DNA of 45,800 nt, from positions 1 to 45,800 of the forward strand of contig CAMBDY010000017.1 in assembly GCA_945865525.1 (NCBI GenBank), in the 5' to 3' direction. Made by a program: the position numbers and the translations under genes. Positions 1-45,800 of the stretch are shown in pieces; the first letter of the stretch is position 1; each line of letters begins with the position of its first letter. Below the pieces are notes generated by a model, which had not been told where the DNA came from, ran no database searches, and saw nothing but the letters and a program-made list of their open reading frames with translations. The stretch is from Nitrospira lenta (GTDB lineage: Bacteria > Nitrospirota > Nitrospiria > Nitrospirales > Nitrospiraceae).

Positions 1-17
1 TGGGGGTGCCGTTGCGG

Positions 18-431
18 TCAGGTCAGGTCTTCGATCGGGCAGCGATCCTTATAGCCGGCGGTCGCTTCATGCCACCAGAGCACTTCTTGTTCTCCGAGCT
101 TCCAGCAGAGATAGACAACCCGGCCGTCATGCAGATGGGGGAAGTCGCAGAGGCCGAGATCCAGATCCTTCACTAGGATGCCGAGCTCCTGAATCGCTTG
201 AAGATTAGCGCTGACCTGTTGCAGGCCAGAGATATAGAGGTGCCCCACGGTGCTGCCCCCCCCATACTCAGACCTCGCACTGGCTTTTTTGATCTCTTCC
301 TTCGTGCGGGCCAGGACGGCCTTGGCTTGCTGGATTGAGATCAGCTTGGCATTCAGCTGGGGGATCAGGCGGTTCGCCTCAGAGAGCGTGAACATGCGCT
401 CGTGCTGCTCTTGCTCGTTGTCGTGTTCCAT
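18..431 (-). CDS. DUF2203 family protein
   Basis: Small soluble protein of 137 residues recognised as DUF2203 by its N-terminal FTLSEANRLIPQL and its C-terminal pattern DFPHLHDGRVVYLCWKLGE followed by a WHE motif. The N-terminal half is predicted helical and charged (residues about 20-50); the C-terminal half carries the conserved aromatic block. The biochemical function of the family is unknown. The frame stays open upstream to 572, but that extension lacks family similarity and overlaps a promoter-like element for rho, so the ATG at 431 was chosen; a further ATG at 395, giving MFTLSEA, is also possible. It is transcribed divergently from rho. A run of eight C at about 256-263 lies within the gene. 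Family call is good, start is moderate. Confidence 0.8.
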   Translation of the reverse strand: MEHDNEQEQHERMFTLSEANRLIPQLNAKLISIQQAKAVLARTKEEIKKASARSEYGGGSTVGHLYISGLQQVSANLQAIQELGILVKDLDLGLCDFPHLHDGRVVYLCWKLGEQEVLWWHEATAGYKDRCPIEDLT

Positions 432-555
432 AAAACCATGGGCCTCAATGAAGGATCTTCTGATGTAGCATACCAGTCTTTTCTGCTGCAACCGCCCTGT
501 TGGCTGATGGAGCAAAAAGCGCACGCCGGCGGCTAGTAAAAAAGCATGATTTCTG

Positions 556-584
556 TTGACAAGGCGCGCCACCCGCGTTAGTAT
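556..584 (+). promoter_or_regulatory. Promoter-like element upstream of rho
   Basis: A perfect TTGACA (556-561) is followed after 17 nt by TAGTAT (579-584), a good sigma-70 match reading toward rho. Transcription would begin near 591 and give a leader of roughly 340 nt. The element lies just upstream of the divergent DUF2203 gene. Inferred from sequence only; a weaker pair, TTGAGT (845-850) and TATGGT (866-871) with a short spacer, lies closer to rho. Confidence 0.5.
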
Positions 585-590
585 TGTGCT

Positions 591-927
591 AGGATCTCAG
601 CTAAATTCATCTTCTTCTCCACGCACAAGACCCTCGGGCCCCATCTGAAAACAATCTACAACTGCTCACGTGATAGAGATGGGTCAGGTCGGCATGAATT
701 TCTGTTCGCGACACGATCCGCAGTTATGAGACAGAGTCGTACCCTGATTAGGGCTAGGCGCAAACCAGTAGGTCCTTCACGGATCACCCTCTTTAGCTGC
801 CACACATAACAGAGACTACCAACGGTATTTCTATTCGCTATTCATTGAGTTTCTGGACAATTTCCTATGGTTCACCACGTGCGAACGCTGCCAACGGCGA
901 TGCAGCTGAGGGCTTGAGAGGATACTT
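591..927 (+). other. Long untranslated leader of rho
   Basis: This gene-free stretch of about 340 nt has no convincing ORF on either strand. It holds a 7-bp stem, CCCATCT (640-646) with AGATGGG (677-683), and a good ribosome binding site GAGAGG six nt before the rho ATG. Long leaders of rho in other bacteria carry autoregulatory attenuation; that is the likely role here but no specific signal is proven. Confidence 0.4.
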
Positions 928-2199
928 ATGACGCAAACAAAGGGGGAGGTCATGCATCTCGCGGAGCTGAAACAGAAATCTATCGCCGATCTCAATGACG
1001 TGGCGCGCGGTCTGAAGATCGACGGCGCTCCGAACCTGCGGAAGCAGGAATTGATTTTTGCAATCCTACAGGCGCAGACCGCAAATAACGGCGTAGTCTT
1101 TGGCGAAGGCGTGCTCGAAACGCTCCCTGATGGCTTCGGCTTTTTGCGCGCTCCTGATTCAAACTATCTCCCGGGCCCCGACGACATCTATATCTCCCCT
1201 TCGCAAATCCGGCGGTTCAATTTGCGCACCGGCGATACGATCTCTGGGCAGATCCGACCTCCGAAGGATAGCGAGCGGTATTTCGCGCTACTTAAGGTTG
1301 AGAAGGTCAATTTCGAAGAGCCCGAGGTGTCGCGTGACAAGATCCTCTTTGACAACCTGACCCCACTCTATCCCGAAGAGCGCCTGAATCTTGAATTCGA
1401 CCGTGAGGAGTATTGCACCCGTGTCATGGAGCTCACGACCCCGATTGGTAAGGGTCAGCGCGGGCTAATCGTCGCGGCTCCCCGGACGGGAAAAACGATG
1501 ATGCTGCAGGCCCTCGCTCGGTCCATTATCAAAAACCATAAAGAAGTGACTTTGATTGTGCTGCTTATCGACGAGCGGCCGGAGGAAGTCACCGATTGGC
1601 AACGACAGGTCAAGGCCGAAGTTATCAGCTCCACTTTCGATGAGCCTCCCCAGCGCCATGCACAAGTCGCCGAAATGGTCCTTGAAAAGGCAAAGCGGCT
1701 GGTCGAACACAAAAAAGATGTCGTGGTGCTGTTGGATAGCATCACCCGTTTGGCCCGTGCCTACAATACGATTGCCCCGCCCAGCGGTAAGGTCTTGTCG
1801 GGAGGGTTGGACTCGAACGCCCTTCAGCGTCCGAAGCGGTTCTTTGGAGCGGCTCGTAACATTGAGCATGGCGGCAGTTTGACCATCATGGCCACGGCGC
1901 TGGTGGATACCGGCAGCCGGATGGACGATGTGATCTTTGAAGAGTTCAAAGGAACGGGTAACATGGAAGTCCATCTGGACCGCCGTCTGGCCGACAAGCG
2001 GCTCTTCCCGGCGATCGATATCAGCCAGTCCGGAACAAGAAAAGAAGAATTGTTGGTGGACAAGGACCGTCTCAACAAGATGTGGATCCTGCGCAAGGTG
2101 CTGAGTCCGCTTGGAACGATGGAAGCGATGGAGTTCCTGATGGACAAGCTGCACGGCACCAAGACCAACCAGGAATTTCTCCAGTCGATGAATCGGTAA
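928..2199 (+). CDS. rho: Transcription termination factor Rho
   Basis: Hexameric RNA-dependent ATPase/helicase that ends transcription at Rho-dependent sites and enforces polarity. The 423 residues fit the family (E. coli 419). Seen in order: Rho N-terminal helical domain (about 9-50), the RNA-binding cold-shock-like domain with DGFGFLR and [21 protein letters not shown] (about 66-105), the Walker A loop AAPRTGKT (about 180-187), the Walker B region [16 protein letters not shown], and the Q/R-loop segment [20 protein letters not shown]. The ATG at 928 has a well-spaced GAGAGG; an internal ATG at 952 (MHLAELKQ) matches the E. coli N-terminus exactly and is a real alternative. The Walker A loop reads A-R-T where E. 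coli has P-K-A. It is followed by rpmE 93 nt downstream. Confidence 0.98.
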
Positions 2200-2292
2200 T
2201 GCCAGGCTTGTATCTGGCTGTCGAGACAGGGTAAAGTAGGCACCTCGGAATGGGCGAAGGTCGATGATTTTGACGTCAAGGGAGTGGGAACT

Positions 2293-2499
2293 ATGAAGAA
2301 GGGTATTCATCCCGTGTATCGGGAGGTCAGCGTGCATTGCGCCTGTGGTAATAAATATAAGACCCGGTCAACGGGCGGCGATATTAATGTCGATATCTGT
2401 TCAAATTGCCATCCGTTTTTCACGGGGACGCAGAAAATTATTGATACCGAAGGTCGCGTTGAGCGATTCAAGAAGAAGTACGCGAAGAAAGAAAAGTAG
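2293..2499 (+). CDS. rpmE: 50S ribosomal protein L31, zinc-binding type
   Basis: Protein of the large ribosomal subunit, 68 residues, beginning MKKGIHPVY. It belongs to the C-plus (zinc-binding) class: a CAC pair near residue 16 and CSNC near residue 37 give the four cysteines. The C-terminus is strongly basic ([10 protein letters not shown]). The ATG at 2293 was chosen over the in-frame GTG at 2284 because GGAG at 2281-2284 then serves as the ribosome binding site with about 8 nt spacing and the protein starts at the family position. A terminator follows, so rpmE probably ends the rho transcript. No zinc-free paralogue is seen in this window. Confidence 0.97.
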
Positions 2500-2520
2500 T
2501 TCGGAAGAGGTCATACACGG

Positions 2521-2558
2521 GACCCTGCTTCGTTGAGGGGCAGGGTCTCTTTGTTTTT
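2521..2558 (+). terminator. Rho-independent terminator after rpmE
   Basis: GACCCTGC (2521-2528) pairs perfectly with GCAGGGTC (2540-2547) and is followed by the T-rich tail TCTTTGTTTTT. It lies between rpmE and prfA, separating the rho-rpmE unit from the prfA operon. Confidence 0.85.
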
Positions 2559-2598
2559 GTGCAGTAACAGGTGAGCGCGACGCAGAGGAACTAGGGCC

Positions 2599-3675
2599 AT
2601 GGAAGCAGTGTTACTAAAAAAATGGGAAGTCTTGGCAGCTCGCTATGACGAGTTGACCAATCAACTCATGGACCCCTCTCTGATGAGTCAGCCTTCGCAG
2701 TTGCACAAAGTCAATAAGGAGCGGACGGATATCGAGCCGGCGGTTAGGCTGCTGGCCATCTATCGCGATAATGCTAAGCAGTTGGATGAAGCCGCGCAAA
2801 TTCTCGCTGATCCCACGGCCTGGGGCGAGATGCATAAGATGGCGGCGGAGGAGAGCGCCCAGCTCATGCATCAGCAGCAGGAGATTGAACAGCAGGCTCA
2901 GGACCTGCTGCTCCCTAAGGACCCGCGGGACCAAAAGAGTCTACTTTTCGAAATTCGCGCCGGAACTGGGGGCGATGAGGCGGCGCTCTTTGCCGGAGAT
3001 CTGTTCCGTATGTATAGCAAGTACGCGGAGGCCAAAGGCTTTAAGGTCGATGTGGTTGAAGCGACGGAAACGACGGGCGGGGGCTATAAAGGAGTTGTGG
3101 CGTTGATCGAAGGCAAAGGGGCCTATAGCCACTTCAAGTTCGAGGCAGGGGTCCATCGGGTGCAGCGGGTCCCGGTGACGGAAGCCAGCGGACGGATCCA
3201 TACCTCGACTGTCACGGTGGCCGTCATGCCGGAAGTCGACGAAGTGGATGTGCATATCGATCCAATGGATCTTCGCATCGACACATTTTGTTCGTCTGGC
3301 GCCGGAGGCCAGAGCGTCAATACGACTAAATCGGCGGTGCGGATTACCCATATTCCGACGGGCGTGGTGGTGAGCTGCCAGGACGAACGGTCGCAGTTAA
3401 AAAACCGTACCAAGGCGATGCGGACCCTGCGGGCCAGAATCGTCGAGGCGGAGCGCGAACGGCAGGATGCCGAAACTGCCCAGAATCGCAAGGCACAGGT
3501 GGGCACAGGCGAGCGGAGCGAGAAGATTCGCACCTACAACTTCCCGCAGAACCGAGTAACCGATCACCGTGTCGGGATGACCTTACATAAGTTGGAGCAG
3601 GTGCTTCAGGGCGATCTCGACGAGTTTATTCAGGCTTTGAAGGCGCAGCGCCAGCAAGAAGTGGGGGCGGCGTAA
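2599..3675 (+). CDS. prfA: Peptide chain release factor 1
   Basis: Class-I release factor that recognises UAA and UAG in the ribosomal A site and triggers hydrolysis of peptidyl-tRNA. The 358 residues match the family length. The tripeptide anticodon PVT is at 192-194, in RVPVTEASGRIHTS, and identifies RF1 rather than RF2. The catalytic GGQ is at 236-238 in GAGGQSVNTTKSAVR; its glutamine is the substrate of PrmC, encoded immediately downstream. The N-terminal helical domain (about 1-100) is intact. There is no sign of the programmed frameshift typical of RF2 genes. prmC starts one nt after the stop codon, so the two are translated together. Confidence 0.98.
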   Translation: MEAVLLKKWEVLAARYDELTNQLMDPSLMSQPSQLHKVNKERTDIEPAVRLLAIYRDNAKQLDEAAQILADPTAWGEMHKMAAEESAQLMHQQQEIEQQAQDLLLPKDPRDQKSLLFEIRAGTGGDEAALFAGDLFRMYSKYAEAKGFKVDVVEATETTGGGYKGVVALIEGKGAYSHFKFEAGVHRVQRVPVTEASGRIHTSTVTVAVMPEVDEVDVHIDPMDLRIDTFCSSGAGGQSVNTTKSAVRITHIPTGVVVSCQDERSQLKNRTKAMRTLRARIVEAERERQDAETAQNRKAQVGTGERSEKIRTYNFPQNRVTDHRVGMTLHKLEQVLQGDLDEFIQALKAQRQQEVGAA

Positions 3676-3676
3676 T

Positions 3677-4582
3677 ATGGACGCAGTGGCCTCGATCCCT
3701 CAGTCGACAGGCGAGGTCACGCTGGGCGAGCTGATTGCCGAGGCGCGCCGGCTGCTGGCGCAGGGTGGTATCGAGAGCGCGGAGCAGGAAGCCCTGTGGA
3801 TATTGGCGCATGCGTTTCGTCTCCCTACCCATCATGTGATCACAGACCAAGACCGAGTGCTGTCTCCTTCCGAATTGGCAGTAGCGCGCGGGCTGATTGC
3901 GCGGCGGGTTGGGCGGGAGCCGTTGCAATATATTTTGGGGACTCAGGAGTTTTGCGGATTAGAGTTTGAGGTAAGTCCGGCAGTGCTGATTCCGAGGCCG
4001 GAGACCGAGTTGCTCGTGGAATATGTCACGCAGCGGATTTCCGCCGAGCGCCGGGCCACGATTGTTGATGTCTGTACTGGCTCCGGTTGCATTGCCGTCG
4101 CGATTGCGCGATTACGGCCGCATGCGCGGGTGATTGCGACAGATCTGTCCGGTCCGTCGCTCCATGTCGCGAGGCGCAACGCGACTCGGCATAGGGTGGA
4201 TGAGCGGATCACCTGGGTGGAAGGCGATTTGCTGGGGTCATTGGCGGAGCAGGGGCTAGAGGGGCAGGTAGATGTCATTGTTTCGAACCCCCCATATATT
4301 TCTGAGGCTGATTGGGCGACGCTTCAGCCGGAAGTGAAACTGTTTGAGCCGCGAGTCGCGCTCGTGGGAGGGGCTCAGGGGACGGAGTTGCACGAACGGT
4401 TGCTGCAAGAGGCTTTTCACTACTTAGCTCCCGGTGGAGCCGTGATCATGGAAATTGGCGCGGGCCAGGCTCGTGGAATCCGCGGGATTATCGAGCAGAT
4501 GCCCTGGTGCAAATTTCATCGGTTGGTCTACGATGAAGCGGGGCTTGAGCGGGTGGTGATTGTGGAGCGAGTAAGGGCGTAA
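3677..4582 (+). CDS. prmC: Release factor glutamine N5-methyltransferase
   Basis: SAM-dependent methyltransferase that methylates the GGQ glutamine of release factors. The 301 residues hold an N-terminal helical substrate-binding domain (about 1-90, with GREPLQYILGTQEF), the SAM-binding motif VDVCTGSGCIAVAIA (about 132-146) and the diagnostic NPPY at 204-207. It sits directly behind prfA, the gene for its substrate, and 3 nt before murA. A hypothetical alternative, a DNA methyltransferase, is excluded by overall architecture and context. Confidence 0.96.
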   Translation: MDAVASIPQSTGEVTLGELIAEARRLLAQGGIESAEQEALWILAHAFRLPTHHVITDQDRVLSPSELAVARGLIARRVGREPLQYILGTQEFCGLEFEVSPAVLIPRPETELLVEYVTQRISAERRATIVDVCTGSGCIAVAIARLRPHARVIATDLSGPSLHVARRNATRHRVDERITWVEGDLLGSLAEQGLEGQVDVIVSNPPYISEADWATLQPEVKLFEPRVALVGGAQGTELHERLLQEAFHYLAPGGAVIMEIGAGQARGIRGIIEQMPWCKFHRLVYDEAGLERVVIVERVRA

Positions 4583-4585
4583 AGG

Positions 4586-5863
4586 GTGGACCGTACAACC
4601 ATTACTGGTGGAGTGCCGCTTCGAGGCGAGGTTGAGATCAGCGGGGCAAAGAATGCCGCGCTGCCGATCTTGGCCTCCAGCATTCTGGGTGGTGGCGAAT
4701 GCGTTATTACCAATCTGCCCCGCGTGGTGGATGTCCTTACGATGGGTCGGCTTTTGGAGATTTTGGGGGCGAAGGTTCAGCATGAGGGGAATCGTGCGGT
4801 TATCAATGCTAGTACGATCAGCTCGACCCAAGCCCCGTACGATCTAGTGAAAACTATGCGGGCCTCGGTGCTGGTGTTGGGGCCTCTGTTGGCGCGATGG
4901 GGAGAAGCGACAGTATCGATGCCCGGCGGCTGCGCGATCGGGTCACGGCCCGTCAATCTTCATTTGGCCGGACTGGCAAAAATGGGTGCAGACGTTTCGA
5001 TGGAACACGGGTATATTCGTGTCAAGGCTAAGCGGCTGAAGGGCGCACAGATTTACTGCGATACGCCGACGGTCACGGGAACGGAAAATTTAATGATGGC
5101 CGCGTCGCTCGCCGAGGGGACCACAGTTATTGAAAATGCCGCGAAGGAACCGGAGATCACGGACCTCGCGGATTTTCTGGTGAAGCGTGGGGCTCGTATC
5201 GACGGTGTCGGGACGGATGTTGTCACAATTGAAGGGGTTCGTGAGCTGCACGAGAGCGATCACGATGTTATCCCTGACCGTATTGAAGCGGGCACGTATC
5301 TGGTGGCCGGGGCCATTACGCGGGGAGCGGTGACGCTTCGCCGCTGTCGTCCGAATCATTTAGATGCGTTGTTGATGAAGTTGCGGGAAGCCGGCGCGAT
5401 CATCGAAGTCGAAAAGGACCGGATTCACCTCAATGCGGCCTCGCGGCTCAAGGGGGTCGATATCCGAACGCTGCCGTATCCGGGTTTTCCCACCGATATG
5501 CAGGCGCAGATGGTGGCTTTGATGACGGCGGCGGAGGGCATGAGTGTGATTACGGAAACGGTGTTTGAAAGCCGGTTTATGCATGTCGAAGAATTGCGGC
5601 GAATGGGGGCTGAGGTTAAGATTGAAGGGACTCGGGCTGTGGTGACCGGGCCGACTCAATTGACCGGCGCGCCGGTAATGGCCTCGGATCTTCGCGCAAG
5701 CGCCGGATTGGTTCTGGCCGGTCTTGCGGCGGAAGGTACGACGGAGATCCTCCGGGTCTATCATTTGGATCGTGGCTATGAGCGGATGGAAGAAAAGCTA
5801 CGTGGGCTGGGTGCCACGATTACCCGCCATAAAGAGGGAGCGGCTGCGGCCGGGACTCGCTGA
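4586..5863 (+). CDS. murA: UDP-N-acetylglucosamine 1-carboxyvinyltransferase MurA
   Basis: Cytoplasmic enzyme of the first committed step of peptidoglycan synthesis: transfers enolpyruvate from PEP to UDP-GlcNAc. The 425 residues begin at a GTG ([28 protein letters not shown]), aligning with the usual MurA N-terminus. The catalytic cysteine is present at about residue 116 in [14 protein letters not shown]; this Cys version is the fosfomycin-sensitive type. Two EPSP-synthase-like lobes cover the whole length. AAGGG in the prmC end can serve as ribosome binding site. The stop codon is followed one nt later by the ATG of hisG, so murA is cotranscribed with the his genes. Confidence 0.98.
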
Positions 5864-5864
5864 T

Positions 5865-6572
5865 ATGATGCTGACGATTGCCTTGTCAAAGGGGAAAATG
5901 TTGGATCTTACGCTGGAGGTCTTTCGTCGGGCTGGCTATGCCATGGGGAGCTTCTCGACCGCGAGCCGCCGTTTGGTGTTCCCTTGTCCGGAGATCGGCA
6001 TGACTTTCCTGATCGTGCGGCCAACCGATGTGCCGACCTATGTTGAATATGGCGCGGTGGACGTCGGGATTGTGGGAAAAGACGTCTTGATGGAGCAGGA
6101 CAGCGACGTCTATGAGCTGTTGGATTTAGGGTTCGGAGCGTGTAGACTCGCCGTGGCTGCGCTTCAGGGGCAGGTTTCACGGGACCGGCTGTCCTCAAAA
6201 ATTCGGGTCGCGACCAAGTATCCAAAGATTGCCGAGCGGTACTTCAATCAGCGTGGTGTGGAGGTCGAAATCATTAAGTTGTACGGGTCGATCGAGCTGG
6301 CACCGCTGGTTGGGTTGGCCGATCGGATTGTGGATCTGGTCGAAACGGGGAACACGCTGAAGGCGCATAACCTCGTTGAAGTCGAGTGCATCGCGCAGTC
6401 CACGGCCCGGCTGGTTGTTAATCGAGCGAGTTTGAAGCTGAAGCATACGAAAGTCACAGAGCTGATCGCAAAGCTCCGGGCTGTCAGTCGCGCAGGAGCT
6501 GGGTCTCGGGCAATTTCTCTGCGCAAGCCTTTGCGCAGGACACGTCGCACGGCCAAGCGGACGCCTACATGA
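5865..6572 (+). CDS. hisG: ATP phosphoribosyltransferase, short (HisG-S) form
   Basis: Catalyses the first step of histidine synthesis, PRPP plus ATP to phosphoribosyl-ATP. The start MMLTIALSKGKMLD matches the family; the reading frame is open upstream inside murA but carries no HisG similarity there. The 235 residues contain the PRPP-binding LVETGNTLKAHNL region (about residues 160-172) and lack the C-terminal ACT-like regulatory domain, so this is the short form that needs a HisZ partner, which is not in the window. The last 20-odd residues are an unusual Arg/Lys/Thr-rich tail (RKPLRRTRRTAKRT). It overlaps hisD by 4 nt (ATGA). Confidence 0.95.
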   Translation: MMLTIALSKGKMLDLTLEVFRRAGYAMGSFSTASRRLVFPCPEIGMTFLIVRPTDVPTYVEYGAVDVGIVGKDVLMEQDSDVYELLDLGFGACRLAVAALQGQVSRDRLSSKIRVATKYPKIAERYFNQRGVEVEIIKLYGSIELAPLVGLADRIVDLVETGNTLKAHNLVEVECIAQSTARLVVNRASLKLKHTKVTELIAKLRAVSRAGAGSRAISLRKPLRRTRRTAKRTPT

Positions 6573-7852
6573 AGATTGTGTCCTCCAGCGAACGCGCCTT
6601 TTCCCCCGCGCTGAAGAAAGTCGTGTCGCGCGCTCGCGTGCAAGGGGCTGCCGTTGAGAAGACGGTGAAGTCAATTTTACAAGTCGTGGAACGGGGTGGA
6701 GACAAGGCGGTCCTCCGCTATACGAAACAGTTCGACCGGGTCTCCATGAAAGCGACGGAGCTGCGCGTTCCTCCCGAAGAAATCAAAGCAGCCTACTCCC
6801 ACATCAGAAAAGAGGAGGGCAACGCCCTCCGGTTTGCCGCTAAGCGGATCACGTCGTTCCACGAGCGTCAGCGTATCAAGACCTGGATGTATCAGGACAA
6901 TGAGGCGATTCTTGGGCAAGTGGTGACGGCGGTTGATGCGGTCGGAGTCTATGTGCCGGGCGGCAAGGCGGTTTATCCCTCGTCGGTCTTGATGTGTGCG
7001 ATTCCGGCCAAGGTGGCGGGCGTCTCCCGCGTGGTGATGTGTACGCCACCGCAAAAAGGTCCGATCAATCCCTACATACTAGTTGCAGCCGATATCGCCG
7101 GCGTTACGGAGATCTATCGCGTTGGGGGCGTACAAGCCGTTGGCGCAATGGCTTACGGAACCAAGACGATTCAGCGGGTCCATAAAATCGTGGGCCCTGG
7201 TAATATCTATGTTGCGACGGCCAAGCGGCTCCTCTATGGCACGGTTGGTATTGACATGGTCGCCGGTCCAAGCGAGCTGCTTGTCGTGGCCGATGGTGAC
7301 GCCAAGCCGGCCCATGTGGCGGCAGATCTCCTCTGCGAAGCTGAACATGACGAAGATGCGCAGGTTTATCTCGTCACCACATCAGCGCAGTTAGCGAAGG
7401 AGGTAGTGCGGCTTATCGGTAGCCAGCTGAAGGGACTGCAGCGGGAAAAGATTGCTGCCAAATCGATTGCGCGCCATGCGGTGGCCTTCGTGGTGACGAC
7501 GATGGACGAAGCCATCGATGTGGCCAACGAGATTGCCCCGGAACATTTGACCCTCTCAGTGGATGAGCCTTTCGATTATTTAGAGAAGATCCGTCATGCA
7601 GGGGCGTTGTTCCTGGGCCGGTATACGCCCCCGTCTGTGGCCGATTATGTGGCAGGCCCGAATCACGTTTTGCCGACTGGCGGGACGGCGCGCTTCTTTT
7701 CGGCTCTGTCTGTTTACGATTACCTCAAAGTCAGCAACATCGTGTACTATACGAAAGAGGAGCTGAGCAAGGTGAAAAATCATCTCGTTCAATTGGCCCA
7801 CATGGAAGGGTTCGATGCCCACGCGAAATCGGCCCAAAGCAGGTTCTCATGA
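6569..7852 (+). CDS. hisD: Histidinol dehydrogenase
   Basis: Zinc enzyme that carries out the last two oxidations of histidine synthesis, L-histidinol to L-histidine with two NAD+. The 427 residues include [21 protein letters not shown], the GPGN and [12 protein letters not shown] motifs, the zinc/catalytic segments [19 protein letters not shown] and [18 protein letters not shown], and the terminal HMEGFDAH. All catalytic elements that I can recognise are intact. It overlaps hisG and hisB by 4 nt each and is therefore translationally coupled on both sides. A hisC gene, often next to hisD in related orders, is not here. Confidence 0.98.
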
Positions 7853-8454
7853 AGAAAACTGTGACACATCGGCAGGCGACGATCCATCGGGCCACGAAGG
7901 AAACGGACATTCAGGTTTCCTGGGTGCTGGATGGCAGCGGTCAGGGGAAGATCGATAGTGGCATTCGGTTCTTCGACCATATGCTGGAGCTGTTGGCCAA
8001 GCACGGATTCTTCGATCTGACGGTCAAGGCCAAGGGCGATATCGATATCGACGAACACCATACGGTGGAGGATGTCGGAATCGTCATGGGCAAGGCGCTG
8101 CACCAAGCCTTGGGGGAAAAGGCAGGGATCAAGCGGTTCGGGTTTGCCTCGGCCCCGCTCGACGAAACCCTCGCTCAGGTCACGGTGGATCTCAGCGGCC
8201 GGCCCTACCTCGTCTACAATGTGGTGTTGCCAGATCGGAAGATTAAAGCCTTCGACCTCGGTTTATTCGAAGATTTTTTTCAGGCTTTCGTCACTCATGC
8301 CGGACTGAACTTGCATGTAAATCTGATGTATGGCCGCAATCCGCACCACATCATGGAAGCCATCTTCAAGGCCTTAGCCAAGGCGCTCGATCAGGCCACG
8401 AGGCCGGAAGAGCGGTTGGCAGGAAAGGTTCTCTCGACGAAGGGGCTGCTGTAA
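7849..8454 (+). CDS. hisB: Imidazoleglycerol-phosphate dehydratase
   Basis: Monofunctional manganese-dependent dehydratase of histidine synthesis, 201 residues. Both metal-binding repeats are visible: [11 protein letters not shown] (about residues 67-77) and the later [31 protein letters not shown] (about 145-180), plus [13 protein letters not shown] near 42-54. It has no fused histidinol-phosphatase domain. It ends the first his cluster and is followed after about 35 nt by a terminator. Confidence 0.98.
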
Positions 8455-8487
8455 GTCAAAGTGAGCGGTCGACATATATTGGTCGGT

Positions 8488-8526
8488 AGGGGCAGGTTTC
8501 TGAAAAGGAGCCTGCCTCTTTTGTTT
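8488..8526 (+). terminator. Rho-independent terminator after hisB
   Basis: AGGGGCAGG (8488-8496) pairs with CCTGCCTCT (8511-8519) through nine pairs including one G-U, followed by a T-rich tail. It ends the prfA-to-hisB operon and splits the his genes into two units. Between this and the repeat at 8686 I see no gene and only a weak TATAAA (8615-8620) without a good -35 partner. Confidence 0.8.
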
Positions 8527-8685
8527 CATGGACCAGTTCAGAGGTTCTGGAGATTGGGAGTGGCGAGATGGCATCAGTTGCGGTATGGTTACGGCCTTAC
8601 GGCTAGACTAAGAGTATAAAGGCTCAGAGCTAAGTCTTTTGATAGTTCGGTCCTGTGCCACAACTTGGAGAGTGTGCCGCAGCGT

Positions 8686-8803
8686 GTTCAAAAAGCTCCC
8701 CAGCAAGGCCGCAGCGAGTGAAAGTCCGAGGCGTACCCTTCAGGGTACGCTGAGGGGCTAAACGATGCGAGAATGAAGTTGGCAGACTTTTTTTAGTAGC
8801 TTG
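8686..8803 (+). repeat. Dispersed fold-back (MITE-like) repeat, copy 1
   Basis: A non-coding element of about 118 bp with imperfect inverted ends (GTTCAAAAAGCTCCCC on the left; GGCAGACTTTTTTTAG on the right) and a perfect central hairpin GCGTACCC-TTCA-GGGTACGC (8731-8750). It is homologous, in inverted orientation, to the element at 23891-24015, including AGCAAGGCCGCAGCGAG and its flanks. It ends about 15 nt before the hisH start codon, so it forms the 5' leader of the second his operon. I associate repeats of this type with Nitrospira genomes; copy number must be checked. Confidence 0.75.
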
Positions 8804-8817
8804 TTGAGAGAGCAGCT

Positions 8818-9426
8818 ATGATTGCGATTATCGACTATGGCATGGGCAACCTCCGCAGTGTCTCCAAAGCCTTTGAGGCGACGGGGCATCAGGCGGTCGT
8901 GACTCGTGATCCGCTCATGATTGGAAACGCAAGTCATGTGGTGCTCCCAGGGGTCGGTGCCTTTGGTGATTGCATGGCCAATGTCGAGCAGTATGGGCTG
9001 GTAGAGCCGATTCGAGCCGCGATTCAATCGGGAAAACCGTTTCTAGGGATCTGCCTAGGGCTCCAATTGTTATTTGAGGAAACCGAAGAGTTTGGGACGC
9101 ACAAGGGTCTTGGCATTATCCCCGGTAAGGTCAGGAGATTTCCTGTCCGCCAAGGGTTGAAGGTGCCGCATATGGGCTGGAATAACGTGACGATGGAGCA
9201 GCCCTGTCCTCTGTTCGAGGGAATTCCTGACGGGTCTTATTGGTACTTCGTCCATTCCTTTTATGTCGATCCCGCTGACAAGACCGTGGCGGCAAGCAGC
9301 ACGAATTATGGAACAACGTTTGTGTCGAGCATCTGGCGGGATAATGTAGTGGCTTGTCAGTTCCATCCTGAAAAGAGTCAGGCCGTTGGGTTGCAGTTGA
9401 TCAACAATTTTGGATCATGGAAGTGA
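8818..9426 (+). CDS. hisH: Imidazole glycerol phosphate synthase, glutaminase subunit HisH
   Basis: Class-I glutamine amidotransferase subunit that supplies ammonia to HisF. The 202 residues begin MIAIIDYGMGNLRSV. The catalytic triad is present: Cys79 in GICLGLQLL, and His183 and Glu185 in QFHPEKS. The oxyanion-strand signature PGVGAFGDCM is present near residue 44. It follows the fold-back repeat directly and is the first gene of the second his unit; its partner hisF is three genes downstream. The stop codon is 2 nt before the next ATG. Confidence 0.97.
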   Translation: MIAIIDYGMGNLRSVSKAFEATGHQAVVTRDPLMIGNASHVVLPGVGAFGDCMANVEQYGLVEPIRAAIQSGKPFLGICLGLQLLFEETEEFGTHKGLGIIPGKVRRFPVRQGLKVPHMGWNNVTMEQPCPLFEGIPDGSYWYFVHSFYVDPADKTVAASSTNYGTTFVSSIWRDNVVACQFHPEKSQAVGLQLINNFGSWK

Positions 9427-9428
9427 GC

Positions 9429-10160
9429 ATGATGAACAACAAGGGATGGTCGATGGCCGTGGTGGGGCTAGCCCTGTTGGTAGCGGCCGGCTGTAGCGGG
9501 TCCAAAGTAGCCTCAAAGTCGTCTGCCGAATTGCCGCGTTATCAGGTGCGCACTATCGCCCTGGTCCCGTTTACGACGCTCACGACCCCACAGATGAGGG
9601 ATGCCGCCGGTCAGATTTTCTCGGCTCCGTCAGGAGCTCATCAGTTTGATAGAGGTCTCGCGGGGCCGCTGCAAATTGAACAGCTTCAGAGCCAGACAGC
9701 CATTGTGCCAACTAGTGCGGGAGGCACGGTTACACAGTTGCTCTGGAGCCGGTTGAAGTCTCGGCAGGGTGTAACGGTGCTGTCGCCTGGTGAGGGGGCG
9801 AAAGTCTTGGCGGCCCAGAAGCCGCAACCTCCAGCTGGTCTGGCCCAGGCGGTGGCGGTGGCAAAACAGCTCAAGGCAGATGCTGCGCTGATTGGTCAGG
9901 TGATGGTGTATCAGGAGCGAGTTGGGAGTCGCTTTGGCGCCAACCCCACGGCTCGGGTGGGGTTTGAAGCCAAGCTGGTGGCGGCAGACGGGCAAGTACT
10001 CTGGGAGGGGAATTACTACGAGCGGCAGAGGCCGATGATTGAAGACCTCCTGGGATTTTTTGAGCGTTGGGGCATGTTTGTGACCGCGGAGGAGCTGGCG
10101 GGCTACGGGGTTGACCTTGTGCTCTTCGAATTTCCGTTTGGGACGGCAGGGGAACGTTAA
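9429..10160 (+). CDS. Predicted lipoprotein of unknown function within the his operon
   Basis: A 243-residue protein with a clear lipoprotein signal: basic N-terminus, hydrophobic stretch and lipobox VAAGC, lipidation at Cys22. The mature part has an alternating beta/alpha pattern beginning VRTIALVPFTTL, then LLWSRLKSRQGVTVLSPGEGAKVLA, AVAVAKQLKADAALIGQVMVYQERVG and a strand VGFEAKLVAADGQVLWEGNYYE. This layout resembles the TolB-N/CsgG/LpoB-like group of envelope lipoproteins, but I cannot name a family. The start ATG at 9429 is preceded by GGAAGTGAG. It lies 2 nt after hisH and 17 nt before hisA, so it is cotranscribed with histidine genes although no role in that pathway is apparent. Confidence 0.8.
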   Translation: MMNNKGWSMAVVGLALLVAAGCSGSKVASKSSAELPRYQVRTIALVPFTTLTTPQMRDAAGQIFSAPSGAHQFDRGLAGPLQIEQLQSQTAIVPTSAGGTVTQLLWSRLKSRQGVTVLSPGEGAKVLAAQKPQPPAGLAQAVAVAKQLKADAALIGQVMVYQERVGSRFGANPTARVGFEAKLVAADGQVLWEGNYYERQRPMIEDLLGFFERWGMFVTAEELAGYGVDLVLFEFPFGTAGER

Positions 10161-10177
10161 CAGAGACGGTGTTTTCT

Positions 10178-10915
10178 ATGCTTGTGATTCCCGCGATTGA
10201 TTTAAAAGATGGCCGCTGTGTGCGGTTGCGTCAGGGCGATATGGCGGCTGAAACGGTCTATTCCGATGACGTATCGGCTATGGCGAGGCAATGGCAACAG
10301 GGCGGCGCGACGCTGATTCATGTGGTGGATTTGAACGGAGCCGTGGAGGGTGAGCCGCGCAATCTTCCGCAGATCGAAGCGATCATCCGTACCGTGAGTC
10401 TAAAGATACAGGTAGGGGGAGGAATCCGGTCGATCGAAACGGTGCGTCGTTATCTCGGTGCCGGCGTCAGTCGGGTTGTGCTTGGCACCGCGGCCTTGAC
10501 CGATCGGTTGTTTCTGGAGAAGGCCTGCCTAGAATTCCCTCGCCAGATTCTGTTGGGATTGGACGCGAGGGACGGGAAGGTGGCGGTCAAGGGCTGGACG
10601 TCGGTCTCGGAGACCAAGGCGACCGATCTCCTTCAGGAGCTGGCAGGCTATGCCTTGGGTGCCGTGATCTATACGGACATTGCCTGCGACGGTATGTTGG
10701 GTGGGCCGAATCTGGGGGCCTTGCGGGAAGTGGTCGAGTTGTCGTCCTTCCCCGTGATCGCCTCCGGCGGAATCTCTCGCGTTGAAGACTTGTGGGCGGT
10801 GCAGGCGCTCGGTCCAAGGGTCGAAGGTGTGATTGTCGGGAAAGCCCTCTACGATGGCAAGTTGGATTATCAGGCCGCCGTTGCAGCCACCCGTACGATG
10901 AGTGCGGAGGACTGA
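10178..10915 (+). CDS. hisA: ProFAR isomerase (phosphoribosylformimino-AICAR-P isomerase)
   Basis: TIM-barrel isomerase of the fourth step of histidine synthesis. The 245 residues start MLVIPAIDLKDGRCVRL with catalytic Asp8; the second catalytic Asp is at about 129 in LGLDARDGKVAVKGW. Phosphate-binding loops GGGIRS (about 79-84) and ASGGIS (near 194) are present. A GTG nine nt upstream is in frame but the family begins at the ATG chosen here. A ribosome binding site is weak. About 120 nt separate it from hisF, an unusually long gap for this operon. Confidence 0.97.
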   Translation: MLVIPAIDLKDGRCVRLRQGDMAAETVYSDDVSAMARQWQQGGATLIHVVDLNGAVEGEPRNLPQIEAIIRTVSLKIQVGGGIRSIETVRRYLGAGVSRVVLGTAALTDRLFLEKACLEFPRQILLGLDARDGKVAVKGWTSVSETKATDLLQELAGYALGAVIYTDIACDGMLGGPNLGALREVVELSSFPVIASGGISRVEDLWAVQALGPRVEGVIVGKALYDGKLDYQAAVAATRTMSAED

Positions 10916-10998
10916 ATGATGCACGGGGGATTAAACAAGACCGTTGATGTCGAGAGAGCTCTTTTGTCTCTGAATGCAGCGCTTCGCTTAGTTGTTCA

Positions 10999-11026
10999 TT
11001 CAGCCTTGATCGTTCAGCCTTCATCG
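10999..11026 (+). repeat. Tandem 14-bp direct repeat upstream of hisF
   Basis: TTCAGCCTTGATCG (10999-11012) is followed immediately by TTCAGCCTTCATCG (11013-11026), 13 of 14 positions identical, ending 11 nt before the hisF ATG in the only long gap inside this operon. hisF has no obvious ribosome binding site, so the repeat lies where translation initiation would be decided. Its meaning is unknown. Confidence 0.55.
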
Positions 11027-11037
11027 GTACTGTTACT

Positions 11038-11799
11038 ATGCTGACCAAGCGTATTATTCCCTGCCTCGACGTTAAAGACGGCCGTGTCGTCAAGGGCGTG
11101 AGTTTTGTGAACTTGCGTGATGCAGGCGATCCGGTCGAAGTCGCCACGGCCTACGACCGCGAAGGAGCCGATGAGCTGTGTTTTCTGGACATCACGGCCT
11201 CTCATGAAAATCGTAAGACCATTCTTGACGTGGTCGAGCGAACGGCGGCGCGGGTGTTCATGCCCCTGACTGTCGGCGGAGGGGTACGAACGCTCGAGGA
11301 CATCCGGGCTCTGTTGAACGCAGGGGCTGATAAGGTGAGTATCAATACGGCAGCAGTCCAGCGGCCGGAATTTGTGAGGGAAGCAGCAAAGCGATTCGGG
11401 ACCCAATGTATTGTCGTGGCGATCGATGCCAAGCACCATCCCGCTCCAGTGAGCGGGTGGGAAGTTTTCACCCATGGAGGCCGCAAGTCGACCGGTTTGG
11501 ATGTCGTCGAATGGGCGAAGAGAATGGCGCAGTACGGGGCAGGTGAGATTTTGCTCACAAGCATGGATCAAGACGGGCAACAGCAGGGCTATGACGTGGT
11601 GTTGACGGCTGCCGTATCAGAGGCTGTCTCGATCCCGGTGATTGCGTCGGGGGGCGTGGGGAGTTTAGACCATCTCTATGACGGATTCGTCAGAGGTAAG
11701 GCGGATGCGGTCCTGGCCGCGTCGATTTTCCACTTCCGGACTCACACCATTCCGGAGGCGAAAGCCTATCTGCGTCAGAAGGGAGTGGCGGTTCGATAA
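11038..11799 (+). CDS. hisF: Imidazole glycerol phosphate synthase, cyclase subunit HisF
   Basis: TIM-barrel cyclase that, with HisH ammonia, forms imidazole glycerol phosphate and AICAR. The 253 residues include [20 protein letters not shown] with catalytic Asp11, the second catalytic Asp130 in VVAIDAK, and phosphate loops VGGGVRT and ASGGVGS. The gene lacks an evident Shine-Dalgarno; the ATG is fixed by family alignment. It overlaps hisIE by one nt (TAATG). Confidence 0.98.
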
Positions 11800-12452
11800 T
11801 GGATATAGGGAAATTGACATTCGATGGGCAGGGGCTGATTCCAGCCATTGTGCAGGATTGGCGGGATGGGACGGTACTGATGGTCGCCTTTATGAACCAG
11901 GAGGCCTTGCAGAAGACCATCGAGACCAAGTCGGTGCACTTCTGGAGCCGTTCGCGCAAGGCGTTATGGGAGAAGGGCGAGACTTCTGGCCATACGCTGC
12001 AGCTCAAGGACCTGTTTTTTGATTGTGACGGCGATGCCCTTCTCGTGAAGGTCGAGCCGGTCGGTCCGACCTGCCATACGGGAGAGCGGTCCTGTTTCTT
12101 TTCCCGTTTAGACTCGCCTGAGACGAAGACCTCCGAGTCCTGGGGGGGGATTCTTGAACGCCTCTATCAGATGATCCAAGAGCGGAAGCGTCAGCCGTCG
12201 ACTGAGTCCTACACCTCCAAATTGCTTGAAGGTGGAGTCGATCGCATCTTGAAAAAAGTCGTGGAGGAAGCAGGAGAGGTGGCAATTGCTGGGAAGGGTG
12301 GGAAGCAGGAGGAGATTGTTTATGAAACGGCGGATCTCCTGTTCCATACACTGGTGGCGCTGGGCTATTATGGCATCACCCCGCAAGAAATCTATCAGGA
12401 GTTGGCGACTCGATTTGGGAAGTCCGGTTTGAGAAAAGAAACCGCCCTATGA
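11799..12452 (+). CDS. hisI: Bifunctional phosphoribosyl-AMP cyclohydrolase / phosphoribosyl-ATP pyrophosphatase
   Basis: Fusion enzyme (HisIE) that catalyses steps two and three of histidine synthesis. The N-terminal HisI domain (about 1-115) shows [29 protein letters not shown], the metal-binding DCDGDALL and the cysteine pair in [11 protein letters not shown]. The C-terminal HisE domain (about 120-217) shows [26 protein letters not shown] and [14 protein letters not shown], the all-alpha NTP pyrophosphohydrolase pattern. Coupled to hisF by one nt and to the HIT gene by 4 nt. Confidence 0.97.
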
Positions 12453-12793
12453 GTGACTGTCTCTTTTGTAATATCGTCGCGAGGACTATTCCGACACCCC
12501 TCGTCTATGAGGATGACTTGGTCGTCGCCTTCGATGATATTAATCCTCAGGCGCCAATTCACACGCTCGTCATTCCCAAGGCACATGTGGCCTCGATGGC
12601 CGAGCTGCACAATTCGGATGCTGAACTGCCGGGGAGGTTGATGTTGGTTGGCAGTAAGATTGCGAAACTAAAGGAGATTGCTGATTCCGGGTACCGTGTC
12701 GTCGTCAACACCGGATCCCATGGCGGGCAGAGCGTTTTTCATCTCCATCTTCATGTTCTGGGCGGGCGCCATCTTGCCTGGCCTCCCGGCTAG
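12449..12793 (+). CDS. HIT family protein (HinT-like)
   Basis: A 114-residue histidine-triad nucleotide-binding protein. The N-terminus [12 protein letters not shown] and the C-terminal triad [17 protein letters not shown] are typical of the HinT branch, whose members hydrolyse purine nucleoside phosphoramidates. It overlaps the end of hisIE by 4 nt and closes the second his unit; the same his-HIT adjacency is known in other bacteria. Its connection to histidine synthesis is not established. No terminator hairpin is evident after it. Confidence 0.92.
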
Positions 12794-12809
12794 CGTTAGG
12801 TTCACCACG

Positions 12810-12839
12810 TTGACAGGTTTCTTTCCCCTCTGTTAGTCT
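12810..12839 (+). promoter_or_regulatory. Promoter-like element for dnaG-rpoD
   Basis: TTGACA (12810-12815) and TAGTCT (12834-12839) with an 18-nt spacer. The -35 is perfect, the -10 is moderate. It lies immediately after the HIT gene and would start transcription near 12846, ahead of dnaG. Confidence 0.5.
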
Positions 12840-12914
12840 TAAAGGCCTATTTTTCGACCACTTATGTTTACCTTCCCGCCGGTGCAGGTGGGGGATATAG
12901 GAGCTGCGACTCTC

Positions 12915-14729
12915 GTGGCCCGAGGCTTGATTTCTGAAAATGTGATTAATCAGGTCAGAGATCGGGCTGATATTGCCGAGGTGGTTGGACATCATGTGAG
13001 TCTGACCAGAGCCGGCCAGAACCTGAAGGGGCTCTGTCCCTTTCATCAGGAAAAGTCGCCCTCCTTTACCGTCAGTCCTTCCCGCCAGATTTTTCATTGT
13101 TTTGGCTGCGGCGTGGGCGGCAACGTGTTTACGTTTTTGATGCGGATTACCGGCGCGAACTTTCCTGAGACGGTTCGTGAGCTTGGGCAGAAACTCGGGG
13201 TCGATGTGCCTGAGAGCGGGCCTAGCGTCGGACCTCAGGCGGTACAGGCGAGTCGCCTGGAACTGCTAAATCGTGCGGTGGCGGCTTGGTTTCAGCGGAA
13301 CTTGCGGGACAGTGCGACTGGCGAGACGGCGCGGGATTATTTGGCCAGCCGTGGTGTTCAAGCCGCGACGATCGAACGGTTTGAAATCGGGTGTGCGCCG
13401 GCTGAGTGGGACGGGCTCGTGAGAGCGCTGGGGGAGCAGGGTTTTTCGCCGGATGATTTAGTTGTGGCGGGATTGACGATCGCACGGGAGCAGGCATCGG
13501 GGTCCTACGACCGTTTTCGCTCACGAGTGATGTTCCCCATTACGGACTTGCGCAAGCGGGTTGTCGGTTTCGGCGGGCGTATCCTTGGAGAGGGGAATCC
13601 GAAGTATCTGAATTCGCCGGATACTCCCCTGTTTAAAAAGGGGCAGACGCTTTATGGGTTAGAGCTGGCGCGTGAAGCCGTCGCTAGGCTGAAGACCGTG
13701 ATCGTAGTGGAAGGGTATTTCGATGCGGTTGCTCTGCACCAAGCCGGGCTGATTCATACGGTTGCGACGCTGGGGACCGCGCTGACGGCGGAGCATATTC
13801 AGGTGTTACGGCGGTTTGCCTCGAAAGTCGTGCTGTTGTTTGACCCGGATCCAGCCGGGGTTCGTGCCGCATTGCGAGGGCTTGATCTGTTTGTGAATAG
13901 CGGGCTCGGCGTAAAAGTCGTCACGTTGCCGACCGGCGAAGATCCTGACACTTACGTGCGGAAGGAAGGGCCAGAGGCCTTTGTGCGGTTAGAAGAACAG
14001 GCGCCGAGCCTCTTGGATTTTTCCCTCGAGCACAGTTTGAGCACCGCGGAGTCCAGCACCATTGAAGGTCGTATTCGCAGCGTAGACGATGTGTTGCGGA
14101 TATTACAAAAGAGTGAGCATCCCATCGAACGGGAAGAGCGGATTCGTGTGGTGGCCGAACGGCTGGGGATCAGCCAGCAGCGACTGATTGAGCGGTATCC
14201 GGCGTTGGTGCAGGCCGGGGGGCAGCGCCTGGTGGCTGTGCAATCGGCTGGCGTGACACCGGCGATGTTTAAGGGCGCGAATGAAGAACGGGATCTGGTC
14301 TATCTGCTGCTGCATGGGCATTTGACGCCTGCCGACGTGCAACGATTGAAGCCCGTGGCCTTCTCGGTGCCTGCTTGCCGCATTCTCGTCGAGGCGGCCT
14401 TGACCCATCTCGATCCCGATGGCCGAATTGGACTCAGGTTGCTGTTGGATGCCGTGGTTGACCATCCGGATTGCGGGTCGCTGGCGACTGAGCTCTCCAT
14501 GCGGGAAGACCATTTCGACGACGTGCCAGCGCACGTTGCGGGCTGCTTGGATACGTTAGAGCGGAAGCGGGCCGAGGCCCTGTTTCGGGATTTGATCGTG
14601 CAACTGAAGGCCGCCGAACGGGAAGGTCGGGTGGAGGATGCGCAGACGCTCAACGCACAAGTGAATGAATTGCGAATGCAAAAGGCCGGTCGGCCCGCTG
14701 CTGGGATTTTGTCTTTAGTGAAGGAGTAG
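12915..14729 (+). CDS. dnaG: DNA primase
   Basis: Synthesises RNA primers at the replication fork. The N-terminal CHC2 zinc finger is intact: with the start chosen here its ligands are Cys41, His44, Cys62 and Cys65 (CPFH and HCFGCG), one off the E. coli numbering. The TOPRIM core follows, with [15 protein letters not shown] and LLFDPDPAG, then a C-terminal helicase-interaction region. I prefer the GTG at 12915 ([17 protein letters not shown], with TAGGAG 11 nt upstream) because the family starts here; an ATG at 12864 would add 17 residues without similarity. rpoD begins 2 nt after the stop, the classical macromolecular-synthesis pairing. Confidence 0.95.
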
Positions 14730-14731
14730 TC

Positions 14732-16564
14732 ATGGCGAAAAAAGAGTTGCTCGGGGAAGTTAAGAAACTGATTGCGATCGGCAAAGAGAAGGGTTTTTTG
14801 ACTTATGCCGAGTTGAATAGCACGTTGCGAGCCGAGGCGGTGTCGCCTGAACAGCTCAGCAGCATCATGACAATGTTCGGTGAAATGGACATCGAGATCG
14901 TTGATGCACCTGAGGGAGGGCGGATCAAGAAATCCCGAGATGCTGAGGAGTTAAGCGAGGATTCCGAGGGATCTGCTTCGGGCGCCGGCGATGAGAACGA
15001 GAAGGAAGAGAAGGAAGAAAAGGAAATCGATTTAACCCCCGGCACGCTCAGCCGGACCGATGATCCGGTTCGCCTCTACCTCAAAGAGATGGGGAGCGTG
15101 GCTTTGTTGAGCCGCGAGGGGGAAGTCGAGATCGCAAAACGCATCGAAGAGGGGAAGAAAGACATCTCTGCGGTCATTTACGGGATGCCGATGACGATAG
15201 AGTTTGTACTCACGCTGCGTGATCAGCTCAAAAATGGGACCATCAATGTGCGTGAGATCGTGCCACTCGTTGAGACCGAGGAGGAATTCGATGAAGAACA
15301 GATCCAGCGGGACACTGAAGAGCTGCAAGTCAAGACGCTCGAGGGGTTGAACTCCGTCCGAAAAATCTCGACCTCGCTTCAGGGCCTCTATAAAGTGGCG
15401 CGGCAGGCCAACAGCGATCCCGTGCGACAGAAAAAGATTAAGAAACAGATCGATACGATTCGCAATCAGGTCGTGGAGAAGATGGAGTCCGTCAACCTGC
15501 ATGGTGTCCTGAAGGATCGGATGGTGCAGCGGGTGCGGGAGCTGGCCATTCAAATCCGCACGTCGGAGCGAGAGATTGTCAATTGCCAGCGTCGACTAGG
15601 GATCGGCGGCGAAGCTAGTGCGGAGGCCCTAAAAAAGCTTGCCCGTGGTGACCGGAAAGATTTTCTCGCCGTCAAGCGCAAGACGAGCTGCACGGAAGCG
15701 GCGCTCAACGAGATTAAGAATGTGTATCAGGCGGCCAAGGGCCAGATTCGAACCCTTGAGACTGAAGAAGCACTCGTCTCCGCGGAAGAGATCAAGAGCG
15801 CAGTCAAGTACTTGGATGTTGCAGAGGAAAAAGTTAAGCGAGGGAAAGCTGAGCTGGTTGAGGCGAACCTTCGTCTCGTTGTCAGCATTGCCAAGAAATA
15901 CACGAACCGCGGTCTCCAATTCCTGGATTTGATCCAGGAGGGCAATATCGGCTTGATGAAGGCAGTGGATAAGTTCGAGTATAAGCGTGGCTATAAGTTT
16001 AGTACCTATGCCACTTGGTGGATTCGTCAGGCCATTACCCGCGCGATTGCCGATCAGGCCAGGACGATTCGCATCCCGGTGCATATGATCGAAACGATCA
16101 ATAAGCTGATTCGCACCTCCCGCCATCTGGTGCAGAAGCTCGGCCGTGAACCGACACCGGAAGAAATCGCTGAGCGCATGGATTTGCCGCTTGACAAAGT
16201 TCGGAAGATTTTGAAGATCGCGCGCGAGCCGATTTCGCTGGAGACTCCAATCGGCGAAGAAGAAGACAGCCATTTGGGCGACTTTATTGAGGACAAGAAG
16301 GCGGTCTCTCCTCTGGAGGCGGCGATCCGGTACGATCTCCAACGTCAGATCAATGGCGCATTGGAAATGCTCACGCCGCGGGAAGAAAAAGTTTTGCGGA
16401 AACGGTTTGGTATCGGTGAAGCTACCGACCATACTCTCGAAGAAGTCGGTCAGGATTTCGAAGTGACTCGCGAACGTATTCGGCAGATTGAGGCCAAGGC
16501 TTTGCGGAAATTGCGCCATCCGAGCCGGAGCAAGAAGCTCCGAAGTTTTGCGGAAACGCTCTGA
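14732..16564 (+). CDS. rpoD: RNA polymerase primary sigma factor RpoD (sigma-70)
   Basis: Housekeeping sigma factor, 610 residues. Region 1.1 (about 1-65) begins [21 protein letters not shown] and is followed by an acidic linker; region 1.2 is [21 protein letters not shown] (about 110-130); a long non-conserved region follows. Regions 2.1-2.4 show [36 protein letters not shown] and IRIPVHM (about 387-455); region 3; region 4 with LRKRFGIG and [20 protein letters not shown] at the end. The complete region 2.4/4.2 agrees with the TTGACA/TATAAT-like promoters seen in this window. It is cotranscribed with dnaG. Confidence 0.98.
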
Positions 16565-16587
16565 CGTGAAGAGGTGCTGTTTGAGAT

Positions 16588-16616
16588 TTGACTCCGCTTT
16601 CTAGGCAGCCTAAAAT
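16588..16616 (+). promoter_or_regulatory. Promoter for tRNA-Ile2
   Basis: TTGACT (16588-16593) and TAAAAT (16611-16616) with the optimal 17-nt spacer, 50 nt upstream of the tRNA. Transcription would start near 16623. It may also serve the zinc-ribbon gene downstream of the tRNA. Confidence 0.65.
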
Positions 16617-16665
16617 TGAGTGCTATTGTCTGTGGATTAAACGCGAGGGAGTCATCCGCCTGATC

Positions 16666-16742
16666 GGGCCCATAGCTCAGGTGGTTAGAGCGGCTGACTC
16701 ATAATCAGCTGGTCCTAGGTTCAAGTCCTAGTGGGCCCACCA
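16666..16742 (+). tRNA. tRNA with CAU anticodon, probably tRNA-Ile2 (lysidine type)
   Basis: A complete cloverleaf with encoded CCA: acceptor GGGCCCA/TGGGCCC, D-arm GCTC/GAGC, anticodon stem GCTGA/TCAGC with loop CTCATAA (anticodon CAT at 16700-16702), and T-arm with GGTTCAAGTCC. The CAU anticodon could be elongator Met or AUA-reading Ile2. C4-G69 and C5-G68 pairs in the acceptor stem, features recognised by TilS, favour Ile2, in which C34 is converted to lysidine. It is not an initiator, whose first pair is unpaired. Confidence 0.9.
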
Positions 16743-16802
16743 GCACGGCCGCGGAATGCACCGACTGAGAACGTTGTGCAGAGCAACAGCCAGAGGAGTT
16801 CG

Positions 16803-17579
16803 TTGAATCATAATCTTTCCCCCCTCATTGCGTTGCAAAAGCTGGATCTCCGTATCATGGAGATTACTACGCAACGCCAGAAAATCCCCGAACGACTCCA
16901 CGTAGTTGAAGCGCCTCTCCGGGAGGCCCAGCAGCAGCACCAGCAAACTAGTGCCGCCATGGAGGCATTGGTCAAAGAGCGACGGTCGCACGAAAAAGAT
17001 CTTGAGGTGCACGAAGCTCACACGGAAAAGATCAAGTCGCGGCTACCCGAGTTGAAGTCTAACAAGGAATACCAAGCGCATTTGTTCGAGATCGAAGTGG
17101 CCAATAAGAAGAAGGGCGACTTCGAGGAAAAGATTCTTTTGTGCATGGAGAAGATCGAGCAGCTCCAGCAGACCGCAAAAGACGGTCAAACCACAGTAAG
17201 CGTCGTTGAAAGCGCTTTTGCCCAGGAGAAGCTGGTGTTGGACGCACTGGAGAAGAAGCTCGTAGCCGAGCTAGTCGATCTCGAATCTCAACAGCAAGCC
17301 CATTCAGCTCACCTCGAGGGGGGGCTGCTCGCCCGTTATAATTCGATCAAGGCGGCGGGGAAGGATCAAGCGCTTGTGGAGATTAAAGAAGGGACCTGCT
17401 CGGGCTGCCGGCTGCAGCTTCCGCCGCAATTGATTTCCGAGGTGAAGCGCGGGGAAAATATCCTGACCTGTCCCTACTGCCGCCGGATGCTCTATTGGGA
17501 CGGACAGACTCCTGTCGAAACTGAGTCAGTGCTCGATCTTGATAAGACATCGATCCTTGAGATCGGAGAATCGCTCTAG
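16803..17579 (+). CDS. C4-type zinc ribbon coiled-coil protein (CT398-like)
   Basis: A 258-residue protein with a long antiparallel coiled coil (about 15-180, heptad-rich and charged, with LPELKSNKEYQAHLFEIE) followed by a C-terminal C4 zinc ribbon: Cys199/Cys202 in CSGC and Cys223/Cys226 in CPYC. The family is widespread and poorly characterised, with nucleic-acid or envelope roles proposed. The frame is open back into the tRNA, but the TTG at 16803, five nt after GAGGAG, is the best start and gives the conserved LIALQKLDLRI N-terminus. The gene lies 60 nt after the tRNA. Confidence 0.88.
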   Translation: MNHNLSPLIALQKLDLRIMEITTQRQKIPERLHVVEAPLREAQQQHQQTSAAMEALVKERRSHEKDLEVHEAHTEKIKSRLPELKSNKEYQAHLFEIEVANKKKGDFEEKILLCMEKIEQLQQTAKDGQTTVSVVESAFAQEKLVLDALEKKLVAELVDLESQQQAHSAHLEGGLLARYNSIKAAGKDQALVEIKEGTCSGCRLQLPPQLISEVKRGENILTCPYCRRMLYWDGQTPVETESVLDLDKTSILEIGESL

Positions 17580-17794
17580 TCCGCTTCTCCGTTTTTCCGA
17601 TCACGGCCTCCGTTGTTTTGAAGCGCAGCTTCGCCACTGACCCCAACCGTTCCTCTCCATGATTCTTGACAGCCATACGTTCGGCCAGCTTGGCAGGAGA
17701 CGAGGCCTTTTTGGGCATCGTCGTACCAATTTGACCCGAAGGCGCTTCAGCCGGCTGCCGCCTTGCCGTCGTTGCACTAATTCTGCGGGGCCGG

Positions 17795-17823
17795 TTGCAA
17801 CCACTCCTGTTTCTTTCTATACT
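17795..17823 (+). promoter_or_regulatory. Promoter of RNase P RNA
   Basis: TTGCAA (17795-17800) and TATACT (17818-17823) with a 17-nt spacer, placing the start at about 17830, which is where the P1 helix of RNase P RNA begins. The 215 nt before it (17580-17794) hold no gene that I can support. Confidence 0.75.
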
Positions 17824-17830
17824 CGAACCG

Positions 17831-18263
17831 CGCGAGGGAGAGGGCTGGGTGATCGCTTGGGGCGGCAACGCTCTTAGAGGAAAGTCCGGACTTCACGGGC
17901 AGGGCGCTGGGTAATTCCCAGGCGGAGCGATCCGACACCAGCACCACAGAGAACAAACCGCCGATGGCCGAAGCGATGAGATGCAAGTTTTGTTGCTGCG
18001 GATCAGGTAAGGGTGAAACGGCGGGGTAAGAGCCCACCGCGGTGGTGGTAACATCACTGGCATGGTAAGCGTCGCCTGATGCAAGGCCAAATAGGAAGAC
18101 ACCTGTCGGCTTTCTTCGGGAAGCCGGCGACCGGCTGGCCCGGCCGAGGTCTTCGGGTAGGTCGCTTGAGGTTCGAGGTGACTCGAATCCCAGAGAAATG
18201 ATCATCCCCGTGTGGGATCATATCCTAGGCGGGACAGAATCCGGCTTATAGGTCTTCTCCACC
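17831..18263 (+). ncRNA. rnpB: RNase P RNA, bacterial class A
   Basis: Catalytic RNA that matures the 5' ends of tRNAs. Conserved blocks in order: GAGGAAAGTCCGGAC (about 17876), ACAGAGAACAAACCGCC (about 17947), GGTAAGGGTGAAACGG with GGGTAAGAGCCCACCGC (about 18005), and ACAGAATCCGGCTTAT (about 18235). The 5' strand GGAGAGGGC (17837-17845) pairs with GGTCTTCTCC (18251-18260), closing helix P1. A run of seven T follows at about 18268 and may end the transcript. A near-consensus promoter lies just upstream. Ends are estimated to within a few nt. Confidence 0.97.
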
Positions 18264-18510
18264 GCGCTTTTTTTATCGCTCGACGCAGCTCCCTTTCTGT
18301 CATTTTCTCTGAACAATACTCGATTTCATCAAGCAGGACGACGGGAACCTTTGATCCGTAGCGTTCTGCTAGGGCCGGATCTCCCTCAATTCTCACCTTG
18401 CTCGTGGTGATGTTCATTTCGGACTGGAGATGGGTTGCCATCTGGTAGATGACATCGCAGAGATGGCACTCATCGCGGGTCAGGATGGTGATATGAACGG
18501 GCAGGCTCAT
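18202..18510 (-). CDS. Glutaredoxin-like protein (DUF836 type)
   Basis: A 102-residue thioredoxin-fold protein. It begins MSLPVHITILTRDECHLCDV with a CxxC redox pair at Cys15/Cys18 and has the cis-Pro segment SKVPVVLLDE, as in small glutaredoxin-like DUF836 proteins. An upstream ATG at 18558 is in frame but lies outside the similarity. The last 20 codons are the antisense of the 3' end of the RNase P RNA gene, so the two genes converge and overlap by about 60 nt. A thiol-redox role is inferred from the fold only. Confidence 0.82.
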   Translation of the reverse strand: MSLPVHITILTRDECHLCDVIYQMATHLQSEMNITTSKVRIEGDPALAERYGSKVPVVLLDEIEYCSEKMTERELRRAIKKARWRRPISRILSRLGYDPTRG

Positions 18511-18612
18511 ATTGTTGCGACTCAGGCTAACGGATGAGGATGAAAGGAAGGATATCATGCGACGAGTGAGACTGTCAGGAGGCCCCCCCCCTTCCTAAAG
18601 CCCGTGGCACTA

Positions 18613-18642
18613 TTGACGCGGTGAAATAGGTGATGATAGGAT
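18613..18642 (+). promoter_or_regulatory. Promoter-like element for ilvB operon
   Basis: TTGACG (18613-18618), an 18-nt spacer, then TAGGAT (18637-18642) preceded by TG (extended -10). Transcription would begin near 18649, giving a leader of about 113 nt before ilvB. Confidence 0.5.
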
Positions 18643-18665
18643 TATGCGACTTTATCCCTGATTTT

Positions 18666-18679
18666 TCAGAACGTTCTGA
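18666..18679 (+). promoter_or_regulatory. Perfect 14-bp palindrome, possible operator for ilvB
   Basis: TCAGAACGTTCTGA is a perfect palindrome about 17 nt after the predicted start site of the ilvB operon. Position and symmetry suit binding of a dimeric repressor, but no regulator is encoded nearby. Confidence 0.35.
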
Positions 18680-18762
18680 GCTGTCAAGGGGTTCACGTCT
18701 GGCCTATTATTGTGTCGATCCCTCCGCTTGGTTTTTACCGCGGAATGGATGGAGGTTCTGTT

Positions 18763-20538
18763 ATGAAGCTCACAGGTGCTGAAATCCTCATCGAATGCCT
18801 CAAGCGGGAGGGCGTGAAGACGATTTTCGCGCTTCCTGGTGGTGTCGTTTTAAAGATTTTTGACATGCTGCACCAGCAGAAGGACATTGAAGTCGTCCTG
18901 ACGCGCCATGAACAGGGCGCCGGCCATATGGCAGAAGGCTATGCCAAGGCGACTGGGAAAGCTGGAGTCTGCTTGGTGACTTCAGGCCCCGGCATGACGA
19001 ACGTGATCACCGCGCTGGCTGATGCCTATATGGATTCCGTGCCGCTGGTTTGTTTTAGCGGACAAGTCCCTACCAGCTTGATCGGGAATGATGCGTTCCA
19101 AGAGGCGGATAATATCGGTTTGAGTCGCCCCTGTACCAAATACAACTTTCTCGTAAAAGATGTAGCGGACTTGGCGACGACCATCAAGGAGGCCTTCTAC
19201 ATTGCGACGACGGGGCGTCCCGGTCCGGTGCTAGTGGACATTCCGAAAGATGTCTCCATGGACAAGGCCGAATTTACCTATCCAAGCTCCGTCTCCATCC
19301 GCAGCTACAATCCTGTGTATGAAGGCAATAAGTGGCAGATTAAGCAAGCGGCTGAGGCCATGATGAAGGCGAAGAAGCCGGTGCTGTATGTTGGTGGGGG
19401 GGCCATCTTTTCCGGTGCCTCGCAAGAATTGATGGAGTTGGCCGAACTGACCCATATGCCGGTCGATATGACGTTGATGGGGTTGGGGGCCTTTCCGGGT
19501 GAACATCCCCAGTCCATGGGCATGCTGGGCATGCATGGCACCTATTGGGCCAACATGGCCATGCATTATTCAGATCTAGTCGTGGCGATTGGGGCACGGT
19601 TTGACGATCGCGTGACCGGCAAGGTTTCCGAATTTTGCCCGCATGCCAAGGTAATCCACATTGACATTGATCCGACATCGATCAGGAAGAATGTCAATGT
19701 CGACATTCCTATCGTCGGCGACTGTAAAACGGTGCTGCGCGAGTTGATTCAGATTCTTCGGGCCACCGTGAACGGTGATCAGCGGGAGTTACGCAAGCCC
19801 TGGTGGAACCAGATTCTTGAATGGCAGCAAGCGAATCCGCTCGCCTATCAACAGGCAGTAGATGGGCCTATTAAGCCGCAGCATGTCATCAAGCGGCTCT
19901 ATGAACTGACTAAAGATATGGACCCGATCGTGTCGACGGACGTCGGACAGCACCAGATGTGGGCTGCCCAGTATTTTAAGTTTGCAAAACCTAATCGCTG
20001 GTTAACATCAGGCGGGCTGGGGACGATGGGGTTCGGATTCCCTGCCGCTATGGGGGCGCAAGCGGCTTTTCCAGGTCGGCTGGTTCTTTGTATTGCCGGT
20101 GACGGCAGTATCCAGATGAATATGCAGGAAATGGCAACGGCGGTGGTGCATAAATTACCGGTCAAGATCATTGTGCTCAATAACCGATTCCACGGGATGG
20201 TGCGGCAGTGGCAGGATCTCTTCTACGAAGGGCGCTATGCTTCAAGCGATCTGGAAACGACGCCGGACTTTGTGAAGCTGGCCGAGGCGTATGGCGCGGT
20301 CGGGCTCCGAGCTAGCAAGCCGTCGGAGATGGATGCAGTTCTCAGAGAAGCCATTGCGGTGAACCGACCGGTGATTGTTGATGTGCCAACCGATCGGTAC
20401 GAAAACGTCTATCCGATGATTCCTGCCGGCGGCAGCAACCATGAGATGATTTTGGAAGATCCACCGCATTTAAAAACGAAACAGGCTGGATCGGGGCAGG
20501 TGACTCCGAAGGATTTAGATACGATTCTGACGGCCTAA
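18763..20538 (+). CDS. ilvB: Acetolactate synthase large (catalytic) subunit
   Basis: ThDP- and FAD-dependent enzyme that makes acetolactate or acetohydroxybutyrate, the first common step of valine, leucine and isoleucine synthesis. The 591 residues include the catalytic Glu50 in TRHEQGAGHMAEGYA, and the ThDP-binding motif AGDGSIQMNMQEMATA...NN near residues 447-475. The ATG at 18763 has GGAGG seven nt upstream; an upstream in-frame GTG at 18712 lies in the leader. It heads ilvB-ilvN-ilvC, with ilvN 22 nt downstream. Confidence 0.98.
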   Translation: MKLTGAEILIECLKREGVKTIFALPGGVVLKIFDMLHQQKDIEVVLTRHEQGAGHMAEGYAKATGKAGVCLVTSGPGMTNVITALADAYMDSVPLVCFSGQVPTSLIGNDAFQEADNIGLSRPCTKYNFLVKDVADLATTIKEAFYIATTGRPGPVLVDIPKDVSMDKAEFTYPSSVSIRSYNPVYEGNKWQIKQAAEAMMKAKKPVLYVGGGAIFSGASQELMELAELTHMPVDMTLMGLGAFPGEHPQSMGMLGMHGTYWANMAMHYSDLVVAIGARFDDRVTGKVSEFCPHAKVIHIDIDPTSIRKNVNVDIPIVGDCKTVLRELIQILRATVNGDQRELRKPWWNQILEWQQANPLAYQQAVDGPIKPQHVIKRLYELTKDMDPIVSTDVGQHQMWAAQYFKFAKPNRWLTSGGLGTMGFGFPAAMGAQAAFPGRLVLCIAGDGSIQMNMQEMATAVVHKLPVKIIVLNNRFHGMVRQWQDLFYEGRYASSDLETTPDFVKLAEAYGAVGLRASKPSEMDAVLREAIAVNRPVIVDVPTDRYENVYPMIPAGGSNHEMILEDPPHLKTKQAGSGQVTPKDLDTILTA

Positions 20539-20560
20539 CTTTCGGTGGCAGGAGTACAGA

Positions 20561-21085
20561 ATGGGCATGGAACATATTATTTCGGTGACCGTCGAGAATA
20601 AATTCGGGTCCCTGTCTCGCGTCGCCGGTCTGTTTAGCGGCCGCGGATTCAACATTGAAAGTCTTTCAGTGGCGCCAACGCTGGATCCCTCAATGTCACA
20701 GATGACTATCGTCACGTCCGGAGACGAGCGGATCATCGAACAAATCGTGAAGCAGCTCAATAAGCTGATCGATGTTATCAAGGTTGTGGATTTGAATGAG
20801 AGTGATTTTGTCTCGCGAGAGACCGCGCTCATCAAGGTGCATACCAGGCCGGAAGATCGCGCGGAAACGCTGCGGATTGCCGATATTTTTCGGGCCAATA
20901 TCATCGACTCCACGCCGGCGACCTATACCATTGAGGTGACTGGTGCCCCTCGTAAGATCGAAGCGATCATCAACCTGCTGCAGCCCCTTGGCATCAAAGA
21001 ACTCACACGGACCGGACGTGTTGCGGTCGCCCGCGAATCGATTCGTGCGGCGAGCGTGCTGGCGAAAAAGGTTGTCCGCGAGTAG
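20561..21085 (+). CDS. ilvN: Acetolactate synthase small (regulatory) subunit
   Basis: Regulatory partner of IlvB that confers valine feedback inhibition and raises activity. The 174 residues contain an N-terminal ACT domain (about 4-75: HIISVTVENKFGSLSRVAGLFSGRGFNIESL) and the C-terminal ALS regulatory domain (about 83-158). GGAG six nt before the ATG gives a well-placed ribosome binding site. Order and spacing show coexpression with ilvB and ilvC. Confidence 0.97.
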   Translation: MGMEHIISVTVENKFGSLSRVAGLFSGRGFNIESLSVAPTLDPSMSQMTIVTSGDERIIEQIVKQLNKLIDVIKVVDLNESDFVSRETALIKVHTRPEDRAETLRIADIFRANIIDSTPATYTIEVTGAPRKIEAIINLLQPLGIKELTRTGRVAVARESIRAASVLAKKVVRE

Positions 21086-21145
21086 GCGTCATTTCGGATG
21101 CCACGCCCCATCGGTTTCTTGACAAGGCCATTACCCAAGGAGTGA

Positions 21146-22162
<1,017 letters not shown>

Positions 22163-22176
22163 AAAACGAGGTTTCT

Positions 22177-22827
22177 GTGGCAGATCGTGCCGTCGGCATC
22201 CCGTTTGCCAAAGAAGGAATTCCCTTCATTGGGGCTGCAGTCGGCCTGACACTGCTTGCAGGATCGCTGGGTGGGATGATTGCGGCGATCGGCGGAGCTC
22301 TCCTGACGCTCTTTGTCGCTTGGTTTTTTCGCAATCCCACTCGAGTGGTGCCGCAAGGGCCTGGTCTCATCGTGGCACCGGGCGACGGGAAAGTTATCGC
22401 CATCGAAGAAGAGTTTGAGCCGCGATTCATAAAGGATCACAGCATTCGCGTCACGATATTTCTGAACGTATTCGATGTGCATATCAATCGGATCCCCTGT
22501 GAAGGGGTTGTCGAGGATGTGCAGTATCAGTCGGGATTGTTTCTCGTCGCCAGCAGGCCTGATGCGACGTTGCGGAATGAGCAAAATGCCTTGATGCTCA
22601 GGACGGTGCAGGGGGCGAAGGTGCTCTGTGTGCAGGTGGCAGGATTGATTGCCAGACGGATTGTTTGCTGGATCTCGCCGGGTGCCCGGGCAATCTGCGG
22701 TGAACGATACGGGCTGATTCGATTCGGGTCGCGGATGGATACGTTTCTGCCGATCGGGACGGCGATTAGAGTGGCTGTCGGCGATCGGGTGAAGGGTGGA
22801 GAGACCATCTTAGGAGAGCTGCGATGA
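22177..22827 (+). CDS. psd: Phosphatidylserine decarboxylase proenzyme
   Basis: Pyruvoyl-dependent decarboxylase converting phosphatidylserine to phosphatidylethanolamine at the membrane. The 216 residues match the short PSD-A form. The membrane-anchoring hydrophobic stretch is at about 14-50, followed by FFRNPTRVVPQGPGLIVAPGDGKV. The self-cleavage site is Gly184-Ser185 in IRFGSRMD, near the C-terminus, where the serine becomes the pyruvoyl group. It starts at a GTG with GAGG five nt upstream and overlaps pssA by 4 nt, so both steps of PE synthesis are cotranslated. Confidence 0.95.
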   Translation: MADRAVGIPFAKEGIPFIGAAVGLTLLAGSLGGMIAAIGGALLTLFVAWFFRNPTRVVPQGPGLIVAPGDGKVIAIEEEFEPRFIKDHSIRVTIFLNVFDVHINRIPCEGVVEDVQYQSGLFLVASRPDATLRNEQNALMLRTVQGAKVLCVQVAGLIARRIVCWISPGARAICGERYGLIRFGSRMDTFLPIGTAIRVAVGDRVKGGETILGELR

Positions 22828-23630
22828 AAACTACTGAACTGCGTCAATCGTTTGGGCGAGATGGCCGGCGGCGTAAAGCCGCCATGCATCTCATTCCGAA
22901 TCTGTTCACGACAGGGAACCTCTTCTGCGGCGTCTTTGCGATCTTGTCCGTTTTTAATGGGAATTACCTGATCGCCGCCATCGCCATCCTGGTGGCGATG
23001 ATCTTCGATGTGCTGGACGGAAAGTCGGCGCGGTTGACGCATAGTACTAGCCATTTTGGTTTTGAGTATGACTCGCTGTCCGATATGGTGTCCTTCGGGG
23101 TAGCTCCCGGCCTTTTACTTTACTCCTGGGCACTGAGCGGACAGGGGACGTTTGGTATTGCTGTGATGTTTGCCTATGTCGCGATGGGGGCAGTGCGGTT
23201 GGCCCGATTCAATTCAACGGCGGCTGTGACGGACGGCAAGTACTTCACCGGTTTGGCGATTCCTGCTGCGGCAGGGATTGTGGCCTCACTCGTAGTACTC
23301 GATCATTACAGCATGAAGATTGCGGTAGATGTGAAGCCTATTCTCGTTCTCGTGATGACGTTGGCTCTGTCGTTCTTGATGGTCAGTACCATTAAGTATC
23401 GAAGCTTCAAAGATATGAAGTTCAGTGGCAGTCGACACATTACTTATCTGGTGTGGGGGATTTTAGTTGTCATGCTCGTGGCCGCCTGGCCCCAGGTAAT
23501 GTTGTTTGTCATTTTTGTCGGTTATGCTTTACTCGGTCCGGCAGAACGGCTTGTTGGGTTATTGCCCAAGATCGAAAGGAAACCGTCGCCGAGCAAGATT
23601 GAGCAGTCTGTGTCCGGATCGAAGCCCTAG
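22824..23630 (+). CDS. pssA: CDP-diacylglycerol-serine O-phosphatidyltransferase
   Basis: Integral membrane enzyme making phosphatidylserine, substrate of the upstream decarboxylase. The 268 residues include the CDP-alcohol phosphotransferase signature: DVLDGKSAR, then G and the two aspartates of EYDSLSD (about residues 58-85). Several hydrophobic segments follow. It is the subtype-II (Bacillus-like) enzyme, not the E. coli peripheral form. The T-box leader starts only a few nt after its stop codon. Confidence 0.95.
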   Translation: MKTTELRQSFGRDGRRRKAAMHLIPNLFTTGNLFCGVFAILSVFNGNYLIAAIAILVAMIFDVLDGKSARLTHSTSHFGFEYDSLSDMVSFGVAPGLLLYSWALSGQGTFGIAVMFAYVAMGAVRLARFNSTAAVTDGKYFTGLAIPAAAGIVASLVVLDHYSMKIAVDVKPILVLVMTLALSFLMVSTIKYRSFKDMKFSGSRHITYLVWGILVVMLVAAWPQVMLFVIFVGYALLGPAERLVGLLPKIERKPSPSKIEQSVSGSKP

Positions 23631-23635
23631 AAGGC

Positions 23636-23890
23636 TGTGACGAGGAATAGTAGGCAATGTGCATAGAAAACGAGAGAGCTGGTGGGTGGTGTAAACCAGC
23701 CTGTGCGATGCCGAACTCGCCTCTGAGCCAGAATCCGTGAAGCCCAAGCAATGGATTCCGTCTCGCCCCCGTAACAAGGCGGAATGAAGGGTTGTGGGCA
23801 ACGCCACGTTGTTCATAGCTGAATCAGGGTGGTACCACGGAGCTTCTCGAGCCTCCGTCCCTGGGTGCGGGGATGGAGGTTTTTTTATTT
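23636..23890 (+). promoter_or_regulatory. T-box riboswitch, leucine-specific, controlling leuA
   Basis: tRNA-sensing leader. Stem I has AGTA (23649-23652) opposite the specifier loop GAACTC, with codon CTC (Leu) at 23716-23718; arms GAGG/CCTC and GGCA/TGCC close below and above the loop; the apical part has AGAGAGCTGG and GGTGGTGTAAACC. The antiterminator has AGGG (23826-23829), the 7-nt bulge TGGTACC (23830-23836), and stem ACGGAG/CTCCGT closed by CCCT. The bulge TGGT pairs with ACCA, fitting the A73 of tRNA-Leu. The competing terminator follows. Uncharged tRNA-Leu should stabilise the antiterminator and switch leuA on. Confidence 0.96.
23852..23887 (+). terminator. T-box attenuator terminator
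   Basis: CCTCCGTCCC (23852-23861) pairs with GGGATGGAGG (23870-23879), ten pairs with one G-T, followed by eight T. Its left arm includes the CTCCGT and CCCT used by the antiterminator, so the two structures exclude each other. Confidence 0.95.
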
Positions 23891-24015
23891 GAGATTATTG
23901 AAAATGCTTTCCTGCAGCTTTCTCGGTCGCGTGTCTCCCTGCGATGTACCCTACGGGTACGCCGCAGTCGTCTCGCTTCCTACGGCCTTGGAGGAAAAGC
24001 CTTTTGAGTAATCTC
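23891..24015 (-). repeat. Dispersed fold-back (MITE-like) repeat, copy 2
   Basis: About 125 bp, inverted relative to the copy at 8686-8803. Its ends form an imperfect inverted repeat: GAGATTATTGAAAATGC on the left against GCCTTTTGAGTAATCTC on the right. The centre has GTACCC-TAC-GGGTAC (23946-23960). It begins right after the terminator T-run and ends 22 nt before the leuA ATG. No ORF of its own. It may be transcribed as part of the leuA leader. Confidence 0.78.
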
Positions 24016-24037
24016 ACAGGATCAGAGAGGTGAAACT

Positions 24038-25585
24038 ATGACTAGGATGATCAAAATTTTCGATACGACCCTACGCGATGGTGAGCAATCGCCTGGCGCG
24101 AGCATGAATGTAGAAGAGAAGATCATGGTGGCGAAGCAGCTGGCTCGTTTGGGTGTCGATATTATCGAAGCGGGGTTTGCCTATAGTTCGCCAGGAGATT
24201 TTGAAGCAGTCCACCGGATCGCACAGGAGGTCGAGGGGCCGACGATTTGTAGTTTGGCACGGGCGAGGCCTGAGGATATCGATCGAGCTTGGGAGGCCTT
24301 AAAGGGGGCGCCGAAGGTTCGTATTCATACGTTTCTCTCAACCTCAGACATCCACTTGAAACATCAGTTCAGAATGACGCGCGATGAGGCGAAGCGGCGC
24401 GCGGTTGAGATGGTGCAGCGGGCGCGGAGCTATGTGGACGATGTGGAGTTCTCACCGATGGATGCTAGCCGTTCCGATCCCGCCTACCTCTATGAAGTGA
24501 TTGAGGCGGTGATTGCTGCCGGAGCTGGGACGATCAATATTCCCGATACGGTCGGCTATGCGGTGCCACAGGAATTCAGCAAGCTCATTCTCGGTATTCG
24601 CGAGCAGGTGCCGAATAGTTCACAGGCGGTGATTTCCGTCCATTGTCACAACGACCTTGGCCTCGCTGTGGGGAATAGCTTGGCGGCGGTGTTCGAAGGC
24701 GCAGGCCAGGTCGAGTGCACAATTAATGGTATCGGCGAGCGAGCTGGGAATACGGCACTAGAAGAAATCGTCATGGGTCTTCGTACCAGGAAAGATTTCT
24801 ATCAAGCCGATACGAAGATTCATACTGAAGAGATTGCAAAGACTAGCCGGTTGGTCAGTAAGATCACCGGTATGGTGGTGCAGCCGAACAAAGCGATTGT
24901 CGGAGCGAACGCCTTCGCCCATACCTCCGGCATTCACCAGGACGGGTTGTTGAAAGACAAGACGACCTATGAAATCATGAAGCCGGAGACAGTCGGGCTG
25001 ATCGAGAGCAAGATGGTCATGGGGAAGCTCTCGGGACGGCACGCGTTTCGGCAGAGGCTGGTAGAGTTGGGCTATACCCTCTCGGACGAAGAGGTCAATC
25101 GTGCGTTCGAGCGGTTCAAGAAGTTGGCTGATCAAAAGAAAGAGATTTACGAAGAGGATCTCGAGGTGATTGTATCGGAAGAACTGGCTAAAATGGCCGA
25201 TCGGATCATCTTGAAGTCGTTCCATGTCACCAGCGGAACGGACCAGATGCCGACCGCCACGGTCGAGCTTGAGTTCGACGGACGCATGGTCACGCAGACA
25301 GGGACGGGCGATGGACCGGTGGATGCCATCTATCGGACGATTGCCACCATTATCCAGACGAAGAGCACGCTCCTCATGTATGCCGTGAAGGCGATCACAG
25401 GAGGCACCGATGCCCAGGGTGAAGTCTCAGTCCGGGTGCAAGAAGGCGGACGTACCGTGTCAGGACATGGGGCGGATACGGATATCATTATGGCTTCGGC
25501 GCGGGCGTATCTGAACGCACTGAACAAGCTGTCCTATTTGGCGGGAAAGCAGGCGCAGGGCGAACAGAAGGTGAACTTGATTTAG
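24038..25585 (+). CDS. leuA: 2-isopropylmalate synthase
   Basis: Commits 2-ketoisovalerate to leucine by condensation with acetyl-CoA. The 515 residues show the HMGL-like catalytic barrel with [14 protein letters not shown] (about residues 9-22), the metal-binding [32 protein letters not shown], and the C-terminal LeuA allosteric domain (about 370-505) that binds leucine. AGAGAGG five nt upstream fixes the ATG. Expression is expected to respond to leucyl-tRNA charging through the T-box and enzyme activity to leucine itself. Confidence 0.98.
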
Positions 25586-25655
25586 CGAAAGTGGCCACGG
25601 TAGAGTCATCCGCTTAAGTCTGGGCGGGAACGTATTGTTGGCTGGGAGGCGCGTC

Positions 25656-26018
25656 GTGGTTCATGTCACCCTGGCAGATCGGCCGGAGTTTCTGGCCGGC
25701 GACCATACAGTCCTGCGCGAGCTGCTGCATCCGACCAAACAACCACTCGCGCTTGGCTATAGTCTGGCGCAGGGGACTTTGGCTCCCGGTGCTCGCTCGA
25801 AATGGCACAGGCTGACATCTTCAGAGGTCTATTACATTATTGCTGGGTCTGGACGATTGAGCGTAGACGACTCTGTCGTTTTGGTCGGACCTGGCTCCGT
25901 CATCTATGTGCCTCCCGGAGGCAAGCAGTCTCTGGAAAATAGCGGATCCACTACCATCGAGTTCCTGTGCCTGGTCGATCCTGCGTGGCGGCTGGAGGAT
26001 GAGGAAGTGCTGGAGTAG
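25656..26018 (+). CDS. Single-domain cupin protein
   Basis: A 120-residue beta-barrel protein of the cupin superfamily lying between leuA and leuB. The start GTG at 25656 follows GGGAGG by six nt; earlier TTG codons were not preferred. Cupin motif 1 is recognisable ([22 protein letters not shown]) and motif 2 as [14 protein letters not shown]. Motif 1 keeps one His and the Glu but lacks the second His, and motif 2 has K-Q where the metal-binding His is expected, so metal binding may be lost or altered. Function unknown; operon position suggests only coexpression with leucine genes. Confidence 0.82.
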
Positions 26019-26059
26019 AGGTCTGTGCGGTCATCATTTACAATGAGGGAGAGTGGTCT

Positions 26060-27133
26060 GTGAAGGCGAAGATTGCCGTACTAGCTGGTGATGGAGTGGG
26101 CCGGGAGATCGTGCCCGAAGCCGTGAAGGTGCTGAAGGCTGTCGCTGAGAACTTCCAGCACCAATTCGAGTTTGTCTCCGGTGATGTCGGCGGCCAGGCC
26201 CTCGACAAAGTGGGGGTGCCGCTTCCACAGGCGACCGTGACCCTCGCGAAAGAGAGCGATGCCGTGTTACTCGGCGCGGTCGGCGGTCCCAAGTGGGAGG
26301 GGCTGGAGTATAGCTTGCGCCCGGAGCGAGCGCTGCTGGGCTTGCGTGAGTATCTGGGCCTCTATGCGAATTTACGACCCGCGAAGTTATATCCTATGTT
26401 GGCCGATGCCTCCACGCTGAAACGCGAAGTGATTGAAGGTATCGATATCCTCGTCATTCGTGAGTTAACCGGTGGTATCTATTTCGGGAAACCCAAAGGG
26501 ATTGAGAAGCTGCCGAACGGCAGCGAGCGAGGGGTTAATACCGAAGTCTATACCACGGAAGAAATTCAACGCATTGCGAAAGTGGCTTTTGAGGCGGCCA
26601 GAAAGCGTCGGAAGAAGGTGACGTCAGTCGACAAGGCGAACGTGTTGGAATCGTCCGAGCTCTGGCGCCGCGTGGTCATCGATACCCACAAAGGCTATCA
26701 AGATGTGGAGTTGAGCCATATCTATGTTGACAATGCGGCGATGCAACTCGTGCGCAACCCGAAGCAGTTCGATGTGATGCTGTGCAACAATATATTCGGC
26801 GACATTCTGAGCGATGAGGCGGCGATGCTGACTGGCTCCATCGGCATGTTGCCGTCTGCCAGCATCGGGGCGCAGGTCGGACTGTTCGAGCCGATTCATG
26901 GCAGTGCGCCGGACATTGCCGGGAAGAATGTGGCGAATCCCATTGCGACGATTGCCTCGGCTGCTATGCTGCTGTCCTATGCGTTCAAGTTGGACAAGGA
27001 AGCAGAAGCCGTCGAGCAGGCCATCGTGAAAACTCTTGAGCTCGGTTATCGCACGAAAGATATTGCTAGCCCAGGGACTCGCCTCGTCGGCACAACGGAA
27101 ATGGGCGAGGCTATTCTGAGAAATTTGAACTAG
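26060..27133 (+). CDS. leuB: 3-isopropylmalate dehydrogenase
   Basis: NAD-dependent oxidative decarboxylase giving the leucine 2-keto acid precursor. The 357 residues begin at GTG ([25 protein letters not shown]). Present: substrate-binding [25 protein letters not shown], catalytic [10 protein letters not shown], and the NAD and metal segment [23 protein letters not shown] with [22 protein letters not shown] provides a ribosome binding site. leuC and leuD are not in the window. Confidence 0.98.
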
Positions 27134-27151
27134 CTAGGTTCGTTGAAACAG

Positions 27152-28357
27152 ATGAGTACGAATCTCACAGTCGTTATGATTAAGACCAAGGCTGGCACCG
27201 GCGACTCCGGCTGGTCCGGTGACGGGGGGGCGGCCTTGGCTGCCTGCCTGAATGAGCCGAAGAGTCTTACTCTCGACGCAGAGGGCAATCTGTTCATTGC
27301 AGACTCGGAGAATCATGTCATCCGGAAGATCGATCGGAAGACCAACTGCATCAGCACAGTCGCAGGTTTCATCCAAAGGGTTGCGACAATCGCAGCGCCC
27401 GTTGCGCCAACTCCCGAAGTGGAGGGGGTGGAGGACGATCCATTGGCTGAAAGTGATTCGGTCGCATCCCATGCTTTTACGCAACAAACAGACTTGAGTG
27501 GGACCGTTCGCTATATGGCGGCTGGGACCGCGCCGGCTAAACGGTTTAGCGGTGACGGGGGGCCTGCCAATCACGCATTGTTGAATTTTCCGACTGCAGT
27601 GGCGGTTGATCGGGCTGGGCATCTCTACATCGCGGACACGCTGAATCATCGGGTAAGGCGAGTGCATGGGATGACAGGGGTGATCACGACCGTTGCAGGG
27701 GTGGGGCAGCCTCGCTATTCCGGTGACGGAGGCTTGGCGGTCGAGGCGGGGTTGCATGAGCCAGCTGGCCTGGTGGTGAGTGACGGAGGCGTTCTTTATA
27801 TTGCCGATCAGAGTAATAACCGAGTGCGGGCGGTGGATTTGGCCACTGGGATGATTCGTACGGTCGCAGGAACAGGCACGGCTGCGTATAATGGCGATGG
27901 TATGGTTGCCACGGAAACCGGTTTAGCCGGTCCTGGAGGATTGGCGCTTGCGTCAGACGGTACCCTGCTGATCGCCGATAGCTTCAGCGGAAGGATTCGG
28001 GCCGTTGATCTCGTTACCGGTTTCATTCGGACCGTGGTGGGTGGCGGTGGTGAGTATCGGTATGAGGGGCCAGATGAACCGCCCGGTAACAGTCTCTCTC
28101 GGCCATCGGGTATAGCATTAGATGGGGAGGGAAATATCTTTTTCACCGACTCGGATAATCATCTGGTACGGCGATGGGATCGGACCACCAAGCTGATTGA
28201 ACGTATCGCCGGTATCGGCGTGGCCAGTTACGGGGGCGACGGGGGAGCGGCTCGCGATGCCAGCTTAAGTTATCCGTTTGGAATTGTGATGGATCGATCC
28301 GGGTGTCTGCTCGTAGCTGATACCTTCAATCATCGCATTCGGGAGATTGCGTTGTAG
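27152..28357 (+). CDS. NHL-repeat beta-propeller protein
   Basis: About 401 residues made of repeated NHL units, each with a pattern like NLFIADSENHVIRKID, TVAG.G...YSGDGG and LNEP/FPTAVAVD. I count about five to six blades. Between the first and second blades (about residues 75-125) lies an Ala/Pro/Glu-rich insert that looks like a flexible linker. No signal peptide or membrane segment is visible, so it may be cytoplasmic, unusual for large NHL proteins. The ATG at 27152 was chosen; a TTG at 27143 is possible and neither has a good ribosome binding site. Placed between leuB and asd, with 15 nt to asd. Function unknown. Confidence 0.85.
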   Translation: MSTNLTVVMIKTKAGTGDSGWSGDGGAALAACLNEPKSLTLDAEGNLFIADSENHVIRKIDRKTNCISTVAGFIQRVATIAAPVAPTPEVEGVEDDPLAESDSVASHAFTQQTDLSGTVRYMAAGTAPAKRFSGDGGPANHALLNFPTAVAVDRAGHLYIADTLNHRVRRVHGMTGVITTVAGVGQPRYSGDGGLAVEAGLHEPAGLVVSDGGVLYIADQSNNRVRAVDLATGMIRTVAGTGTAAYNGDGMVATETGLAGPGGLALASDGTLLIADSFSGRIRAVDLVTGFIRTVVGGGGEYRYEGPDEPPGNSLSRPSGIALDGEGNIFFTDSDNHLVRRWDRTTKLIERIAGIGVASYGGDGGAARDASLSYPFGIVMDRSGCLLVADTFNHRIREIAL

Positions 28358-28372
28358 GTAGGATCAAGACTT

Positions 28373-29389
28373 ATGTTGAAAAATAAAACAGGCTATGTTG
28401 TAGCGATCGTCGGGGCCACCGGGGCAGTTGGGACCGAAATGATCGAAGTACTTGAGGAACGGAAATTCCCTGTCTCACGTTTGGTTCCCCTCGCCTCCAC
28501 TCGTTCTGCTGGCGGGGTAGTGGCCTTCAACGGCAACGAAGTACCGATCGAGATCTTGACGAAGGACTCATTTGCTGGCGTGGACATCGCGCTCTTTTCC
28601 GCTGGGGCGGATCTTAGTCGAGAGTTTGCGCCGATCGCGGTGAAGGCCGGAGTGGTGGTGATCGATAATAGCGCCGCCTGGCGGATGACCCCTCAGGTGC
28701 CGCTCGTGGTGCCGGAGGTCAATGCGCACGACATTCACCGACATAAGGGCATTATCGCCAATCCGAACTGCTCCACGATTCAAATGGTTGTGGCGCTGAA
28801 ACCGCTGCATGATAAGGCCAGGATCAAGCGGATTGTCGTCACGACCTTTCAGTCCGTATCCGGGACGGGGAAAGACGCTATGGATGAGCTAATGGAACAG
28901 TGCCAGGACTTGCTCCGCTTCAAACAGCCAGATGCAAAGGTCTATCCCTATCAAATCGCCTTCAACTGCTTACCGCAGATCGACGACTTTCTTCCGTCCG
29001 GGTATACGAAGGAAGAGATGAAGATGGTTGATGAGACGAGAAAGATCATGGGCGACCAGTCGATCCATGTGACGGCGACAACGGTGCGAGTCCCGGTTTA
29101 TGTCGGCCATTCGGAAGCCATCAATATCGAGACCGAGCGGAAGCTCACGGTCAACGAGGCCCGTGTGATTCTGTCGACGGCACCAGGCGTGCTGCTCTAT
29201 GATGATCCGGCACATAAGATCTACCCAATGCCGCTAGAGGTTGCAGGGAAGGACGAGGTCTACGTGGGCCGTATTCGTGAAGATGAGTCGATTTCGAACG
29301 GCCTCAATCTCTGGGTGGTGGCGGACAATTTACGCAAAGGGGCCGCTCTCAATGCGGTGCAAATCGCAGAACATTTGACCAAAGGCTGA
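28373..29389 (+). CDS. asd: Aspartate-semialdehyde dehydrogenase
   Basis: NADPH-dependent reduction of aspartyl phosphate, the branch enzyme to lysine/diaminopimelate, threonine and methionine. The 338 residues show the nucleotide motif GATGAVGTEMIEVL (about 14-27), catalytic Cys133 in NPNCSTIQMV and the later active-site HSEAINIE. It overlaps DUF2905 by one nt (TGATGG). It supplies diaminopimelate for peptidoglycan, in keeping with the cell-wall genes downstream. Confidence 0.97.
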   Translation: MLKNKTGYVVAIVGATGAVGTEMIEVLEERKFPVSRLVPLASTRSAGGVVAFNGNEVPIEILTKDSFAGVDIALFSAGADLSREFAPIAVKAGVVVIDNSAAWRMTPQVPLVVPEVNAHDIHRHKGIIANPNCSTIQMVVALKPLHDKARIKRIVVTTFQSVSGTGKDAMDELMEQCQDLLRFKQPDAKVYPYQIAFNCLPQIDDFLPSGYTKEEMKMVDETRKIMGDQSIHVTATTVRVPVYVGHSEAINIETERKLTVNEARVILSTAPGVLLYDDPAHKIYPMPLEVAGKDEVYVGRIREDESISNGLNLWVVADNLRKGAALNAVQIAEHLTKG

Positions 29390-29643
29390 TGGCTGAGTGG
29401 GGAAGTCTCGGCAAAGTCTTCATCGGAATCGGGGCCTGCGTAGCCTTGGTCGGTGTGCTGTTACTGATCGCAGATCACGTCCTAGGAGGGGGGCATCTTC
29501 TGGGCTGGTTTGGTAAGCTGCCAGGCGACATCTCCATTCGGCGAGACAACTTCAGCTTCTCATTCCCTTTTACCAGCAGCCTGTTCCTCAGTATCATCTT
29601 CAGTCTGGTATTATATTGCATCACATGGATCTTTCGCCGATGA
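29389..29643 (+). CDS. DUF2905 small membrane protein
   Basis: An 84-residue protein with two transmembrane helices (about 9-30 and 60-80) flanking LGWFGKLPGDISIRRDNFSFSFP, the family hallmark (LPGDI and the aromatic F-P element). Function unknown across the family. Start overlaps the asd stop by one nt, and its stop overlaps the start of the next gene (ATGA), so it is tightly coupled. Confidence 0.9.
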   Translation: MAEWGSLGKVFIGIGACVALVGVLLLIADHVLGGGHLLGWFGKLPGDISIRRDNFSFSFPFTSSLFLSIIFSLVLYCITWIFRR

Positions 29644-30857
29644 CACAACGGGGGATAGAGCTGTGTCGCGCCTTGATTATGGCGGGGACCTGCCTGTGCA
29701 GTGTAGTTTCTGGCGCTGAGGCGGCGCAGTCAATCCGGGTCATGCTCTCGGCTGATGTGCTGCAGCTCAAGGTCCACGCTGACCGCTCCCTCTGGGTGAC
29801 AGATGCAAAAGGCCATGGTCAGGCGATGCGTGCATCGGTGCATGTGTCGGCAGAGGGAGCGGGGTTTGTGCTGAATGGTGTTTTCATGCGGACGGATCGG
29901 CTGACGCTGGGTGGAGGAGAGAGCGGTCTTACGCTGACCTTCCCAGGGTCTGCCAAGAAGTCCCCTGAGGTGGCGATGTTATCGGGCGACTTCGGTACGG
30001 AGATTGCGGTGAACGGCCTCGTGTCTCTTGTGCGAAAAGGGAAGGGCTTTTTTGTCATTAATCAGGTGGATTTTGAGGATTATATCAAAGGGGTAGTTCC
30101 CGCCGAGGTCAGTTCGACGTGGCACCCGGAGATGTTGAAGACGCAGGCGGTCGCAGCCAGGACCTATGCGCTCTACCAGCAGATGTTGAGTGGAAAGCGC
30201 GAGTACGACGTGGCGGCTACAGTACAAGACCAAGTCTATCGAGGGAAACAGGGGGTTGATGCCGGAATTCTTCGAGCGGTCGAAGAGACCAGAGGCCTAG
30301 TCGTGACCTATCAGGATGCGCCGATCTATGCCGCTTTTTCCTCGACTACCGCGGGGCTGACGGAGGATTCCATGAATGTCTGGTCGAAAGAATACCCCTA
30401 TCTCAAGGGGGTGGAATGTCCCTTCGATCTTGCGTCGCCCAACTATCAATGGAAGTCCTCTTTCCGAGTCGATACACTCGAGCAAAATTTGCGGCAGCAG
30501 GGTTTTGCGGTGGGAAGGATCACGACGATGGCGCCTGTTTCGTTCAGCCGGGGGGGGCGAGTCACGAAGTTGCGCATTCTTCATTCCGGTGGGGAGTTGA
30601 TCCTTCGTGGAGAAGAACTGCGGAAAGCGGTCGGTTATACCATCATCCCCAGTACCCAGTTTGCCATCGAATCCATGGGCCGCGATGTGGTGCTCTCCGG
30701 CTATGGCGCGGGTCATGCCGTTGGGATGTGCCAGTGGGGTGCCAAGGAACTAGCTGAGCTGGGCTATCACTTTTCGGTGATTCTTCAGTATTATTATCCT
30801 GGCACCGAAGTGCAGAATATGACGCTGGTCAAACGTCCGATTCCTCCTTCTTTCTGA
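29640..30857 (+). CDS. SpoIID/LytB domain protein (secreted)
   Basis: A 405-residue protein with an N-terminal signal sequence (hydrophobic to about residue 28, ending SGAEAA) and a SpoIID domain in the C-terminal two thirds: FEDYIKGVVPAEVSSTWHPEMLKTQAVAARTYAL, a TAGLTEDS segment and GYGAGHAVGMCQWGAKELAE. SpoIID of Bacillus is a lytic transglycosylase acting on denuded glycan. Non-sporulating bacteria carry paralogues in cell-wall remodelling. The ATG at 29640 was chosen because it makes an ATGA overlap with DUF2905 and leaves a clean signal peptide; upstream in-frame starts exist. It overlaps queA by one nt. Confidence 0.9.
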   Translation: MTQRGIELCRALIMAGTCLCSVVSGAEAAQSIRVMLSADVLQLKVHADRSLWVTDAKGHGQAMRASVHVSAEGAGFVLNGVFMRTDRLTLGGGESGLTLTFPGSAKKSPEVAMLSGDFGTEIAVNGLVSLVRKGKGFFVINQVDFEDYIKGVVPAEVSSTWHPEMLKTQAVAARTYALYQQMLSGKREYDVAATVQDQVYRGKQGVDAGILRAVEETRGLVVTYQDAPIYAAFSSTTAGLTEDSMNVWSKEYPYLKGVECPFDLASPNYQWKSSFRVDTLEQNLRQQGFAVGRITTMAPVSFSRGGRVTKLRILHSGGELILRGEELRKAVGYTIIPSTQFAIESMGRDVVLSGYGAGHAVGMCQWGAKELAELGYHFSVILQYYYPGTEVQNMTLVKRPIPPSF

Positions 30858-31876
30858 TGCAGCTCTCGGATTTCGATTTTCCATTTGATGCTTCGTTGAT
30901 CGCTGCGCACCCAATCCTCCCGCGCGACCAGGCCAGGCTGCTCGTACTGCAGCCTCAAGATCGTTCGCTGTCCCATCGCCGTATTGATACGCTGCCGGAT
31001 CTGCTCCAGCCCGGCGATCTCCTCGTGGTCAATAATACGAAAGTAGTGGCGGCGCGCGTGACCGGGCGGAAACGCCCGTCTGGTGCGGAGGTCGAGATCC
31101 TCTTTGTGAAGGATTTAGGTAATGCGATTTGGGAGGTGTTGCTCAAGGGCACGTTTCGGCCTGGTCAGGTGATTGAGATTGGGACGGATGCGTCTGCGGT
31201 GGTGGAGGAGCGTGGTGCAGCTGGAACGAGGGTTCGGGTGGAGAGTCCCATTCCCTGGTCCGAGTGGCTCCGGCAACATGGCCAGATGCCGCTGCCGCCC
31301 TATTTGAAACGCGCGCCGATCGATCAGGACCGCGAATGGTATCAGACTCTCTTTGCGCAACATGAAGGGGCGATTGCGGCGCCGACTGCCGGGCTCCATT
31401 TTACGCCTGATCTGTTGGCTCGGCTGCAACAGCGTGGGATTGGACTCACGACCGTCACACTCCATGTGGGGATTGGGACCTTCAAACAGGTGACGGCCGA
31501 GCAGATTGAAGACCATCGGATGGGGGCTGAATGGGTCGAGGTCGGAGCAGAGGCGGTCCATGCCATGGAGCAGGCGCGTGCAGCAGGGGGGAGAGTCGTC
31601 GCAGTTGGGACTACTGTTGTTCGCGCGCTTGAAACGGCAGCTCGTGCGGAGGGCTGGATCAGGCCCTACCAGGGAGAGACGGACATCTTCATGACACCGG
31701 GATTTTCGTTTCAGGCGATCGATGCCCTACTCACGAACTTTCATTTACCCAAAACGACTCTGCTGATGCTGGTTTCAGCATTCGCCGGGACGGACTTCCT
31801 GCGCCAGGCCTATACGGAGGCGGTTCGCGAGCGGTACCGCTTCTATAGTTATGGCGATGCGATGTTGATTCTGTAA
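30857..31876 (+). CDS. queA: tRNA preQ1(34) S-adenosylmethionine ribosyltransferase-isomerase
   Basis: Builds epoxyqueuosine from preQ1 on tRNA wobble position 34, transferring ribosyl from SAM. The 339 residues begin MQLSDFDFPFDASLIAAHP. Conserved blocks seen: GDLLVVNNTKVVAARVTGRK, the PPYLKR segment, GAIAAPTAGLHFTPDLL, LHVGIGTFKQV and NFHLPKTTLLMLVSAFAG. It is the last gene of the leuA-queA run and starts inside the stop codon of the SpoIID gene. No clear terminator follows. Confidence 0.98.
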   Translation: MQLSDFDFPFDASLIAAHPILPRDQARLLVLQPQDRSLSHRRIDTLPDLLQPGDLLVVNNTKVVAARVTGRKRPSGAEVEILFVKDLGNAIWEVLLKGTFRPGQVIEIGTDASAVVEERGAAGTRVRVESPIPWSEWLRQHGQMPLPPYLKRAPIDQDREWYQTLFAQHEGAIAAPTAGLHFTPDLLARLQQRGIGLTTVTLHVGIGTFKQVTAEQIEDHRMGAEWVEVGAEAVHAMEQARAAGGRVVAVGTTVVRALETAARAEGWIRPYQGETDIFMTPGFSFQAIDALLTNFHLPKTTLLMLVSAFAGTDFLRQAYTEAVRERYRFYSYGDAMLIL

Positions 31877-31959
31877 GCAGCGAGGGGTAGTTGGTGAGAG
31901 GTTAGCGGGAAGAGTTGTCGGGGGGCCTCACCCTTGCTTTTGCCCTAAGCCCTGCGCCC

Positions 31960-32658
31960 TTATAGCCGTTCGCGGTGAATCGTGATCGGGAGCGTGATCT
32001 TGAGAGATTCCGTATAGGCCAGCAGGGCGCGCTGCTGCTTTTGAAAGAGGACGTCCTGGATAGCATGGTCCTTTGCTCCGGCGGTCTTGGACGGGTCCGA
32101 TTCCGTCTGCCGGAGCGAGAGGGTCTGCGCCTCGGAAATTTCGGTAGGGGTGAGCGCTACGGCGTTCCGGATGATCATCTGGGCTTTACTGCGGAGCACT
32201 TCTTTCACTTGCATCGCCTCAAACAGGGCTGGCGTCAGATGGTTCGTGGCCAGAAGCCGCTGGTAGATTTCTGGCTCGAAGGTGCCGTTCTTTTGGAAGG
32301 CAGAGTCCTGCATGATGGCGTCCCGCAGGTCGTCATCTGTCACCGTGAGCCCCATGTTTTTTGCCGCGATTAGCCAGATTTGACGGTCGATCAGTTGCTC
32401 GACCACAGATTGCTTGAACATTTCGTCGTTGAAATCCCCGGGGAATTTGTCTTTGTAGAAACGGTAGGCGTTTTCATAGACGCGCCGAAACTCATCGTGG
32501 GATATAGTGAGATCGCCGACTGACGCGACGACGGTGTGGGTCTGCTCGCCGAATCCCCACCAACCCATGGTGATCACGAAGGCGAGGGCGATGATCCCCA
32601 TGATGGACTTAAGAAGCCAGGGATAGTTATGAGACGCATCGCGCATCAATTTGATCAT
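31960..32658 (-). CDS. Membrane-anchored SurA_N/PpiD-like protein without PPIase domain
   Basis: A 232-residue protein with one N-terminal transmembrane helix (about 15-37) followed by a periplasmic chaperone-type helical domain: VGDLTISHDEFRRVYENAYRFYKDKFPG, FKQSVVEQLIDRQIWLIAAKNMGLTVTDDDLRDAI. This matches the N-terminal part of PpiD/SurA-like folding factors. The parvulin PPIase domain expected next is absent; after about residue 175 there is only a short tail (ALTPTEISEAQTL and onward). The ATG at 32658 was chosen because GAGG lies seven nt upstream. Function as a periplasmic chaperone is inferred. Convergent with queA. Confidence 0.85.
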   Translation of the reverse strand: MIKLMRDASHNYPWLLKSIMGIIALAFVITMGWWGFGEQTHTVVASVGDLTISHDEFRRVYENAYRFYKDKFPGDFNDEMFKQSVVEQLIDRQIWLIAAKNMGLTVTDDDLRDAIMQDSAFQKNGTFEPEIYQRLLATNHLTPALFEAMQVKEVLRSKAQMIIRNAVALTPTEISEAQTLSLRQTESDPSKTAGAKDHAIQDVLFQKQQRALLAYTESLKITLPITIHRERL

Positions 32659-32823
32659 GAACATGCCTCGGGAAATTCGTAGGCGGGATTGTACTCAGGG
32701 ATCTTGTGCAAAGGCAAGAGACCACTGTTCCTTCATGCATGTGGTGTGTTCAGGTGCTGGGTACGGGCCTGCGCGCCTCGGCGTAAAGTCCCGTCACCCT
32801 GTGGATTTGCTGAAGAAGGGGCT

Positions 32824-32852
32824 TTGTTTGTGCTGGACAGATTTGCTATAGT
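32824..32852 (+). promoter_or_regulatory. Promoter-like element for RDD gene and mre operon
   Basis: TTGTTT (32824-32829), 17-nt spacer, then TATAGT (32847-32852) preceded by TGC, an extended -10. It sits in the divergent region between the PpiD-like gene and the RDD gene; start would be near 32859. Nothing else is seen in the rest of 32659-32823. Confidence 0.5.
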
Positions 32853-32878
32853 TCGCCATCAAATTGCGAGGAACGCTC

Positions 32879-33337
32879 GTGGCAGAGGCGGGTAGCGGGG
32901 TTCATTCAATCAGTGAGAGGATCTATCCCAAGGCGCAGGTCTTGAACCGCGGTATCGCCAAGTTGATCGATCTGTTTATCGTGGCGGCAGTCGGTCAAGT
33001 GAGCGTGCCGGCAGGGCTCCTTGCAGGTGTAGCGTATATACTGATCGCTGATGGGTTTGCGGGAGGGCGGAGTATCGGTAAGCGATTGATCGGCCTCCAG
33101 ACGGTGCTGCCAGACCGGCATGAGGCCGCAGGGTTTAGAGAATCCATTATTCGTAATATGCCTTTTGCGGTCGCGCAGTTAGCCTTTACCGTCCCCTATG
33201 TGGGATGGATTGTGTCGGTAGCAATTATTGCGTTCGAAGCGATATTAGTTTTTGGAAATGAACAAGGGCGGCGTCTTGGTGACGAGGTGGCCGGTACGCA
33301 AGTGTTGGATGTGGGGCAACTGGCGTTGCCCGACTGA
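32879..33337 (+). CDS. RDD family membrane protein
   Basis: A 152-residue protein with an RDD-type core: KLIDLFIVAAVGQV, the GRSIGKRLIGLQTV motif typical of the family, and predicted hydrophobic segments near residues 27-60 and 105-130. The function of the family is not defined. GTG at 32879 was chosen since GAGGAA lies five nt upstream. It is 37 nt before mreB and probably shares its promoter. Confidence 0.85.
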   Translation: MAEAGSGVHSISERIYPKAQVLNRGIAKLIDLFIVAAVGQVSVPAGLLAGVAYILIADGFAGGRSIGKRLIGLQTVLPDRHEAAGFRESIIRNMPFAVAQLAFTVPYVGWIVSVAIIAFEAILVFGNEQGRRLGDEVAGTQVLDVGQLALPD

Positions 33338-33356
33338 GCGTGTCGTCAGAGTCTGA

Positions 33357-34424
<1,068 letters not shown>

Positions 34425-34445
34425 GGCTCCATCCCTCACTTCCTT

Positions 34446-35321
34446 ATGCGGATGGCTAACTCGCGTTTTTCCTCTGGTGCCAGGCGGCTGGCGTTGACCT
34501 GCTTTGCACTTCTGCTGGCAGCTCTTTTTCTGTTTCCCATTCAAAGCCAAGGACTCTTGCAGTATCTCGGCGGGCCAGTCTGGTCCGTCGCGCGTATTCC
34601 ACTTGAAGTGATTGCGTCCATCGACGGGGGGATTGCCAATCGCTGGCAGCAGTATGTGGTTTTGCAAGGCGTCTGGGAAGAGAACCAGCAACTCCGGAAA
34701 GAAATCGAGGGGTTACGCGGACAAAATACCCAGTTGCGTGAGCTGGCTACTGCGACTGAGCGGCTCACGGCCTTGCTGGAGTTGAAGGAACGGGAACGCC
34801 CTACAATGGTTGCCGCCCGAGTCATGGGGCGAGACACCACTAACCGGTATCAAGTCATTATCCTCAATAAGGGTGAGAGCGATGGGGTCAAGCCGAACAT
34901 GGGCGTGATTACTCCTACTGGTGTCATCGGGCGCATTGTCAAAACAACCGGGGCCTCCTCGGTGGTCCTCCTGGTGACGGACCCCAACAATGCCATCGCT
35001 GGTCTCATCCAACGAACGAGAGACGAAGGGATTGTGGAAGGCGCCCAGCAAGGGCGGCTCCAGCTGAAATATCTTCCGTTGCTGTCGACGCTCCGAGTCG
35101 GCGATCGGGTTGTGACGTCGGGTCTCGTCGGCGACTTCCCGCGGGGGCTCGGGATTGGCACGATTACATATATCGATAAGCAGGAAGGTGCCCTGTTCCA
35201 GTCTGCCGAGTTGATCCCGGAAGTCGATATCGGGCGTGTGGAAGAAGTGTTGGTGATTTTGGCGTCGCATGGGCAGTCCGGGCAGGTGGCGGGAGGAGTA
35301 GATTTGCCCGGGAAGCCGTAA
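34446..35321 (+). CDS. mreC: Rod shape-determining protein MreC
   Basis: Bitopic inner-membrane protein coupling MreB to wall synthases. The 291 residues have a transmembrane segment (about 14-32), a coiled coil (about 70-110: EENQQLRKEIEGLRGQNTQLREL) and the beta-rich core with GESDGVKPNMGVITPTGVIGRIVK and GDRVVTSGLVGDFPRGLGIGTI. The start has a poor ribosome binding site; a second ATG lies two codons later. mreD begins 2 nt after the stop. Confidence 0.95.
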   Translation: MRMANSRFSSGARRLALTCFALLLAALFLFPIQSQGLLQYLGGPVWSVARIPLEVIASIDGGIANRWQQYVVLQGVWEENQQLRKEIEGLRGQNTQLRELATATERLTALLELKERERPTMVAARVMGRDTTNRYQVIILNKGESDGVKPNMGVITPTGVIGRIVKTTGASSVVLLVTDPNNAIAGLIQRTRDEGIVEGAQQGRLQLKYLPLLSTLRVGDRVVTSGLVGDFPRGLGIGTITYIDKQEGALFQSAELIPEVDIGRVEEVLVILASHGQSGQVAGGVDLPGKP

Positions 35322-35323
35322 CC

Positions 35324-35815
35324 ATGAAATTTCTTTCCTATCTGATTCTTGTGCTGCTCCTCGTCCCTGTTCAGATGACGCTGTTACCTCATCTGAGCGT
35401 CGGGAATATTAAGCCTGATTTAGGGCTGGTGGCTGCCGCGTTTGTCGGGCTGTTTGCCGGTGAAATGGATGGTTTGCTCGTGGGGTTCGCGATTGGCTGG
35501 GTGTTGAGTCTGTTCTCTGCCGGCGAACTTTGGCTCAGTCTTCTGACACACGGGGGCGTAGGATTCTTGGCGGGATTCGTGGTACGGCAGGTGTCGCATG
35601 TGACCTCAATATTTGTAGGTGTGCTGTTGCTGGCGGTGTCTTTGGCGAGTGGACTGCTTGCTGCCGTAACCCTCACGACTCTTGATCGTGCGCAGGTTTG
35701 GCAGATGGTGGGGGCGATCGTTCTGCCTCAAGCGTGTTTTGACGGGTTGGTCGGAGCGGGGCTCTATTGGCTGCTCTCGCAACGGGTGCAGATGGCACGC
35801 CTGAGGACCGAATAG
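35324..35815 (+). CDS. mreD: Rod shape-determining protein MreD
   Basis: A 163-residue polytopic membrane protein with about five hydrophobic segments. The N-terminal half carries LLPHLSVGNIKPDLGLVAAAFVGLFAGEMDGLLVGFAIGW, the recognisable MreD pattern. It stabilises the MreBCD/PBP2/RodA elongasome. Sequence conservation in this family is weak, so the position between mreC and mrdA carries much of the call. Confidence 0.92.
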   Translation: MKFLSYLILVLLLVPVQMTLLPHLSVGNIKPDLGLVAAAFVGLFAGEMDGLLVGFAIGWVLSLFSAGELWLSLLTHGGVGFLAGFVVRQVSHVTSIFVGVLLLAVSLASGLLAAVTLTTLDRAQVWQMVGAIVLPQACFDGLVGAGLYWLLSQRVQMARLRTE

Positions 35816-35859
35816 CGCTTGAGGTTATGGACGTGGGGAAATAATAGTGATTGTGAATC

Positions 35860-37740
35860 ATGGCAAGATTTGGCCCGCACAGTTCTGAAGGGGAGGCGCT
35901 CCAACACCGGCTGGTCATTCTGCGTGTTGGGCTCTTGCTCGTCGTGGTCCTCTTAGGGGTGCGACTCTGGTACTTGCAGATTCGTGAGGGGCCCTACTAT
36001 CGCGATCTCTCTGAGAACAATCGCATCCGCTCGGTTATCCTGGAACCGGCAAGAGGGTTGATCTATGACCGCAACGGGGTGTTGTTGGCAAATACTATTC
36101 CCAGCTTCACGCTCTATGTGTCGCTTGAAGACGTCAAGGATCGTAATGTACTCATCGACCAGCTAGCCAATTTGTTGAAGCTAGATCCTGTGTTTGTCCG
36201 GAAGAAGATCATGGCGAAGGGCAGCAAGCAACTGCCACGCAAGGTGAAGGATCGTTTAAGTCTCCGTGAAGCGACGTTAATCGAGTCCCATCGGTTAGAC
36301 ATGCCTGGGCTCATGGTGCAGGTCGAATCCCAGCGCGACTATCCCAGCGGTGTGACTGCGGCGCATCTGTTGGGCTATGTCGGGGAAGTTTCGCCGGAGC
36401 AGTTGGAGCGACCGGAGTTTTCAGACCTGCATCAAGGGAGCATTGTCGGTCAATATGGCGTAGAGAGGTTCTTCGACCGGTTCGTACGGGGGCAGGCCGG
36501 ACGGAAAAGTATTGAAGTCGACGCGGTGGGCCACGCGAGACGAACAGTCGTCGTGGAGCCACCCCGTGCCGGAGATAATTTATATTTGACGATCGACGTG
36601 CGCCTGCAAAAGGTGGCAGAACGCCTATTGGGGGATGAGGCGGGCGCAATTGTCGCGCTGGATCCCAGAACGGGCGATGTGCTGGCCATGGCGAGCCGGC
36701 CTGGTTTTGATCCAAACATCCTTTCGCGGGAACTTACCCCGAGTCAATGGGCCGAGATCGCACAAAACCCGAGCCACCCGTTGAGCAATCGCGCTTCGCA
36801 GGGCCAGTATCCGCCCGGTTCAGTCTTTAAAGTGATGATGGCCGCTGCCGGGCTAGAGACCAATACGGTGACACCCACGACGACCATCCACTGTAATGGA
36901 GGCTATCAATTCGGCCGCCGCCTGTACCATGACTGGAAAGCTGGCGGGCATGGATCAGTGGACCTTCGGCGCGCACTGGTACAATCCTGTGACGTATATT
37001 TCTATACCGTCGGGCAGCGGATGGGTATCGAGACGATGGCCTCCTTTGCTCATCAGTTTGGGTTAGGAGAGGAGACAGAGATCGATCTACCGTCTGAACG
37101 GATCGGGATTGTGCCTTCTGCAGCCTGGAAACTGAAGGCTAAGAATGAGTCATGGTTGCCAGGGGAAACGATCTCGGCTTCGATCGGACAGGGGTATGTC
37201 ACAGTGACGCCGCTGCAGATGGCGAGTCTAATCGGCACCGTAGCCAATGATGGCGTAACCTTCCGCCCGCGATTGGTCCAGGCGGTGATGAACCGAGTGA
37301 CCGGAGAGTTGCAGCAGCGGCCGACAGTCCCAAAACGTACGTTGCAGCTGAGGCCCGAGATCTTGCCGCTCATTAAAGAGGCGTTGGCTGGGGTGGTGAA
37401 AGAGGGGACTGCGACGCGGGCGAAGTCGGCGTTGATCTCGATTGCTGGAAAGACCGGTACGGCTCAGACGACGGCCTTGGGGAAAGAAAAAAGAGCCGAG
37501 AAGGATATTCCCAAGAAGTTTCGTGATCATGCCTGGTTTGTGGCCTTTGCGCCGGTCGATGCGCCGACGATTGCCGTCGCGGTGCTGGGGGAACATATGG
37601 GACATGGAGGCTCCGCCGCGGCGCCTCTCGCAAAAGAGCTAATCGAGACCTATGTAAAGCTCATGCCATCTTTTTCTGCGAGCGCCACGAATAGCTTGGT
37701 TGCACAGGATGGTAACGTTGGCGGTCAGAGCGCACGATGA
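35860..37740 (+). CDS. mrdA: Penicillin-binding protein 2 (peptidoglycan transpeptidase)
   Basis: Class-B PBP of the elongasome that cross-links lateral wall. The 626 residues have a transmembrane anchor (about 14-36), the pedestal/dimerisation domain with RGLIYDRNGVLLANTIPSF and GVERFFDRFVRG, and the transpeptidase domain with active-site Ser321 in SVFK (321-324), SCD as the SxN-like motif near residue 376, and KTG at 531-533. It overlaps rodA by 4 nt. A beta-lactam target by family knowledge. Confidence 0.97.
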   Translation: MARFGPHSSEGEALQHRLVILRVGLLLVVVLLGVRLWYLQIREGPYYRDLSENNRIRSVILEPARGLIYDRNGVLLANTIPSFTLYVSLEDVKDRNVLIDQLANLLKLDPVFVRKKIMAKGSKQLPRKVKDRLSLREATLIESHRLDMPGLMVQVESQRDYPSGVTAAHLLGYVGEVSPEQLERPEFSDLHQGSIVGQYGVERFFDRFVRGQAGRKSIEVDAVGHARRTVVVEPPRAGDNLYLTIDVRLQKVAERLLGDEAGAIVALDPRTGDVLAMASRPGFDPNILSRELTPSQWAEIAQNPSHPLSNRASQGQYPPGSVFKVMMAAAGLETNTVTPTTTIHCNGGYQFGRRLYHDWKAGGHGSVDLRRALVQSCDVYFYTVGQRMGIETMASFAHQFGLGEETEIDLPSERIGIVPSAAWKLKAKNESWLPGETISASIGQGYVTVTPLQMASLIGTVANDGVTFRPRLVQAVMNRVTGELQQRPTVPKRTLQLRPEILPLIKEALAGVVKEGTATRAKSALISIAGKTGTAQTTALGKEKRAEKDIPKKFRDHAWFVAFAPVDAPTIAVAVLGEHMGHGGSAAAPLAKELIETYVKLMPSFSASATNSLVAQDGNVGGQSAR

Positions 37741-38852
37741 TTGGCAGGACCACCAATAGCGCCAGCGTTGACACTTTCGATCTCCGTTTTATTGGATTGA
37801 TCGTGGCCATCCTGGGGGCCGGCGTGCTGTCGATTTATAGCGTAACGTATGACCAGAATGCGGCGTTTCCATTTTATGCCAAGCAGGTTGTCTGGATTCT
37901 GCTCGGCGCGGTTGCTTTTTTGGCGATGTGGCTCTCAGACTATCATCAAATCGCTCGGTTAGCGTATCCTGCCTATGCTATCATTTTGGTACTGTTGACG
38001 GTCGTGCTCGTTGAAGGCAAGAGTAGCCGGGGGGCGCAACGGTGGATCCCAATGGGGCCCTTTGCGTTTCAGCCGTCTGAGTTTGCCAAGTTGGTCCTCA
38101 TCCTGACCTTGGCGCATTACTATTCCAAAGCGCCACGAGTCGGATGGCTTCAGCGAGTGGTGTGGCCTGGGTTATTGGTGCTTCCTGGGCTGATCCTGAT
38201 CCTGAAGCAGCCGGATCTCGGGAGCGGCTTGAGCTTCTTGGTGGTTTATGTGGTGATGTTGCTGATGGTAGGGACGCGGCCGAAGGCTCTGAGCATGGCC
38301 CTTGTGTTTGCGCTGATGTTGTTCCCTTTCGCCTGGGAGGCGATGTGGGGGTCATTGCATGATTATCAGCGGCAGCGCATTATGACCTTCGTTGACTCGA
38401 CGTACGACACGAGTGGTAAGGGATATCATGCGCTTCAATCCAGAATTGCCATCGGCTCAGGGGAACTGACCGGAAAGGGACTCCACGGAGGAACCCAGAG
38501 CCAATTGAAATTTTTGCCCGAAGGGCATACAGATTTTGTCTTTTCGGTTTTTGCGGAGGAGTGGGGATTTCTGGGCGCGTTGGCCTTGTTGTTGTTGTTT
38601 GCGGCCTTGATCTGGCTGTCGTTAGAAATTGTGGCGCGCGCGAAGGACCGGCTTGGGGCGCTGCTGGCAGTCGGCATTACCTGCATGTTGAGCTTTTGTA
38701 TCATGGTCAATATCGGGATGACGGTAGGCACATTTCCTATCGTCGGGATTCCCCTCCCGCTCATGAGTTACGGGGGGAGCGCGACGGTAATGACGCTGGC
38801 GTCGCTTGGTTTGCTTTTGAATATCAAACACCGTCGATTAAGTTTTTTTTAG
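37737..38852 (+). CDS. rodA: SEDS peptidoglycan glycosyltransferase RodA
   Basis: Polytopic SEDS enzyme that polymerises lipid II and works with PBP2. The 371 residues contain about ten hydrophobic segments and the motifs GRGAQRWIPMG-like SSRGAQRWIPMGPFAFQPSE, LLKQPDLGSGLSFL and GTFPIVGIPLPLMSYGGSA near the C-terminus. It starts within the mrdA stop (ATGA). The stop codon is preceded by an eight-T run. It ends the elongasome operon. Confidence 0.97.
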   Translation: MIGRTTNSASVDTFDLRFIGLIVAILGAGVLSIYSVTYDQNAAFPFYAKQVVWILLGAVAFLAMWLSDYHQIARLAYPAYAIILVLLTVVLVEGKSSRGAQRWIPMGPFAFQPSEFAKLVLILTLAHYYSKAPRVGWLQRVVWPGLLVLPGLILILKQPDLGSGLSFLVVYVVMLLMVGTRPKALSMALVFALMLFPFAWEAMWGSLHDYQRQRIMTFVDSTYDTSGKGYHALQSRIAIGSGELTGKGLHGGTQSQLKFLPEGHTDFVFSVFAEEWGFLGALALLLLFAALIWLSLEIVARAKDRLGALLAVGITCMLSFCIMVNIGMTVGTFPIVGIPLPLMSYGGSATVMTLASLGLLLNIKHRRLSFF

Positions 38853-38917
38853 TGCGCAGATGATTACGGGTCCTCGAATGCATCACGCTCGAGGCGCAAG
38901 GGTCTATGTATGGTGGA

Positions 38918-38998
38918 AACCGTCGGTCGACGAGGTGTCGAGTGGGGGCTTGAACCTGGGAATTTCCCGCGTTCATCCTCCCCATCGGTTCGACGGTT
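38918..38998 (+). promoter_or_regulatory. Stem-loop structure in the rng leader
   Basis: AACCGTCG (38918-38925) pairs perfectly with CGACGGTT (38991-38998). Within the loop GGGAATTTCCC (38959-38969) is a short palindrome. A further 6-bp stem CCTCGA/TCGAGG lies at 38872-38894. The 168-nt region between rodA and rng is therefore structured, but I cannot assign a function. Confidence 0.35.
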
Positions 38999-39020
38999 CT
39001 CCTGAACGGAAGGAGTCGGT

Positions 39021-40541
39021 ATGGGTGTAGAAATTGCCATTACAGTCGCACGCGAGGAAACGCGCGTTGCGGTGTTGGACGGCGGAGTCGTTACGGATCT
39101 TTTCGGAGATCGGGCGAAACACAAAGACTTCGTTGGAAATATTTATAAAGGGAAAGTGGCGAAGGTCCTGCCGGGCATGCAGGCGGCTTTTGTGGATATC
39201 GGCCTCGAGAAAGCGGCTTTTATCCACGTTTCGGATCTGTCGTTGGATGCCGAGCCTGGCGATACCCTCGTCGATGGGGATGAGGATGACAAGAATGCCG
39301 ATAAAGACGGGGACATGCTGGGTCCCAGGCGCCAAAGCTCCAAGCCAATCGAGCAGTTGCTGACCGAAGGGCAGGAGCTGATGGTCCAGATTTCCAAGGG
39401 GCCACTCGGCACCAAGGGTTCGCGGGTCACGACCTATGTTTCGCTCCCAGGCCGGTATCTCGTGTTCATGCCTAACGTGGAGCACATCGGCGTGTCCCGC
39501 CGCATCTCCCATGACGAGGAGCGAGCTAGGCTCAAGGATGTCATGAAGCGGGTTCGGCATCCAGGCTGCGGCTACATTGTCCGCACGGTGAGCGAAGGAG
39601 TTAAAGAAGACGAGCTGCGGTCCGACGTGGATTTTCTGCATGTGCTTTGGCAAGACATCCTGGCAAAGCGCGAGCAGAAGGGGGCACCGGCCCTCCTCCA
39701 TGCCGACTTGAGCCTGAGCTTCCGCGTCGTGCGCGATCTTTTTGGGAAGAAGGTCGATCGGTTGTGGATCGACTCGCGCGAGGAGTATCAAGCGATCCGG
39801 GATTTTGTGCAGCGATTTTCGCCGGAGCAGACCTCCCGTATTCATTTCTATGACAAGGATGAAAGCCTCTTCGACCATCTGGGCGTGGAACAGGAGCTGA
39901 CGCGGGCCCTCAGCCGCAAGGTCTGGCTCAAGTCCGGTGGACACCTCGTGATCGACCATACCGAAGCCATGACCGTCATCGATGTAAACACTGGCCGGTT
40001 CGTCGGGAAGCGTGATCAGGAGGAGACCATTCTCCGGAATAATCTGGAGGCGGCGAAAGAAGTAGCCTATCAGATGAAGTTGCGCGGGATTGGCGGGATC
40101 ATCATTGTGGACTTTATCGACATGGAGCGGGAGAAGAATCGCGACAAGGTGTACCATGCGTTAGTCGATGCCATGTCGACCGACAAGGCCAGCACCAGAG
40201 TGTCCAAAATTTCCGATTTGGGGCTGATTGAAATTTCCCGCGAGCGGGTACGCGCGGATCTGCTGCGTTCCCTCTCCGAGCCCTGTCATTATTGCGAAGG
40301 CCGCGGCTATACGAAGTCTGCCACTACGGTGGTCTATGAAATCTTTCGCGATATCCGTCGGATCGGCAGCAGCCCCGAGCCGCAGAAGATCGTCGTCGGG
40401 GCCCATCCTTCAGTCATCGGATTGCTACAAGATGAAGAGCGGCAAGGGCTTGAGGCCGTGGAGCGGGAATGTTCCGCAAAGATCATTGTGATGCCGGATG
40501 AGCATTTACACCTAGAGCAGTACGATTTAGCGGTGCTGTAG
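39021..40541 (+). CDS. rng: Ribonuclease G/E family endoribonuclease
   Basis: Single-strand-specific endoribonuclease for rRNA and mRNA processing. The 506 residues contain an N-terminal S1-like domain (about 37-120, FVGNIYKGKVAKVLPGMQAAFVDIGLEKAAFIH with a charged insert), the catalytic core with two metal-binding aspartates in TVIDVNTGRFVGK and IIIVDFIDMERE, and the zinc-link CxxC at 422-425 (CHYCEGRGY). No long RNase E-type C-terminal scaffold is present, so RNase G is the better name. AAGGAG five nt upstream fixes the ATG. Confidence 0.95.
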   Translation: MGVEIAITVAREETRVAVLDGGVVTDLFGDRAKHKDFVGNIYKGKVAKVLPGMQAAFVDIGLEKAAFIHVSDLSLDAEPGDTLVDGDEDDKNADKDGDMLGPRRQSSKPIEQLLTEGQELMVQISKGPLGTKGSRVTTYVSLPGRYLVFMPNVEHIGVSRRISHDEERARLKDVMKRVRHPGCGYIVRTVSEGVKEDELRSDVDFLHVLWQDILAKREQKGAPALLHADLSLSFRVVRDLFGKKVDRLWIDSREEYQAIRDFVQRFSPEQTSRIHFYDKDESLFDHLGVEQELTRALSRKVWLKSGGHLVIDHTEAMTVIDVNTGRFVGKRDQEETILRNNLEAAKEVAYQMKLRGIGGIIIVDFIDMEREKNRDKVYHALVDAMSTDKASTRVSKISDLGLIEISRERVRADLLRSLSEPCHYCEGRGYTKSATTVVYEIFRDIRRIGSSPEPQKIVVGAHPSVIGLLQDEERQGLEAVERECSAKIIVMPDEHLHLEQYDLAVL

Positions 40542-40625
40542 GGTCGGAGTGTTGGTGCCGCACAATCGATGGATGGAGTGGGGGATCTCCTAGCGTTACA
40601 GCATGTGTGTTACGTTGATACGGAT

Positions 40626-40642
40626 GTGAGGGATAGCCTCAC
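40626..40642 (+). promoter_or_regulatory. Small hairpin just before the topA ribosome binding site
   Basis: GTGAGG (40626-40631) pairs with CCTCAC (40637-40642) around a 5-nt loop. GGAG, the topA ribosome binding site, follows at 40651-40654. No T-run follows, so it is not a terminator; a role in translation is only a guess. Confidence 0.3.
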
Positions 40643-40659
40643 AGTGAACTGGAGTTTTT

Positions 40660-43017
40660 ATGGCCAAGGCATTGATTATCGTTGAGTCGCCGACGAAAGC
40701 ACGCACCATTGGTAAGTATTTGGGGCGTGGCTATACCGTCATGGCGTCGGTCGGACATATCAAGGATTTGCCCACCAGCAAGCTGGGCGTAAACGTGGAG
40801 GACGATTTCGAGCCACAATATGTCACGATCAAGGGTAAAGCGAAAATTCTCTCGGAGATTAAGGCTAAGGCGGAAGCTTGTGACAAGGTGTTCCTCGCAC
40901 CGGACCCGGATAGAGAAGGCGAAGCCATCGCCTGGCATCTCGAACAGGAATTGCTTGGGAACCCCAAGTCCAAGTCCAAGAAAAAGACCGATAGTAGCAA
41001 GATCTTCCGTGTGCGGTTCAACGAAATCACGGAAGCGGCGATCAAGCGCGCGCTGCAGGTGCCGGGGCAGGTCGATATGAAGCTGGTGAACGCGCAGCAG
41101 GCGCGCCGCGTGCTTGACCGGATTGTCGGATACCAGGGCAGTCAATTACTTTGGACCAAAGTACGCCGGGGACTCAGTATGGGCCGGGTCCAGTCCGTGG
41201 CGATGCGATTGATTTGTGAGCGCGAGCAGGAGCGGGAAGCTTTTCGCGCCGAAGAGTACTGGTCCATTGCGGTCACGCTGTCGGGAACCAATCCTCCGTC
41301 TTTTGAAGCGAAGCTGCATAGCATCAATGGCAAGGAAGCCTCGATTGCGACAGAGATCGAGGCGCAGCGCATCGTCGACGCCATTCAGGGGAAAGAGTTC
41401 GTCATTGACTCGATCGAACGGAAAGAGAAGAAGCGGAATCCCGTCGCCCCCTTTATCACTAGCCGGCTCCAGCAGGAAGCGGCGCGCAAGCTGCATTTTT
41501 CATCGAAGAAGACGATGACCCTGGCGCAGAAGCTGTACGAAGGCATCGAGATCGGGGCGGAAGGGCAGACCGGTCTCATTACCTATATGCGAACTGATTC
41601 TCCGCGTATTTCTGACGAGGCGACAGGGGAAGCGCGTCAGGTCATCCAGGCGCGGTTCGGCGCAGAATATTTGCCAGCCACGCCGAACGTATATAAGACG
41701 CAGAAGGCGGCGCAAGAAGCACACGAAGCGATTCGCCCCACGTTGGCGGCCCGCGATCCTGAGTCGATCAAGTCGTACTTGGAGGCGGATGTCTACAAAC
41801 TGTACCAGCTGATCTGGAATCGGTTTATTGCGTCGCAGATGGTACCGGCTATTTTTGATGTGACACGCGTGGCATCGAGCCCCGTCAAGACGACAGGCAA
41901 ATATCTGTTTCGCTCAACCGGCACGGTAGTGAAGTTTCCTGGCCATACAATTGTGTATATGGAAGGGAGCGACAAGGAGCTCTTCGCCCAGAAGCAAGCG
42001 GGGGAACAGGAAGTCGAAGACGAGGCCGAGCGCCAGTTGCCCCTGCTTACCGAGGGAGAGAAGCTGCAGCTTGTTTCTTTGGAGGGGCAGACCGTTCCTG
42101 GCGTGCTGTCCAAGCAACATTTCACTCAGCCGCCGCCCCGGTATAACGAAGCCTTATTGATCAAGGAATTGGAAGAAAAAGGCATTGGCCGTCCATCCAC
42201 CTATGCGAGCATCATTTCGACGATTCAGGATCGCAAATATGCCGAGAAGGTGGATGGGCGGTTTGGTCCCACCGAAACAGGACGGACCGTGAATGATTTT
42301 CTGATGAAGGGGTTTCCGGATCTGATCAACGTCGACTTCACCTCGCACATGGAGGAGGAGTTGGACTCTGTCGAAGAGGGGAACAAGCCGTGGGTGACGG
42401 CGGTACGCGAGTTTTACGGGCCCTTCACGGCGGATCTAGAGAAAGCGAAGACGATTCCTGGTCCTAAAGATATCGTGGAGCCACCGACGGATATTCCGTG
42501 TGCGCAGTGCGGCAAGATGATGGAGATTAAGTGGGGCCGCAATGGCAAATTCCTCGCCTGTCCGGCCTATAAGGACAAGCCGCCCTGCAAGAATACGCAG
42601 AACTTTGAGAAGCTTGAGGACGGCACCATTAAGATTGTCCCGAAGATCGAGCTGACGACGGATGAGAAGTGCGAGAAATGCAGTAGCCCGATGGTGGTGA
42701 AGACCGGGCGGTTTGGAAAGTTCATTGCCTGCTCTGCCTATCCTGAGTGCAAGACCACTAAGGCGCTTTCGCTGGGCGTCAAATGCCCTCAGCCTGGTTG
42801 TGGAGGGGATCTCGTTCAGAAACGCACCAAGAAAGGGGCTCGGGCTTTTTTCGCCTGTAGCAAGTATCCGGCTTGTGAATATGCCATGTGGGATCGTCCG
42901 ATCAACAAGGCCTGCCCGTCCTGCAGCGCCCCGTTCCTCATCGAGAAAGTCAGTAAGCAAGTCGGCCGTAGCGTCCAATGCCGGAACGAGGAGTGCGGTT
43001 ATAAAGAACCCGCGTAG
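40660..43017 (+). CDS. topA: DNA topoisomerase I
   Basis: Type IA topoisomerase relaxing negative supercoils. The 785 residues begin with the TOPRIM domain (LIIVESPTKARTIGKYLG; LAPDPDREGEAIAWHL). The active-site Tyr309 lies in LITYMRTDSPR. A further core motif is GIGRPSTYASII. The C-terminus has four C4-type zinc ribbons from about residue 612: CAQC, CEKC, CPQPGC and CPSC, each followed by a second Cys pair. All elements look intact. It is convergent with the minus-strand operon downstream. Confidence 0.98.
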   Translation: MAKALIIVESPTKARTIGKYLGRGYTVMASVGHIKDLPTSKLGVNVEDDFEPQYVTIKGKAKILSEIKAKAEACDKVFLAPDPDREGEAIAWHLEQELLGNPKSKSKKKTDSSKIFRVRFNEITEAAIKRALQVPGQVDMKLVNAQQARRVLDRIVGYQGSQLLWTKVRRGLSMGRVQSVAMRLICEREQEREAFRAEEYWSIAVTLSGTNPPSFEAKLHSINGKEASIATEIEAQRIVDAIQGKEFVIDSIERKEKKRNPVAPFITSRLQQEAARKLHFSSKKTMTLAQKLYEGIEIGAEGQTGLITYMRTDSPRISDEATGEARQVIQARFGAEYLPATPNVYKTQKAAQEAHEAIRPTLAARDPESIKSYLEADVYKLYQLIWNRFIASQMVPAIFDVTRVASSPVKTTGKYLFRSTGTVVKFPGHTIVYMEGSDKELFAQKQAGEQEVEDEAERQLPLLTEGEKLQLVSLEGQTVPGVLSKQHFTQPPPRYNEALLIKELEEKGIGRPSTYASIISTIQDRKYAEKVDGRFGPTETGRTVNDFLMKGFPDLINVDFTSHMEEELDSVEEGNKPWVTAVREFYGPFTADLEKAKTIPGPKDIVEPPTDIPCAQCGKMMEIKWGRNGKFLACPAYKDKPPCKNTQNFEKLEDGTIKIVPKIELTTDEKCEKCSSPMVVKTGRFGKFIACSAYPECKTTKALSLGVKCPQPGCGGDLVQKRTKKGARAFFACSKYPACEYAMWDRPINKACPSCSAPFLIEKVSKQVGRSVQCRNEECGYKEPA

Positions 43018-43095
43018 TTCGTTTCCCCACCACAGTTCCTTCGCCGAAGGCGTTGACCGATCGGGTACTTTTTGTCACTCCCTCATATCACATAA

Positions 43096-43167
43096 AGAGC
43101 CCAAGGCTACCCTCATCGTTGCCTCACCCATGCAGGGGGGAGGTAGGGATAGGGCGGCTTGGGCTCT
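43096..43167. terminator. Long inverted repeat between convergent topA and membrane-protein gene
   Basis: AGAGCCCAAG (43096-43105) pairs perfectly with CTTGGGCTCT (43158-43167), with further partial pairing inside (CTACCCT against AGGTAGGG). It lies between convergent genes. T-runs at the ends are lacking, so it may be a weak bidirectional end signal or a repeat; the 200-nt gap holds nothing else. Confidence 0.35.
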
Positions 43168-43219
43168 AGGTGAAAACCGCTGGCTGCTCATTAAACCCAC
43201 GGAAAACTGCACTAGTGTG

Positions 43220-43738
43220 TCAGGGCTCTTCGCCTCGTTTTCCAGCCATGAGCGGCTGCTTCAAAACCCACATTTCGTAGAGGGGAATCCACATCATGAT
43301 CAGAAAGGTTACCATCATCAGTGTATCGCCGGTCAGCATGGTGATGACGAAGATAGGCGATATGTAGCTGATGAGCCACGGTGACAGGAGATCGAGTCCC
43401 ACGCCGGCGAAGGATAGCCACGAGAGCCACACTTTCATCGCGTGACTGGCGCCAGTCAGGAAGAGGACATGGACGAGAATCATGAACACCACTGGCATCG
43501 TAAATAGATGGAAGTGGGTGATTTCCGCTAGCTCTCTAAACGACATTGGTTCGCCAAAGGTCGCATCCGATCCGCGATAATGGTCGGCAATGCCCTGCGG
43601 CGAAAGTGCAGTCATGCTATGGGCCCAGAAAAAAGAAAATAAAAACCCAATCAACATCAAGAGTAAGAACTGGGTGTAGAGCAGCCTGATATGACGATCG
43701 GAATCACGTAGTTTAAATCGTTGATTGAAATTTCTCAT
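43220..43738 (-). CDS. Multi-pass membrane protein with conserved-looking histidines
   Basis: A 172-residue integral membrane protein with about four to five hydrophobic helices (about 19-40, 78-96, 103-120, 121-136 and 139-157). Histidines occur at 40, 53, 75, 77, 90 and 99; HFHLFTMPVVFMILVH places His75/77 and His90 at two depths of a helix, a spacing that could bind heme or quinone. I do not recognise a named family. It follows the FMN-binding gene by 24 nt in the same direction, so an electron-transfer pair is a reasonable inference, not proven. No good ribosome binding site is visible. Confidence 0.75.
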   Translation of the reverse strand: MRNFNQRFKLRDSDRHIRLLYTQFLLLMLIGFLFSFFWAHSMTALSPQGIADHYRGSDATFGEPMSFRELAEITHFHLFTMPVVFMILVHVLFLTGASHAMKVWLSWLSFAGVGLDLLSPWLISYISPIFVITMLTGDTLMMVTFLIMMWIPLYEMWVLKQPLMAGKRGEEP

Positions 43739-43762
43739 GCTGGGACACTCAGTCCGCGTATT

Positions 43763-44449
43763 TTAGTTGCCGAAAATTGATGTGAAGAAGCCCTTGTCAG
43801 TTTTGCGGGATGAAGTAGTATCGCTGCCCAGCCCTGCCGATTTCAAATAGAATTCGTCGATGAGGACCAGCACGCGTTTTACGCCAGCGCTCATCGAGCG
43901 TACGGACATAGTGGCCCCGCTGATGTTCACGATGTCCTTGTTGATCCTGATCGGGTCCAATACGGTCTTGCCATCGTACTGAGCGTTGAACCGTTTTGTC
44001 CTGACTTCGCTGCCCTTGGCGTCCCGAAACACGAGGAGCTCCACATCGGTACAGGCTCCAGTGGGATCGACACCGACCATATAAGTCATGGGCTTATACT
44101 TGCCGATCGTATGGTGAATCATGGCATACCCGTTGACTTTGTCGCCGGTTTGACCGATGTACAGCTCGAACGAATTCTCGGGGAACTTCCATCCGATCCG
44201 TTGTTCAATCAGGTCCTTCTTCTCGGCAGTGAGCCGGATGAATGCCTTGTGAATCTGCTGCGACTTTGGCATGACGGTCTTCAGCGCTTCTTCTTCCGTC
44301 ATGAACTCCTCATACTTAAAATCATCCTCTTTCAGGAATCGCCGCAACTCATTATCCCAGATCTTTTCGCCGGCAAGGACGGGAAGTGCTGAAGAGGTGA
44401 GCAGGGCTGTAAGCGCTATGGCGCGAAACGCACTCAGAGGAGTAAGCAT
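43763..44449 (-). CDS. Secreted FMN-binding domain protein (RnfG/NqrC-type motif)
   Basis: A 228-residue protein with a signal peptide (residues 1-26, LTSSALPVLAG) and a C-terminal FMN-binding domain. The flavinylation motif reads DIVNISGATMS, with SGAT at 177-180 and Ser182 at the acceptor position where Thr is usual; in RnfG/NqrC-type proteins ApbE attaches FMN there by a phosphoester. The region 100-170 (NGYAMIHHTIGKYKPMTYMVGVDPTG) matches the family. The ATG at 44449 follows AAGGAG; the frame is open upstream in the duplicated region but the extension is a repeat artefact. Probably an extracytoplasmic electron carrier. Confidence 0.88.
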   Translation of the reverse strand: MLTPLSAFRAIALTALLTSSALPVLAGEKIWDNELRRFLKEDDFKYEEFMTEEEALKTVMPKSQQIHKAFIRLTAEKKDLIEQRIGWKFPENSFELYIGQTGDKVNGYAMIHHTIGKYKPMTYMVGVDPTGACTDVELLVFRDAKGSEVRTKRFNAQYDGKTVLDPIRINKDIVNISGATMSVRSMSAGVKRVLVLIDEFYLKSAGLGSDTTSSRKTDKGFFTSIFGN

Positions 44450-44595
44450 CCATGCTCCTTTAACTTTGCGTCCAGACGACGGTGTACATCGTGCATGACC
44501 TCTGCTGCCGATTGGCGGGTGACCCTGGCACACACGGGTGACGCTACCGTGACTGTAAGCGCTATGGCGCGAAACTCACTCAGGGGAGTAAACAT
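44434..44595 (-). CDS. Chimeric mini-ORF 2 made by the tandem duplication
   Basis: A 53-codon frame starting MFTPLSEFRAIALT, identical in kind to the start of the FMN protein signal peptide, continuing TVASPVCARVTRQ, then SAAEVMHDVHRRLDAKLKEHG, matching the tail of the upstream lipoprotein. It has AAAGGAG before the ATG and its last 16 nt overlap the start of the FMN gene. It may be translated as a small exported peptide, or may only be a by-product of duplication. Confidence 0.45.
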   Translation of the reverse strand: MFTPLSEFRAIALTVTVASPVCARVTRQSAAEVMHDVHRRLDAKLKEHGCLLL

Positions 44596-44741
44596 CCATG
44601 CTCCTTTAACTTTGCGTCCAGACGACGGTGCACATCCTGCATGACCTCTGCTGCCGATTGGCGGGTGACCCTGGCACACACGGGTGACGCTACCGTGACT
44701 GTAAGCGCTATGGCGCGAAACCCACTCAGGAGAGTAAGCAT
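44580..44741 (-). CDS. Chimeric mini-ORF 1 made by the tandem duplication
   Basis: A 53-codon frame with the same build as the neighbouring mini-ORF: MLTLLSGFRAIALT plus TVASPVCARVTRQ and SAAEVMQDVHRRLDAKLKEHG. It begins 16 nt inside the end of the lipoprotein gene, with AAAGGAG ahead, and its end overlaps the next mini-ORF by 16 nt. Whether it is a real gene is unproven. Confidence 0.45.
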   Translation of the reverse strand: MLTLLSGFRAIALTVTVASPVCARVTRQSAAEVMQDVHRRLDAKLKEHGCLLP

Positions 44742-45178
44742 CCATGCTCCTTTAACTTTGCGTCTAGACGACGTTGCACATCCTGCATGACCTCTGCTGA
44801 CGGATCGGTGGCGGCCCAACCGAAGAGGCGCGATCCCCCGCGAAAAGCCCAACGCTGCCGCTCCTCCACAAAACTAACTTTCGTCACGTCGTCGAGTTGT
44901 TTCACTGTGAGGGTAATACGGGATCGATCTTTGCTGTTCGCCAAGTCACGTTGCAGCGCACCAAAGGTCCGTCCTGGCATCGGGATTTCTAGCCAGTCAG
45001 TCACAATCAGATTGGCATCTTTATCTTGCGTGGTGAGCGCGCGATCTTTTACCGTATCGAGCGCTGCCTCCCAGGCATGGTCGTAGCGGCACACTGTATA
45101 CCGTTCCTGCAGGCCGCTAGTGGAGGCACAGGCCGTCAGGAGTCCAGTGATTAAAAAGAGATTGAGGTGGCGATACAT
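44726..45178 (-). CDS. Predicted outer-envelope lipoprotein of unknown function
   Basis: A 150-residue protein with lipobox LTAC, lipidation at Cys17, after MYRHLNLFLITGLLTA. The mature part (about 25-135) alternates strands and helices: YDHAWEAALDTVKDRALTTQDKDANLIVTDWLEIP, then RSRITLTVKQLDDVTKVSFVEERQ, then a terminal helix AEVMQDVQRRLDAKLKEHG. The layout recalls BamC/NlpB-type lipoproteins, but this is only an impression. Its 3' end has been copied into the downstream tandem array. Its stop overlaps mini-ORF 1 by 16 nt. Confidence 0.8.
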   Translation of the reverse strand: MYRHLNLFLITGLLTACASTSGLQERYTVCRYDHAWEAALDTVKDRALTTQDKDANLIVTDWLEIPMPGRTFGALQRDLANSKDRSRITLTVKQLDDVTKVSFVEERQRWAFRGGSRLFGWAATDPSAEVMQDVQRRLDAKLKEHGCLLS

Positions 45179-45202
45179 TCGTGCCCGTTCTATGGTTAGT
45201 CT

Positions 45203-45231
45203 GAGGCTGCACGCTTCTGGCGTGCAGCCTC
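45203..45231 (-). terminator. Perfect 12-bp hairpin between porin and lipoprotein genes
   Basis: GAGGCTGCACGC (45203-45214) pairs perfectly with GCGTGCAGCCTC (45220-45231) around a 5-nt loop. It follows the porin stop codon on the minus strand. No T-run follows, so it may protect the porin mRNA end or act as a weak attenuator rather than terminate fully. Confidence 0.5.
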
Positions 45232-45242
45232 GGACCGATCAA

Positions 45243-45800
45243 CTAGAAGTAGGTTGCACCTTGAATCAAGAACCCGTTTCCATTCATTGGGCTAGTGGAG
45301 CTGCCATAGTCCCCCCCATTGGCTAAGCCTAGTGGGCAGCGTTGGGTATTAAACTGCCAGTCAAACTTAAATACGGTATCTTCAATCGGCCTAAAATTCA
45401 ACCCGAGTGTCAGTCGTTCCAGCTCCCGCTGATTGCCTATCGTATTGGGGCTTCTGCGCGTCCGGTTGTCGGTGTCGGTATCCACATGCTCCCAGCGTAC
45501 GACGGCGGTGAGCGTGGAGGCATCCGAGAAGTGGCTCGGCGCCCACTGCTTCAGAAAGTCCGGCATGAAGTGGTAGTTTCCCTGAATGTAGTAGCCCTGC
45601 ATTTCGGCGGGTCCGACCTGCCTCCCGGTCGTGCCCGTTGCGTTATTGTTGCTGATTCTGGTCCAGGCTGATTCGCCGATGACCTCAAAGGGGCCTCGTT
45701 GGAGCGTCCAGTCGAGGGCCCAGATGTCAATATAACCAGCGGCCACACTACCCGCTGCGGGTTTGTAGGCGCCATGATAGCCGGACCCCGCGACTTCAAT
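45243..45800 (-). CDS. Outer-membrane porin-like protein, C-terminal part
   Basis: A partial frame that continues past the window edge with no stop; the visible 185 residues are the C-terminus. Alternating short amphipathic strands (GYIDIWALDWTLQRGPFEVIGESAWTRI, GYYIQGNYHF, STLTAVVRWEHVDTD, ERLTLGLNFRPIEDTVFKFDWQFN) and a final aromatic residue (GATYF) are typical of a beta-barrel outer-membrane protein recognised by BamA. The phosphate-selective porin OprP/OprO group is a plausible relative. Substrate unknown. It is the first visible gene of the minus-strand operon. Confidence 0.8.
   Translation of the reverse strand: MEVAGSGYHGAYKPAAGSVAAGYIDIWALDWTLQRGPFEVIGESAWTRISNNNATGTTGRQVGPAEMQGYYIQGNYHFMPDFLKQWAPSHFSDASTLTAVVRWEHVDTDTDNRTRRSPNTIGNQRELERLTLGLNFRPIEDTVFKFDWQFNTQRCPLGLANGGDYGSSTSPMNGNGFLIQGATYF

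Follow-up and report, generated by a model that had tools for sequence, protein, structure and literature searches.

The window, a 45,800-nt stretch of the Nitrospira lenta genome, carries on its forward strand a run of six genes identified with NCBIfam, which bears out the gene order ilvBNC-psd-pssA-leuA proposed in a first-pass annotation. The cluster opens with ilvB, encoding the acetolactate synthase large subunit (18712-20538; TIGR00118), whose true start may be an internal ATG at 18763. There follow ilvN, for the acetolactate synthase small subunit (20561-21085), ilvC, for ketol-acid reductoisomerase (21146-22162), psd, for phosphatidylserine decarboxylase (22177-22827), and pssA, for CDP-diacylglycerol-serine O-phosphatidyltransferase (22824-23630; also in the list of open reading frames), which overlaps psd by 4 nt. 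The presumed controlled gene, leuA, encodes 2-isopropylmalate synthase (24038-25585; NF002086/TIGR00973). Shortly upstream of the ilv operon, at 17837-18264, lies a bacterial class A RNase P RNA (282 bits).

Between pssA and leuA we identified a complete T-box leader RNA on the forward strand, which spans 23628-23889 when the match to the Rfam T-box model (RF00230) is combined with mapping of the terminator. The first-pass annotation had placed a leucine T-box before leuA in a Nitrospira-like genome and named an Infernal search with RF00230 as a check; that search matched the model over its full length (positions 1-219 of 219) at 23628-23865, with a score of 91.1 bits and an E-value of 1.2e-20 in a 511-base search and 1.0e-20 against the whole 1.8-Mb genome, where the leuA leader is the only match. 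Together with the covariation described below, these E-values exclude a chance match. Because the score lies 1.9 bits under the Rfam gathering cut-off of 93 bits, no T-box appears in a default Rfam scan of the window, which reports only RNase P and a tRNA. Across the phylum, 47 of 94 Nitrospirota copies exceed the cut-off, several named Nitrospira loci among them.

The canonical T-box elements, as defined in the literature (K-turn, S-turns, double T-loop, IIA/IIB pseudoknot, UGGNACC bulge and terminator/antiterminator switch; PMC7583486), can be placed on the sequence, the pseudoknot as a prediction. Helix mapping and covariation define Stem I at 23633-23729, with a basal K-turn, an S-turn formed by AGTA and GAA, and an apical double T-loop (AGAGA and TGTAA). 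Its basal helix pairs 23633-23635 with 23727-23729; the start at 23636 given in the first-pass annotation is thus too late and truncates this helix. The AGTA motif occupies 23649-23652, and on the opposite side GAA-CTC-G spans 23713-23719, within which the specifier CTC (23716-23718) is followed by the purine G23719. An alignment of 44 sequences shows conservation of the K-turn elements UGA/UGAG and the S-turn elements AGTA/GAA, and the AGAGA T-loop is invariant; these motifs, like the TGTAA of the second T-loop in the window, were assigned by sequence. Downstream, Stem II (23731-23758) pairs 23731-23736 with 23753-23758, and five of its six pairs show two-sided change. It is followed by a predicted Stem IIA/IIB pseudoknot with the F-box CCGTAA (23764-23791). 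Paired cells amount to 81.8% for IIA and 80.9% for IIB, with two-sided changes in 4/4 and 1/3 pairs, respectively, so that covariation is weak for IIB. Stem III (23792-23818) shows two-sided change in all 12 of its pairs.

The 3' part of the leader can form two mutually exclusive stems. The antiterminator (23825-23863) consists of helix A1 (23825-23829 with 23859-23863) and helix A2 (23837-23842 with 23853-23858), which flank the 7-nt bulge TGGTACC at 23830-23836; its pairs are kept in 99-100% of cases across the 44 sequences. The intrinsic terminator (23849-23889) has a 12-bp core, 23852-23863 with 23868-23879, which extends to 15 pairs and is followed by the T-rich run TTTTATTT. Nucleotides 23853-23863 are common to both stems, serving as the 3' arm of the antiterminator and the 5' arm of the terminator. 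Folded separately, the terminator reaches -27.0 kcal/mol and the antiterminator -16.5 kcal/mol, and this greater stability of the terminator fits the expectation for a default-off switch. The specifier loop, bulge and competing stems proposed earlier were thus all located, and the proposed end near 23887 agrees with a T run that finishes near 23886-23889. With this terminator and T run present, and the leuA start about 150 nt further on, a translational T-box is ruled out.

We considered whether the leader might instead be a ribosome-dependent attenuator, in which translation of a leader peptide rich in leucine codons sets the fold, as in proteobacterial leuABCD. Both kinds of leader precede the same gene, and both can form alternative hairpins. 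Sense-strand open reading frames between pssA and leuA lack a leucine-codon run, however (a 27-aa frame at 23657-23740 has one leucine), and the conserved positions are accounted for by T-box architecture. The Leu leader model RF00512 had no match in the window or in the leader search. We therefore give this explanation practically no credence.

The specifier, rather than the discriminator base, is the informative tRNA contact. The genome encodes five leucine tRNAs, with anticodons TAA, TAG, CAG, CAA and GAG; tRNA-Leu(GAG), encoded by a single gene, matches CUC exactly and has the 3' end ACCA. This end fits the UGGU of the bulge, and to that extent the earlier argument that an A discriminator supports leucine stands; it carries little information, because most tRNAs in the genome have A73. 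The specifier is CTC in 92 of the 94 Nitrospirota genomes with a T-box and CTG in the other two (G163 and G237), which makes it a leucine codon in 94/94; the core of the bulge is likewise present in all 94. Both CUG genomes belong to the Nitrospira family, and the one that was checked (G163) encodes tRNA-Leu(CAG) in addition to tRNA-Leu(GAG). The change from CUC to CUG represents a natural specifier swap between two leucine tRNAs.

We surveyed 296 genomes across the phylum Nitrospirota, listed in order of kinship, and found the T-box in 94: all 79 sampled genomes of the window's family (its own genome included) and 15 others. No T-box was found among the listed genomes of family f2 of the same order. 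leuA lies downstream of the T-box in 93 of the 94 genomes, and in the remaining one the contig ends 159 nt downstream; a pssA-like gene lies upstream in nearly all. On a LeuA tree, T-box presence requires 10 gains or losses, and families without it (f2 and f3) are placed inside or beside T-box carriers. This tree fits either history: the T-box may be ancestral in the phylum with subsequent losses, or it may have spread by repeated gain.

Covariation supports the structure drawn above. Two-sided changes occur in 43 of the 59 pairs of the 44-sequence alignment, with 362 cells showing such a change compared to 121 in shuffles. The covariation score is 0.419, compared with 0.194 for shuffles and no more than 0.116 when the structure is slid along the alignment, and 92.5% of cells are paired, against 80.2% and at most 46.4%, respectively. 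Because the structure was derived from the window's own sequence, it is favoured in the slid control, and the shuffles are also affected by relatedness, but the excess of two-sided changes over shuffles is large. The 12 core pairs of the terminator are 91.6% kept with mostly one-sided changes, as expected where one arm serves two structures.

These data also bear on whether the element has decayed and now acts as a mere constitutive terminator between pssA and leuA. Its score slightly under the Rfam cut-off would agree with decay, as would the altered bulge in one Nitrospira relative (L137 3704-3952, JAHBWU010000021.1), which reads TGGTAAC, not TGGTACC, through either variation or a sequencing error. 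Across 44 diverse sequences, nevertheless, the tRNA-contacting residues and the antiterminator show little or no variation, helix A1 none at all, and most other stems covary; moreover, a constitutive terminator would cut leuA off from the operon promoter. Decay is accordingly very improbable. The leuA leader is a real leucine-specific, transcription-attenuating T-box by its sequence and almost certainly a functional one.

The placement of the T-box bears on which transcript it controls. The pssA stop codon (23628-23630) adjoins the T-box and lies 2 nt ahead of Stem I, and a scan for sigma-70-like consensus sites found no promoter-like site in 22800-24100, in line with the earlier remarks that pssA ends a few nucleotides upstream and that no good promoter is seen. 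Across the family, 45 of 79 genomes have the pssA stop inside the T-box match or no more than 1 nt from it, and in 51 of 79 it lies within 14 nt. In relatives of the same order that have no T-box, the arrangement psd-pssA-leuA is retained and no more than about 140 nt separate the end of the pssA match from leuA, a tight spacing that suggests co-transcription. Together with the position of the pssA stop in the family, this spacing lends support to the initial suggestion that the element attenuates read-through from the ilv operon.

Most T-boxes described so far form part of a transcript's 5' leader, and the same arrangement here would make leuA a separate T-box-controlled transcript with its own promoter in the 3' part of pssA. 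In 11 of the 79 family genomes pssA and the T-box match are 86-174 nt apart, which would leave room for one. At two Geobacter loci (L197 and L210), which are among the six Geobacteraceae-type loci described below, psd-pssA also lies upstream of a leuA T-box; there the T-box starts well over 200 nt beyond the end of the pssA match, again with room for a promoter, whereas in most genomes of the Nitrospira family it overlaps the pssA stop or adjoins it. Third-position entropy shows a slight dip at pssA codons 180-210 (0.98-1.02), and a search for conserved synonymous sites in pssA as a promoter mark gave no clear signal. Set against the empty promoter scan, the abutting stops and the close spacing in T-box-less relatives, a separate leuA transcript is unlikely, if still worth serious consideration. 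Most simply, leuA would be transcribed from upstream, with the T-box acting as a valve within the operon.

The spacer between the T-box and leuA varies. The window has a palindromic element at 23890-24016, between the terminator and leuA (fold z-score -4.7), and similar copies are dispersed in relatives, with 29 matches in one genome (G055) and 12 in another (G245). The spacer measures 110 nt or more in 57 of 77 genomes of the family and less than 70 nt in 14 of 77, a pattern that would fit insertion of a mobile repeat in many of them. At one locus (L055, genome G195) about 1 kb of extra sequence, including a run of N, separates the T-box from leuA; it holds, between the two palindrome halves, an open reading frame containing YKTxDGGxxW-type repeats.

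Overall, the sequence makes it very probable that a transcriptional T-box senses the charging of tRNA-Leu(GAG) and thereby governs read-through from ilvBNC-psd-pssA into leuA. When leucine is scarce, the GAG anticodon of uncharged tRNA-Leu would pair with the CUC specifier, its elbow would dock onto the double T-loop of Stem I, and its free ACCA end would pair with the UGGU of the bulge. This last pairing would stabilise the antiterminator, and polymerase would proceed into leuA. The acceptor end of charged tRNA-Leu would be unable to pair, and the more stable terminator would form, halting transcription near 23886-23889, after pssA. The valine/isoleucine and phospholipid genes upstream would then remain expressed while the leucine branch is off. 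What the analysis demonstrates is the anatomy of the leader, its conservation across the family, its covariation, the matching tRNA gene and the gene order; tRNA binding, switching and transcription of leuA from an upstream promoter are inferred. In most family members the pssA stop codon falls within Stem I or right next to it, so that a ribosome ending translation there could conceivably cover the Stem I base and K-turn and in this way gate T-box folding and tRNA sampling, an idea we regard as a long shot; if true, the T-box would be an intra-operon device that responds both to tRNA charging and to translation of the gene upstream.

Leucine T-boxes are known from several lineages. The Nitrospirota copies resemble the RF00230 leaders of Firmicutes and Actinobacteria in K-turn, S-turns, double T-loop, UGGNACC bulge and terminator/antiterminator switch, and in the predicted IIA/IIB pseudoknot; they have diverged from these leaders in sequence, which leaves about half of them slightly below the Rfam cut-off. 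The ilv-leu operon of Bacillus subtilis has a tRNA-Leu T-box before ilvBNC-leuABCD (PMC12452182), which is likewise transcriptional, reads tRNA-Leu and serves branched-chain amino acid genes. That T-box governs the whole operon, whereas the one in Nitrospira lies between pssA and leuA and can control leuA alone. T-boxes before leuA have been published for Geobacter and Pelobacter (PMC2494555, PMC2700814), and the authors of the G. metallireducens study named tRNA-Leu with the GAG anticodon (PMC2700814). These share with the Nitrospira element the RNA family, the gene and the CUC specifier; six Geobacteraceae-type loci that we searched score 104.9-128.6 bits with RF00230, with a CTC specifier in all six. 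On one Geobacter-like contig (L198), a tRNA-Leu(TAG) gene at 36-120 precedes the leuA T-box by about 160 nt and is encoded on the same strand.

In published surveys, T-boxes have been described as limited to Firmicutes, Actinobacteria, Chloroflexi, Deinococcus-Thermus and Geobacter (PMC2494555, PMC3766115). The literature searched yielded no report of a T-box in Nitrospira, and automatic annotation or TBDB entries may exist. The first-pass annotation had held the element to be remarkable for a Gram-negative genome; the published Geobacter leuA T-boxes take away that distinction, and conservation at the family level in Nitrospirota does exceed the published range. The type of T-box is thus known, and what extends it is its presence throughout the Nitrospira family and its placement within an operon. 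Found at the pssA-leuA junction in every sampled genome of the family, the leuA T-box is a stable part of gene regulation in this important group of nitrifiers and a clear candidate for a T-box that serves as an intra-operon branch-point valve.
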